The notes under the pieces were generated by a model that searched no databases, was not told the origin of the DNA, and saw only the letters and a program-made list of their open reading frames with translations. Both the position numbers and the translations under genes were made by a program. 45,836 nucleotides of DNA, taken from positions 1 to 45,836 of the forward strand of contig JAFWCM010000005.1 in the NCBI GenBank assembly GCA_017536885.1, read 5' to 3'. Within the stretch, counting starts at the first letter, position 1. Each line of letters begins with the position of its first letter. This stretch comes from Solobacterium sp. GTDB taxonomy: Bacteria; Bacillota_I; Bacilli_A; Erysipelotrichales; Erysipelotrichaceae. Of the stretch, positions 1 through 45,836 are shown piece by piece.

Positions 1-1
1 G

Positions 2-30
2 AAAAAGAGAACCCGCGTGAGGTTCTCTTT
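2..30 (-). terminator. Rho-independent terminator after etfA
   Basis: Inverted repeat with arms at 4-13 and 21-30 (AGAGAACC core) around a 7-nt loop. On the minus strand it is followed by a run of T. It lies 20 nt past the etfA stop and closes the butyryl-CoA operon. Confidence 0.85.
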
Positions 31-49
31 GCCTGAGCGATGGCTGGAA

Positions 50-1099
50 TCAGCCCTTCTTCGCCTTTTCCGCCTTCAGCTTTTCGGTGAGCAGCGGAAC
101 GACCTTGTTGAGATCGCCCACGATGCCGAGATCTGCGACATCGAAGATCGGAGCATTTTCATCCTTGTTGATGGCGACGATGAAGTCGGACTCTTCCATT
201 CCTGCGACATGCTGGATCGCACCGGAGATACCGATTGCGAAGTACACCTTCGGACGGACGGTCTTACCGGTCTGGCCGACCTGCATTTCCTTCGGCATCC
301 AGCCGCTGTCTACAACGGCACGCGAGCAGGAAACGGTTGCGCCGAGAACGGCAGCAAGATCTTCGAGGAGCTTGAAGTTCTCCTTGGATCCGACACCGCG
401 GCCGCCGGAGACAAGAATCTTGGCATCGGCGATATCCGCAACGGTGGAGACTTCCTTGACGACCTTGAGGATTTCGACATAGCAATTGTTCTCTTCAAAG
501 CCCGGATTGTATTCGACAACCTCGGCCTTTGCGCCCTCGATCGGAGCGATCTTCTGCATGACGCCCGGACGGACGGTTGCCATCTGGGGACGGTGATTCG
601 GGCAGGCGATCGTAGCGATCGTGTTTCCGCCGAAGGCCGGACGGGTCATAAGCAGCTGCTTGTGCTTCTGTTCCTGACCGGGGATCGGAGTGAGCGGGAA
701 GTCACCGATGTCGAGCTTGGTGCAGTCGGCGGTAAGGCCGGTCTTGACACGGGCACTGGTGCGGGGACCGAGATCTCTTCCGATCGCGGTGGCGCCTACC
801 AGCATGATCTCCGGCTTGAACTCGTTGATGACCGAGGACAAAGCATGGGTATAAGGCTCGGTGCGGTAGTCCTTCAGCTCGGGATCATCGACGACGATGA
901 CGCGGTCGGCACCGTACTTCGCCAGTTCATCCGCAAGGCCTTTGACCTGATAGCCGATCAGAACCGCGGTGACTTTCTTTTCATCGAGATCCGCCGCAAG
1001 CTCTTTTGCCTTGCCAAGAAGTTCGAACGCAATATTGGAAAGCTTGTTGTCTACCTGCTGAGCGTAGATAAATACGCCCTTGTAATCTTCTAAACTCAT
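50..1099 (-). CDS. etfA: Electron transfer flavoprotein, alpha subunit
   Basis: 349 aa. EtfA forms a heterodimer with EtfB and passes electrons with butyryl-CoA dehydrogenase; in clostridia the Bcd-Etf complex couples crotonyl-CoA reduction to ferredoxin reduction by bifurcation. The C-terminal half carries the FAD-binding signature of the family: SGGRGVGS, then SRAVVDSGWMP, GQTGKTVRP and AINKDENAPIFDVADLGIVGD-like residues. The ATG at 1099 has an AAGGAGG ribosome site that overlaps the etfB stop, so the two are translationally close (13-nt gap). Last gene of the operon, followed by a terminator. Family assignment is firm; bifurcation is inferred from the operon context. Confidence 0.95.
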   Translation of the reverse strand: MSLEDYKGVFIYAQQVDNKLSNIAFELLGKAKELAADLDEKKVTAVLIGYQVKGLADELAKYGADRVIVVDDPELKDYRTEPYTHALSSVINEFKPEIMLVGATAIGRDLGPRTSARVKTGLTADCTKLDIGDFPLTPIPGQEQKHKQLLMTRPAFGGNTIATIACPNHRPQMATVRPGVMQKIAPIEGAKAEVVEYNPGFEENNCYVEILKVVKEVSTVADIADAKILVSGGRGVGSKENFKLLEDLAAVLGATVSCSRAVVDSGWMPKEMQVGQTGKTVRPKVYFAIGISGAIQHVAGMEESDFIVAINKDENAPIFDVADLGIVGDLNKVVPLLTEKLKAEKAKKG

Positions 1100-1112
1100 T
1101 CTTCCTGCCTCC

Positions 1113-1907
1113 TTAGATGATGTTCTTCTCGAGCAGTGCAGCAGCGATGCAGTCGGCTGCTTCCTGCGGGGAATCCGGCTTTACGACCGTTCCCTTGCCC
1201 TTGGCAACCTTGTCACTTGCCTTGGCAATCTGGGTCGGAGAGCCCTTGAGACCGATATTGGAATCGTCAACGCTGAGCTCAGCTCTTCCCCAGGTGACGA
1301 ACTTATCCGCCTTGTCAAAGGCATCGAACACGCCGCCCGGTGTCATGTAACGCGGGTCGTTGAGTTCGGAAAGCGCGGTGATGAGGCAGGGCATCTTCGC
1401 CTTTAACATCATGTATCCGTCATCGAACATCCGCTTGACGATCACCGAATCGCCGTCGATCTCAATCTCCTTTGCATAGGAGATGGTCGGCAGGCCGAGG
1501 TGTTCGGCAATCTGGGGACCGACCTGCGCGGTATCACCGTCAATTGCCTGACGGCCGGTGATGATGAGGTCATATTCCATGTTCTTGAGGGCACCGGCAA
1601 TCGTGGAAGAAGTAGCCCAGGTATCCGCACCGCCCAGCACCCGGTCGGTGATCAGAAGTCCCTCATCGGCACCCATCGCAACCGCTTCACGGAGAACGGC
1701 CATCGCCTTGGGAAGACCCATGGTAACCGCAGTGACCTTGACATTTTCGGGATCGGCATCCTTGATGCGGAGCGCCGCCTCGAGACCTGCCTTGTCATCC
1801 GGATTCATGATCGCAAGCATTGCGCCGCGATCCAGGGTTCCGTCGGGTTTGAACTTAACGCCGCCGGCGGTATCCGGTACCTGCTTTATGCATACTACAA
1901 TTTTCAT
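1113..1907 (-). CDS. etfB: Electron transfer flavoprotein, beta subunit
   Basis: 264 aa from the second ATG. The N-terminus MKIVVCIKQVPDT is the classic EtfB start. The upstream ATG at 1913 is possible but lies only 3 nt from the GGGAG ribosome site, whereas the ATG at 1907 has a 9-nt spacing. The protein keeps the typical EtfB blocks: NPDDKAGLEAALRIKD, a nucleotide-site region with GADEGLLITDR, and GRQAIDGDTAQVGPQIAEHL. It is the partner of EtfA and of the acyl-CoA dehydrogenase encoded just upstream. Confidence 0.95.
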   Translation of the reverse strand: MKIVVCIKQVPDTAGGVKFKPDGTLDRGAMLAIMNPDDKAGLEAALRIKDADPENVKVTAVTMGLPKAMAVLREAVAMGADEGLLITDRVLGGADTWATSSTIAGALKNMEYDLIITGRQAIDGDTAQVGPQIAEHLGLPTISYAKEIEIDGDSVIVKRMFDDGYMMLKAKMPCLITALSELNDPRYMTPGGVFDAFDKADKFVTWGRAELSVDDSNIGLKGSPTQIAKASDKVAKGKGTVVKPDSPQEAADCIAAALLEKNII

Positions 1908-1924
1908 AGCCATATTCTCCCTTC

Positions 1925-3085
1925 TTACTTCAAGAGTGCGCCGGAGATAACCATACGCTGAACTTCGGAGGTTCCTTCGTAGATCTCGGTGATCTTCGCA
2001 TCGCGCATCATGCGCTCCACTTCGTATTCACGGATATATCCGTAGCCGCCCATGAGCTGTACGCACTTGGTGGTGACATCCATGGCGGTCTCGGCCGCAA
2101 AGAGCTTGGCGGTTGCGGCTTCGACGGAATAGGACCCGCCTTCTGCCTTGGCCATCGCAGCCTTGTAGACCAGCAGGCGCGCTGCTTCAATCTGGGTTGC
2201 CATGTTGGCAATCTGGAACTGGGTGTTCTGGAACTGGGCGATAGAACGGCCGAACTGCTTTCTTTCCTTGACATAGGCGATTGTGCGGTCGAGTGCGCCT
2301 TCGGCGATGCCGAGCGCCTGGGCAGCGATGCCGATGCGGCCGCCGTCAAGCGTATGCATGGCGTTTCCGAATCCCTTGCCGCGGACGCCGAGCAGGTTGT
2401 CCTTCGGAATCCGGCAGTCCTGGAAGATCAGCTCATAGGTCGAGGAGCCGCGGATACCCATCTTCTTTTCCTTGACGCCGAAGGTGAATCCCGGTGTTCC
2501 CTTTTCCACGATGAAGGTGGAGAAACGCTTCTGCTTGCGTCCCTTCTTGTCTTCAACGATATCGGTGTAGGCGATCACGATGTAGATGTCCGCTTCCTTG
2601 CCGTTGGTAATGAAGCACTTGGAGCCGTTGAGCACCCACTCCTGGGTCGCTTCATCAAACTCCGCCTTGGTCTGGGCACCCTGGGCATCGGTGCCGGCAC
2701 CCGGTTCGGTCAGCGCGAAGGCGCCGAGCTTTTCACCTTTGGCAAGCGGTACGAGATACTTCTGTTTCTGTTCCTCGGTGCCGTAGGTCATGATCGGATC
2801 GATGCAGAGACTGGTGTGAGCGCTGACTACGACGCTGGTGGTTGCGCAGACCTTTGCCAGCTCTTCCACGCACATGATATAGGTCAGGGGGTCACATCCC
2901 TGTCCGCCGTACTCCTTCGGTACGGGAATTCCCATGAATCCGAATTTCTGCATCTTTTTTACGGTCTCGCGGGGAAACTCCTCTGTCTCATCGACTTCGA
3001 TGGCAAGAGGCTTTGCTTCTTTTTCCGCAAAATCCCGGAAGAGGGATCTCGCCATTTCGTGCTTTTCATCAAGCTTGAAATCCAT
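1925..3085 (-). CDS. bcd: Butyryl-CoA dehydrogenase (short-chain acyl-CoA dehydrogenase)
   Basis: 386 aa. An FAD enzyme that reduces crotonyl-CoA to butyryl-CoA together with EtfAB. It shows the acyl-CoA dehydrogenase landmarks in order: FALTEPGAGTDA flavin/substrate region, TLDGGRIGIAAQALG, RKQFGRSIAQFQNTQFQIA, LMGGYGYIREYEVERMMRDAKI, and the catalytic-Glu segment EIYEGTSEVQRM near the C-terminus. A longer reading frame opens with TTG at 3103, but that codon overlaps the GGAGG ribosome site; ATG at 3085 starts the usual MDFKLDEKHEMARSL N-terminus. A stable hairpin precedes it at 3124-3146. Confidence 0.95.
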   Translation of the reverse strand: MDFKLDEKHEMARSLFRDFAEKEAKPLAIEVDETEEFPRETVKKMQKFGFMGIPVPKEYGGQGCDPLTYIMCVEELAKVCATTSVVVSAHTSLCIDPIMTYGTEEQKQKYLVPLAKGEKLGAFALTEPGAGTDAQGAQTKAEFDEATQEWVLNGSKCFITNGKEADIYIVIAYTDIVEDKKGRKQKRFSTFIVEKGTPGFTFGVKEKKMGIRGSSTYELIFQDCRIPKDNLLGVRGKGFGNAMHTLDGGRIGIAAQALGIAEGALDRTIAYVKERKQFGRSIAQFQNTQFQIANMATQIEAARLLVYKAAMAKAEGGSYSVEAATAKLFAAETAMDVTTKCVQLMGGYGYIREYEVERMMRDAKITEIYEGTSEVQRMVISGALLK

Positions 3086-3123
3086 TTTTTCTAAGTCCTC
3101 CAATATTTTTCAAACACATGGAA

Positions 3124-3146
3124 GCCGGGTGAAAAAATCACCCGGC
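3124..3146 (-). other. Stable mRNA hairpin between hbd and bcd
   Basis: Perfect 9-bp inverted repeat GCCGGGTGA / TCACCCGGC with a 5-nt loop in the 70-nt gap between hbd and bcd. On the minus strand no T-run follows, so it is not a standard terminator. It could mark RNA processing or protect the downstream bcd-etfBA part of the message; that role is inferred. Confidence 0.5.
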
Positions 3147-3155
3147 AGGCAATGC

Positions 3156-4031
3156 TTATTTCTTATCTACGGCAACCTTTCCGCCGTTGCTGTAATCATA
3201 GAAGCCGATTCCGGTCTTGACACCGAGGCGCTTGCCGCGGACCATCTTCCGCAGCAGTGTGCAGGCACGGTACTTGGAATCACCGGTCTCATGATAGATG
3301 ACATCCATGATCGCAAGAACGATATCGAGTCCGACATAGTCGCCGAGCTCCAGCGGTCCCATCGGATGGTTGCAGCCGAGCTTCATGGCAGTATCGATGC
3401 CTTCGATGCTGGCGATGCCTTCGCTGTAAACCTGAATGCCTTCATTGATCATCGGAACGAGAATCCGGTTGACGACAAAGCCCGGAGCCTCTTCTACCTG
3501 AACCGGTGTCTTTCCGAGCATCTCGGAGATTTCCTTCACCTTCTCTACCATCTCGGCAGGGGTGTTAATGCCGGCGATGACTTCAACGAGCTTCATGACC
3601 GGAGCCGGGTTGAAGAAATGCATGCCGATGACAGGCTTCTGGAGTCCGGCACCGATTTCCGTGATGGAAAGGCTGGAGGTGTTGGACGCATAAATGCAGT
3701 TCTCGTTCTTGACGATTTCTTCCTGCAGTTCCTTGAAGCACTTCTTCTTGAGATCCATGACCTCAAGCGCTGCTTCGACAACAAGATCGGGATCCACTGC
3801 CTGATCGTTGAGTCCGCACTGAATCTTGTTCAGAATCTTATCGGCGTCTTCCTGCGCCATCTTGCCCTTGGCAATCCGCTTGTCAAAGCCCTTCTTGACC
3901 ATGGCCTTGCCGCTGTCCGCAAACTCCTGCTTGATGTCACAGAGATACACTTTCTCAACCTGATCGCACTGCGCAAATGCCTGCGCGATGCCGCGGCCCA
4001 TTGTGCCGGCGCCAATTACTGCAACTTTCAT
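3156..4031 (-). CDS. hbd: 3-hydroxybutyryl-CoA dehydrogenase
   Basis: 291 aa. NAD(P)-dependent reduction of acetoacetyl-CoA to 3-hydroxybutyryl-CoA, the second step of the pathway. The N-terminus VIGAGTMGRGIAQAFA is the Rossmann GxGxxG motif. SNTSSLSITEIG, IGMHFFNPAPVMKLVEVI and APGFVVNRILVPMINEG are the family's conserved segments, including the active-site His of HFFNP. C-terminal 3HCDH domain ends with GIGFYDYS. About ten residues longer than the usual 282. The ATG at 4031 has a GGAG site. Lies between crt and bcd in the same operon. Confidence 0.95.
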   Translation of the reverse strand: MKVAVIGAGTMGRGIAQAFAQCDQVEKVYLCDIKQEFADSGKAMVKKGFDKRIAKGKMAQEDADKILNKIQCGLNDQAVDPDLVVEAALEVMDLKKKCFKELQEEIVKNENCIYASNTSSLSITEIGAGLQKPVIGMHFFNPAPVMKLVEVIAGINTPAEMVEKVKEISEMLGKTPVQVEEAPGFVVNRILVPMINEGIQVYSEGIASIEGIDTAMKLGCNHPMGPLELGDYVGLDIVLAIMDVIYHETGDSKYRACTLLRKMVRGKRLGVKTGIGFYDYSNGGKVAVDKK

Positions 4032-4055
4032 TCTTTTCTCTCCTTCTTCTATTGC

Positions 4056-4832
4056 TTAGTTGTTGGTGAAATTCTTTTCCTTGCGTTTTTCCATGAACGC
4101 ACTCATGCCTTCGACCTGATCATGGGTTTCGAAGCATTCTCCGAAGAGCTTCTCTTCGAGCTCGATTGCCTGATCCATATCGAGATCAAGACCTTCGTTG
4201 ATCGCCTTCTTGCACATCCTGACAGCGATCGGAGCGTTCTTCGCGATTCCTGCCGCGAGTTTCTCGGCGGCTGCCAGAAGTTCCGCCTGAGGAACGATCT
4301 CATTGACAAGACCGATGCGAAGCGCTTCATCCGCCTTGATATTGCGGGCGGTGTAGATCATCTGCTTGGCATAGCCCGGACCAACCAGTCTTGCCAGACG
4401 CTGTGTTCCGCCGAATCCCGGCGTGATGCCGAGACCGACTTCCGGCTGGCCGAATACGGCGTTGTCGGAGCAGATCCGGAAATCGCAGCTCATGGCCAGT
4501 TCGCATCCGCCGCCCAGCGCGAATCCGTTGACCGCAGCGATCACGGGAATCGGGAAGGTTTCGATGCGGCGGAAGATATCATTGCCCTTCTTGCCGAAGG
4601 CGGTTCCTTCCGCTTTGGTGAGGTTGGCCATTTCCTTGATGTCAGCGCCGGCGACGAAGCTCTTTTCGCCCGCACCGGTGATAATCAGCGCTCTTACGGC
4701 ATTGAGGTCCACCGCATCCAGGGCGGCAGAGAGGTCGTTGAGCACATTGGAATCCAGAGCGTTGAGCGCTTCCGGACGGTTCATGGTAATGATGCCGTAG
4801 GCACCTTTGCTTTCATACGTTACAAAACTCAT
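4056..4832 (-). CDS. crt: 3-hydroxybutyryl-CoA dehydratase (crotonase)
   Basis: 258 aa. Dehydrates 3-hydroxybutyryl-CoA to crotonyl-CoA. Enoyl-CoA hydratase fold with the oxyanion-hole segments GAGEKSFVAGADIKEM and NGFALGGGCELAMSCDFRI, followed by FGQPEVGLGITPGFGGTQRL, which contains the second catalytic Glu region. An in-frame GTG at 4850 would overlap the thl stop; ATG at 4832 is preferred because TGAGGAAAC lies 5-10 nt upstream and MSFVTYESKG gives the normal family length. Follows thl with a 10-nt gap. Confidence 0.95.
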   Translation of the reverse strand: MSFVTYESKGAYGIITMNRPEALNALDSNVLNDLSAALDAVDLNAVRALIITGAGEKSFVAGADIKEMANLTKAEGTAFGKKGNDIFRRIETFPIPVIAAVNGFALGGGCELAMSCDFRICSDNAVFGQPEVGLGITPGFGGTQRLARLVGPGYAKQMIYTARNIKADEALRIGLVNEIVPQAELLAAAEKLAAGIAKNAPIAVRMCKKAINEGLDLDMDQAIELEEKLFGECFETHDQVEGMSAFMEKRKEKNFTNN

Positions 4833-4842
4833 GGCAGTTTCC

Positions 4843-6030
4843 TCAGTCACGCTCTACGATCGTCGCGCAGCCCATACCGCCGCCGATGCACAGGGTGGCA
4901 AGGCCTTTCTTCGCATCCCGCTTCACCATCTCATGGAGCAGAGTGACAAGAATACGGCATCCGCTGGCTCCTACCGGGTGACCCAGGGCGATCGCGCCGC
5001 CGTTGACGTTGAGTTTGGAGTGATCCCACTTCAGTTCCTTTTCGACTGCGACAGACTGGGCCGCAAATGCTTCGTTGGCTTCGATCAGATCGAAATCCGC
5101 TACGCTCATTCCGGTCTTTGCAAGAACCTTCCTGGTAGCCGCAACCGGACCGACGCCCATGATACTCGGATCCACGCCGCCGAGAGCTCCCGCTACGAAG
5201 GTCGCCATCGGAACAATGCCGAGTTCCTTCGCCTTTTCTTCGCTCATCACAACCACTGCCGCTGCACCGTCATTGATTCCGGATGCGTTGCCGGCGGTGA
5301 CTACGCCGCCTTCCTTCTTGCCCGAGCAGCACTTCAGTTTGGCAAGGGTTTCCGCTGTGGTTCCCGGACGAGGGCCTTCATCGGTATCGACAATGGTATC
5401 GCCCTTGCGGCCATGGATGACAACGGGAACGATCTCATCCTTGAACTTGCCGTCTGCCATTGCCTTCTCGCATTTCTGCTGGCTTTCCGCCGCAAAAGCA
5501 TCGAGCTCTTCACGGGTCAGCTTCCACTGTTCCGCTACGTTCTCGGCGGTGATCATCATGTGGTAATTATTGAATGCATCCCAGAGCGCATCCTTGATCA
5601 TGAGGTCAACCAGCTTGCCGTCATTCATACGGTAGCCGTAACGGCCGTTCATCACCGCGTACGGACCCTGGCTCATGTTTTCCATACCGCCTGCTACGAC
5701 GATGTCCGCATCGCCGGCGATAATCATCTGGGCAGCCATGTTGACGCAGTTGAGTCCGCTTCCGCAGACAACGTTGACGGATACGGCCGGGCATTCAACG
5801 GGGAGTCCCGCCTTGATTGAAGCCTGACGAGCCGGGTTCTGGCCAAGACCAGCCTGGATGACGTTTCCCATGTAGACATGGTCAACCTGTTCGGGTTTGA
5901 CACCGGCGCGGTTCAGCGCCTCCTTGATCACAAGAGCACCGAGATCTGTTGCCGGTACTGTACTGAGCGCACCGCCCATCTTTCCGATCGGCGTGCGGCA
6001 GGCGCCTGCTAAAACAACCTTTTTTGACAT
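4843..6030 (-). CDS. thl: Acetyl-CoA C-acetyltransferase (thiolase)
   Basis: 395 aa. Condenses two acetyl-CoA to acetoacetyl-CoA, the entry step to butyrate. The nucleophilic Cys89 is in [11 protein letters not shown], His351 in [14 protein letters not shown], and the second catalytic Cys381 in LCIGGGMG. Length is normal for the family. First gene of the operon, with a purine-rich ribosome site and a promoter some 60 nt upstream. The order thl-crt-hbd-bcd-etfB-etfA matches the arrangement known from several butyrate-producing gut clostridia. Confidence 0.96.
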
Positions 6031-6064
6031 GAATTAGACTTTCCTTTCCTTCTCTGTACGAGAC

Positions 6065-6103
6065 TTTGTTAAAAAATTCTCATATCACAGAAATTTTAAC
6101 AAA
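6065..6103. promoter_or_regulatory. Rex-like palindrome over the thl promoter
   Basis: TTTGTTAAAAAATT at 6065-6078 and AAATTTTAACAAA at 6091-6103 form a long inverted repeat spaced by 12 nt. Each arm carries a TTGTTAA half-site like the Rex consensus TTGTTAANNNNTTAACAA, but the spacing is wider than canonical. It covers the -10 box and start site of the operon promoter. Rex (redox, NADH/NAD sensing) is known to repress butyryl-CoA operons in clostridia; that this site binds Rex is inference. Confidence 0.4.
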
Positions 6104-6121
6104 TCACAGCCATCTTTTCAA
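6093..6121 (-). promoter_or_regulatory. Sigma-A promoter of the thl operon
   Basis: On the minus strand, TTGAAA (6116-6121) and TAAAAT (6093-6098) are separated by exactly 17 nt. The start site would fall near 6086, about 55 nt before the thl ATG. The -10 box sits inside the palindrome at 6065-6103. Confidence 0.6.
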
Positions 6122-6211
6122 CGGGCAAAACGGTCGAAAAACCGCTTAAAATGTGTGTTTTCATGCAGTTTTCACAAACGCTCCTGCATGCATGAAAAAA
6201 ACGGCCGGGAA

Positions 6212-6916
6212 TTACCTTCCGATCAGCCGGTTCAGGAGAGTCTCATCGGTGTCCTCCAGCACGGATTTCAGGTGTTTCTTCACCCGTCTGCGGCTGTCCT
6301 CCACCGTGTGTCTATATACTTTATCGGTGAATTTTTTCTTTCCCGGATATTCCTCGGGGATGGCATATCTCGCTATGCCCCAGCCGTAGAACTCTCCGCT
6401 TTTGCTCATTTCATATTCGAAATTGGAGATGATCACATAGCACTGCATCTGCAGGCGGGTGATGCTGGTGTCAAAGCCCTTCCGCGGCTGCCAGGCATCC
6501 GGGCTGTTTTTCCTCGGCTTGACATATCCTCCCTCAATCTTGGCATCCTTGGAGAGAATGCTGTGGTGCCGGGAGATAATCCCGTAGAGATACTGGTCGT
6601 TATAGGAGGCAAGACCGTCTTCGGCTCTTGCGTCGAAGTCATAGCCGTCCCTGCGGATGTTGGCAAAGTCGGGAAACCACCGGTTGGAAACAAAGCCGGC
6701 TTTATTGGCAAAGAACTTTCCGTATACGCAATCCCCCTCCCCGATCACCGGGCCCTTCCAGTCCCAGGGTCCGTCAAGTCCCGTGAACCAGCGGGAAGAC
6801 GGGGTCATCTCCTCTATGGAAAACCCTTCGATCTCATTGGCAAAAAACGGCAGAAAACCGAAATACTTCACCGCTTCGATCAGATCTTCGCGGCTGTTCA
6901 GGACAAAGTTTTTCAT
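6212..6916 (-). CDS. Uncharacterised protein (resembles proteins labelled AlkZ-related)
   Basis: 234 aa, start ATG 6916 with GAAGGAG 8 nt upstream. No catalytic motif is certain. The sequence is rich in aromatic residues (WFTGLDGPWDWKGPV, NRWFPDFANIRRDGYDFDAR, YGIISRHHSILSKDAK, GFDTSITRLQMQCYVIISNF). I recall a conserved family of about this size in Firmicutes, sometimes named AlkZ-related; that name is from memory and does not prove DNA glycosylase activity. It is a host gene, single, between the butyrate operon and the tRNA, and lies outside the prophage. Confidence 0.75.
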   Translation of the reverse strand: MKNFVLNSREDLIEAVKYFGFLPFFANEIEGFSIEEMTPSSRWFTGLDGPWDWKGPVIGEGDCVYGKFFANKAGFVSNRWFPDFANIRRDGYDFDARAEDGLASYNDQYLYGIISRHHSILSKDAKIEGGYVKPRKNSPDAWQPRKGFDTSITRLQMQCYVIISNFEYEMSKSGEFYGWGIARYAIPEEYPGKKKFTDKVYRHTVEDSRRRVKKHLKSVLEDTDETLLNRLIGR

Positions 6917-6974
6917 AAAATCGCTCCTTCACGGATATTTTTTTCATTTCTCTTCATTTTTTTCTAAAAATTTC

Positions 6975-7003
6975 TGGACAAACGGAATAAAACCCGATAC
7001 TAT
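6975..7003 (+). promoter_or_regulatory. Promoter of the tRNA-Leu gene
   Basis: TGGACA (6975-6980), a 17-nt spacer and TACTAT (6998-7003), placing the start about 5 nt before the tRNA 5' end at 7015. Confidence 0.5.
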
Positions 7004-7014
7004 AGTAAAGCACT

Positions 7015-7096
7015 GCGGATGTGGTGAAACTGGTAGACACGCTGATTTCAGGGGTCAGTGGGGAGACTCGTGCAGGTTCGAATCCTGTCATCCGCA
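7015..7096 (+). tRNA. tRNA-Leu (anticodon CAG)
   Basis: Cloverleaf reads directly. The acceptor stem GCGGATG (7015-7021) pairs with CATCCGC (7089-7095), with discriminator A7096. The anticodon stem CTGAT/GTCAG encloses loop TTCAGGG with anticodon CAG at 7049-7051. The long variable arm (TGGGGAGACTCG) is typical of class II tRNAs. The T arm is CAGGTTCGAATCCTG. CCA is not encoded. The 3' end is the prophage integration site; the phage sequence restores it exactly, so the gene should remain functional. Confidence 0.95.
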
Positions 7097-7098
7097 CT
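7083..7098 (+). other. attL core
   Basis: TCCTGTCATCCGCACT, identical to 45506-45521. It includes the last 14 nt of the tRNA (T stem, acceptor stem and discriminator). Flanking bases differ on both sides, so the core is 16 bp. Confidence 0.92.
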
Positions 7099-7107
7099 AT
7101 ATGTTTC

Positions 7108-7134
7108 AAAACCGCATGAACATGCGGTTTTTTT
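7108..7134 (+). terminator. Phage-borne terminator behind the tRNA
   Basis: AAACCGCAT, a 4-nt loop, ATGCGGTTT and a T-run. It lies just inside attL and supplies the tRNA with a terminator. The host copy displaced to 45531-45556 has the same stem. Confidence 0.75.
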
Positions 7135-7139
7135 ATGCC

Positions 7140-7161
7140 GTGGGCAACTTGTGGGCAACTT
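7140..7161 (+). repeat. Integrase arm-type repeats, left
   Basis: Two tandem copies of GTGGGCAACTT (7140-7150, 7151-7161). The same motif occurs twice next to attR. Repeats on both sides of an att core suit the N-terminal arm-binding domain of a tyrosine integrase. Confidence 0.6.
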
Positions 7162-7198
7162 CCTCTCTTATTTTATATGAACAATCGGTTTAGAGCAT

Positions 7199-7231
7199 AA
7201 AAAAAGCCCTCCGGAGCGATCGTCCGGAGGG
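7199..7231 (-). terminator. Terminator of the phage late operon
   Basis: 9-bp perfect stem CCCTCCGGA (7207-7215) / TCCGGAGGG (7223-7231), followed on the minus strand by seven T. It stops leftward late transcription before the tRNA. Confidence 0.88.
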
Positions 7232-7262
7232 TGTCATAAGGAGGGGGTTAATAATGACAGTT

Positions 7263-7706
7263 TTATTTTAAGAAACTCTGCTTCTCCATGCAAAGCTCAT
7301 AACATCTTTTTATGTTCTTATCTGCCATTACCGTCTTGCCGTTTTCAAAAGATGGGTGTGTGTGGCAGTAGTCCTCATACGTCTTGATGTCTTCCAAGAC
7401 ATCATCAAAGTATTCTTTAGAATGATCGATGTTTCTCAGGAGCTCGTCATTGAATCTTAGGATCCTTCGTCTGGCTCCCTGTGCGGCTTCCTGTGCTTCG
7501 GCGCCCTCGAGCTCTGTGAACCGGTCCTTCAGCCTGTCTATGTCTTTTCGCTGGCCGTCCAGTTTCTCATCAATCTCTTCAAGGGTAACTCTCTTTCTTC
7601 CGAGAAGCTTATCAAAGAGTGACTTCAGAAGATCCCAGAAACCGGGAGCAGCGATGCATGCCAGAACGATGGTAAGAACCGCCCCTTCGTTAATTTGAAC
7701 CTGCAT
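7263..7706 (-). CDS. Membrane-anchored coiled-coil protein, lysis region
   Basis: 147 aa from ATG 7706 (AGAGGA 9 nt upstream); a longer frame to 7751 would run over the preceding gene. One hydrophobic segment near the N-terminus (AVLTIVLACIAAPGFW), then a charged heptad-like stretch (EEIDEKLDGQRKDIDRLKDRFTELEG split over residues ~36-62) and a mixed C-terminal part with conserved-looking RRILRFNDELLRNI and KEYFDDVLEDI. Similar proteins of unknown role sit near lysis genes in gut phages. It could assist lysis, but nothing proves that. Last gene of the late operon. Confidence 0.75.
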   Translation of the reverse strand: MQVQINEGAVLTIVLACIAAPGFWDLLKSLFDKLLGRKRVTLEEIDEKLDGQRKDIDRLKDRFTELEGAEAQEAAQGARRRILRFNDELLRNIDHSKEYFDDVLEDIKTYEDYCHTHPSFENGKTVMADKNIKRCYELCMEKQSFLK

Positions 7707-7857
7707 TGGTTTTGTCCTCTCTTTCCTTTTCGATCGAGATACCCAATGCACCGAGGAGCTCGATCTGATGTTTTAATCTGTCGTTTTCAATTTTTAGATC
7801 AAGGTAGCGGATCAGAAGATTCTGATACTTCAGCCGAAGCTCCTCTTCATCAATCAC
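7690..7857 (-). CDS. Small coiled-coil protein, lysis region
   Basis: 55 aa starting at GTG 7857, whose GTGA overlaps the stop of the endolysin gene. GGAG lies 7 nt upstream. The sequence VIDEEELRLKYQNLLIRYLD..IENDRLKHQIELLG is a leucine-zipper-like helix with an acidic start and no membrane segment. It overlaps the next gene by 17 nt, so it is translationally embedded. Function unknown; the position between holin and the membrane protein suggests a lysis accessory. Confidence 0.65.
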   Translation of the reverse strand: MIDEEELRLKYQNLLIRYLDLKIENDRLKHQIELLGALGISIEKEREDKTNAGSN

Positions 7858-8057
7858 TTCTGATCTCCATTTTTTTGGACTTTGTAACTGAAGTAAAAAG
7901 TAGTCACAGCGGTGACTATAGTCATGAACTGTTGGTCCAATGACTTGCCATTGACCGCAAGATAGCACAGCGTACCGATCAGCATGAATGTGATGATCGA
8001 TTTGACGTCGATCAACTTTGCGATCTGCTCAACAATGGTCACTTTCTTTTCTTCCAT
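7854..8057 (-). CDS. Nested holin-like protein (internal in-frame start)
   Basis: Predicted 67 aa from the internal ATG at 8057, in frame with the endolysin (its residue 409). A full AAGGAGG site lies 5 nt upstream and is itself coding. The product starts MEEKKVTIVEQIAKLIDVKS, has one clear membrane segment, a second weaker hydrophobic stretch (FMTIVTAVTTFYFSY) and a charged end KVQKNGDQK. Size, topology and position fit small phage holins, and no other holin gene is seen in the prophage. Internal initiation is inferred from the sequence only. Confidence 0.6.
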   Translation of the reverse strand: MEEKKVTIVEQIAKLIDVKSIITFMLIGTLCYLAVNGKSLDQQFMTIVTAVTTFYFSYKVQKNGDQK

Positions 8058-9281
8058 ATCTTCCTCCTTGTCATCAATGATGATGGTTGGCACTTCAGGC
8101 AAAGGCTCCGGATCTGCAGGCATCGGCTCCGGTTCGGGTTCGATCGGTGCCGGCTCAGGTACCGGAACGATAATCGGTTCATCGGTTTCATACGGTTTCG
8201 TGCTGACGATTGCAACCGCCGACGGGCATTCCCTGCCGGTTTCCCGGACATATTCCATGTGATGATCGGTCCATCTCGCCATCTGCGCAGATCCTCCGCC
8301 ATCCAAGAATGCGATCGATTCAAAATAATAAGCAGATCGGAAATCTTCGGCGATCTGCTTAGGTGTGAGATCCTGATTTGCGATGCCAAGCGCATACGTG
8401 CCGTCGGGCATCCGGATGACGAAGGAATACCGGCTGACCACATTAACGTGGTCCATGCCGACCATGCGAGCGTACTGGAAGTTACCGTACTGCGGATAAA
8501 CAACCGCAGGCGAGAAGACGTTATGGCTGCGGTCAACCTCCACTCCGGTGCAGTCACCGTACACGCCGGATTCGATGTCGTAGTACAGCGTGCTGTTTTG
8601 ATTCGGCAGATTCTGATATGCATCATTCAAAGGCGATGACAGATCTCCGTAAGTTGTCCCGTAAGGATCTTCTTGATCAGCCCGCATCTGAAAGTAGTTG
8701 GCACCGGTGATCTTGGCACAGACGTACACATCAGCATCGAGATTCCGAAGACTGGCAAGATTGTTCAGCCCCGCCGACAGGACTACAACGGCCTGTCCTT
8801 TTGCCTGCTTATACAGGCTGTAGGAATGGCCGTTGATCTCGACATCAGAGGCAAGATCCGGAATGGCTGCTTTCGTGTTCCAACCTTTATAGCGCAATGC
8901 TCCGAGAGCATCGCTCCAGTCAGTGCTTTTGAGCGTAGCCTGCGCCACGCCCTGATTGGTACCGAACTCCTGACCAGAGTACCAGAAGCAGACGTGCGAG
9001 TATGGGTGTGTCCAACCACCTCTTGACTGGTGTGGAAAGACCACCATATCTCCATCCTGGAACTGCCCGGCAGGAATGAAATCGTACCAGGTTGCCCAGC
9101 GCTCCCTGTTGTACCAGATGTTGTCCGCATAGCCGTCCCCGCCGATCGGTCCGGCATAGTTCGGCACGCCGACCAGTCTGAAGTGTTCCTTTGCCAGATC
9201 GACGCACTGGATGCCAGCCGCGCCGTTTACGTCCTTGCCCCATCCAAGGTACTGATTTAAAAATTCCTGTGGTGACAGCAT
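7854..9281 (-). CDS. Endolysin: CHAP + NAGPA-like domain with C-terminal holin segment
   Basis: 475 aa, ATG 9281 with GGAGG 7 nt upstream. Residues ~8-130 form a CHAP amidase/endopeptidase domain with likely catalytic Cys26 (GIQCVDLAKEHF) and His96 (HPYSHVCFW). Residues ~147-360 resemble phosphodiester glycosidase (NAGPA) domains: GANYF near 193, FLDGGGSAQM near 325, with a conserved C-terminal SAVAIV. A Pro/Glu-rich linker (~368-398) leads to a C-terminal membrane segment of holin type (IITFMLIGTLCYLAVNG). The membrane part has its own ribosome site and can be made separately. The fusion of cell-wall-cutting domains with a holin-like tail is unusual. Confidence 0.88.
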   Translation of the reverse strand: MLSPQEFLNQYLGWGKDVNGAAGIQCVDLAKEHFRLVGVPNYAGPIGGDGYADNIWYNRERWATWYDFIPAGQFQDGDMVVFPHQSRGGWTHPYSHVCFWYSGQEFGTNQGVAQATLKSTDWSDALGALRYKGWNTKAAIPDLASDVEINGHSYSLYKQAKGQAVVVLSAGLNNLASLRNLDADVYVCAKITGANYFQMRADQEDPYGTTYGDLSSPLNDAYQNLPNQNSTLYYDIESGVYGDCTGVEVDRSHNVFSPAVVYPQYGNFQYARMVGMDHVNVVSRYSFVIRMPDGTYALGIANQDLTPKQIAEDFRSAYYFESIAFLDGGGSAQMARWTDHHMEYVRETGRECPSAVAIVSTKPYETDEPIIVPVPEPAPIEPEPEPMPADPEPLPEVPTIIIDDKEEDMEEKKVTIVEQIAKLIDVKSIITFMLIGTLCYLAVNGKSLDQQFMTIVTAVTTFYFSYKVQKNGDQK

Positions 9282-9283
9282 AG

Positions 9284-9451
9284 TCAATCCTCCATTTTTC
9301 TGAGCATGTCGCGAATGTGGTTGAGATCACGTTCCAAGCGTTCAGCCGCCTTGGAATCAAAGCCAAGTTTCCGAAGCTCCTTGAGCATCGTGTCCGAGAT
9401 CAGCAGAAGCCGCCGGCATATAACGCACAGTTCCTGAATTGTAGCGAGCAT
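9284..9451 (-). CDS. Small phage protein upstream of endolysin
   Basis: 55 aa from ATG 9451 (GGAGG 7 nt upstream; ATG 9454 is also possible at 4 nt). Sequence MLATIQELCVICRRLL..DTMLKELRKLGFDSKAAERLERDLNHIRDML is amphipathic and helical, with no membrane segment. Its stop lies just before the endolysin start. Unknown function, conserved position before lysis genes. Confidence 0.65.
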   Translation of the reverse strand: MLATIQELCVICRRLLLISDTMLKELRKLGFDSKAAERLERDLNHIRDMLRKMED

Positions 9452-9467
9452 CATACTTCCTCCTGAA

Positions 9468-9490
9468 AAAGAAAAACGGCAATCGCCGTC
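9468..9490 (-). terminator. Hairpin terminator within the late operon
   Basis: ACGGC / GCCGT stem with a 4-nt loop, then TTTTTCTTTTT on the minus strand. It overlaps the stop codon of the gene at 9489-10490. A short stem, so probably partial termination before the lysis genes. Confidence 0.5.
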
Positions 9491-10490
9491 AATGTGTTTT
9501 GCACCACGTAAGCCATTCTTCCATACTTGCGAATGACATGCCGTTGAGAATTTTATATTCCACATCATCGGTGAGATAGTTGTAGTTGTACGGGCCGTCC
9601 TGCCGTTCCGACACAATTACAGCGATAACGTTTCTGTTTCTCAATATTCCAACTCCTGCCGTGGCGTCCACGGTGGAATCCTGTTTGAAAAACGTTGTTC
9701 CTCCGCATTTGGGTCTTGCCGCCGCAAATCCGTTTCCCCAGTTTACCACCCTTGCGTAACTATCCAGTTCATACAGATACAGCGAATCTTCCCCATTTTT
9801 CCGCTCTGAACAAATGCCCATCCCGCCTATCACCTTGGTGTTTTCGCTCCAGTTGTCTGAATAATCAACGACACCGTTTTTAAGCCATGCGTGCTGATAT
9901 TCCGTCGGATTCTGTGACGGATTTATGTTTTCCCAGTTATATGTAACCCTCAATGAGTTTTCACCCCTTATGAATCCGCACAGTCTTGGCTCTCCGTCGA
10001 TGCTATTAATATACGGAGGAAATGAAGACTGAAACAAGGTTGATGCTTTGACTGTAGTGATCCAACTGCGCCCGCCACTACTGAACTCCTTAGCAAGATC
10101 AGCATATCTCACCCATGAGTACGGCTTGTCAGACGGGTTACCTATGCACTGCCACTGGATTGCGTCCATGTACGTGTCTTGTTCCGATGTCGGTACATTG
10201 ACCGTCACCTGAGAAAAACCATCTGTGCCTGCAGGCGGAAAAGATGGCATGTTATGTCCAGTACTCAGCGGAGCAAGAGAAGCATCAATGACGCTCACCG
10301 ATGCCCGATCGAATCCGTACTGCTCAGGCCGATACACACCATTCTCATAGGCATAGAGAGATTCCAGCTGAACATCATCTTCGGGAACCCAAAGACAATC
10401 ACCGCCGCCCTGCAGTTTCGTCCGTAATTTTTTTACGGCACCGAAGCGTCTGCCCCGTCTGCCCTCTGCAATTACTATGTTCTTGCTCAT
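9489..10490 (-). CDS. Phage tail/baseplate accessory protein
   Basis: 333 aa. The N-terminal part shares with the next gene upstream the start MSKxIVI and the motif VPEDxxQLExLxxxENGxYxPxxYGF, a short beta-rich module common in Firmicutes phage tail proteins, followed by a second copy around GTDGFSQVTVNV. The rest (~105-333) is rich in Trp, Tyr and Asn and looks like a beta-sandwich virion protein; no enzyme motif seen. ATG 10490 overlaps the upstream stop by 4 nt. Probably part of the host-recognition apparatus; specific role unknown. Confidence 0.75.
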   Translation of the reverse strand: MSKNIVIAEGRRGRRFGAVKKLRTKLQGGGDCLWVPEDDVQLESLYAYENGVYRPEQYGFDRASVSVIDASLAPLSTGHNMPSFPPAGTDGFSQVTVNVPTSEQDTYMDAIQWQCIGNPSDKPYSWVRYADLAKEFSSGGRSWITTVKASTLFQSSFPPYINSIDGEPRLCGFIRGENSLRVTYNWENINPSQNPTEYQHAWLKNGVVDYSDNWSENTKVIGGMGICSERKNGEDSLYLYELDSYARVVNWGNGFAAARPKCGGTTFFKQDSTVDATAGVGILRNRNVIAVIVSERQDGPYNYNYLTDDVEYKILNGMSFASMEEWLTWCKTH

Positions 10491-11026
10491 GACTGCCCCC
10501 TATTCCAAAAAGCTGTCAGCGGTACTACCGTTGTCCCCTCTGGCACTACGGCTCCATCCTGCGGGACAAACAGGCACTGATCCGTGATGTCGATCTCAGT
10601 GTTGTCAGATTTGACTGCATGGACTTCCACACCGGTTAGATCCAGCGGGTATCCTGCGCACGGCGGGATCAGCGGTTCACTGTAGAAGTAGATTCGTGTG
10701 TACTCCGGATCGGCACCGTGCACATTGGTCTTCACTGCCGAGAAGCCGTCCAGTCCGTAGTCAGCCGGATTGTATGTGCCGTTCGTGGTTGCGATCAGCT
10801 CGCCCAGCACTGGTTGAGCCGGAGTGTCCACGTTCACCGTGACCTTAGAAAAACCGTAACCGCTTGGCGTGTATTCGCCGTTCTCGGTTACGGTCAGTTC
10901 TTCCAGCTGCGTTTCGTCTTCCGGTACCCATGAGCACTGGAATCCGTCTAGTTCCTGAGTATTGATTTTTGATACAGTCATCTCCTGATCCACGCCCTTC
11001 TGCTGGATCACAATGCTTTTGCTCAT
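10487..11026 (-). CDS. Phage tail accessory protein with ENGxYxPxxYGF modules
   Basis: 179 aa, ATG 11026 with GGAGG 5 nt upstream. Contains two copies of the module (TVTENGEYTPSGYGFSKVTVNV and ATTNGTYNPADYGLDGFSAVKTNV, residues ~44-95) and a C-terminal Ig-like region (LTGVEVHAVKSDNTEIDITDQCLF). The module is shared with the following gene, suggesting the two proteins work together or arose by duplication. Likely virion tip component; unknown ligand. Confidence 0.75.
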   Translation of the reverse strand: MSKSIVIQQKGVDQEMTVSKINTQELDGFQCSWVPEDETQLEELTVTENGEYTPSGYGFSKVTVNVDTPAQPVLGELIATTNGTYNPADYGLDGFSAVKTNVHGADPEYTRIYFYSEPLIPPCAGYPLDLTGVEVHAVKSDNTEIDITDQCLFVPQDGAVVPEGTTVVPLTAFWNRGQS

Positions 11027-11101
11027 AGGCCCTCCGATCTTGAGTGAATCTCAAGTGAATTTTTTGAATTAATTTGAGCATCGGCGTTCTTAACCTTGGA
11101 A

Positions 11102-11266
11102 CTACCGCACACCGCACTGGTGAACGGGCCGGGCCTCGACCCCCGACATCTCCGATGCCAAGTAACTTAAAGGTTTCTTTAAGTGACCGCCTACCACCAT
11201 TTTGCCGACCTCGGCATTATGGTTTAGTACGCAAAAGAAACCTTTTGCGAACATCATGTCACTCAT
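11102..11266 (-). CDS. Small uncharacterised phage protein
   Basis: 54 aa, ATG 11266 with GGAGG and 7-nt spacing; longer upstream frame rejected. Starts MSDMMFAKGFFCVLNHNAEVGKMVVGG and ends in a basic stretch. Overlaps the preceding stop by 4 nt (ATGA). No recognisable domain. Confidence 0.6.
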   Translation of the reverse strand: MSDMMFAKGFFCVLNHNAEVGKMVVGGHLKKPLSYLASEMSGVEARPVHQCGVR

Positions 11267-11610
11267 GGTATGTCCTCCGCTTTCACGATAACCGGAATGT
11301 TGCGCAAGTCTCTGCAATTAATTTCCATGTAATCGCCGTCCCAAAATTTGTCTATCATTGCATCAATGTCAACAAGTTTCCCGTGCGGTGTAGGAATTTC
11401 CACAAGCGGACACCAATCAGGGAACGTTTTATGCGTATCACCTTCATACATTCGTATGACTTCGCTTGTAACAGCGCTTCCTATTATTCCTTCTACATCC
11501 ACATTGCAGAAATAATCAGCATGCCCTTTTGCATCATATACAGGCAGACTGCAAAATGGACAATTTGCACACCCGTATGGCATATCCATGCCCTTAATCA
11601 TTACGCTCAT
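11263..11610 (-). CDS. Cysteine-rich phage protein
   Basis: 115 aa from ATG 11610 (AGGAGGG upstream). CxxCxxC motif near residue 15 (CANCPFC) with further Cys at ~36, ~67 and ~100 suggests metal binding. The segment PHGKLVDIDAMIDKF echoes the RLIDxDAL motif of the zinc-ribbon genes at 30.3-31.5 kb, so it belongs to the same phage family. Function unknown. Its start overlaps the end of the RHH gene in another frame. Confidence 0.65.
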   Translation of the reverse strand: MSVMIKGMDMPYGCANCPFCSLPVYDAKGHADYFCNVDVEGIIGSAVTSEVIRMYEGDTHKTFPDWCPLVEIPTPHGKLVDIDAMIDKFWDGDYMEINCRDLRNIPVIVKAEDIP

Positions 11611-11749
11611 TTGTTTCCCTCCTGTACTCCTTTTCAATCACCTTTCGGATGGTTTCGCTTATCGTCCGCCATCCATTCAGATTTCTGAGGAACTCCAACT
11701 TCCGTCGAAATTCCTCATCAACCCGAATCAATATTTGCTTGTCTTTCAT
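11594..11749 (-). CDS. Ribbon-helix-helix DNA-binding protein
   Basis: 51 aa, read from the nucleotide sequence. The N-terminus MKDKQILIRVDEEFRRKLEFL is the RHH/CopG pattern: a short beta strand (QILIRV) followed by helices (EFRRKLEFLRNLN; TISETIRKVIEKEYRR). Such proteins act as dimers on palindromic DNA. The gene has its own promoter with the -10 box 6 nt before the ATG, so the message may be leaderless, and a TATATAC/GTATATA palindrome overlaps that promoter, suggesting self-repression. A lone regulator inside the tail operon is unusual. Confidence 0.7.
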   Translation of the reverse strand: MKDKQILIRVDEEFRRKLEFLRNLNGWRTISETIRKVIEKEYRRETNERND

Positions 11750-11784
11750 ATATACATTCTAGCATAAACGTATATACAAAGCAA
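11749..11784 (-). promoter_or_regulatory. Promoter and operator of the RHH gene
   Basis: Minus strand: TTGCTT (11779-11784), 17-nt spacer, TGC-extended -10 TAGAAT (11756-11761). The inverted repeat TATATAC (11749-11755) / GTATATA (11770-11776) brackets the -10 box. The distance from -10 to ATG is only 6 nt. Confidence 0.55.
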
Positions 11785-11795
11785 GAGTACAGAAG

Positions 11796-11844
11796 TCAGC
11801 GTTTAGTCAGCGCAAGTCAGCGATTATTCAGCGATTATTCAGCG
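11796..11844. repeat. Helically phased TCAGCG array
   Basis: Five direct TCAGCG copies at 11796, 11807, 11817, 11828 and 11839, spaced 11, 10, 11 and 11 bp, i.e. one helical turn. The spacers include two identical ATTAT. The array spans the stop codon of the 72-aa gene and lies just upstream of the RHH promoter. Confidence 0.7.
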
Positions 11845-12053
11845 GTAACTTCGTGATGGATGTACTCAGCGTATCCGTCCACGACATTCAACTGTTCGTC
11901 AACGATCATGACCTTGGCTGTCACCACTGTAGGCTCGTTCCATAACGCCTGACAAAGACCATGGAAATTTACCTTCATGTTGTTAAGGTCTGTACCTTCA
12001 GCGTGGATGGCATAGTTGCCGTTTGTAACCTTGATAATAGCGTATTTCTTCAT
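11835..12053 (-). CDS. Small uncharacterised phage protein
   Basis: 72 aa from ATG 12053 (AAGGAG, 6-nt spacing). MKKYAIIKVTNGNYAIHAEGTDLNNMKVNFHGLCQALWNEP..TAKVMIVDEQLNVVDGYAEYI has a beta-alpha-beta look. Similar small proteins occur in tail regions of Firmicutes phages. No function can be assigned. Confidence 0.65.
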   Translation of the reverse strand: MKKYAIIKVTNGNYAIHAEGTDLNNMKVNFHGLCQALWNEPTVVTAKVMIVDEQLNVVDGYAEYIHHEVTAE

Positions 12054-12064
12054 TTCTATCTCCT

Positions 12065-12472
12065 TCAACCTTTCATGTTAGATAATACCGATCCGATGTT
12101 CACTGCCTTAACATTTCTGCCAAGGGAAATTGTTTCGCCGGCACAAATGCCCGCTATGACCTCACAGAACACGCCGTCAACCGTGATGTATTCACCTACA
12201 GCATGAGCACCCTTTGCTACGGTTGTTTCACTGACCCCCGCCAATGCCCGTTCGTGTTCTTCAATCCTGACTGCCGATTCGCTGACTGCCATGAACAATT
12301 CCCAGTCTTCCTTCTTGACTGCCAGTTCATCGTATTCGTACATCGTCATTTTAGAACCGTCAGGCTGTTCACGCTCTACCTCTGTAATGTTCTTTCTGAC
12401 ATAGTTGACCGTTTTAGAAGAAGTAGTGTCAAGTTCAGCAGGTATTTCCGCTGATTCCGCTTTTTTCCACAT
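12065..12472 (-). CDS. Uncharacterised protein of the tail-fibre region
   Basis: 135 aa from ATG 12472 (a GTG at 12475 is also possible, 8 nt from GGAG). N-terminal part with NYVRKNITEVEREQPDGSKMTMYEYDELAVKKEDWELFM is typical of small proteins located behind receptor-binding genes; a C-terminal beta-rich part (GAHAVGEYITVDGVFCEVIAGICAGETISLGRNV) resembles tail-tip modules. Starts at the stop of the homing endonuclease gene. Confidence 0.65.
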   Translation of the reverse strand: MWKKAESAEIPAELDTTSSKTVNYVRKNITEVEREQPDGSKMTMYEYDELAVKKEDWELFMAVSESAVRIEEHERALAGVSETTVAKGAHAVGEYITVDGVFCEVIAGICAGETISLGRNVKAVNIGSVLSNMKG

Positions 12473-13101
12473 CACTCAAAAGTCTCCTTTCTATATTTCC
12501 AAACATAACCACCTGCGGTTTTATTTCGCCCTGTGGTATCTTTACATGCCTTACAAATTGTGCTGATTGCAATTCCTGTCTCTCGGCTTGCTTCACTAGC
12601 ACCAGAAAATGAGCGTAGGTAGTCACCATCTTTCGAGAACATATCAACAGGTTTAGCAATTCTAGGGTTTCGGATTGTGTGTGTTTCACGAAAACGTTTT
12701 TGGGAAGCACTCATTTTTTCTTTGGTTTCTTCTGAATGATGCCACCCCTTTTTTGGCCTGCGTTCCCGTCTAACACTATATATACTTGTAGGATTAACCG
12801 AACCATGAATACCGCCATCCTCAGTGTTATAACCATTAGGATAAACGGTATTTAATTTTTGGATGTATTCACACTCCTTTCTGTAGGCTTCATCGACACC
12901 GAGTATGCCATATTCAAGTATTTCGTGTGAAAATGAATCCCACCCAAATTCACTAATCGCCTTGCCAAATGCGTTATTCTTGTCATATCCACAGCCATTC
13001 AGACCCCATCGATTCACGGGATTTATGCCAGTACAGCCAACATATTTCATCCCGTTTCTTTTGTTCGTATGGCAGTAAATGCAATATCTAACGTTCGTCA
13101 T
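12472..13101 (-). CDS. GIY-YIG homing endonuclease with NUMOD motifs
   Basis: 209 aa. Residues ~6-95 are a GIY-YIG nuclease domain (CIYCHTNKRNGMKYVGCTG, then NAFGKAISEFGWDSFSHEIL and ECEYIQKLNTVYPNGYN). Residues ~117-136 match NUMOD3 (GWHHSEETKEKMSASQ), and ~150-205 match NUMOD1 (VDMFSKDGDYLRSFSGASEAS, GGYVWKYR), the DNA-binding repeats of phage homing endonucleases. The gene is visibly richer in A+T than its neighbours and has its own promoter. No intron was seen, so it is free-standing. It lies directly behind the truncated template repeat. Confidence 0.9.
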   Translation of the reverse strand: MTNVRYCIYCHTNKRNGMKYVGCTGINPVNRWGLNGCGYDKNNAFGKAISEFGWDSFSHEILEYGILGVDEAYRKECEYIQKLNTVYPNGYNTEDGGIHGSVNPTSIYSVRRERRPKKGWHHSEETKEKMSASQKRFRETHTIRNPRIAKPVDMFSKDGDYLRSFSGASEASRETGIAISTICKACKDTTGRNKTAGGYVWKYRKETFE

Positions 13102-13124
13102 AACGTTCCACCTCGCTATAAAAT

Positions 13125-13153
13125 ATTATAACACATCTTATTACTAATTGGAA
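13125..13153 (-). promoter_or_regulatory. Promoter of the homing endonuclease
   Basis: Perfect TATAAT at 13125-13130 with extended TGT, and a weak -35 (TTCCAA, 13148-13153) at 17 nt. It begins exactly at the point where homology with the tail gene stops. Confidence 0.5.
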
Positions 13154-13203
13154 CATTGCAGTAGAACGCTCCGCATTTCACGTCGTTGTTCGAGTTGCCG
13201 CCC
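13153..13203 (-). repeat. Template-repeat-like copy (DGR TR, truncated)
   Basis: 51 nt aligned without gaps to 13401-13451 (offset 248). Read on the minus strand, nine positions differ and every one is A here; five other A and all 37 non-A positions are identical. In frame it would read GGNSNNDVKCGAFYCNV, with AAC/AAT/TAC codons at the variable sites, as in template repeats of diversity-generating retroelements. Homology ends at 13153, next to the homing endonuclease promoter. Confidence 0.75.
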
Positions 13204-13333
13204 GTCCCGTATTACCCCATAAATTGTGTTTTTTAAATGATATGGCAAGGTGAGAGCGGTGACTTTTCAAAACCGCTAAGTCCGTTATGACATAGGGCAA
13301 AGACAACCTACGGTTTTCCTTGCAACCTTTCCC
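13204..13333 (-). other. Non-coding spacer between receptor gene and template repeat
   Basis: 130 nt without an open reading frame. In diversity-generating retroelements this interval can be the 5' part of the template RNA. It contains AGCGGTTTTGAAAAGTCACC, whose ACCGCT/AGCGGT arms (13254-13279) can form a 7-bp hairpin on the minus strand (AGCGGTTTTG...TCACCGCT), and AGGTTGCAAGG next to the receptor gene stop. Confidence 0.4.
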
Positions 13334-14629
13334 TTAGGCAAGTGGCTTCAAAGAGAGCGCAGACCCAATGGCCCAAGTCGCGCCCCCAAGATCATTGTTC
13401 ACACCGCAGCAGAACGCCCCGCATTTCACGCCGTTGCCCGAGGGGCCGCCCCATAGTGACCACCTGTCACCTGATGTATTCCACCACTGACCGTCGCAAT
13501 AATGGGTACTGGAAGTGCCACTTACTTCACCGGCCACAAACGCATCCTTCAGGAATACCATCTTTGAGATATACCCACTTGATGTTCCAGTTGGTGTTAC
13601 TTCGGTGTTCACATATCCCTGAGAATCCGTAGTATACGGATAAGTCATCTTGTATTTAAATACACCGCTGTTCATGTTCAGCCCTGCGGTACGTCTCCAC
13701 TGAGCGCCCCACCAGTTCTCCATGCCGAACACCTTAACTGCGTGCGTCTGATCGCTGTACCCGAAGAAAAGCCCCTTATCATTCAGAGCACCGGTAACAT
13801 AGTTTGTCAGAGCGGTTTCTGAACCTGTAATCAGGCCGTTGCCGAATACTGTTTCAGTGTCCGTAGACTTACCAATCAGGACAAGCAGAAGGTCAATCAG
13901 AATCCTATCGCAGAATACATCGGTATACCACAGCTTATCTGTTCCGGGATTGTTCAGCTCAGCGGCAATAATCTCATTCTGTCCGGTCAGTGATTTCTTG
14001 ACCGCCTGTCCGCTGAGAGAGCGCATCTTGTTGGACGCATCGCCGTTAGACCCGTTGTAAATAGCGGTATAGAAGTGGTCTACATAATTGCCCTGATTGT
14101 TTACGAAAGACCACGCCACATAATCAGGATCAACCTGTTCGTCAGCGATATACACGGTTGCACTGGAAGTATCTCCGGTGTCCGGTACGATTTTGTACCA
14201 AATCTTTTTGCCGTTTCTTCCCCATTCCATCATGGCGTTTCCGTCATAACTGGTATTGGCAACGTCAGATGCGGTTCCATCCGTCTTTTTGGTGTAGTCA
14301 TTCTCTAACAGGTAATAGTCAACAGTTCCATCGGATTTGACCATGCACGGGCGGGGCATGAAGAACGCATTTGCCCATGATCCATAGTTAAACTTGCCGT
14401 TTGTGTAGTCCATAGCGGCAGGGGTGAATCCTGAAGCATCTTCAAGGTATGTCACCTTGGATGCAGGAACACTTTCTGTTCCGTCGATGTGGAAAGCGTA
14501 AACCGTAGGCTTCTGAGCCTGTTCAGCCAGTTTTTCCACCGCCTGTGCGATGCGCTGAAGACCCATAGTCATATTCAGCCCATCTTCATGATTTATTGCC
14601 TTTTCTGATGCTAACAATGTCTGTGGCAT
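13334..14629 (-). CDS. Receptor-binding tail protein with DGR-type variable C-terminus
   Basis: 431 aa, ATG 14629 with AAGGAGG 7 nt upstream. The N-terminal ~70 residues look like a virion-attachment segment. The C-terminal half has the C-type-lectin/FGE-like landmarks of gut phage variable proteins: KVFGMENWWGAQWRRTAGL (~305), then WSLWGGPSGNGVKCGAF, GATWAIGSALSLKP at the end. Against the template copy, the variable residues would be Pro396, Gly398, Gly400, Cys407 and Gly409, corresponding to Asn, Asn, Asp, Tyr, Asn in the template. Expected role: binding the cell-surface receptor. Confidence 0.82.
   Translation of the reverse strand: MPQTLLASEKAINHEDGLNMTMGLQRIAQAVEKLAEQAQKPTVYAFHIDGTESVPASKVTYLEDASGFTPAAMDYTNGKFNYGSWANAFFMPRPCMVKSDGTVDYYLLENDYTKKTDGTASDVANTSYDGNAMMEWGRNGKKIWYKIVPDTGDTSSATVYIADEQVDPDYVAWSFVNNQGNYVDHFYTAIYNGSNGDASNKMRSLSGQAVKKSLTGQNEIIAAELNNPGTDKLWYTDVFCDRILIDLLLVLIGKSTDTETVFGNGLITGSETALTNYVTGALNDKGLFFGYSDQTHAVKVFGMENWWGAQWRRTAGLNMNSGVFKYKMTYPYTTDSQGYVNTEVTPTGTSSGYISKMVFLKDAFVAGEVSGTSSTHYCDGQWWNTSGDRWSLWGGPSGNGVKCGAFCCGVNNDLGGATWAIGSALSLKPLA
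13401..13451 (-). repeat. Variable repeat (DGR VR) in the receptor-binding gene
   Basis: The 51-nt segment that aligns to 13153-13203; it covers codons ~394-410 of the receptor-binding protein. All nine differences replace a template A by C (two) or G (seven). About 67 nt of coding sequence follow before the stop without a counterpart in the template. Confidence 0.75.
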
Positions 14630-14641
14630 TTATTTACCTCC

Positions 14642-16012
14642 TTAACTCACAGAGTAATAATTGTTATATAAGTATCCACCACTGATGGATTGAGTGACCT
14701 GTAGAAGTGGCTGTTTGTTCGCTAAATCCGCATTTAGCGTAGCCGCATCAGGAAGGGCACCGAGCTTCGTCTTCTCAGCTGTGGTGTAATCTTCGGTCGA
14801 TAATCCCTTCCCGGCAACCTTGTCTACCTTGTTACCTAAAGCCTGATTTAAGTTACTGAGTTCTGTTGCAACTGCTCCGCTCTGAACCGGATTCGCACTG
14901 CCGGTTGTCGGCGTGGAATCTACCGTCACATTCTTTTTGGTTGCGGTCAGAACTCCCTGCGCGTCCTGAGAAACAGAATCAATAAACGCCAGTGCGTTTC
15001 CGCTTGCGGTCGGGGAAGTAACCGGGGTCTGCTTGTCTTTTTTCCCTGCCAATGCATCGGTCAATTCTGAGCCGGTAGGCAGTCCGGAAAGTTTCGACTG
15101 ATCTTCGGCGGTGTAGTCTTTTGTGGAAAGACCCTTGCCAGTGACTTTATCTACCTTTCCATTGAGGGCGGTATCGAGTTCAGCCTTGGTCGGCAGGTCT
15201 GACAGCTTTGTCTGATCTGCCGTGGTGTAATCCTCAGTAGAAAGACCTTTCCCGGCCTCTTTATCCACTTTTCCGTTGAGGGTGGACGTCAGTTCATTCG
15301 CTGTCGGAAGTGCGCCTAATTTCGTCTTCTCGGCTGTCGTATAGTCCTCTGTGGAGAGACCTTTTCCAGTTTCCTTGTCGACCTTCTTGTTCAGTTCGGT
15401 GTCGATCTGAGTGTTGGTGTATTCATCCGCAGCCACATCCCTCGCCACGGTCTTGCCGTTGACCTTCTCGGCGTTGTCCACGATCCCGTTGTCGTTCTGA
15501 TCATAGACGGCTTTCATCATGTCGCCGCGGGCCGCCCATGTCCAAGCCACACCCGTCTCAACCCATGTCATAATCTGCCCGATCTCGCCGCCGTTGATCA
15601 GCGTCTCAATGGCCGGGACATCGCTGTCGGAGAACACACCCATGTCGATCGGAGACGGCTCCACGATCAGGGTGAAGTTTGCAGATCCAATGACATTGGC
15701 AGCGCTGTCGGTCGCTCCGTTGAACAGAACCACCTCACAGATCACATCACCTGCAATGACAGACATCTGCTCGGTGATCGTAACGGATACGGTGTTTGCT
15801 TCCGCATCCACTGTCATCGAATATTCGAACACGTTGCCATCCGGCTTCGCGCCGCGGATCTTCGCTGTCATCCCTTCCGGAATCCGAAACAGCGAAGCAC
15901 CTTTGTAAAGCCCGAAGACAAGCGTGCGGATGCCGGCATCGTACTGCGAACAGTGCACGTTCAGCGGTCCCGTGTCCGGGATAAGATTCAAATAGCTTTT
16001 CTGTTCAATCAT
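14642..16012 (-). CDS. Baseplate upper protein (BppU-like) with 38-residue repeats
   Basis: 456 aa. The N-terminal ~150 residues match the BppU baseplate domain (LNVHCSQYDAGIRTLVFGLYKGA, PEGMTAKIRGAKPDGNVFEY, GDVICEVVLFNG, ANFTLIVEPSPID). The rest is a fibre with a 38-residue repeat starting at residues 210, 248, 286 and again at 395; the core is KVDKxxGKGLSTEDYTTAEK, TKLGALPT and an amphipathic ELxxxLNG helix. Repeat number could change by recombination and so alter fibre length. Located between tail-tip proteins and the receptor-binding gene, as expected for a baseplate connector. Confidence 0.85.
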   Translation of the reverse strand: MIEQKSYLNLIPDTGPLNVHCSQYDAGIRTLVFGLYKGASLFRIPEGMTAKIRGAKPDGNVFEYSMTVDAEANTVSVTITEQMSVIAGDVICEVVLFNGATDSAANVIGSANFTLIVEPSPIDMGVFSDSDVPAIETLINGGEIGQIMTWVETGVAWTWAARGDMMKAVYDQNDNGIVDNAEKVNGKTVARDVAADEYTNTQIDTELNKKVDKETGKGLSTEDYTTAEKTKLGALPTANELTSTLNGKVDKEAGKGLSTEDYTTADQTKLSDLPTKAELDTALNGKVDKVTGKGLSTKDYTAEDQSKLSGLPTGSELTDALAGKKDKQTPVTSPTASGNALAFIDSVSQDAQGVLTATKKNVTVDSTPTTGSANPVQSGAVATELSNLNQALGNKVDKVAGKGLSTEDYTTAEKTKLGALPDAATLNADLANKQPLLQVTQSISGGYLYNNYYSVS

Positions 16013-16160
16013 TTTCGCTTACCTCGCTATTTTCTCCAATCGTGAGAATGGCCGCAGCCATTTCACTCGGTTTGTATTGCGTTTCGACGTTTAATTTCTG
16101 CCGGATCGCGTCTGCAATGTCTTGAAGACACTGTTCTGTGATAACCACTTTTGCGCTCAT
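16005..16160 (-). CDS. Small tail-fibre associated protein
   Basis: 51 aa, read from the sequence. MSAKVVITEQCLQDIADAIRQKLNVETQYKPSEMAAAI follows the pattern LxDIADAIRxKxxxxxxYxPxEMAAAI, a short module very common near tail fibre and baseplate proteins of Firmicutes phages. ATG 16160 overlaps the preceding stop (ATGA) and its own stop overlaps the next gene by 8 nt. Confidence 0.75.
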   Translation of the reverse strand: MSAKVVITEQCLQDIADAIRQKLNVETQYKPSEMAAAILTIGENSEVSEND

Positions 16161-17440
16161 TCAATATCCGCCTCTCCCTCGCTGACAGTCACTTCATCAA
16201 CTGAAATCACCGACAGCTCGCCGTTGTATTCATCTAATGCCACATAGCACGGAATCTCAATCACCGTATCTGTTGTCAGCGTGACCGTAGTTGTCTCTGT
16301 CTGCGGCCTGAGAACATATCTGTGTTTCTGCCATGACAGTTCGACATACTGATTCTGGATCGTGTACTGATAGGACTTCGGCAGAAGGTGCTTTTCAATC
16401 AGCACCGTCAGCTTCACTCCTGATTCTGCCCATGTATATTTAAGCGTCAGTTCAACCGCTTCTCTCACTTCGATCGGCGTCATATGCAGTTTGGATCGTG
16501 CCTGGAGTCCAAACGAAAATGTTGCACTCTCGACATAGCCAAGCACCAACTGCTTGCCGATGCCGTAAGTGTACAGGCGCTGTCCAGGTTCGTACTCGCG
16601 ATTGTTGATGACGTCAACTTCTGCCACTGTTCTTCCAAAATGCGTTGATGCCAGCCGTGTCAGTATGGCCGAAACATTTCCCGCATTTATGATCTGAACG
16701 TCACTGACTTCAATGATATTCGGCGGAGCCGTCACAGGAGCATCCGTGTTGGTGATGGTATATTCCGTGGCAGTCTGAATGTACGTTACGCCCTGATCGT
16801 CCTTGACATAATCGTCTCCGGTGGCCGGAGTCCCCTGCTGATACGAAAAGTATTTTACGGTGATTGCTGTCACCCAATCCTTGTACGTGACCGCAGGTTT
16901 CCAGAACGTCTTTTCCTTCGGCACATACGTGGCCTGATTCGACAGCGGCAGGATCTCGATCTTGTCCGTATTGAATGTCTTGACGTACGCCCCGATGACA
17001 AAGCAGATCAGCTGCAGTCTGTAACGTCTGCTGTGATGCGGCATAAAGCCGCTGATCGTGGCCGCAGAGAACGAGGAATCGAGACTGTATGATGAAGAAC
17101 CCAAGTCAGAAAAAATGCCCGTCAGGATGTCTGAAACGGGTGTGTTTGAGTACATCGTGGCGGGCATTGTCTTCCTGTCGAGAATTGAGATTTTGCTTTC
17201 GGCCCGGACACGAACTGTGAACTGATCAACATGTTCAGCAAATGTCACCCAGTATTTGGCCCACAGCTGGTCAAGATCATCTCTCAGTTCAATGTCCGAT
17301 CCGGCTGTGATGTCGTCGTCTGTGATGAGATCAGCTGAGAACTGATTGACCGGGACGCAGTCCGAGTCGATTGACGTCTCAGGAGCGTATGAGAGATTCT
17401 TGATCTCCGTGTATACCTTGTTCCCGATTTTGATCTTCAT
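16157..17440 (-). CDS. Tail-associated baseplate hub protein (Tal-like)
   Basis: 427 aa. Position directly behind the distal-tail protein and the beta-rich sequence suggest the hub/Tal role, joining the tail tube to baseplate fibres. Visible blocks: KIKIGNKVYTEIKNLSYAPETSID at the start, a central part with PVSDILTGIFSDLGSSS and KTFWKPAVTYKDWVTAITVKY, and YEPGQRLYTYGIGKQLVLGYVES near residue 295, where gp27-like hubs have a similar motif. No peptidase domain. It overlaps the upstream gene by one base (TGATGA). Exact function inferred from order. Confidence 0.72.
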   Translation of the reverse strand: MKIKIGNKVYTEIKNLSYAPETSIDSDCVPVNQFSADLITDDDITAGSDIELRDDLDQLWAKYWVTFAEHVDQFTVRVRAESKISILDRKTMPATMYSNTPVSDILTGIFSDLGSSSYSLDSSFSAATISGFMPHHSRRYRLQLICFVIGAYVKTFNTDKIEILPLSNQATYVPKEKTFWKPAVTYKDWVTAITVKYFSYQQGTPATGDDYVKDDQGVTYIQTATEYTITNTDAPVTAPPNIIEVSDVQIINAGNVSAILTRLASTHFGRTVAEVDVINNREYEPGQRLYTYGIGKQLVLGYVESATFSFGLQARSKLHMTPIEVREAVELTLKYTWAESGVKLTVLIEKHLLPKSYQYTIQNQYVELSWQKHRYVLRPQTETTTVTLTTDTVIEIPCYVALDEYNGELSVISVDEVTVSEGEADIE

Positions 17441-17952
17441 CAGTAGTACACCTCATCAGAATCGCTGACTGCTTCCCATACGCCGTCTGTAGCATTCCAG
17501 ATAAATGCCGCGCCGTCTTCAATATCGACCGTAGAAGGCATCGGATCCACGCCGTGAGAGAGAACGGTTTCGAGGTCTTCTTCTTTCGTGGGATGGTTGG
17601 AAACTACTGTGAACTTAAATCCGAGCCAGTAGTTCCTTTTGCCGTCCATGTAGTGATACTGATCACTCACGCTTGCCACCCGCCCAACGATCGTGATGGT
17701 TGACTGCCCATACGGCAGAACGAACGTGTGGCCGGATACCGGTTCCGTGATGAGATCGTACAGATCTTCGTATTCCCTCGCCATGGACATCGGCACGGCA
17801 ACCGAAACGTCATATGACATGTACGTCCCGATCACATCGTTGAAGTACGTCTTGTCGAGAAGAACGCCGCTGATCTCACTGGCCCGCATCTCTGCAGTCC
17901 GATCAACCTGGCACGGTACAGTCCATTCAAGTCCGTCAATAGACCAGATCAT
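17440..17952 (-). CDS. Distal tail protein (Dit-like)
   Basis: 170 aa. Follows the tape measure gene with an ATGA overlap, the standard place of Dit. Begins MIWSIDGLEWTVPCQVDRTAEM and contains GVLLDKTYFNDVIGTYMSYDVSVAVP, then VSDQYHYMDGKRNYWLGFKFTVVS, a tail-tube-like beta domain pattern. The Asp/Glu-rich C-terminus (IEDGAAFIWNATDGVWEAV) may contact the baseplate. Assignment mainly from position. Confidence 0.65.
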   Translation of the reverse strand: MIWSIDGLEWTVPCQVDRTAEMRASEISGVLLDKTYFNDVIGTYMSYDVSVAVPMSMAREYEDLYDLITEPVSGHTFVLPYGQSTITIVGRVASVSDQYHYMDGKRNYWLGFKFTVVSNHPTKEEDLETVLSHGVDPMPSTVDIEDGAAFIWNATDGVWEAVSDSDEVYY

Positions 17953-19835
17953 ATCCCGTAACCTCCTGCCAGCTGAACGCCGACTCTCTGCGTTTCTTCA
18001 TTGTTAAGTTGATAGACAGCCTTGCCGAGAACCTGCCGGTTGAGTTCCAGAATGACCGTCAGCGGCCTTGCCTGCGTGGCTGTTCTGCTGACCATTTCCA
18101 GAGGAGCGGCTGCAGTAGCTGACGCATACGATCCTGTCCGGAGCGCATCCATGCTCACCTGCGGAGCGAATGCATCTGCCACTTCATCGCTGAGATCAGA
18201 CATGCTTCCAACCGGAGATCCGGATGCTGACTCAATTCCTTTCGCAAGTCCTTTGTCCAGGAACACACCCATCTCTTCCGTCAGCTTCGACGGGGAAGAA
18301 ATCCGGAAGAAATCCTTGATGGCGCTGACTACATCAGCGGCCACCTTCCTGGCCTGATTTATGACGTCTACGGCCCCTTTCAGGATTCCCTGCCCAATTC
18401 CCTTAACCAGATTCATTCCGGCTGAAATAAGCTGTGGAACGCCCTGTCCGACCGCCTTAACGATCGATGTGATGATTTGCGGGATTGCCTTCACAATACT
18501 GGCGATAATCTGCGGAAGATTCTGCACCAGTGATGTGAGCAACTGCACACCGGCTTCGGCGATCTGCGGGATCATCCCGATCAGCGCCTCGATCAGACTG
18601 GAAATGATCTCCGGAGCCCTCTCGATCAGAACCGGCAGTGCGTTGATCAGGCCCTGTGCCAGTCCCATCATCAGCTGAAGCGCCGCATCCACAAGCTGAT
18701 CTACATTGTCGATCAGGCCCTGTACCATTGTCAGCACCGCTTCAACCATGGTTGGGATCAGATCAGGCAGTGCCTCACTGATTCCGGATGCCAGTGTGAT
18801 GATAGCCTGAACGCCGGCATTCAGGATCTCAGGAAGTGCCTGGATCAGTCCGTTCACCAGTTCCATCACGATCTGTGTTCCGGATTCGATGATTGACGGC
18901 AGATTCTCGATGATCGCCTGACCGAACGCGCCGATCAACCCCTTTGCGATCTCCATAATCTGCGGAACCCGTTCGTTCAGCCGTCCGATCATCATGGACA
19001 CGCTTTCGGAAATCTGCTGAAGACCATTCTCTGTATCTCCGGCAAGGATGTCCGTGATGCCGCTCATGATACCAGTCACGGATGGCAGGAAGTCGGCCAT
19101 GACGTTGCGCTTGATGCCATCAAACGCCGTTCCCATGTCCTGAAGTGCATCCTGGAACGCGGCGGCAGATTTGACCGCCTCATCTGACATGACACCGCCA
19201 AGCTCATGCACTCGCTGGCGCATGGCTTCGGTGTCTTCAGCGGATGTATTTAAAAGAGCGCCGAGTTCAATGGCGCTCCGTCCGAGCAGTTTCTGTGCCA
19301 GAATTGCCCGTTCGTTTTCGTCTTCAACGTTCTGCAGGCCTTTGATCGTAGCCGCAAACAGATCTTCTCTGGACATGCTTGCCGCCTGTTCCTGAGAGAT
19401 TCCTAACTTCTGGAACTCTTCCGCACCATTCGCCGCTTCCGTGGCAAGCGTCTTCATGCCGGTCTTCATGGCCGACATGGATGTGCCGCTATGCTGAAGG
19501 ATCGCATCCCATTCCTGATAGGCCGTTGCACTGATTCCTAACTTCTGAGACATCTTATCAATGTCATCGCCGTATGCCGCAACGCCGGATGCTGATTCAA
19601 CGAAGGACTTACCAAGCGTAGCCACGCTTGTGCCTACAGTTAAAAGCGCCCCGCCTGCGACCTTTGCCGCACCGCCGAGCGCCGATGTGAAGGAAGATCC
19701 AAACTTCTTGCCGGACATTGCACCGGCGCTGTCTCCAGCATCGCCCAGCGCCGCGCTGAGCTGACCGGAGATTCCTTCTGTAGACGGTATGATTTGCACA
19801 TATGCTTTACCCAATGTCATTCCATCTTCAGCCAT
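17949..19835 (-). CDS. Tape measure protein
   Basis: 628 aa, fixes tail length. Starts MAEDGMTLGKAYVQIIPSTEGISG, the usual tape-measure N-terminus. A hydrophobic stretch follows (~54-75), then DDIDKMSQKLGISATAYQEWD, a family signature. From ~270 to ~500 there are many alternating helices with Leu/Ile at regular spacing (LPEILNAGVQAIITLASGI-type repeats). Residues ~530-545 have FFRISSPSKLTEEMG, also conserved. At about 1 Å-scale rules of thumb this length suggests a tail near 90-100 nm, an estimate only. Confidence 0.92.
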   Translation of the reverse strand: MAEDGMTLGKAYVQIIPSTEGISGQLSAALGDAGDSAGAMSGKKFGSSFTSALGGAAKVAGGALLTVGTSVATLGKSFVESASGVAAYGDDIDKMSQKLGISATAYQEWDAILQHSGTSMSAMKTGMKTLATEAANGAEEFQKLGISQEQAASMSREDLFAATIKGLQNVEDENERAILAQKLLGRSAIELGALLNTSAEDTEAMRQRVHELGGVMSDEAVKSAAAFQDALQDMGTAFDGIKRNVMADFLPSVTGIMSGITDILAGDTENGLQQISESVSMMIGRLNERVPQIMEIAKGLIGAFGQAIIENLPSIIESGTQIVMELVNGLIQALPEILNAGVQAIITLASGISEALPDLIPTMVEAVLTMVQGLIDNVDQLVDAALQLMMGLAQGLINALPVLIERAPEIISSLIEALIGMIPQIAEAGVQLLTSLVQNLPQIIASIVKAIPQIITSIVKAVGQGVPQLISAGMNLVKGIGQGILKGAVDVINQARKVAADVVSAIKDFFRISSPSKLTEEMGVFLDKGLAKGIESASGSPVGSMSDLSDEVADAFAPQVSMDALRTGSYASATAAAPLEMVSRTATQARPLTVILELNRQVLGKAVYQLNNEETQRVGVQLAGGYGI

Positions 19836-20199
19836 TGTTCTTGCCTCCTTCCAGATGGCGGTTGAGCTCCTTCATGAACTCTGCACCGCTTCTGAACAGC
19901 CGTGTCTTCGGTTTGTCCGGAGCCTTCGGCGGTTCGCTTATGATCTTTACTAAGGACGGAGCCGGTTCACCAGTTTCGGTCTTGGCTCCGAAGTAACCGG
20001 CAAGCAGATCGCATATCCGCGCAAGCAGAAGCTGATCAAGCGTTGCCCTTTCTCCCCTCAGTTTCATCTTGGATCTTGAAAACTCAGGGAGACCGCCGGC
20101 GAGGATCACCGCCAGATTCAGCGGAAGTCCTCGCCAGTCATAGATGTGGTACGTTTCCGCAAAGTCACATATCAGCTCGTCCCCGCACCTTGCGGACAT
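19828..20199 (-). CDS. Tail assembly chaperone extension (T part, DUF5361-like)
   Basis: 123 aa if started at ATG 20199, but more likely made as a -1 frameshift extension of the gene at 20211-20471, because the frame is open back to the slip site and reads FLVLAR before MSARCGDELICDFAETYHIYDWRGLP. That block is characteristic of DUF5361 proteins. Lies between tail tube and tape measure genes, the standard place of the G/GT chaperones that wrap the tape measure during tail assembly. The last 8 nt overlap the tape measure start. Confidence 0.8.
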   Translation of the reverse strand: MSARCGDELICDFAETYHIYDWRGLPLNLAVILAGGLPEFSRSKMKLRGERATLDQLLLARICDLLAGYFGAKTETGEPAPSLVKIISEPPKAPDKPKTRLFRSGAEFMKELNRHLEGGKNNG

Positions 20200-20210
20200 T
20201 CGTGCGAGGA

Positions 20211-20471
20211 CTAGGAATTTTTTCCGTTGGCCTGTTCAATGATCTCGATCAGCTGAGCCTGTACCTTATCGACAGGCACTCTGCCATTCTCGTCTCTGAG
20301 AAGCCCGTAGAGTTCCGCTTTGCGGTCTCCAAGGATCTTTTTGCAGACCTCCGGTAAAAGCATCATGTTTCCCTTTTCGACCTCTGAGATGGCGTCAAAC
20401 AGCTCCATATCGTTGAACACGGATGTGTCGAACTCCATCTCAAATCCGATTGATGTTTTTACGTGCGCCAT
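20211..20471 (-). CDS. Tail assembly chaperone (G protein)
   Basis: 86 aa, acidic and helical (FDTSVFNDMELFDAISEVEKGNMMLLPEVCKKILG..KAELYGLLRDENG). ATG 20471 has GGGAG upstream. Ends with a slippery site four bases before its stop codon; a fraction of ribosomes should continue into the downstream frame to give a 214-aa GT fusion. Family recognised by size, order and the frameshift. Confidence 0.82.
   Translation of the reverse strand: MAHVKTSIGFEMEFDTSVFNDMELFDAISEVEKGNMMLLPEVCKKILGDRKAELYGLLRDENGRVPVDKVQAQLIEIIEQANGKNS
20217..20223 (-). promoter_or_regulatory. Programmed -1 frameshift site
   Basis: Heptamer A AAA AAT in the zero frame (GGA AAA AAT TCC TAG). Slipping back one base gives TTC CTA GTC CTC GCA CGA ATG and joins the downstream frame exactly. 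A stop codon lies right after the site. Confidence 0.8.
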
Positions 20472-20488
20472 TCAGTCTCCCTTTAAAG

Positions 20489-21043
20489 TCAGCTCGATGC
20501 GCCGGTAGCGCCGGATGCCGCGAGATATTCATATGCCGTGACACCGTTGCTGTCTGCAATGGATGTGATCGTCACATCATAGCCGAGCACTGCATTGTCT
20601 ACATATACAATATCGCCGATATCGGTAATCACGCCTGCCGGAATGACAATGCGCTGGTGCACATCATCCGCCAGGATGGATTCAATGACATAGACACAGG
20701 CTTCACCCTGTGCCGCTGTGCTCTTGACGGTGATCCCGCTCTGAAGAGTTCCGGAAGCCTCGCCGAACGTCATGCCGAGGACATCCACATTGTCGGCCTC
20801 AATGCACTTGTACTTGAATGTCTCGGTTTTCTTGCCATTGAGAACGGCCACCGTGGCCCCGCCCCACGCATTCACCACAGTATTCTCGCGAGAGATGCTC
20901 CGGGTGACACCGGCATCAGACACATAACCGAGAGATTTGAACGCACTGCCAAGAGTGGTAGTCGCATCAGTCGGGAGCGTAGTGCCCGCCGGAGCGCACC
21001 ATACGCCACCGCTTACAGCGGCCTTACTTGCTGTTACAAGCAT
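20489..21043 (-). CDS. Major tail (tube) protein
   Basis: 184 aa. Located before the chaperones, as usual. Landmarks of the tail tube family: LPTDATTTLGSAFKSLGYVSDAGVTRSISRE, VLNGKKTETFKYKCIEADNVDVLGMTFGE, and RIVIPAGVITDIGDIVYVDNAVLGYDVTITSI. The C-terminus ends SGATGASS (177-184), a Gly/Ala/Ser/Thr tail also found at the end of the major capsid protein. It may be exposed and modified by the two glycosyltransferase-type enzymes of this operon; that is a hypothesis. Confidence 0.88.
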   Translation of the reverse strand: MLVTASKAAVSGGVWCAPAGTTLPTDATTTLGSAFKSLGYVSDAGVTRSISRENTVVNAWGGATVAVLNGKKTETFKYKCIEADNVDVLGMTFGEASGTLQSGITVKSTAAQGEACVYVIESILADDVHQRIVIPAGVITDIGDIVYVDNAVLGYDVTITSIADSNGVTAYEYLAASGATGASS

Positions 21044-21046
21044 CCT

Positions 21047-21397
21047 TTATTCCTCCTTGTAAACCACAAAGAAAACCGCCTGATAGCGGTATCCCTTGAA
21101 TGAACTTTGGTTTGTATAGTTGTAATCGGAGTTCAACTTAACACTGAAGATGTTTGTCAAACTCACTGCAGCTTCCATCGCCGTCTTCACTGCCGCATTA
21201 AGCGTCACTGCGTTCAACATGGAGCTGGAATGTGACTGGCACACTATGGTAGCTGTGCTCAGATGATCCGTCTTTGATCCAGCTGTCCTTTCGATCAGCA
21301 CGAAGGCTCCGTGGATTTCCTTCGGACGTTCCAGGTAAACCGGCGTTTCCAAAACACTGGTCAGATAATCATAAATTGTCTTCTCAATCATGCTCAT
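21047..21397 (-). CDS. Tail terminator / tail completion protein
   Basis: 116 aa. MSMIEKTIYDYLTSVLETPVYLERPKE is the typical N-terminus of tail terminator proteins (a helix followed by L-DVPVYxExPxx), and it ends with a strand FKGYRYQAVFFVVY. Lies between the HK97-gp10-like protein and the tail tube. Overlaps the upstream stop by 4 nt. Such proteins cap the tail tube at the head side. Confidence 0.78.
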   Translation of the reverse strand: MSMIEKTIYDYLTSVLETPVYLERPKEIHGAFVLIERTAGSKTDHLSTATIVCQSHSSSMLNAVTLNAAVKTAMEAAVSLTNIFSVKLNSDYNYTNQSSFKGYRYQAVFFVVYKEE

Positions 21398-21633
21398 CCT
21401 CCCAGTGACTTCAGCAACGTGTTGTTATCGAAGTTATCCTGTTCTGCCTCGGCAGATCCCGGAGACACCGACACGTTTACACGGTTGCGTCCAACGTACT
21501 CCGACAGGGTGTAATCCTCGCCGGCACGCTCCGCGACCTGCTGTGCATACGCACGACATACACGCATGGCTCCATCAGACTGGAGAAGTTCACGGACTCC
21601 TGACCGGTTCAGTATGAACTTGGTCTTAGCCAT
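21394..21633 (-). CDS. Neck protein (HK97 gp10-like)
   Basis: 79 aa. MAKTKFILNRSGVRELLQSDGAMRVCRAYAQQVAERAG is the recognised pattern of gp10-like neck proteins: a basic strand, then GVxELLxS and an alpha helix ending at a Gly. The C-terminal part is short. Overlaps the previous gene by 8 nt. Role in head-tail joining inferred from family and order. Confidence 0.78.
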   Translation of the reverse strand: MAKTKFILNRSGVRELLQSDGAMRVCRAYAQQVAERAGEDYTLSEYVGRNRVNVSVSPGSAEAEQDNFDNNTLLKSLGG

Positions 21634-21976
21634 ATGCTTCGCACCTGACTTTCATGTGCCAACGAAGGGGGATGTTAGCTTCGATCCCGGTGATCGGGAA
21701 ACCGAACGTCTGCACTGTGAATGTCTGGCCGCACGAAGTCCATGACACTTTCTTGTTTACCCAGTCATGCTTATCGCCTTTTGGTATACCGAGCATACAC
21801 ACGATCTTCTTGCCGTACATGGCGGTGGATGTGGTGATCTCATCAACCGTCGGCTCGCCGATCAGCACATCACGCACCTGGATCGGTGTCTCAGTGTAGA
21901 TCGGAGCGCCGAAGGCATCCACGCCCGTCTGCTTCTGCTCAAACAGAGTTACCGTCGTTCCGTGGATACCTGCCAT
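21626..21976 (-). CDS. Head closure / head-tail connector protein
   Basis: 116 aa. Beta-rich: GTTVTLFEQKQTGVDAFGAPIYTETPIQVRDVLIGEP, then KKVSWTSCGQTFTVQTFGFP, ending RWHMKVRCEAYG. This follows the pattern of small head-closure proteins (order: connector, closure, neck, terminator). Overlaps the previous gene by 38 nt, an unusually long coding overlap. No enzyme motif. Confidence 0.75.
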   Translation of the reverse strand: MAGIHGTTVTLFEQKQTGVDAFGAPIYTETPIQVRDVLIGEPTVDEITTSTAMYGKKIVCMLGIPKGDKHDWVNKKVSWTSCGQTFTVQTFGFPITGIEANIPLRWHMKVRCEAYG

Positions 21977-22379
21977 ACATGGCCTCCATTCCGTACCGCT
22001 GTACTCTCAGGCCCAGCCGTTTCAAATCGTTTCGCATGATAGCTGCGGCAATACCGCCGCCTGCTACTGCGTAAGTCCCCGACCATGTGTAACCAAGTCC
22101 GCTCTGGGATTCCTGTGACATCGGTTCTCCCTCCATGCTCTGTCTCATCACACGGACCAGGATGTCTACAGTTACCAGTTTCACCACGCTTGCGTATGCT
22201 CCTGTGGTATCGTTCTCAATCATCTGGTCAAGGTCTTTTCCTACCTTTACAGCTTCATAGCGCAGAGCGTCGGATACAAGCGGAAGCAGAGCGCCGATGC
22301 GTTCCTGTTCTTCCGCAGTATACATTTTTCCGCTCAGCGTTATGACGTCCTGTATCGTTGCATATGCGCTATTACTCAT
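21939..22379 (-). CDS. Head-tail connector protein (gp6/gp15-like)
   Basis: 146 aa. YATIQDVITLSGKMYTAEEQERIGALLPLVSDALRYEA is the classic N-terminus of phage head-tail adaptor proteins: short T/Q-D-V helix, loop, and a helix with LLPxVSDxLR. A C-terminal part (SGTYAVAGGGIAAAIMRNDLKRLGL) also fits. Starts with an ATGA overlap with the 52-aa gene upstream. Confidence 0.82.
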   Translation of the reverse strand: MSNSAYATIQDVITLSGKMYTAEEQERIGALLPLVSDALRYEAVKVGKDLDQMIENDTTGAYASVVKLVTVDILVRVMRQSMEGEPMSQESQSGLGYTWSGTYAVAGGGIAAAIMRNDLKRLGLRVQRYGMEAMYGRYPRNDGNSV

Positions 22380-22534
22380 TTTTTCGCCGTCCTCTTCTTC
22401 GGCTTCACCGATTCAGCCGGTTCCGGTTTTTTCGGCTCTTCCGCAATCCTGTATCCGGCATCAATGTATTCTGCCAGCCGGCCTTCGGCAACATACGTTG
22501 TTCCGCCGGAATAGAAATTCACCATTTTAATCAT
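22376..22534 (-). CDS. Small lysine-rich phage protein
   Basis: 52 aa, read from the sequence. MIKMVNFYSGGTTYVAEGRLAEYIDAGYRIAEEPKKPEP and a basic tail (KPKKRTAKK). AGGTG upstream; stop overlaps the next start. Short proteins of this type occur between capsid and connector genes in other phages; the aromatic first part may bind virion proteins. Function unknown. Confidence 0.72.
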   Translation of the reverse strand: MIKMVNFYSGGTTYVAEGRLAEYIDAGYRIAEEPKKPEPAESVKPKKRTAKK

Positions 22535-22542
22535 GTTTCACC

Positions 22543-23187
22543 TCACTCCGGCCACTGGATGTGCCTCAGCATATGGCCGCATCCTGCCCTGCTGTCGGTG
22601 TAGATCGGAATGTTCATCTGTCTGTACTGCTCACAGAAGTACAGATCTTCGCTCAGCATGTTTCGTTTCTTGTCGTTGTAGTTTACCCAGTCGTACCAGG
22701 GATACCGCAGCTGATTGAAGACTGCCACCTTTATAAGTGCACAGCCCATGCCGCCGCCGTGGATCCTGATCTTGTACTCGCCCTTTGCCGCCGCTTCCGC
22801 CATTTCTTTAGCGAGATACAGCGATTCAAGCGGATAGTTGAAATAAGCCTTTCCGCTTTCGTCTTTGAGCTTGCACACGCTTGTCTGGCCTCGATAAACG
22901 TTGTCAGTATGGCGGTGAGCGTAATAGCCAAGGCATACATCGACCGGATTCTCAAGCATGTTCTTCAGCACGTTTTTAGGAAGCACCACGTCATTATCGA
23001 CCATCAGCACATAATCTGCGCCGATCTCCATTGAGTACTGTGCAATCTTGTTCCGTGCTGTTGCAACATCGTATCCGCGAATGAACTGGAACAGGCATTC
23101 ATGACCGGCTTTGTCCAGATCGTAGATGGATTTGAACGTATCCGGATAGATATTTTCGAATGTAGGTACTGCAATCAGTATTTTCAT
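22543..23187 (-). CDS. Glycosyltransferase family 2-like protein
   Basis: 214 aa, GT-A fold. MKILIAVPTFENIYPDTFKSIYDLD is the nucleotide-binding start, RGYDVATARNKIAQYSMEIGADYVLMVDNDVVLP contains the DxD-like metal site (Asp64, Asp66), and RIHGGGMGCALIKVAVF plus MLSEDLYFCEQYRQ are acceptor and catalytic-Asp regions of GT2 enzymes. ATGA overlap with the TagF-like gene means the two are made together. A structural-operon location suggests modification of virion proteins, but changing host cell-wall polymer is also possible. Confidence 0.82.
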   Translation of the reverse strand: MKILIAVPTFENIYPDTFKSIYDLDKAGHECLFQFIRGYDVATARNKIAQYSMEIGADYVLMVDNDVVLPKNVLKNMLENPVDVCLGYYAHRHTDNVYRGQTSVCKLKDESGKAYFNYPLESLYLAKEMAEAAAKGEYKIRIHGGGMGCALIKVAVFNQLRYPWYDWVNYNDKKRNMLSEDLYFCEQYRQMNIPIYTDSRAGCGHMLRHIQWPE

Positions 23188-24113
23188 TTGATTTCCTCTA
23201 TTAAGCGGATCACCCGCTCTGCTGAATGCCCGTCACATGCTCCGGCAAGAAGTCTCGCGCATTCACGTTCTGTTTCTGTCAGCCCGTCAGCCTTCCGTAT
23301 CAGATCCAGCAGTTCTTCTTCGTTCCTGGCGTACCGTGAGCAGTAGTCTCCCGGATAGTTCAGATACATTCCCCGCGTCCATGTGTATCCTTCGTTAGGT
23401 TCGAAGAGCACGCACGGCTTATCCAGAAGATACCCGTCAACCATTGCCATGCTGTAGTCGGTAATGACCACATCACAGTCAATCAGCCAGGGAGTGAGAA
23501 GCCCGCCATTGGCATACTCCCGGATGTGCCTGTACGGTCGGTCAAGGAGCTTCCCTGACATTGGATGCGGACGAACTGCAAGCAATTCATCATCATTCAG
23601 GCGATCGTCTAACCATTTCCAGTCGATGTGCGGCAGAGGTTTGTCCTCTTTCGACCGGTAGGTTGGCAGATAGAAGTATGTCTTTTTCTGTGCAAATTCC
23701 GTCCCTCCGTCACCCTTCAACTTGCCGATGTACCGATCTGTTCTCGGTGCCCCCAGAGGAAGCACGCGGTCCTTAGGCACACCGCAGAAGCGCGCCATCA
23801 GATTTACCACATCGACACTCGGAGCAATGACATAATCCTGCAGATCCGCGTTCCTTGCGCTGTGGTAAGGATGCGGCTGATCGAGGCCTGATGTCTTGCC
23901 TCCGGCGAAGCCGTGGAGCAGGTTGATGATCTTGCCAGGTGATTCTGTCGGGAACTCATCGCAGACCATCACGCTGTATCTTCCCGACCGGATAGCCGGA
24001 TGATGCCGCCACGGGTCAACCTGAACAAAGTCCTTTGACCCGTGGTACGCATCGAATACAGCTTTAATGTTTTCTGATCCGTCAATCTGACGTGTGCTGG
24101 TAAACAGAATCAC
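23184..24113 (-). CDS. TagB/TagF-like CDP-glycerol glycerophosphotransferase
   Basis: 309 aa, GTG start at 24113, two bases after the capsid stop (translational coupling). Family landmarks: LLHGFAGG (His67), FYLPTYRSKED (~147), AVRPHPMS (His183), VVITDYSMAMVDGYLLDKPCVLFEPN (~215-240) and MYLNYPGDY. Enzymes of this family transfer glycerol phosphate from CDP-glycerol to teichoic-acid chains. No membrane-attachment helix is seen, and the protein is shorter than cellular TagF. It sits between the major capsid and GT2 genes; such a gene in a phage head operon is unusual. Confidence 0.82.
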   Translation of the reverse strand: MILFTSTRQIDGSENIKAVFDAYHGSKDFVQVDPWRHHPAIRSGRYSVMVCDEFPTESPGKIINLLHGFAGGKTSGLDQPHPYHSARNADLQDYVIAPSVDVVNLMARFCGVPKDRVLPLGAPRTDRYIGKLKGDGGTEFAQKKTYFYLPTYRSKEDKPLPHIDWKWLDDRLNDDELLAVRPHPMSGKLLDRPYRHIREYANGGLLTPWLIDCDVVITDYSMAMVDGYLLDKPCVLFEPNEGYTWTRGMYLNYPGDYCSRYARNEEELLDLIRKADGLTETERECARLLAGACDGHSAERVIRLIEEIK

Positions 24114-24115
24114 AC

Positions 24116-25054
24116 TCAGTTAGAAGCTCCGGATGCGCCGGATGCACCGGATGCACCTGTTGCGCCGGACGGAGTATAGGTCAGAGCGTTGAAGCAGTTG
24201 GTGTCTGCCCGGAAGCCGACCTCGATCTCCGCACGAACCGCGAACATGTTCTGCTGCCACAGGTTGATCGTGACAGTCTGATCAAGCGCGTTGGTGGTAG
24301 TCAGGGTAGCCTGATCGCTGATGGAAACTTCAAGACCCTGAACAATGCCGTACATCGCCTGAGTCCAGTCACCCGCAAAGCCGACAACCGCCGGATTCGC
24401 ACCAGAAGCAGCCTTGTAAGCCGCCTTAGTGTTGACTGTCCGATGTCCAAGAATCATCGGAATAGCGCCTTCAGAAACGTTGTTGACGAACAGCGGACGC
24501 TTGTTCTGATCGGTCGCAGACAGAAGAATGCCGCGGCCTTTCGGAGCGATTACAAAGGCATTGAGAAGGCCATCATGGTCAGAGATGTCCATGTCAGCAT
24601 CAACCAGCGCCTGATACGGATTCTCAGTCAGATCCTGTGCAGTAACAGATGCGAATGTGTCGAAGTTGGATCCCGGTGCTTCACCGAAGAAAACAGTGCC
24701 GTCGAATTTCTTGGCAAGCGCTCTCGGAAGACGGCTGACAAGCGCATTGTACAGATTGGTGGCATCACGCCGGAACTCGTTGGAGAACGGAACGATGACG
24801 GCCAGCTTGTACGCCTGCATGACCTTCTTGGAAAGTCCCGGATTCTTGACCGGCTTCACACCGGTTTCGGTAACCCACTCAGCTTCCGGATCGGAAGTGA
24901 TCACCGGGATTGTGAGACCCCAGCCCGGCAGTGCGATCTTGGTCGCGAGAGACATGATCGCAGAATCTTCCTGTGCCTTCTGAATGATCATCGAAGATAC
25001 TTCAGTAGGGAGTTCAATATTGGTTCTATTTGTTGCAGTTCCAGATGCAGACAT
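24116..25054 (-). CDS. Major capsid protein (HK97 fold)
   Basis: 312 aa. Family blocks: IELPTEVSSMIIQKAQEDSAIMSLATKI (N-arm), LTIPVITSDPEAEWVTETGVKPV, KLAVIVPFSNEFRRDATNLYNALVSRLPRALAKKFD, and FVIAPKGRGILLSATDQNKRPLF. GGAGG upstream of ATG 25054. It lacks a delta domain; a separate scaffold gene precedes it. The C-terminus has an added low-complexity tail, SGATGASGASGASGASN (296-312), not part of the HK97 core and shared in short form with the tail tube protein. Confidence 0.93.
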   Translation of the reverse strand: MSASGTATNRTNIELPTEVSSMIIQKAQEDSAIMSLATKIALPGWGLTIPVITSDPEAEWVTETGVKPVKNPGLSKKVMQAYKLAVIVPFSNEFRRDATNLYNALVSRLPRALAKKFDGTVFFGEAPGSNFDTFASVTAQDLTENPYQALVDADMDISDHDGLLNAFVIAPKGRGILLSATDQNKRPLFVNNVSEGAIPMILGHRTVNTKAAYKAASGANPAVVGFAGDWTQAMYGIVQGLEVSISDQATLTTTNALDQTVTINLWQQNMFAVRAEIEVGFRADTNCFNALTYTPSGATGASGASGASGASN

Positions 25055-25073
25055 GATTTTTTACCTCCATGTT

Positions 25074-25553
25074 TTACTGGTTATTCGAGTTGAATTGATC
25101 CAGCCAGTCAGCGAACTTCTTCTTCGCGACGTCCTCCGGACTGGCTTTCGAAGTTGCAGGATCAGGATTGCCAAGCGGCGGTGCGCTGTGAGACATGGCA
25201 AAGTCTTTTGCCAGATCCTCTGCGTCCTTTTTCCACTCTTCTTCATTCTCGCCTTGGAGACGATTCGCATATTTGACATCCAGTCCTGCCGCGAGCGCGA
25301 TTCTCGTTTTTTCCAGGTCGGTCCTGTATTTAGCACTCTCAGCAATCGTCTTGTCCTTCTCGTCAATGATCTTCTGCGTTTCGGAAGCGGCATCCTCAAG
25401 CTTCTTGATTGCTTTCGCATGCTCTTCCTGAATCCTCTGAAGATCCTCCGGAGAAGTCCATCCGCTGTACTTCTCTTTCGCCCTCTTCAGGCGTTCGCCG
25501 ATAACGGCATCGAGTTCTTCCTGCGTAGTGATTGCTTTTTCTAAGTTTGCCAT
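25074..25553 (-). CDS. Capsid scaffold protein
   Basis: 159 aa, highly charged coiled coil (residues ~8-85: EELDAVIGERLKRAKEKY, EDLQRIQEEHAKAIKKLED, DEKDKTIAESAKYRTDLEKTR), then ALAAGLDVKYANRL, typical of phage scaffold proteins, and a Pro-rich link to a C-terminal capsid-binding helix (AKKKFADWLDQFN). Lies directly before the capsid gene. GGGAGG upstream of ATG 25553. Confidence 0.88.
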   Translation of the reverse strand: MANLEKAITTQEELDAVIGERLKRAKEKYSGWTSPEDLQRIQEEHAKAIKKLEDAASETQKIIDEKDKTIAESAKYRTDLEKTRIALAAGLDVKYANRLQGENEEEWKKDAEDLAKDFAMSHSAPPLGNPDPATSKASPEDVAKKKFADWLDQFNSNNQ

Positions 25554-25592
25554 CTTTGTTTCCTCCCATTTTTACCGGATGGTATCCGTAAG

Positions 25593-27032
25593 TTAAAAAG
25601 AATAGTTCTGCCTGCGTTTGGCTTTGCTCTCAGAACAAATCCAGTACGCAAGAGAAACACTCTCAATCAGTCCTACCTCGTAAGCCTGATCGAGTGTTTC
25701 GTATCCAAATCCGCCCTTGTTTCCGATGTTTCGGTGCTTGCAATTACTGATTGCATTGCGCAGGGCTTCCTGGTCGATATGACGGATTCCGTCATTAAAG
25801 ACCGCAATTTCAAATTTCGCATTGGCGTCGATGATTTCTGCCACCGTTGGCTGGATCGGTGCCTTCAGCTTGTTCTCTTTCATCAGATCCACGAGCATCT
25901 GGCTTCCTGCGGCGCCGTCAACAATGACTTTCTTTGTAGACGGATTCTGCAGGAACGGAATAATCCATTCGATACCGCTTCTGATCGGTCGGCAGTCGAT
26001 GGCTTCAACAAAAACCTGCCCGTCAGTTGTTTTTGAAGCAACCGCGAGACAGGCGTTCATGCCATCCTTACCGAATTTGATGCCGAAGTAGCGTTCCGGC
26101 TGAAGATCCGGACGTTTCTGTACCTCCAGTCTTCTCCAGTCAGCTTCTGAGATCGCTGACTTGAGCGAATAAAGATACCAGTAGCCCAATCTCTGGATGA
26201 TGAAGTCCAGAGGATTGTTCGGATCGTATTCGGCCCGGATCTTTCTCACATTAAGGTGGTAGCCCATCGAAGGATTGCACTGCCACCATAGTTTCTGATC
26301 CATCAGATCCTTCGGCTCAGAATCGACCGACCACTCTGCCCAGCCGGTATCGTAAGCTGTCCCGTCAAGGCACGATTTGCGCATCTCCGGGAAGACTGTG
26401 CCGGCACTCTCCGTTGTCGGCGGCGTTCCGCAGAACAGTGTCTGCGGGTTCGGTGAGTCTGAAACGGTGTACACCAGCGCCGACTGCTGTGCTGTGGTAT
26501 ATTCCTGTGCCTCATCGATCACAAGAAGATCGAAGCCTTCACCAAGACCGCCGTTGGCTGTCCGTGTACGAAACACTGCCGTACCGCCATTGGTCAGCGT
26601 GACTGTCTCCAGTCCTAACGCCTTGGTAGTGCGGAAAGATTTCTCAGGCGGATCTTCATTCTTCTTCTTCCGGCCAAGCTCTTCATAACCTGCGTCGGAA
26701 AGTATACGGCAGAGCCTCTGCCACGCCTGATGTGCCGTGGTAACACGGTGAGCCGTATGACACACCTTCTCACCATGTTCGAGGCTCCAGAGCTCTCTTA
26801 TGGCAAGAATTTCGTTCTTGCCGTTTCGTCTTGGTACTTCATATCCGAATCTCTGGTGAACCCACAGGCCATCCTGCCCCACAGCCATGATCTGCCTGAT
26901 CAGGTCCTTCTGCCATTTGATCGCCTTGCGGCCTGACTGCTCATACAGTCTGACAGCTTCGGCGCCTTTGCTCTTTTTGAACGGTAAAGTTACGGAATGA
27001 GTAGGAGTCTGACGGCCTGTCTTCTTGGCCAC
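25593..27032 (-). CDS. terL: Terminase large subunit
   Basis: 479 aa DNA-packaging motor. ATPase part: EVPRRNGKNE (~67-76) is the Walker A variant used by TerL of this type; FDLLVIDEAQEY (~166-177) is Walker B with the catalytic Glu; LFCGTPPTTES is the coupling region. Nuclease part: FGIKFGKDGMNACLAVAS, VIVDGAAGSQMLVDLM (~375) and a C-terminal Asp/Glu region. Located after portal and MuF, not before them, and no TerS gene is recognisable. Confidence 0.92.
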   Translation of the reverse strand: MAKKTGRQTPTHSVTLPFKKSKGAEAVRLYEQSGRKAIKWQKDLIRQIMAVGQDGLWVHQRFGYEVPRRNGKNEILAIRELWSLEHGEKVCHTAHRVTTAHQAWQRLCRILSDAGYEELGRKKKNEDPPEKSFRTTKALGLETVTLTNGGTAVFRTRTANGGLGEGFDLLVIDEAQEYTTAQQSALVYTVSDSPNPQTLFCGTPPTTESAGTVFPEMRKSCLDGTAYDTGWAEWSVDSEPKDLMDQKLWWQCNPSMGYHLNVRKIRAEYDPNNPLDFIIQRLGYWYLYSLKSAISEADWRRLEVQKRPDLQPERYFGIKFGKDGMNACLAVASKTTDGQVFVEAIDCRPIRSGIEWIIPFLQNPSTKKVIVDGAAGSQMLVDLMKENKLKAPIQPTVAEIIDANAKFEIAVFNDGIRHIDQEALRNAISNCKHRNIGNKGGFGYETLDQAYEVGLIESVSLAYWICSESKAKRRQNYSF

Positions 27033-27049
27033 GTATCTCCCCTCCTAAC

Positions 27050-27802
27050 TCACTCTAATCCGAGTCCTCTTCGCCATTTAAGAATGGCATCACTGTCCAT
27101 CCAGACATTCCTACGCCAGTTGCTCTGGATCTTCGTGCCTTTCACCGTGTGATATTCGATCCGGCATCCGCATCCCGGATGACGCTCGAACATTCCCATA
27201 TCAACGGCAGTGCTGTATGGCACGTTCTCGCCGCACCGATCCAGGCACCATTGGCACGGATCCTTGCCGTGATTCAGTCCTACGTCATCGTAGACACGAG
27301 TCACGGTCACCTGCATTCCGCTGTCGTTCTGGAACTCGGCGTTCGCTTGGATGGTTTCATCCACCGTTGCTTTCGCAAGGTTCGTGATCAGCTCCGTTGC
27401 TTCGTCGGTGAAGCCGGATTCCTTGAAGTGATCGGCAAGCCCGAGAATCCGGTCTTCATCCGGATGCATCTCGGCAGGTGCCAAACTCACACCGGCCTTT
27501 TTGTTGACGATCGCCTGTACACGATCTGCGCCGGCAATCACCGCATCACACTGCTCTCGCAATGCCGGCGGGATGATCGCATCCACCGCTTCCGGAGGGA
27601 TGCCGTTGGGGAACTGGTCAAGGATCTGTTTCTTGAGCAGATCGGACATCTTCACCCCGGCCTTGTCGGCCAGATCGTAGACGTCCTTGTACGTTGCAGT
27701 ACCATCCCGGCAACGTGCATAGAACCGAGTGACGTCCTTGTCATCGTTCATGTACTGCCGGAACAGCTTGAGCAGTGAATTAAGCTGAACAGTGTACTCC
27801 AT
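27050..27802 (-). CDS. Minor head protein (MuF-like)
   Basis: 250 aa from ATG 27802 (GGAGGG, good spacing); a longer frame to 27823 overlaps the portal stop. N-terminal helical part (FRQYMNDDKDVTRFYARCRDGTATYKDVYDLADKAG) and, near the C-terminus, DDVGLNHGKDPCQWCLDRCGENVPYSTAVDMGMFERHPGCGCRIEY split by Cys pairs, a motif of MuF head morphogenesis proteins that may bind zinc. Such proteins are packaged with or near the portal and help DNA ejection or head assembly. No toxin domain attached. Confidence 0.8.
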   Translation of the reverse strand: MEYTVQLNSLLKLFRQYMNDDKDVTRFYARCRDGTATYKDVYDLADKAGVKMSDLLKKQILDQFPNGIPPEAVDAIIPPALREQCDAVIAGADRVQAIVNKKAGVSLAPAEMHPDEDRILGLADHFKESGFTDEATELITNLAKATVDETIQANAEFQNDSGMQVTVTRVYDDVGLNHGKDPCQWCLDRCGENVPYSTAVDMGMFERHPGCGCRIEYHTVKGTKIQSNWRRNVWMDSDAILKWRRGLGLE

Positions 27803-27812
27803 GCTTCCCTCC

Positions 27813-29048
27813 TTAGATTCCAATCAAAGCCCGAAGCTCCTCATCGCTGTAATCCGGGAAGGACTGCTTGATCTTGATGATCGCATCACCATAAGCACCA
27901 AGCTGTGCCGCATTCGGCTTGTACGGCGGTTTGAACTTCAGCTTTGTAAGATAAATCTGCTGTCGCAGATAGGGATAGCCATCACGTATGCACGCGCACA
28001 GGAAGCCGGCATTCAAAAAGCCAGTGCCGAACGTCCGCTGTGCCTTCTCAACTGTCTCGATCAGCTCCCTGTGGCTGGCCTCGATCGCCTCCGCACTGGA
28101 TGGATTCTGTGAAGGAAAACCAAGGTCATCGAGCGTCAGCCCGGTCTCGCCGGCAAACAGTCCCGCCTGCATCCGTAGCTCATCCATGAATGGTGCCATG
28201 CTCTGCTGCGGGAACTGCCCGACCACCGGCTTGTCACCGTCTTCGTCCTTGTCCACCCTGAAAAAAGCAGACATGGCAGCCGCCCACTTGTCGAACTGCG
28301 GCGGCGGTGTCTCTTCATCCGTTTCCGCTCCGCCATCCATGCCGAGCACATATCTCTGCGGATATGAATAGAACTCGGATGCGATTTCAGACCGTTTCAG
28401 TGTTCTCATCGCCGCATTGGTCCGATCCATGCACGCCCGGCTGATCCGGGAGTGTCCGAACGCCCTTGTGGCGTCCGGTCGGAAGATGATCGGAACCAAC
28501 AGCGGATACGGCGCTGAGTTCAGGATCGAATACGGTTTTCGGTCTTTTTCGTAGTAGGTTGTCCGGCCCTTTTCAAAGTACGCCTCAGTAACAACGTTCC
28601 CGTTGGCATCCCGGTCAAGGACCGCATAGCCTTCATACAGCATGTATGTCACCGGATCGATCATGCCTGTCGCATTGTAGGCATCAATTACCCGCATTCT
28701 GGGGAATCCGGTTTCGTCTGCAGAAATGTAGATGAATGAACAAGACCCGATCAGCGCCGCCAGGATCGCAGAATCACACAGGATGTCCATGTTGTTCATC
28801 TGATAGATCTTCATGAGGTCGAAGTTGTCCTCAAGGAATCCATCCAGCTGCAGTTTGTTTGCCACGCTATCCACGGCCTTTGCGCACCATCCAAGCACGC
28901 TCTTATACGCCATGAACTCCCTTGGCATGTCCCGCATGATCCACTGGTCGGGCATCTTCATGTCGTAGTATTGGTATCTCTTAGCCACTCTGCCCTGCTT
29001 CATGGCCAGTTTGTTCTTTAAAAAATCAATTCCAACATTCTGATACAT
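27813..29048 (-). CDS. Portal protein (SPP1 gp6-like)
   Basis: 411 aa, forms the dodecameric ring for DNA entry. GAGGTG 5 nt before ATG 29048. Landmarks: VLGWCAKAVDSVANKLQLDGF, GSCSFIYISADETGFPRMRVIDA, GHSRISRACMDRTNAAMRTLKRSEIASEFYSYPQRYVLG, and FAGETGLTLDDLGFPSQNPSSAEAIEASHRELI, all typical of the gp6-like portal family. Somewhat short for the family. First gene after the HNH gene. Confidence 0.92.
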   Translation of the reverse strand: MYQNVGIDFLKNKLAMKQGRVAKRYQYYDMKMPDQWIMRDMPREFMAYKSVLGWCAKAVDSVANKLQLDGFLEDNFDLMKIYQMNNMDILCDSAILAALIGSCSFIYISADETGFPRMRVIDAYNATGMIDPVTYMLYEGYAVLDRDANGNVVTEAYFEKGRTTYYEKDRKPYSILNSAPYPLLVPIIFRPDATRAFGHSRISRACMDRTNAAMRTLKRSEIASEFYSYPQRYVLGMDGGAETDEETPPPQFDKWAAAMSAFFRVDKDEDGDKPVVGQFPQQSMAPFMDELRMQAGLFAGETGLTLDDLGFPSQNPSSAEAIEASHRELIETVEKAQRTFGTGFLNAGFLCACIRDGYPYLRQQIYLTKLKFKPPYKPNAAQLGAYGDAIIKIKQSFPDYSDEELRALIGI

Positions 29049-29051
29049 GTT

Positions 29052-29131
29052 TCACCTCATTTCTGTGGGAAATTTTCCCAGTGGACGGCGGTGGTTAGGA
29101 ACCCCCGGATGATAGGGTCCCTCCCCCGGCA
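29052..29131 (-). other. Candidate cos region
   Basis: GC-rich strip between HNH and portal with CCGGGGGAGGGACCC, CCGGGGGTTCC and CCACCGCCGTCC on the minus strand. Phages with HNH + HK97-type terminases often have their cos site just behind the HNH gene. It can also be read as a 26-codon ORF (ATG 29132 to TGA 29052). Both interpretations are weak. Confidence 0.25.
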
Positions 29132-29133
29132 TA

Positions 29134-29469
29134 TCAAAGAGTCCTCCAGTCTGCCGACAGCTGGAGAGCACGGTTACTGCATCGGATCGGCTCTTTTCTT
29201 TGCTTGAACAGTTTGTCGCCTTTCCTCTGATTGCATCCGAGATGCGTCAGCTGAAGGTTCTCAAGAGCGGACGGATGTCCACCCTTTGCGATCGGCACGA
29301 TGTGGTCCGCAGTCGGTGACATCGGATCAGGGAACTTCAGTGAGAAGTCCACTGGTCTTCCGCAGATCGCGCAGTAACTCTGCGTCGCATACAGTATCTT
29401 CTTTGAACGTAAAAAGGCGGCCTTGTGACAGCCGTCTTTATCTGGTCGGTTTCTTCCTGGCTTTCTCAT
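29134..29469 (-). CDS. HNH endonuclease of the packaging module
   Basis: 111 aa. Zn-binding CAICGR (~41), core HNH motif TADHIVPIAKGGHPSALENLQLTHLGCNQRKGD (split: DH ~63, N ~77, C/N ~87). In HK97-like phages such HNH proteins next to terminase and portal genes are needed for cos cleavage together with TerL. Start at ATG 29469 has no clear ribosome site, so the true start may differ. First gene of the late operon after the regulatory strip at 29470-29638. Confidence 0.85.
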   Translation of the reverse strand: MRKPGRNRPDKDGCHKAAFLRSKKILYATQSYCAICGRPVDFSLKFPDPMSPTADHIVPIAKGGHPSALENLQLTHLGCNQRKGDKLFKQRKEPIRCSNRALQLSADWRTL

Positions 29470-29494
29470 AAGGGTAGGGTATTTTTCAATCGAT

Positions 29495-29565
29495 ATGAGA
29501 GCGCCACAAAAAGATTTTCAGAACTTAACAGGGGGAGAACAAAAAATGTCAGCCGGCGCTCTCAT
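29495..29565. repeat. 11-bp inverted repeat in the late leader
   Basis: ATGAGAGCGCC (29495-29505) and GGCGCTCTCAT (29555-29565), perfect, 49 nt apart. In the late mRNA this forms a large stem-loop directly upstream of the HNH gene. Confidence 0.6.
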
Positions 29566-29567
29566 GC

Positions 29568-29593
29568 AAAAAGGACCGCTTCACGCAGTCCTT
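29568..29593 (-). terminator. Terminator between early and late genes
   Basis: AAGGACTGC / GCGGTCCTT (one T-G pair), 5-nt loop, then TTTTT on the minus strand. It separates the DUF1492 regulator operon from the late genes. Confidence 0.75.
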
Positions 29594-29601
29594 GTGTTTA
29601 C

Positions 29602-29635
29602 ACTATAGCACATACCCTTTTGGACATTTTGGACA
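29602..29635 (-). promoter_or_regulatory. Candidate late promoter with tandem activator site
   Basis: Extended -10 TGC-TATAGT (29602-29610) with no consensus -35. In the -35 region lies a perfect tandem repeat (TGTCCAAAA twice on the minus strand, 29618-29635). Lies just behind the DUF1492 regulator gene. The predicted start falls at the edge of the terminator hairpin. Confidence 0.4.
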
Positions 29636-29638
29636 GGC

Positions 29639-30034
29639 CTATTTTTTTTCGAAGAATCTTACGATTTTCTTTCTCGATCGCCAATAATCCGGGTATCCGT
29701 AGACCTTTTTGTTGGTCTGTCTCCAGTCCAAGCCAAGCAGGTAGTGCCATCGGATGATGGAGACGATCTCAGGATCCTCACACGTTATCAGCCATCGCTC
29801 AATGTCCTCAAGCGTTGCGTACATCCGTTCACGTTCTTCGTCCAACTTTTCTCGCAGTGAGATGATCCGCATTGCGGCATGTGCCGTCGGATCTGACGGT
29901 GATCCGCTGAAGGATCCCTGCATCTCGCGTCCGTTCGGACTGCTGATCGGATTGTACAGCGTCTGAATCTCCATCTCGATCGCCTCGACACCAGACGCGA
30001 TGCCGCGATACTCCTCCAACGTTTCTATCGTCAT
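29639..30034 (-). CDS. Late transcription regulator (DUF1492/ArpU-like)
   Basis: 131 aa. Helical; ISLREKLDEERERMYATLEDIERWLI and DPEIVSIIRWHYLLGLDWRQTNKKVYGYPDYWRSRKKIVRFF. The last part is a sigma-region-4-like helix-turn-helix of the DUF1492/ArpU type, which in Gram-positive phages activates late genes. It is the last gene before the late operon, which fits. ATG 30034; the ribosome site is weak (AGGAG 12 nt away). Confidence 0.8.
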   Translation of the reverse strand: MTIETLEEYRGIASGVEAIEMEIQTLYNPISSPNGREMQGSFSGSPSDPTAHAAMRIISLREKLDEERERMYATLEDIERWLITCEDPEIVSIIRWHYLLGLDWRQTNKKVYGYPDYWRSRKKIVRFFEKK

Positions 30035-30085
30035 ATCACATGTATCTCCTGTATTCGTTCTCCACGTTTGCCTTGTCGCAGATTA

Positions 30086-30361
30086 TTATTTCTTCCGTTT
30101 CTGCCAGTTATGGCAGTAGCCATTTGGCCTGCTGTACCTGTGCCAGAAGCTGCACATCTCATCCTTTTCGAAGAGCCTGCAGCTGTCGCAGTGCATCAGA
30201 GCTTCCGGTATCTTCTGGATCCTGTTGATTGTCCAGCAGAAGCCGTCAATGAAGTCCGGTTCTTCGCCATCGTCAGCACGCATCGTTGCATACGCCTCGT
30301 CGGCATCTGCTCCGATCTCTTCGTAAATCGTATGCGCATCTATGTACTTCATCCTCGCCAT
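30086..30361 (-). CDS. Small cysteine-rich phage protein
   Basis: 91 aa (ATG 30361; ATG 30352 also possible). N-terminal YIDAHTIYEEIGADADEAYATM, and a C-terminal Cys/His cluster HCDSCRLFEKDEMCSFWHRYSRPNGYCHNW that probably binds zinc. Overlaps the previous gene by 13 nt. Part of the tandem cluster of zinc-ribbon genes; function unknown. Confidence 0.65.
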   Translation of the reverse strand: MARMKYIDAHTIYEEIGADADEAYATMRADDGEEPDFIDGFCWTINRIQKIPEALMHCDSCRLFEKDEMCSFWHRYSRPNGYCHNWQKRKK

Positions 30362-30843
30362 CCAAATCCTTTGTCTTTCCGGGATTTGCTTTCGTTCTCG
30401 CCGCCTTCGTATTTTGAATTGCGCTTATCACGCAGATTCCAATGATTTACAAGATCGTTGAGGCAGTGCTTTGGATTCCCGTCAATCATTGCGCCGCCGC
30501 ACAACTGGCAGGCGATATATGAATACGTATAACCAACTGGGCCGCGCAGATCGTTTATGCTGAGCCATTTCGGAGATGCTCCACAAAACGGGCAGAAATT
30601 TTGCGGTATAAGCATGAAACATTCACCGCATTCCGAACATTTGATATAACAGGACGTTACTTTCCACTTTCCATGCCTGACCGGCACAGCGTCTATGGTT
30701 GGCATATCGTCTATCATTTGTCCTACCGTATGAATCGCTGTGATAATGTGCATTTCCTGCCCTGTCATACGTGGATTTGATTTGATGTTCTCCAATGTTT
30801 GAATGAACACTTCTTTCAGCGCATCTGCGTCAATCAGTCTCAT
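30349..30843 (-). CDS. Zinc-ribbon phage protein with Lar-like C-terminus
   Basis: 164 aa from ATG 30843 (GGAGG upstream). Starts MRLIDADALKEVFIQTLENI, shared with the paralogue at 31170-31460; then VRHGKWKV and a Cys4 ribbon (CSECG ... CPFCG). The second half (CPFCGASPKWLSIN, ACQLCGGAMIDGN, LVNHWNLRDKR) resembles restriction-alleviation (Lar) proteins, whose C-terminus is also xxWNxR. An anti-restriction role is possible but unproven. Confidence 0.7.
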   Translation of the reverse strand: MRLIDADALKEVFIQTLENIKSNPRMTGQEMHIITAIHTVGQMIDDMPTIDAVPVRHGKWKVTSCYIKCSECGECFMLIPQNFCPFCGASPKWLSINDLRGPVGYTYSYIACQLCGGAMIDGNPKHCLNDLVNHWNLRDKRNSKYEGGENESKSRKDKGFGWRG

Positions 30844-31177
30844 GGTTTTCCTCCATCCTCGCACCACAGCAAGCGCAGTATTTAGATGCCGCGTATTCAT
30901 ACGGGTCTTTGCATTTGTGAAACGGAAGACTCTCATTTGTCTCACCGCATTCGGAACAGCACCACGCGCCGATGCCGAATCCCATTTCCCCGTCTTTGTA
31001 TACCCAATGACCATGCTTCCGCTCCGGCTCTGCGCTCGGCATGTCTTTCAATGCGTTCATTGCTTTCGTGAGCCCGACATTGATGCCGACAGCATATCGA
31101 TCAAGGCCGCCGGTCGTGTTCACATATTGATCCGAGATGCGATCGACCGCATCCTGTCTCCAATACAGATCATTCAT
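30830..31177 (-). CDS. Zinc-ribbon phage protein
   Basis: 115 aa from ATG 31177 (GGAGA upstream). N-terminal DLYWRQDAVDRISDQYVNTTGGLDRYA, then KHGHWVYKDG and a Cys4 ribbon (CCSECGETN ... KYCACCGARME). Similar to its two neighbours in the HGxW + CxxC...CxxC plan. Overlaps both neighbours. Function unknown. Confidence 0.7.
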   Translation of the reverse strand: MNDLYWRQDAVDRISDQYVNTTGGLDRYAVGINVGLTKAMNALKDMPSAEPERKHGHWVYKDGEMGFGIGAWCCSECGETNESLPFHKCKDPYEYAASKYCACCGARMEENHETD

Positions 31178-31460
31178 GGTCTTTCTCCATTCGTGCCCCG
31201 CATTGTGGACAATATTTCCATTCCAAGAAGCCCTCATCATATCCGCATTTCGAGCATTTCCATGCCTGCTCATAATGGTTATATGGCTGCGGAATAACAA
31301 TTCTTGTAAACTCTTCCCAATAACCGTGCTTGACCGGCTCAGCGTCTATCCATTTTGCTTTTTGAATGAGGCTGCATATTCTTTCGACTTCGGGATCGTG
31401 TCCGGAATACTCGACGCTTTCTATCTCATCGCAAAGCGCATCAACATCAATTAGTCTCAT
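31170..31460 (-). CDS. Zinc-ribbon phage protein (RLIDxDAL family)
   Basis: 96 aa from ATG 31460 (GGGAAGA upstream). MRLIDVDALCDEIESVEYS, EPVKHGYWEEF and Cys4 ribbon (KCSKCGYDEG ... YCPQCGARME). Family common in Firmicutes phages; role unknown. Overlaps the upstream gene by 4 nt. Confidence 0.72.
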   Translation of the reverse strand: MRLIDVDALCDEIESVEYSGHDPEVERICSLIQKAKWIDAEPVKHGYWEEFTRIVIPQPYNHYEQAWKCSKCGYDEGFLEWKYCPQCGARMEKDHE

Positions 31461-31624
31461 TCTTCTTCCCTCTCTTCCAACCAGTTCACATATTCTTCCA
31501 ATGCTTTCTTGTTTTCGGGTAACTCTGATTCTATAGGGCACGCATACCACTTATCAGACTGCGGCAACGTACATCCCTCTCTATCAGAATCCCAACACAG
31601 ACATTTTGCGCAAGGGTTTTTCAT
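31457..31624 (-). CDS. Small cysteine-rich protein
   Basis: 55 aa, read from the sequence. MKNPCAKCLCWDSDREGCTLPQSDKWYACPIESELPEN has five or six Cys and likely binds a metal; C-terminal acidic helix. AGGGAG upstream. Stop overlaps the next start. Same operon as the zinc-ribbon genes. Confidence 0.65.
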   Translation of the reverse strand: MKNPCAKCLCWDSDREGCTLPQSDKWYACPIESELPENKKALEEYVNWLEEREEE

Positions 31625-31638
31625 TCATTTGCTCCCTC

Positions 31639-31923
31639 TCATACTTTCACCTTTCCAGTCAAATAATCGCCTACCGTGTATCGGCTGATGTTCAGCACGT
31701 TCGCGATCCGTTCATAGCTGAGCCCCTGATCATGAAGTTCATGCATCTGGGCAAGCACCTGCTCGGTTACGATCCTCTTTCCGCCGCGCTTGCGCTTCAG
31801 GCCAAGCTCACGCCGATAGAACAGGATCGTCAGCGGACTGTAGCACATTTTTTCTGCGATCTCGTTGTCGGTCAATCCCTGACCGAAGAGGATCCTGAGC
31901 GTTTGCATGTCTTCCTTGGTCAT
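31639..31923 (-). CDS. Helix-turn-helix protein
   Basis: 94 aa from ATG 31923 (GGAGGG upstream). Two HTH-like segments: GLTDNEIAEKMCYSPLTILFYRRELGL (~16-42) and GLSYERIANVLNISRYTVGDYLTGK (~65-90), separated by a basic link KRKRGGKR. Probably DNA-binding, perhaps a transcription factor for middle genes; target unknown. Confidence 0.72.
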   Translation of the reverse strand: MTKEDMQTLRILFGQGLTDNEIAEKMCYSPLTILFYRRELGLKRKRGGKRIVTEQVLAQMHELHDQGLSYERIANVLNISRYTVGDYLTGKVKV

Positions 31924-32213
31924 TTTCTGCCCTCCATCTCGCACAGAAACGAGATATTGCACGCAAGGTGCCACAAGTGAGGCAGTCCGCTTTCTTCGTC
32001 CACGGCAGCTGGATCGTCGAGATATGCGAGGAAGTGGCGGAAGGCGGCATCCCTGTACCTGCTTACTTCCACCGTTCTCCAGTTCTCTGGATCACCGTAT
32101 TTGATGTTCCCGTACATCCGGATCGCGGCGATGTCCCAGATAATCCGTCTGGGCACCAGTGTCAGCTGCGGCTTGCCGGCGTCGGCCTTGGCTTCCTGAT
32201 TGAACTCTGCCAT
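31920..32213 (-). CDS. dATP/dGTP diphosphohydrolase-like protein (DUF5664)
   Basis: 97 aa. KADAGKPQLTLVPRRIIWDIAAIRMYGNIKYGDPENWRTVE, RDAAFRHFLAYLDDPAAVDEESGLPHLWHLACNISFL. This is the family of small phage all-helical proteins annotated as DUF5664 or dATP/dGTP diphosphohydrolase, related to MazG-type NTP hydrolases, with His/Glu/Asp residues of the helix pair. Substrate not known here. Overlaps upstream gene by one base. Confidence 0.75.
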   Translation of the reverse strand: MAEFNQEAKADAGKPQLTLVPRRIIWDIAAIRMYGNIKYGDPENWRTVEVSRYRDAAFRHFLAYLDDPAAVDEESGLPHLWHLACNISFLCEMEGRK

Positions 32214-32503
32214 CAGCTCATCATTCTCCTTCTTTCCATCGCAATCCTTTCCAGCGCTCCAATCGGCTTCAGCCCGATAGCCACCAGCTTCTGTCTTGCG
32301 ATCTTTTTAACCTTTTCGGGAATATCTGTACAATCCAGTGCCGCTTTATAAATGCTGCCTCTGGCGATCCGCTCATTAGAAGGCAATTCCGCACCATACT
32401 TCTCGCAGTATGCATAGATCGCATCCCAGTCATCCCTCATGATGAACGCCATCAGTGCGTTATGCCTGTCCTTCAGAAATTGTTCCATTCCTTCGTATGC
32501 CAT
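32213..32503 (-). CDS. Uncharacterised phage protein
   Basis: 96 aa from ATG 32503 (AGAGG, 7-nt spacing). MAYEGMEQFLKDRHNALMAFIMRDDWDAIYAYCEKYGAELP is a pattern seen in many Firmicutes phages near rusA, of unknown role; C-terminal part is basic and helical. Confidence 0.7.
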   Translation of the reverse strand: MAYEGMEQFLKDRHNALMAFIMRDDWDAIYAYCEKYGAELPSNERIARGSIYKAALDCTDIPEKVKKIARQKLVAIGLKPIGALERIAMERRRMMS

Positions 32504-32514
32504 TTTCATTCCTC

Positions 32515-32934
32515 TCATTCATAACTGTCCTCTATCGCCTCCGGTAGCTCTTCCACGGATATGAAGATTCCCGGATGCCATGCCCAGATCTTCGATGTGT
32601 GAAGATCTGTTATATGGGCATCATCTTTCCAGAAGCCGAGTTCAGTCATGGCATCCTGCAAAGCCTTCTGAGCATTGTCGAGGTCAGGCTTATTCATGCA
32701 CCAGGTATTAAACCGATGTTTCCCTTTGGCCAGGAATCCCCATGTAACAGTCATCCGGAGCGGACCATTCAGAGGCTGATCCGGGATATGCTTAACCAGA
32801 TATGCTCTGAGCTTGGCCTTTGCATCAGCGGATCTGTCATTCTGATACATCGACTTGGTTTTCCAGTTCATATTCTTTTCCTGATAGGTTGCCGTCGGCG
32901 GATCCATTTCCAGAAAAAAGTCTATTGATTTCAT
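32515..32934 (-). CDS. rusA: Holliday-junction resolvase, RusA family
   Basis: 139 aa. RusA resolves four-way junctions. The family core KPDLDNAQKALQDAMTELGFWKDDAHITDLHTSKIW contains the catalytic Asp residues (PDLDN; WKDDAHI). N-terminal strand region with LNGPLRMTVTWGF. AAAGGAG upstream of ATG 32934. Lies at the end of the replication block, after the iteron-like array. Confidence 0.88.
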   Translation of the reverse strand: MKSIDFFLEMDPPTATYQEKNMNWKTKSMYQNDRSADAKAKLRAYLVKHIPDQPLNGPLRMTVTWGFLAKGKHRFNTWCMNKPDLDNAQKALQDAMTELGFWKDDAHITDLHTSKIWAWHPGIFISVEELPEAIEDSYE

Positions 32935-32995
32935 TCGTCTCCTTTCGTGTTGGATTCAGGGTAGGTGAATTTGTCCGAAATGCTACGGCACCACT

Positions 32996-33032
32996 GGGTG
33001 AAAAGAACGAACGTAAGTGAGACGTTCTTTCA
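32996..33032. repeat. GGGTGAAA hairpin left of the iteron array
   Basis: GGGTGAAAAGAACG and CGTTCTTTCACCC form a 13-bp stem with one bulged base and a 13-nt loop. It uses the same TTTCACCC word as the array on its right. Confidence 0.55.
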
Positions 33033-33078
33033 CCCGTGTGTGCATGCCGCGCGTAAGCATTCTCTCTTTAGAGAGAGT

Positions 33079-33220
33079 CAGTTTCACCCCCCCGTGAAAC
33101 TATTGATTTTTACAGTTTCACCCCATCAGTTTCACGGGTGAAATTTATACAGTTTCACCTCAGTTTCACCCCGTAGGTGAAACTGTTATTTTTCTGTTTC
33201 ACCCTCTTCAGTTTCACCCC
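33079..33220. repeat. AGTTTCACCC iteron-like array (candidate replication origin)
   Basis: About nine copies of (C)AGTTTCAC(CCC), at 33079, 33113, 33127, 33150, 33161, 33194 and 33209 in one direction and at 33094 and 33176 in the other, plus the partial GGGTGAAAT at 33136. They fill the gap between primase-helicase and rusA and continue into the end of the primase coding region, where they encode GETEEGETEK. Clustered short repeats next to an initiator-type gene are typical of phage origins. Confidence 0.6.
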
Positions 33221-35249
33221 TGAAAATGAGTGCCTTTCCACCAGTTTTTTTATTGGCATTTTTCTTCCGTAAATAGGTCATTTCGGAATTGACTGCTTCA
33301 TTAAAATTCCGGTTAAACTGCTGCCTGCTCATCTTCATTGCCTTAGCCATTTCTGCCTGTGTAACATCTCTTGGATTTCCATCGTCATCTGCACACAGGT
33401 TTTCAAATGTAACATGAAGCTGATCTATGAACTCAATCAAAGTTTCTTCATGAGTTTTCTTACCCTTTGTCCCTTCCAGCTTTGCTTCCTTAAGCTTCCA
33501 GTTATCATCCACGCTGTGAATTGGGTACCTGTACCAGGCATTGATAGGATCAAGATCCGGGAACTCTCGCAGGGTGAACTCAACCCTCACTGCCGGTTCA
33601 TCTGCCTGCAGTTTTGTTACGGTCACAATCGTATCTGGATCGCGTCCGAAGACTCCCGATCCGGATGCCCGGTCAATACTGGCCTTCTTATCCTGATCGC
33701 CTTTTGAATAGTGATGGACATAGATCACAGCACAGTTCAGCTGTGTCGCAATCTTGTCAAATTGGTTGCAGAAGGCGGCCATGTCCCCTGCTTTGTTTTC
33801 ATCGCCCATCATTACCTTGTAAATTGGATCAATGATTACAGCGGTGAAGTTTTCCTTGGTACAGCGCCTGATCAGTTTCGGTGCAAGCTTATCCAGCGGT
33901 GTTGAATGCCCTCGGAGATTCCACACGATAAGGTTGTGCTGAATCTGTTCTTTGGTGATGGATCGCTGATCACATGCTGCCGCCACGCGCTTCATGAATG
34001 ATGCCCGGTCAATCTCAAGATTCACATACAGCACTTTTCCCTGAGCGCATAGTTTTCCGAGCCAGTGGCCTCCGGAAGCAATCGCAATGCCCAGCTGAAT
34101 CAGAAGCATGCTCTTGCCGGTTTTGGATCCACCTGAGAGGAGCATCTTATGTCCTTTTCTAAGAATTCCCTGTATAAGTTCCGGAGCCAGCTCCGGCAGG
34201 TTGTCCCAAACATCGCAGAAGTCTTCCTGATCCGGCAGATCATCATTAATGCCTTCGATGTACTCAATCCAGTCATTCCATGTTTCACAGCCGATATTAG
34301 TTGCAATCAGGTACTGCCTTTTGCTTCCCCGGACGAATCCCGGCATCCGGGACAACCGGCTTGGATTCTTCGTGCTGGTGTCAATCTCCAGTCCGTTCTT
34401 CCGGCAGATTTTGAACAGCTGATCCACGTGCCTGGAATACTCTTTTTCGCTTCCGGCATCGACCCTGACAATCGCATGGATAGACTTATTGCCGGAATGG
34501 ACAAGCGCCACGATCGGCAGCCTGAGTTCAGTCATCAGGGAATACTGGACATTCATGTCCTGTGTATCTGATTCGACCAGTGCATATTTGAAGTCAGTGA
34601 CATTCTCAGCTTTGCCACCCATGCCATCCATTGGATTGAAGGATACCCATGCCCCGCAGTTGTGATCATAGTCATAGAAGACATCTTCGATCCTGGAAGC
34701 CTCATCCAGCTCTGACAGGAGCCGCCCTGCAGTCCGGTCATAATTCCGGCCTTTTGGATGATACTTTCCTTCTTTATCCTGATAGCAGTCAGTACAGTAG
34801 CTGACATGATCGTCAGCTGAGAACAGCGCGGAAATATACTTTCTTGCGTCCTCAACTGGATCCCAGTTCGCAGGGCATTTCGGAACAATGCTGATGTCCA
34901 GATCGGACTGATCAATGACCTTATACAGATCACTGACATCGATCACCTCACCATCCATAAGTTCCCGGAATGGTTCAGAATCGTTGTTGTAAGTATTTGA
35001 TTTGTAGCCATTGTCTCGAGCCATTTTGAACAACGTTTTTTCGGTGATGCCTGATCCGTTCAGGCTTTCCCATTTCTTCCAGCATTTGCCGTCGTACCTT
35101 TGCGGATCTCTGCGGGACCACTCATCCCACATGGAACACGGCAGCCCTTCTGCTTTTATGGCCATACCGACATTGAGCCATTCCTGATAGCTCAGGACAG
35201 CCGGATCTATGAAGGCAAGTGCTTCTCTGATTTCCTGCTCAGTAGCCAT
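33186..35249 (-). CDS. Replication primase-helicase (AEP-like + RepA-type ATPase)
   Basis: 687 aa from ATG 35249 (GGGAGG, 9-nt spacing). N-terminal PriCT-like region (VLSYQEWLNVGMAIKAEG). Residues ~220-305 look like an archaeo-eukaryotic primase core: YALVESDTQ, HSGNKSIHAIVRVDA and EIDTSTKNPSRLSRMPG. From ~365 a RecA-type ATPase follows: SGGSKTGKSMLL (Walker A), FTAVIIDPIYKVM (Walker B), CAVIYVHHYSKG. C-terminal winged-helix-like part. Together primer synthesis and hexameric helicase. Its last codons are part of the repeat array. Confidence 0.85.
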   Translation of the reverse strand: MATEQEIREALAFIDPAVLSYQEWLNVGMAIKAEGLPCSMWDEWSRRDPQRYDGKCWKKWESLNGSGITEKTLFKMARDNGYKSNTYNNDSEPFRELMDGEVIDVSDLYKVIDQSDLDISIVPKCPANWDPVEDARKYISALFSADDHVSYCTDCYQDKEGKYHPKGRNYDRTAGRLLSELDEASRIEDVFYDYDHNCGAWVSFNPMDGMGGKAENVTDFKYALVESDTQDMNVQYSLMTELRLPIVALVHSGNKSIHAIVRVDAGSEKEYSRHVDQLFKICRKNGLEIDTSTKNPSRLSRMPGFVRGSKRQYLIATNIGCETWNDWIEYIEGINDDLPDQEDFCDVWDNLPELAPELIQGILRKGHKMLLSGGSKTGKSMLLIQLGIAIASGGHWLGKLCAQGKVLYVNLEIDRASFMKRVAAACDQRSITKEQIQHNLIVWNLRGHSTPLDKLAPKLIRRCTKENFTAVIIDPIYKVMMGDENKAGDMAAFCNQFDKIATQLNCAVIYVHHYSKGDQDKKASIDRASGSGVFGRDPDTIVTVTKLQADEPAVRVEFTLREFPDLDPINAWYRYPIHSVDDNWKLKEAKLEGTKGKKTHEETLIEFIDQLHVTFENLCADDDGNPRDVTQAEMAKAMKMSRQQFNRNFNEAVNSEMTYLRKKNANKKTGGKALIFRGETEEGETEK

Positions 35250-36840
35250 AAGAAATACCTCCCGGTTCATATGTTTCAGGATCTATTCCATATGGGACTC
35301 TCCAGTAGTTATTGCTTATCTGGGCGATCATCCTGTTAGCATCATCGAAGGTCCATGTTCCGACATGCTGGAACCCCTTCTTTTCAAGGAACCGGATCTG
35401 CCGCGGTGTGGAAAGTCCTTCTTTCCGCCGGTTAAACAGATGATTCAGGATCAATGATGCTTTTCCTGCGTTTTCAATTTCCCCGGTAAAAATCCCGAAG
35501 TTTTCCAGCGCCTTCAGCTGTTTTTCTGAAGCTGGTCCCATTTCCCATCCAAGTGTCGGTTCATAAAGTGCAAGATCTTCAGCTTGGATGCTCATTTCGA
35601 ACTGAAGTGGATCTACCAACTTGCGGGGGCAGTGCTGCTGTTTTCTGAGTTTTTCGGCAAGCGCCTGTTCTCTCTCCTGCATTACATCCCTCTCGGCGAT
35701 CGCTTCAGCATCCATGATGTCGATCATGTCATCCATCTGCTCAAGATTCTCGGTCATTTTGTCTGCGACTTCTTTCTTAGTACAGATGATGTCAGCAGGT
35801 CGGCAGAGTTCATGCTTCTGAGACAGCCACAGGAAGTCCAGCAGAAGAAGATCCTTCTTTCCCGGATGTATTCGGGTGCCACGCCCTACCATCTGGCAGT
35901 ACAGGCTCCGGATCTTCGTAGGTCTGAGAATCACAATGCAGTCAACAGACGGGCAATCCCATCCTTCAGTCAGAAGCATACTGTTACAGATCACATCGTA
36001 TTTGCCGGAATCAAAATCTTTCAGTACCTGCTCGCGGTCTTCTGATTCGCCGTTTACTTCAGCCGCCCGGAAGCCTTTATCTTCAAGGATCCTTCTGAAC
36101 TTCTGTGACGTTGCGATCAGAGGAAGGAAAACAACGGTTTTTCGACCTTTGCAGTATTCCTTCATTTCTTCTGCGATCTGTTCCAGGTACGGTTCCAAAG
36201 CGTGATCGATGGATCCAAGTGTGTAATCTCCCGCCTGTGTCTTCAGCTTGGTCATATCCAGCTGCAGCGGTATTGTCTGGGCCATGATCCGGCAGAGATA
36301 GCCTTCTTTGACTGCTTTGACGATTGAATATTCATAAGCAACGGACTGGAATACTTCTCCAAGCTTGCGCTGATCTCCACGATCAGGTGTTGCAGTCACA
36401 CCAAGCACTTTGGCCTCCGGGAAATGATCAATGATGCGACGGTATCCATCGGTGATGGCATGGTGTGCTTCATCGATCACGATGGTATTGAAATAGTCAT
36501 TCGGGAAGCGGTCGAGCCGGTCAGGCCTCTGCAATGACTGGACAGATCCTACACACACCCGGAACCATTCTCCTATGCATGTCTGATTGGCTTTTTCCAC
36601 ACTGCATCCGAGTCCGGTGATCTTCTGAAGCTTGTCAGCTGCCTGATCAAGTAATTCACCACGATGTGCCATAATCAGGCAACGATCTCCCTGATGCACC
36701 TGATCCTCAACTACTTTGCTGAAAACAACGGTTTTACCTGTTCCAGTAGGAAGGACCAGCAGTGTGTTTTTCACACCACTGGCCCACTGGTCTTCGATCG
36801 CCTGCCGAGCTTCTGACTGATATGGTCTAAGCTCAGTCAT
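35239..36840 (-). CDS. DEAD/DEAH-box helicase (SSL2/RadD-like)
   Basis: 533 aa, superfamily 2. LRPYQSEARQAI (Q-like), LVLPTGTGKT (Walker A, ~28-37), IVIDEAHH (Walker B DEAH), GVTATPDRGD (motif III), MVGRGTRIHPGK (motif VI). The C-terminal ~150 residues are unlike classical helicases and include QKHELCRPADII and a domain with LSTPRQIRFLEKKGFQHVGTWTFDDANRMI, typical of phage SSL2-like helicases. Acts in replication or recombination; 11-nt overlap with the primase gene. Confidence 0.9.
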   Translation of the reverse strand: MTELRPYQSEARQAIEDQWASGVKNTLLVLPTGTGKTVVFSKVVEDQVHQGDRCLIMAHRGELLDQAADKLQKITGLGCSVEKANQTCIGEWFRVCVGSVQSLQRPDRLDRFPNDYFNTIVIDEAHHAITDGYRRIIDHFPEAKVLGVTATPDRGDQRKLGEVFQSVAYEYSIVKAVKEGYLCRIMAQTIPLQLDMTKLKTQAGDYTLGSIDHALEPYLEQIAEEMKEYCKGRKTVVFLPLIATSQKFRRILEDKGFRAAEVNGESEDREQVLKDFDSGKYDVICNSMLLTEGWDCPSVDCIVILRPTKIRSLYCQMVGRGTRIHPGKKDLLLLDFLWLSQKHELCRPADIICTKKEVADKMTENLEQMDDMIDIMDAEAIAERDVMQEREQALAEKLRKQQHCPRKLVDPLQFEMSIQAEDLALYEPTLGWEMGPASEKQLKALENFGIFTGEIENAGKASLILNHLFNRRKEGLSTPRQIRFLEKKGFQHVGTWTFDDANRMIAQISNNYWRVPYGIDPETYEPGGISYGY

Positions 36841-36843
36841 GGA

Positions 36844-37395
36844 TTACCACCTTCCGGGAGTCCATCCGCCCTGCGCAGGTGCAGGATTCTGTGCAGGCTG
36901 TTCCTGCGGATAGAGTTTTTTGATATTGTTGTATACCTTTGTAGGATCATCCTGATTCGCTCTGTGATTCAATGCGAGAGTACCGGTTTTGCCAATCAAT
37001 CCATTCCAGTTCAGAGAAAGCGGTTCTCCCTTTTTGTGAGCGCCAATGCTGTCAAAGAATTGAGCAATCATGCCAAGAGTTTTATTGGACATAAACAGAT
37101 TGTGATACAGATCCACATTTGCTCCCGTATTAGGATCCTGAACCCGAAGTGTTACGGTCACCTTTTTGCATGGCCCGATTTTTGCTTTCGGTCCAGGTTG
37201 ATAACGTGAAGAACTGATATCAACTACAGTGAACTTGTAATCGCCTTCTGGCAGAAGTACATACGAGTTGTCATAATCGCCAAGCTGTTCAGCGCTGATA
37301 ACAGCACCATCAAGGAGCTCACCGCTATCTGCGGGTGCGGTGTTCTGTGCCGGAGCATATGCCGGTTGTGAATAACTGTTCTGATACTGATTCAT
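36844..37395 (-). CDS. DUF669 protein (single-strand DNA-binding-like)
   Basis: 183 aa. Gln/Pro/Ala-rich ends flank the core YVLLPEGDYKFTVVDISSSRYQPGPKAKIGPCKKVTVTLRV, DLYHNLFMSNKTLGMIAQFFDSIGAHK and GKTGTLALNHR. This is the DUF669 pattern found beside phage annealing proteins and likely plays an SSB-type role. Between helicase and Sak4-like genes. Confidence 0.82.
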   Translation of the reverse strand: MNQYQNSYSQPAYAPAQNTAPADSGELLDGAVISAEQLGDYDNSYVLLPEGDYKFTVVDISSSRYQPGPKAKIGPCKKVTVTLRVQDPNTGANVDLYHNLFMSNKTLGMIAQFFDSIGAHKKGEPLSLNWNGLIGKTGTLALNHRANQDDPTKVYNNIKKLYPQEQPAQNPAPAQGGWTPGRW

Positions 37396-37407
37396 TATTT
37401 TCCCTTT

Positions 37408-38547
37408 CTAAAACGGCAGTTCCCGTTCTTGTTTGATAACTTCCATGACCTGCGGCCAGCAGGCGATTACCCATCCGTCGATAAAATCTTTCGGATATGC
37501 GGATACCGGCATGCCTTTCGGCATGTAGTTCTTTTTATCAACTGCAACCATCTGAATCTCAGACGGATGTACATAGTCGGCCCTCATCAGATCCTGCAGT
37601 GCTTTCGGCAGTTTGCTGATCTCAGCTTCTTCATCCGGAGTGTAGGCGATCGGTGTCCACACTTGCTCCAGCAGTGGTGTTTCTGACTGAACAGGAGCTG
37701 CAGGTGCCGGTGCAGGTGCCGGATCAGACTTCGGCGCCTCATCAACTACATTGAGATTTTCAGGGCCGAAGAACACCTTCGCGCTGACCTCCTCATCACT
37801 GGCCGGTCCGGGTAAATCAGCGAAGAGATGTGCAATTCCGTCAAATGACAGCGGCAGTTCAGAAGGAAGATGATCACGGTTCTTAGCGTCCCATGCAGGT
37901 GTGTGTTCTGTGTACATCACCCTCTGGCCACCGGTCCCCTTATGCTTCTTCCCATTTTCATCCTTCGCGACTACAAAGATTTTGTAATTGCAGAACAGGA
38001 CCATGTCCGCCCATTCCTTGAGCATGTTTGCGGTTTTAGCTGTGGTCTTATTGCCGAGCTTCATTTCGTACCTGGTATAAGAATTGTCGGCATCCGGAGG
38101 AGTGAATTCTTTTGTTTGAGCATGAGCAGTGATGACAACATTTATGTTGGCTACATCCACCACATCCTGCAGAAGGTTCAGAAACTTGCCAACCTGTTCT
38201 TCCAGCCGGATAAAGCCTTCTCCGTAGCCAAACGATGTGATAGATGGTTTCTGCGCCATGTTGCAGAGCTGTTCGATGATCAGTCTTTCTGCCCAGTCAA
38301 ACGTGTCAATAACAAGTGTTTTACATGGTCTTGTATTAATAACCTCGACCACTTCATTCCAGAGCATTTCGGCACTGGTAGGCTTCGGATAACGGTTTAC
38401 ATTCATACGGGCAGTAGAACCCTCTGTATCAATGAACAGAGGGTCCGGGAACTGTGCCGCAAGTGAGGTCTTCCCGATGCCTTCCACGCCGTAAATCACT
38501 GTCTTATAGGGTTTCTTCTGAATCCCTGAAGTAATTTCAAACGACAT
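37408..38547 (-). CDS. Sak4-like ATP-binding annealing protein (AAA_24)
   Basis: 379 aa. RecA-like: VIYGVEGIGKTSLAAQFP (Walker A, ~17-34), LFIDTEGSTARMNV, KTLVIDTFDWAE (Walker B, ~75), NINVVITAHAQTKEF. Together with SSB-like DUF669 this is the known Sak4-type recombination module. The C-terminal ~130 residues contain an Ala/Pro linker (DPAPAPAPAAP) and a distinct helical domain. AAGGAGG upstream of ATG 38547. Confidence 0.85.
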   Translation of the reverse strand: MSFEITSGIQKKPYKTVIYGVEGIGKTSLAAQFPDPLFIDTEGSTARMNVNRYPKPTSAEMLWNEVVEVINTRPCKTLVIDTFDWAERLIIEQLCNMAQKPSITSFGYGEGFIRLEEQVGKFLNLLQDVVDVANINVVITAHAQTKEFTPPDADNSYTRYEMKLGNKTTAKTANMLKEWADMVLFCNYKIFVVAKDENGKKHKGTGGQRVMYTEHTPAWDAKNRDHLPSELPLSFDGIAHLFADLPGPASDEEVSAKVFFGPENLNVVDEAPKSDPAPAPAPAAPVQSETPLLEQVWTPIAYTPDEEAEISKLPKALQDLMRADYVHPSEIQMVAVDKKNYMPKGMPVSAYPKDFIDGWVIACWPQVMEVIKQERELPF

Positions 38548-38559
38548 TATTATTCCTCC

Positions 38560-39909
38560 TTAAAATTTTCCTGCTTCCCATTTCGTGACTTTGGCAATCT
38601 CAGGTTCTGCCTTCTGCATCTTTTCAGCAGGCTTGAATCCCTGATCGGCAGTCTTCTTTCCGTCATGATCGACAGAGTACCCATCTTCGATATAGATGGT
38701 GCACTCCTCTCCGGTGCTGACTCTGGTTGCGATTGCCTGAAGGCCTTCTTTTTCCAACCACTGTCCGAAGTCACTGAGCGTATCAAGATCCATCTGTTCC
38801 AGTTTGTCCAGAAGCACGAAGCCGCAGTTAGGATTAAGTTTCCTGACCACAGCCGTAGCTACCTTCAGCTGATCAGAACTGGACATGTTGTCCCATGGCT
38901 GCCCCTTGTACACCAGAACTCCGCGATCGATGCCAAGACCAGCAAGCGGCATATCAGCACCATCAAGGAGTGCCATGCGATCAGCCCGGAGGTTGTCGAT
39001 CTGCACATTGAGTTCCCTGTATTTCTGGTTGTATGATTCTGCTTCCATCCGTGCCTTTTCCTTTTCAAGGTTGTCCCGGACCTTAGCATTAATCTTTTCG
39101 ACGTTAGCTATGCTTTCTTCCAGCTCAGCGGTAGACTCCATTTCAAGCTCAACCGGAGACTTATCAGCTTCCTGCAGTTTGTCGAGAACATCCATTTTCT
39201 GCTCTTCCAGCTGCTGCAGCCGATTTTTCAGATCCTCAATGTTCTTATCAAGCCGATCAGATTCATCAAGCAATCTGTCATACTCCCGTTTCCACTGAAC
39301 CCTCTGTCCGTTCCTGGCAAGGATTTCCTGCTGTTGTGCAATCATATCCGCCGCGCTGATCGGTTCCTCCGGAACACCATCCCACTGAACCATCTGTTCG
39401 GCATGCCCGGTCTTTTCCTTCGCGATCCGGCCAATAGCAAGCCGTTCAGATGTCAGCCGGTCTTCTTCCCGGTCGAACTCAGCCAGCTTGTCACCGATCC
39501 CGATGATCTGAAGCAGTGCTTTGGCTTTCTCCTTGTCATTGGAATTGATGAACCTGGGAAGATCCAGAGCGAACGTGGATATGAATGAATCAAGCAATGC
39601 CTGTCCTGCCTTCTGACCGGATGGATCAGTTACAGTCAGGGCACTGTTCTTACCTTTACGCTCAACCACGATGCCGTTGCTGAGAACGATCTTCATGTGT
39701 GGATCTACCATGGATCCTTCGCGCTTGGTGTTTGTCGGCTTATAGGCAGCTCCTCCAAGGGTGAAGGCAATGGAATCAAGTACAGAAGTCTTTCCCTGAT
39801 TATTTTTGCCGCCGATGATAGTCAGGCCATTGGCTGTCGGCTGAAGGCTGACTGCTTTAACTCTCTTAACGTTTTCCAGCTCAAGCGAGCTGATCTTTAC
39901 TCCTGCCAT
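38560..39909 (-). CDS. SbcC/RecF-like AAA ATPase
   Basis: 449 aa from ATG 39909 (AAAGGA upstream). LTIIGGKNNQGKTSVLDSI (Walker A, ~30-48), coiled-coil middle (~190-330: DKNIEDLKNRLQQLEEQKMDVLDKLQEA and more), SSSDQLKVATAVV (signature motif) and CGFVLLDKLEQMDL (Walker B-like). Half-size SMC/SbcC-type protein encoded with phage recombination genes. An in-frame ATG at 40011 would add 34 residues but has no ribosome site. Confidence 0.82.
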   Translation of the reverse strand: MAGVKISSLELENVKRVKAVSLQPTANGLTIIGGKNNQGKTSVLDSIAFTLGGAAYKPTNTKREGSMVDPHMKIVLSNGIVVERKGKNSALTVTDPSGQKAGQALLDSFISTFALDLPRFINSNDKEKAKALLQIIGIGDKLAEFDREEDRLTSERLAIGRIAKEKTGHAEQMVQWDGVPEEPISAADMIAQQQEILARNGQRVQWKREYDRLLDESDRLDKNIEDLKNRLQQLEEQKMDVLDKLQEADKSPVELEMESTAELEESIANVEKINAKVRDNLEKEKARMEAESYNQKYRELNVQIDNLRADRMALLDGADMPLAGLGIDRGVLVYKGQPWDNMSSSDQLKVATAVVRKLNPNCGFVLLDKLEQMDLDTLSDFGQWLEKEGLQAIATRVSTGEECTIYIEDGYSVDHDGKKTADQGFKPAEKMQKAEPEIAKVTKWEAGKF

Positions 39910-39997
39910 TTTGATTTTCCTTTCTCTTTCTTCTATCGCCGGGATCTCAAACAAATTGATCCCGAACATTTCCGGATGATCTTCCGGATGCACAGAA

Positions 39998-40471
39998 TTA
40001 CTTTTCTTCATTCTTGGACTTCGCATCGAACGGCGTGATCTTGAGTGCCTTGCGCAGTTCTTCGAGCTTGTTTTCATCCTCGATCCGGATCACCTCCGGC
40101 TTGCCGCTGATGAAGTTCTCGATTCTCTGGATCCGCTTCGGCAGTGTCTCGTAGCACGCGCTTTTCAGCCTTGCGAACTCAGTCACATCGGCTGTGCCGT
40201 AAACGTCTTTCTTCAGTCCGGCGTACTCTGAGCGCATTTCGATGAAGGATGAACTCAGGGTGCTGACTGCGAAGGCATTGCTCCTGATCTGTTCCCAGAT
40301 CTCAACTTCGTCTGTCTTGATCGAGGTGAGATCTTCCTCACGAAGATCTGTCATCCGGTCAATGGCAGCGGTCAGATTTTCGATCTGGGTGTGAAGCGTC
40401 AGGACAGCGAATCCAAGCCCCACTATCCCGATCAGGCACACGATGACCGTAACAAGGAATACTCCGTTCAT
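39998..40471 (-). CDS. Membrane-anchored coiled-coil protein
   Basis: 157 aa, GGAGG upstream of ATG 40471. One N-terminal membrane segment (VFLVTVIVCLIGIVGLGFAVLTL, ~4-26) and then a long charged helix (HTQIENLTAAIDRMTDLREEDL) and further coiled coil. Looks like a bitopic protein facing the cytoplasm. Role unknown; early expression suggests host-takeover or exclusion function, a guess. Confidence 0.7.
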   Translation of the reverse strand: MNGVFLVTVIVCLIGIVGLGFAVLTLHTQIENLTAAIDRMTDLREEDLTSIKTDEVEIWEQIRSNAFAVSTLSSSFIEMRSEYAGLKKDVYGTADVTEFARLKSACYETLPKRIQRIENFISGKPEVIRIEDENKLEELRKALKITPFDAKSKNEEK

Positions 40472-40737
40472 GCATTACCTCCCTGATCCGGCCTCTGCCG
40501 GTCGATTTCTTCCAGAAATTTGATGAACTGATGAATGTCCATCTTTACGGGCTTGTACCCCGGTCCAAACCGATACCAGTAGTCCTTCCTCCACTTCTCG
40601 TTTCTGAAGCTTTCCTGCCGGTATGCAGAGACATGTTTGTATTTCAATTCAAACGTGCGGACGTTGCCGAGATTGCTGATCGGGTGCCAGTTGTCTTCGT
40701 TTTTGATGAATGCCTTGCGCTCTGCATCAGTGTTCAT
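40468..40737 (-). CDS. Uncharacterised early phage protein
   Basis: 89 aa, AGGAGG upstream of ATG 40737. NLGNVRTFELKYKHVSAYRQESFRNEKWRKDYWYRFGPGYKPVKMDIHQFI is basic and aromatic; NUMOD4-like start (WHPISNLGNVRTF) is suggestive but no nuclease domain follows. Overlaps both neighbours. Confidence 0.65.
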   Translation of the reverse strand: MNTDAERKAFIKNEDNWHPISNLGNVRTFELKYKHVSAYRQESFRNEKWRKDYWYRFGPGYKPVKMDIHQFIKFLEEIDRQRPDQGGNA

Positions 40738-41515
40738 GTTTTGCCTCCTGCTTGTGCTTTTTTTCTGCCAGTTCCTTACGAAGTTCAGCTTTTTTTATCC
40801 ATGTATCTCGTACTTCTTTCCAGACAGCTCGTTCTGCCATTTCAATGGCTTCCTTGCCGGGAATGTTCGGACAAATGATCTGGTACAATTCATTTCTGAA
40901 GAAATACTCAGATCTGTGAACCATGTCCTCTGCATCAAGTACCTTCGACGGTATTTTTCTGCCTTTCCTCTGCAATGCTATCTGTTTAGGCTGAGACAGT
41001 GTCATGTTGGAATAGAATGACAGGTCATCCATAATCATCTTTTTGCGGCCGTTCTTGTAGTCTTCGACATTGCAGGCAACAATTTCACCTGCTAAAGCGT
41101 GATAATTCTCGTCGGGTATGACCGCATTGCGTGGAGGCTCGCGAAATTCCATAACATTGCCGGCCTCTTTGCCTTCTATTACGATCAGATTTGCATCGTC
41201 TACCAATGAGGTCGAATGATCGAGAACAATGCGGCTACCTGCTGAGATAAAAGGCGCTGACATTTCATCTTCCAGCTTCCGGAGTGACCTTTCTGTCGCT
41301 TTTGTAATCGTGGTGTTTTTACCAAGTTTCAGAAGTGACAGCTCGTTCCGATAACGTGAGATTTTCTTCTCACGTTCTTTTCGCCATTGCCTCAATGATT
41401 CGTCTACTTTTGGCAAAGTGTCCGCATCAATTTCACCGATCCATAACCATCCGGATTTAGCGCCGATCTTTGAGTATTCGCCGAAATGCTGAGCGACAAA
41501 TTCTTCTAAAGTCAT
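40727..41515 (-). CDS. Uncharacterised early phage protein
   Basis: 262 aa, GGGAGG upstream of ATG 41515. Helical N-terminus (TLEEFVAQHFGEYSKIGAKSGWLWIGEIDADTL), basic middle, and C-terminal AEKKHKQEAKHEH. SAGSRIVLDHSTSLVDDANLIVIEGKEAGNVMEFREPPRN and the AVIPDENYHALAGEIVACNVEDY block look like a small beta domain. No family recognised. Confidence 0.65.
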   Translation of the reverse strand: MTLEEFVAQHFGEYSKIGAKSGWLWIGEIDADTLPKVDESLRQWRKEREKKISRYRNELSLLKLGKNTTITKATERSLRKLEDEMSAPFISAGSRIVLDHSTSLVDDANLIVIEGKEAGNVMEFREPPRNAVIPDENYHALAGEIVACNVEDYKNGRKKMIMDDLSFYSNMTLSQPKQIALQRKGRKIPSKVLDAEDMVHRSEYFFRNELYQIICPNIPGKEAIEMAERAVWKEVRDTWIKKAELRKELAEKKHKQEAKHEH

Positions 41516-41808
41516 GATTGCCTCCCGGCGGCTCTGTTCTTTTCCTGAAGCTCTTTTTCTTTACGAATCCTGTAATTATCCATAGCGATAAGGAGCTCAT
41601 TCGGAATGGTTTCAAGCTGCCAATAGCCAAATTTGTGTGCCATTTCGACAAACTCTTCCGATGTAAGCGGCGGATAGATTTCGTTGTTGTTTGAAATATA
41701 TTTCGCTCCTACCTCCGACGCAATCAGTCCGCCTGCCCAGTCTTTAAATACTTTGACGTCCAACTCGTAGCAGCATTTGAAGCTGACTTCTCTGTTTTTC
41801 AAAATCAT
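41512..41808 (-). CDS. Uncharacterised early phage protein
   Basis: 98 aa, GGAGGTGGG upstream of ATG 41808. KDWAGGLIASEVGAKYISNNNEIYPPLTSEEFVEMAHKFGYWQL gives no recognisable domain; basic C-terminus. Overlaps both neighbours by 4 nt, so it is part of a tightly coupled early operon. Confidence 0.65.
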   Translation of the reverse strand: MILKNREVSFKCCYELDVKVFKDWAGGLIASEVGAKYISNNNEIYPPLTSEEFVEMAHKFGYWQLETIPNELLIAMDNYRIRKEKELQEKNRAAGRQS

Positions 41809-42182
41809 TCGCCCACCTCCTCAGAAACGCCTGATTCTTTGCCAATAAAATAATGCTTGGTTTCGGGATCGTACCGGAGGATCCAGTCACCCTCGAACGC
41901 CTTTAATGCCATCTTCCCGCTTTCGCCGCACACGAATGCCCGTGATGTTGTGGCCGAGTCCTTTTTCCTGATCTTGTATCCGTCGCGGTCATCGCTGAAG
42001 TCGAAGTAGAGCCTTCCGTCCGCTACTGCGAACTTTACGTAGTCATTAGTCTTCACGACAGGAAGAGCGTTGCGCCTGAAGATAACACATACATTGGTCT
42101 TGCCGACAGTGACGCTGATGTCGATCGGCAGTGGTGAAGCTGCCTGCCGGTGGCGTTTGCCAAAAAAGTTAAGTTCTGTCAT
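41805..42182 (-). CDS. Uncharacterised early phage protein
   Basis: 125 aa from ATG 42182 (GGAGG upstream). SPLPIDISVTVGKTNVCVIFRRNALPVVKTNDYVKFAVADGRLYFDFSDDRDGYKI and the C-terminal KMALKAFEGDWILRYDPETKHYFIGKE form a beta-rich protein. No known family. Confidence 0.65.
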   Translation of the reverse strand: MTELNFFGKRHRQAASPLPIDISVTVGKTNVCVIFRRNALPVVKTNDYVKFAVADGRLYFDFSDDRDGYKIRKKDSATTSRAFVCGESGKMALKAFEGDWILRYDPETKHYFIGKESGVSEEVGE

Positions 42183-42334
42183 TCGGACACCTCCATGATC
42201 GCGATCGCATTGATCCGATCCTGATGCTGGATCGCCGCCCCGAAGAAAGCACCTACCATCAGAACTGCTATGACCGATGCAACCAGAAGCGTGAAGACCC
42301 ATTCTCGGATCGTGTTATAATTTGCTTGTTTCAT
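42179..42334 (-). CDS. Small membrane protein
   Basis: 51 aa, read from the sequence. Single hydrophobic segment WVFTLLVASVIAVLMVGAFFGAAI (residues ~12-35) and a short polar tail. The stop overlaps the next start (ATGA). Early-expressed; no function known. Confidence 0.65.
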   Translation of the reverse strand: MKQANYNTIREWVFTLLVASVIAVLMVGAFFGAAIQHQDRINAIAIMEVSE

Positions 42335-42352
42335 TTAAGAAAGAGTTCCTTT

Positions 42353-42622
42353 CTACTTAGAACCTGCGCCAACAGGTTCTTTTTGTGTGTTGCCGTGTTC
42401 GTTCTGCTTGTGCAGGACACTTAGAGGTATTCCTGTCACTTTGCAAACCGAAGTGATTCTGACCTTGTAGTCATAAATTTGGTTGATGCCGAGCTGTTCC
42501 TTGTCCAGTTGAAACGCCAAATCATAGATCTTCACCGCCTCCCGCTGGCCTACACCGAACAGCTTTCTGATGTCCGATTTGTTCAGATAAGATGCAGTGA
42601 GAATGTCGGCTGCAGTTTTCAT
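42353..42622 (-). CDS. DNA-binding protein (DUF3173/excisionase-like)
   Basis: 89 aa from ATG 42622 (GGAG, 8-nt spacing; GTG at 42631 opens the longer frame). MKTAADILTASYLNKSDIRKLFGVGQREAVKIYDLAFQLD contains a winged HTH-like helix pair, like small excisionase/DUF3173 proteins. It might control excision or the switch, but is not next to int. Confidence 0.6.
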   Translation of the reverse strand: MKTAADILTASYLNKSDIRKLFGVGQREAVKIYDLAFQLDKEQLGINQIYDYKVRITSVCKVTGIPLSVLHKQNEHGNTQKEPVGAGSK

Positions 42623-42627
42623 GATGT

Positions 42628-43401
42628 TCACTCCTTTTGAATAAACTTGTTGATGAAGTAAACCTGACCTTTTCCTGTCACCTTCGTGGTCTTGGTGACC
42701 CTGATCGATCCGTCCGGGTTGTTGATCGTGCGCTCTTTAACCTCGAACAGTCCCAGATCCATAGCCTTCTGTGTCGGCATATTCTTACTGCTTCCGTTCT
42801 TGATCAGATAGTCGTTGTCTCTCAGCCACTGAAATAACCGCTTCTGGCCGATGTCATAGCCGTTTTGCTTAATCAGCTTGGCAAGATCCCCGATCAGGAT
42901 GGATGTGTGAGAAGCCGATACCGCATCAGCGAAGATCTCCTTCGGACGCATCTCCTCATTCCTCGCTTTGAGCACCGCCACCTTCTGCCGTTCAGCTTTT
43001 AGATCGCTGAGCAACCGGATGCCAAAGTCAGGATCATTAAGAATGTTGTCGATCGTTGTCTCTGTCGCATAGGCACCGTACTTCCGGATTGATGGCACCA
43101 CCTCATGAGTGATCCAACGCTTGAATGCCTTTGCCTCTGGTTTGCGTGAACCGAGGACTAGTGCGTACAGGCCGGGTTCGTTTACCACGATCATTTCACG
43201 CCTCTGTTCAACTCCGTTTGAGCTGGTGTCAGTTAAACTGACGGTAGATTTTTCATCATCATCAAGACGATCTGTAGCCATACGGCTGTTTCCAATCTCC
43301 AGTGCCCTGCAGACATCTACCGCAACGAACCACGGGTCTCCGTTAATACTTGTGACTCTGATCGAGCCGAAATCCTGATTGTTGAAAATTGATAATTCCA
43401 T
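42628..43401 (-). CDS. Phage antirepressor (BRO-N + KilAC)
   Basis: 257 aa. BRO N-terminal domain (FGSIRVTSINGDPWFVAVDVCRALEIGN, LVLGSRKPEAKAFKRWITHEVVPSIRKYG) followed by a KilAC-type C-terminal domain (LIGDLAKLIKQNGYDIGQKRLFQWLRDNDYLIK, GQVYFINKF). Antirepressors of this kind bind or override the CI-type repressor. GGAG upstream of ATG 43401. Preceded by a hairpin and one copy of the repressor operator. Confidence 0.9.
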   Translation of the reverse strand: MELSIFNNQDFGSIRVTSINGDPWFVAVDVCRALEIGNSRMATDRLDDDEKSTVSLTDTSSNGVEQRREMIVVNEPGLYALVLGSRKPEAKAFKRWITHEVVPSIRKYGAYATETTIDNILNDPDFGIRLLSDLKAERQKVAVLKARNEEMRPKEIFADAVSASHTSILIGDLAKLIKQNGYDIGQKRLFQWLRDNDYLIKNGSSKNMPTQKAMDLGLFEVKERTINNPDGSIRVTKTTKVTGKGQVYFINKFIQKE

Positions 43402-43420
43402 TCGTTCTCCTTTCTTTCGA

Positions 43421-43447
43421 CGCTTTCGGTCAAAAATGTCCGAAAGT
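43421..43447. other. Hairpin between cro-like and antirepressor genes
   Basis: CTTTCGG and CCGAAAG around a 10-nt A/T-rich loop. Without a T-run on the minus strand; perhaps an RNA structure or second operator type. Confidence 0.35.
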
Positions 43448-43456
43448 CTTTTCGGT

Positions 43457-43471
43457 ACGTGTATTTCACGT
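43457..43471. promoter_or_regulatory. Repressor operator O4
   Basis: ACGTG TATTT CACGT, same as O1-O3, located between cro-like and antirepressor genes, at a distance from the switch. Confidence 0.7.
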
Positions 43472-43472
43472 A

Positions 43473-43694
43473 TTAGGTCTCAAAAAAATAAGATGCTAGA
43501 TCTTCTTTTGGAATCTCAAGTGCTTCACTGAGTACATATATCTCGGCCTGTGTAAATGTTCGGCGGCCCTTAAATGCATCAGTGAATAGTTCGCCCCTGA
43601 TTCCGGTTTTCTCCGAGACTGCTTTGATCGTGCCGTATTTTTCGACTATCTTTCCTCGCAGTTTCGAGTAATTGAATTCTGGCTTATCGCTCAT
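43473..43694 (-). CDS. Cro-like repressor (DUF739-type HTH)
   Basis: 73 aa. EFNYSKLRGKIVEKYGTIKAVSEKTGIRGELFTDAFKGRRTFTQAEIYVLSEALEI is a five-helix HTH of Cro size with the pattern of DUF739 proteins. AAAGGAGGG upstream of ATG 43694. First gene of the leftward early operon, divergent from the CI-like gene with shared operators. Confidence 0.85.
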   Translation of the reverse strand: MSDKPEFNYSKLRGKIVEKYGTIKAVSEKTGIRGELFTDAFKGRRTFTQAEIYVLSEALEIPKEDLASYFFET

Positions 43695-43721
43695 TATTCC
43701 CTCCTTTCCAGTAATTTGTGT

Positions 43722-43793
43722 ACGTGATACTCACGTTTCACATGGTAGTACGTGCAGTTCACGTTGTCAAGCAAAAAAACGTGTTTTTCACGC
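43722..43793. promoter_or_regulatory. Operators O1-O3 of the lysogeny switch
   Basis: Three copies of ACGTG-n5-CACGT (43722-43736, 43750-43764, 43779-43793; the third ends CACGC), spaced about 28 bp (not quite three turns). O2 lies exactly between the -35 and -10 of the cro promoter; O1 covers its start site. Confidence 0.85.
43742..43770 (-). promoter_or_regulatory. Leftward early promoter (cro)
   Basis: TTGACA (43765-43770), 17-nt spacer, TACCAT (43742-43747). Spacer is operator O2. Confidence 0.75.
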
Positions 43794-43824
43794 TTTGTCG
43801 CTTTTTTTGTTCGGATTATTCCGG

Positions 43825-43830
43825 TATTAT
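43825..43830 (+). promoter_or_regulatory. Candidate -10 of the repressor promoter
   Basis: TATTAT 28 nt before the CI-like start; no clear -35, suggesting activation or weak expression. O3 lies 32 nt upstream. Confidence 0.4.
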
Positions 43831-43857
43831 AAAGAAAACAGAAAAGAGAAGAAGATT

Positions 43858-44250
43858 ATGGAAACATTCGCTCAGAGATTTAATGAAGTACTTAAAGAAA
43901 AGAAACTCAGGCAGATCGATGTTGCAAACAAGACCGGAATTGCTCCAGGAACGATATCAAATTATGCTCAAGGAAAATATGAGCCGAAAGGATCGAATCT
44001 TGAAAAGATTGCTCGTGCGCTTGACGTAAATGAAGCATGGCTTGCAGGATATGATGTCCCCAGACAGAATTATGACCCTCTTTACAATGCAACTGAAGGC
44101 AGACCTATAGATGATGATGAAGTTCTTGATCCAGCCGTATATAATTTCTTGGAGGTACTCGAACTGAAACTCTCTCACATCACTGATGACAACAAAAGAG
44201 AAAAAGCTCTTAAAGCATTAAGAAGTACGTTGGACTTAATTGAAGAATAA
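43858..44250 (+). CDS. CI-like repressor (XRE family)
   Basis: 130 aa from ATG 43858; a longer frame runs through the operator region and is rejected. XRE HTH in residues 8-62: FNEVLKEKKLRQIDVANKTGIAPGTISNYAQGKYEPKGSNLEKIARALDVNEAWLAG. No peptidase/LexA-like domain, so induction may depend on the antirepressor rather than RecA cleavage, an inference. Divergent to the Cro-like gene. Confidence 0.9.
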   Translation: METFAQRFNEVLKEKKLRQIDVANKTGIAPGTISNYAQGKYEPKGSNLEKIARALDVNEAWLAGYDVPRQNYDPLYNATEGRPIDDDEVLDPAVYNFLEVLELKLSHITDDNKREKALKALRSTLDLIEE

Positions 44251-44276
44251 AAAAAATCTCAGCAGCTGTCACTGCT

Positions 44277-44315
44277 AAGATCCGGTATAGAATCAGAACC
44301 TGCGGGGATCTTTTT
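44277..44315 (+). terminator. Candidate terminator after the repressor
   Basis: AAGATCC (44277-44283) / GGATCTT (44306-44312) with a 22-nt loop and TTTTT, preceded by a second small hairpin AGCAG/CTGCT. Modest. Confidence 0.4.
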
Positions 44316-44350
44316 CTATACCTCCATGTTACCACAAGGAGGTGAAAAAC

Positions 44351-45388
44351 ATGGCAATCAGTTTCGATGAAAAGCGTAAAACCTATTACGTGAACATGAA
44401 ACAGATCCAGCCTGACGGATCTGTGAAATGGGTAAAAAAAAGAGGCTTTCGCACCAAGCGTGAAGCGAAGGCCTGGGAAGCGGAAGCACACAAGGCGGTT
44501 CAGGAAGCAAAGACGGTATCGCCGACATTCCGGGCGATGATCTCCGAATGGGAAGCATACAGCCAGTCTTCGGCCGAGGTGAAGATAAAACACCGGGAAC
44601 ACTTCGAAAAGCGCTTCTCGGAGTTCCTCGACCGTCCGATCGGAGAGATAACCAAGGCGGAGCTGATCCAGTGGCGGGGCTTGCTTGCCGATCAGGAGGT
44701 ATCAACCAAGACCAAGAACATCACGATCCAGTTTGTCAGGTCCGTTTTCAGGTATGCGAATCAGATCCACGATCTTCCGAACACTGCAGCCTGTATCAAA
44801 CCGCTGAAGCTGACCAATCAGGAACTGATGCATGAGATGGATGTGTGGACCCCGGATGAGTTCCAGAGGTTCCTCTCCTGCGTCGATAAGCCGATCTATT
44901 CGCTGTACTTCGAGACGCTGTACTGGACAGGCATGCGCAGAGGCGAAGGAATAGCTATTCAGGCAGACGATTTGAAGGATGGATGGGCAAACATCCATGC
45001 CAGCCAAAGAACTGCCACAGAAGGCCGGAAGCCCACCAAAACGAAGCAGAACCGGACAATCCGGTTACTGCCTCAGCTATGGGAGAAGCTTAAGCCACTG
45101 GCAGAACAGAACAGCGGATACCTGTTCGGGAATGACGATCCGCTCAGCCCTACTATGATCGATGCAGCATTCAGAAAAGCGGTCAAGGCATCCGGTGTTA
45201 AGAAAATTCGGATCCACGATCTCCGGCACTCATTTGCCACCAATGCGATCAATAACGGGTGCAACATCGTGGCAGTCAGTAAATACCTGGGGCATTCCAC
45301 GATCGAGCAGACCCTGAAAACATACACCCATCTTCTGAAGAATTCAGATGATGCGATGATCAGCACAATGTCCGGTTTGATGAAATAG
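44351..45388 (+). CDS. int: Tyrosine recombinase integrase
   Basis: 345 aa from ATG 44351 (AAGGAGG, 8-nt spacing). Residues 1-55 are an AP2-like arm-binding domain (FDEKRKTYYVNM, GSVKWVKKRGFRTKREAKAWEAE); ~60-150 SAM-like core-binding; ~165-340 catalytic domain with Arg196 (TGMRRGE), His289/Arg292 (IHDLRHSFATN), His315 (YLGHST) and nucleophile Tyr325 (TLKTYTHL). Located 117 nt from attR. The read-through message would end at the host terminator beyond attR. Confidence 0.96.
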   Translation: MAISFDEKRKTYYVNMKQIQPDGSVKWVKKRGFRTKREAKAWEAEAHKAVQEAKTVSPTFRAMISEWEAYSQSSAEVKIKHREHFEKRFSEFLDRPIGEITKAELIQWRGLLADQEVSTKTKNITIQFVRSVFRYANQIHDLPNTAACIKPLKLTNQELMHEMDVWTPDEFQRFLSCVDKPIYSLYFETLYWTGMRRGEGIAIQADDLKDGWANIHASQRTATEGRKPTKTKQNRTIRLLPQLWEKLKPLAEQNSGYLFGNDDPLSPTMIDAAFRKAVKASGVKKIRIHDLRHSFATNAINNGCNIVAVSKYLGHSTIEQTLKTYTHLLKNSDDAMISTMSGLMK

Positions 45389-45390
45389 GC

Positions 45391-45413
45391 GTGGGCAACT
45401 CCGTGGGCAACTT
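45391..45413 (+). repeat. Integrase arm-type repeats, right
   Basis: GTGGGCAACT at 45391-45400 and GTGGGCAACTT at 45403-45413, matching the pair at 7140-7161. Confidence 0.6.
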
Positions 45414-45505
45414 TTCCGAAAAAACGTTCATATTTCATGGTTCGAAAACATTGAAAAACCGCATAAATAAGCGATTCTGATAAGGCTTGAAACACTTTGG
45501 ACGTT

Positions 45506-45521
45506 TCCTGTCATCCGCACT
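45506..45521 (+). other. attR core
   Basis: TCCTGTCATCCGCACT, identical to attL core. The tRNA 5' part is absent here, as expected for the distal junction. Confidence 0.92.
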
Positions 45522-45530
45522 TATTATTAT

Positions 45531-45556
45531 AAACCGCATAATCCTGCGGTTTTTAT
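45531..45556 (+). terminator. Original tRNA terminator, displaced by integration
   Basis: AAACCGCA / TGCGGTTT stem with 6-nt loop and T-run. Shares its stem with the phage terminator at 7108-7134. Confidence 0.75.
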
Positions 45557-45836
45557 TTATCTGCGGTCAGCTTTTGGTCAACTGGTTACAGTTCATACGG
45601 GGTTGATCCGGCAAAATGAAAACTCATTCTCCGAATCCGAAAGGCTTCCCTGTTTCGAACGGGGAGATGCCTGGTTTTTTTCTTTGAACAGCCAATCGAG
45701 GCGTACCTTTTTCTTTTGAAAAACTGACGATAAAACAGAAGAACCCACACCGGATTTCAATGATACCCGGATTGACCCCGTTTCCGTGGATGCGGAGCTG
45801 CCGGTTGTTTCCGCGGGCTGATGAAAAACGCCGGGC
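45557..45836. other. Host sequence right of attR, no gene seen
   Basis: 280 nt of host flank. No open frame over about 30 codons with a ribosome site. Contains one hairpin with T-run (45642-45681). Confidence 0.5.
45642..45681 (+). terminator. Terminator-like hairpin in host flank
   Basis: AGGC..TCCC / GGGA..GCCT stem with loop and seven T (45675-45681). Nothing upstream in the window but the tRNA and integrase transcripts ends there, so it may serve an unannotated short RNA. Confidence 0.45.

Follow-up and report, generated by a model that had tools for sequence, protein, structure and literature searches.

Probable relic of a diversity-generating retroelement in a Solobacterium prophage, with a predicted homing endonuclease gene where relatives encode the reverse transcriptase

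What is a template/variable repeat pair doing in a prophage that encodes no reverse transcriptase (RT)? We address this question for a stretch of 45,836 nt from Solobacterium sp. (here called the window), in which genes for portal, terminase, major head, tape measure, primase and helicase mark a tailed prophage. A tRNA-Leu (CAG) gene at 7015–7097 on the plus strand adjoins this prophage and is likely its integration site. An earlier note, made from the sequence alone, had described two near-identical segments with the signature of a diversity-generating retroelement (DGR) and had left two answers standing, a dead relic or a pair served in trans. We conclude, with a probability of about 93%, that the locus is the relic of a DGR from which parts were lost, that an endonuclease gene replaced them and that retrohoming has stopped.

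We first consider the pair itself. The two segments, at 13153–13203 and 13401–13451 on the minus strand, align without gaps over 51 nt at exactly the coordinates previously given, with 42 of 51 positions identical and nine mismatches. Two of these are A>C and seven are A>G, and the A is always found in the 13153–13203 copy. This copy contains 14 A among its 51 nt, and the hypergeometric probability of placing nine of nine mismatches on A is 6.6e-7, in line with the chance of about 1 in 10^6 estimated before. An A-tolerant ungapped scan gave the window a score of 37.5, and none of 60 Markov-generated windows scored above 17. In a tail protein gene, eight of the nine mismatches occupy codon position 1 or 2, and one is synonymous. 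Read in frame, the template copy gives GGNSNNDVKCGAFYCN versus GGPSGNGVKCGAFCCG and is rich in AAY codons, a pattern that is expected of a DGR template. A near-repeat that differs at template adenines in 9/9 cases is what a DGR produces, and these observations support a genuine template/variable repeat pair without an RT.

The tail protein gene (13334–14629, minus strand) is the target gene and encodes the variable protein (VP). It matches phrog_5302 (E=9.6e-82), and an AlphaFold2 model of the product (pLDDT 92) has a C-type-lectin/formylglycine-enzyme-like fold. Among all solved structures in the PDB, the best match of the model is the Thermus aquaticus DGR variable protein TaqVP (5vf4, E=1.1e-9); Mtd of BPP-1 comes next, as a weak match. 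The target gene thus has the C-type-lectin-like variable domain of a DGR. The portion of the variable repeat (VR) that matches the template, with its nine A-specific mismatches, is 13401–13451 (minus strand); by homology, the full VR reaches to about 13350.

Tail protein relatives are encoded at 62 IMG/VR loci, at 20 loci of GTDB genomes and in four other genomes of the host genus. The earlier note had advised comparing the same locus in related prophages for an intact RT, and this comparison was decisive. At 51 related loci, a template repeat (TR) of 96–120 nt lies shortly 3' of the VP stop codon, all or nearly all of its mismatches to the VR are at TR adenines, and an RT follows. The RTs of these loci are of the DGR type, and a conserved spacer RNA lies between TR and RT. 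After the RT, many intact relatives carry a homologue of the window gene at 12065–12475 (minus strand), which forms the right flank of the former cassette and stands directly after the VP gene in one relative, L003. Comparison of these sequences shows an ancestral order of tail protein gene with VR, TR, spacer RNA, RT and downstream gene. The possibility that the 13153–13203 copy belongs to a second receptor gene is excluded, because what the relatives have at the corresponding position, beyond the VP stop, is the TR and then the RT. The same comparison bears on the reading that part of the VP gene's 3' end was duplicated in the ordinary way and acquired its A bias by chance. The two copies are short and close together, as such a duplication would have it, but the P value for the bias alone speaks against this reading and a full A-biased TR at the same position in 51 relatives already refutes it; we give it practically no credence.

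How much of the cassette does the window retain? In intact relatives, the VR starts 112–147 nt and ends 6–40 nt upstream of the VP stop, whereas the matched part of the window VR runs from 115 to 64 nt upstream. From these positions it follows that the window TR kept its 5' boundary and lost about its 3' half. The segment at 13153–13203 (minus strand) is therefore the 5' part of a 3'-truncated TR, 51 nt long compared with 96–120 nt in the relatives, and lacks the 3' end (IMH*). The 51-nt match previously reported holds, but the full repeat is longer and the truncation had been missed. Between VP stop and TR lies a leader (13204–13333, minus strand) that has TGCAAGGAAAACC in common with the leader of L004, a weak similarity by sequence comparison. 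One point counts against the relic: the TR fragment shows changes at adenines only and none elsewhere, so that either the loss is recent or the fragment is somehow conserved, two possibilities that 51 nt are too short to distinguish.

We next turned to the spacer RNA. A model (R1) was built from 34 sequences of the conserved TR–RT spacer and contains two predicted helices. R1 recovered the spacer in twelve held-out intact relatives at 30–86 bits, and a search with it for the spacer RNA in the window and the whole host assembly gave chance matches only. In an alignment of 34 loci (A1) the spacer is strongly conserved and shows a short hairpin and a longer helix whose sequence seemingly varies while its pairing is preserved. 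A DNA hairpin after the VR like that of BPP-1 was uninformative as a marker, being pronounced in L006 and L010, less so in L014, and not significant in the window or in the intact locus L004.

Searches of the window with an RT profile and PF00078 returned no match, in agreement with the earlier statement that the prophage has no RT gene. The host genome had also been named as a place to look. Profile searches of the host assembly (95% complete, 316 contigs) detected no DGR-type RT; at this completeness such an RT is very probably absent, although one could lie outside the assembly. Two other RTs were found, neither of the DGR type. One is a group II intron RT that scores 244 bits to group_II_RT_mat; it falls short of the model cut-off because a contig edge truncates the gene. 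The other is a UG26 RT (L002:672–1922, host contig C303) that matches the PADLOC UG26 model at E=4e-138; UG26-class RTs are listed among candidate defence RTs. A profile of the relatives' RTs matched DGR-like RTs in five other genomes of the host genus at E=4e-44 to 6e-157, and four of these five lie beside a relative of the window tail protein. The best host match to this profile was the UG26 gene at 8.6e-19, which in view of its PADLOC match we did not take for a DGR RT.

These results allow the two answers to be weighed. A pair that is still active and served in trans, by the RT of another host element or of a co-infecting phage, would find the VP and VR intact with the VR 3' end included, DGRs with remote VPs are known (PMC7517822), and the five genomes just mentioned show that DGR-like RTs occur in the genus. 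However, the spacer of BPP-1 serves to recruit the RT complex, and one of its adenines primes cDNA at the TR 3' junction (PMC12875486). By homology, an RT acting in trans would lack any starting point here, as both the spacer RNA and the TR 3' half are absent, and the host assembly holds no DGR RT. We regard continued activity in trans as highly improbable, and revival by an RT supplied in trans would be very unlikely. Of the two alternatives, the relic is upheld by the truncated TR, the missing spacer and the lack of a DGR RT in the host, and service in trans is not supported.

In place of the TR 3' half, the spacer and the RT, the window carries a predicted GIY-YIG homing endonuclease gene (12472–13101, minus strand). 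It matches Pfam PF01541 at 25.6 bits (cut-off 22.6), phrog_314 at E=1.7e-31 and NCBIfam grpIintron_endo at 53.1 bits, the last slightly below the cut-off of 56.05. A GIY-YIG catalytic domain is thus recognizable; matches to NUMOD3 and NUMOD1 were below their cut-offs. The start codon lies 51 nt beyond the TR fragment, and the stop codon overlaps the start of the 12065–12475 gene (TGATG), at the point where the RT ends in relatives. Comparison with the relatives shows what is left in the window, namely the tail protein, the VR and the TR's first 51 nt; the endonuclease gene has replaced the whole segment between a point inside the TR and the start codon of the downstream gene. No group I or II intron enclosing the endonuclease turned up in an Rfam search of the locus, which gave chance matches only. 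We found no close relatives of the endonuclease in viral contigs and only distant ones in the host family, and a nucleotide search of the locus against annotated phages returned no match. Free-standing GIY-YIG homing endonucleases, which are common in phages, resemble it at about 32–33% identity over nearly the full length (for example, those of phiLdb, Str-PAP-1 and VD13); in contrast to these, the window's endonuclease sits inside a DGR cassette.

The endonuclease gene may have arrived by repair of a double-strand break at or near the TR, displacing the cassette, in which case the endonuclease would be the cause of the loss. Alternatively, an earlier deletion may have opened a gap that the gene then filled. 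Mutagenic retrohoming of the window VR would have ended, with the binding face fixed in its last diversified state, and the tail protein, which binds the host, is now very probably frozen. We also considered that the endonuclease gene at this place, or the missing RT, is an error of metagenome assembly, a concern because the window is one contig of a fragmented assembly of 316. The genes that flank the endonuclease nevertheless follow the same phage order as in L003 and L004, and the overlap of its stop with the next start codon is what a real junction would be expected to show; such an error is hard to credit.

The relic reading is also consistent with the history of the family. In a tree of 67 tail proteins, calculated with the VR left out, the window VP groups with L003 (99%) within a clade that includes the intact loci L004, L005 and L006 (99%). 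L003 is the closest relative (71% identical), and its TR and RT are cleanly gone, the VP gene being followed directly by the next gene. Homology ties the window locus to the intact cassettes that relatives carry at this site, and parts of it are lost, as is to be expected of a DGR relic. A second, independent relic was found at L012:3680–4130, where an internal deletion fused the 5' part of the TR (ATCCGGGGTGGGAATTGCAACAA), still in place, to the C-terminal third of the RT. Counting strongly supported branches only, the cassette switched between present and absent at least seven times on the tree, a count that does not tell losses from gains and that judges absence from the available stretches, some of them fragmentary records. 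A further candidate for a decayed cassette, L037:4986–7835, was rejected. Its VP and RT frames are both broken, and four TAG codons are all that interrupts the RT. This suggests recoded TAG rather than decay, in a phage that probably translates TAG as an amino acid.

Among phage isolates, Butyrivibrio phage Arawn and Faecalibacterium phage FP_Epona have the VP–TR–RT arrangement, with a homologous variable tail protein and the RT gene right after it. The window shares A-specific TR/VR differences with phage DGRs of this arrangement, for which BPP-1 is the archetype and whose gene order is that of the relatives; it differs in that its TR breaks off after 51 nt and that a homing endonuclease takes the place of the lost spacer and RT. 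DGR fragments are already known. Anabaena all3226 has a remnant TR–VR pair without an RT and Anabaena sp. 90 a lone RT (PMC7517822), and crAss-like phages carry fragments of DGR cassettes (PMC12386605). As in the window, such remnants consist of TR/VR homology or cassette fragments that persist after RT loss. In the window, unlike in these, one can see where the cassette broke and which gene replaced it, and relatives in the intact, deleted and half-deleted states are available for comparison. What is unusual is the replacement by an endonuclease, and a narrow literature search found no case of a homing endonuclease replacing a DGR RT.

The locus offers a clean case of a phage that is without its targeted-mutation system and has kept the last diversified version of the protein. 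With intact, half-deleted, replaced and fully deleted relatives, the gain and loss of DGRs become testable in phage populations, and DGR finders that depend on the RT overlook loci in which a DGR has shaped the variable protein. A broader idea is that the conserved GC-rich TR/VR of phage DGRs serves homing endonucleases as their target, and that invasion recurrently ends targeted mutation and freezes the receptor-binding protein; we found a single such locus and think this unlikely. Two further loci of the family were noted. At L021:4458–7982, the variable-protein gene occurs in two tandem copies with no adjoining TR or RT. At L030:1234–6506, one phage has a single RT with the TR ahead of it and two variable-protein genes downstream, a gene order unlike that of the rest of the family.
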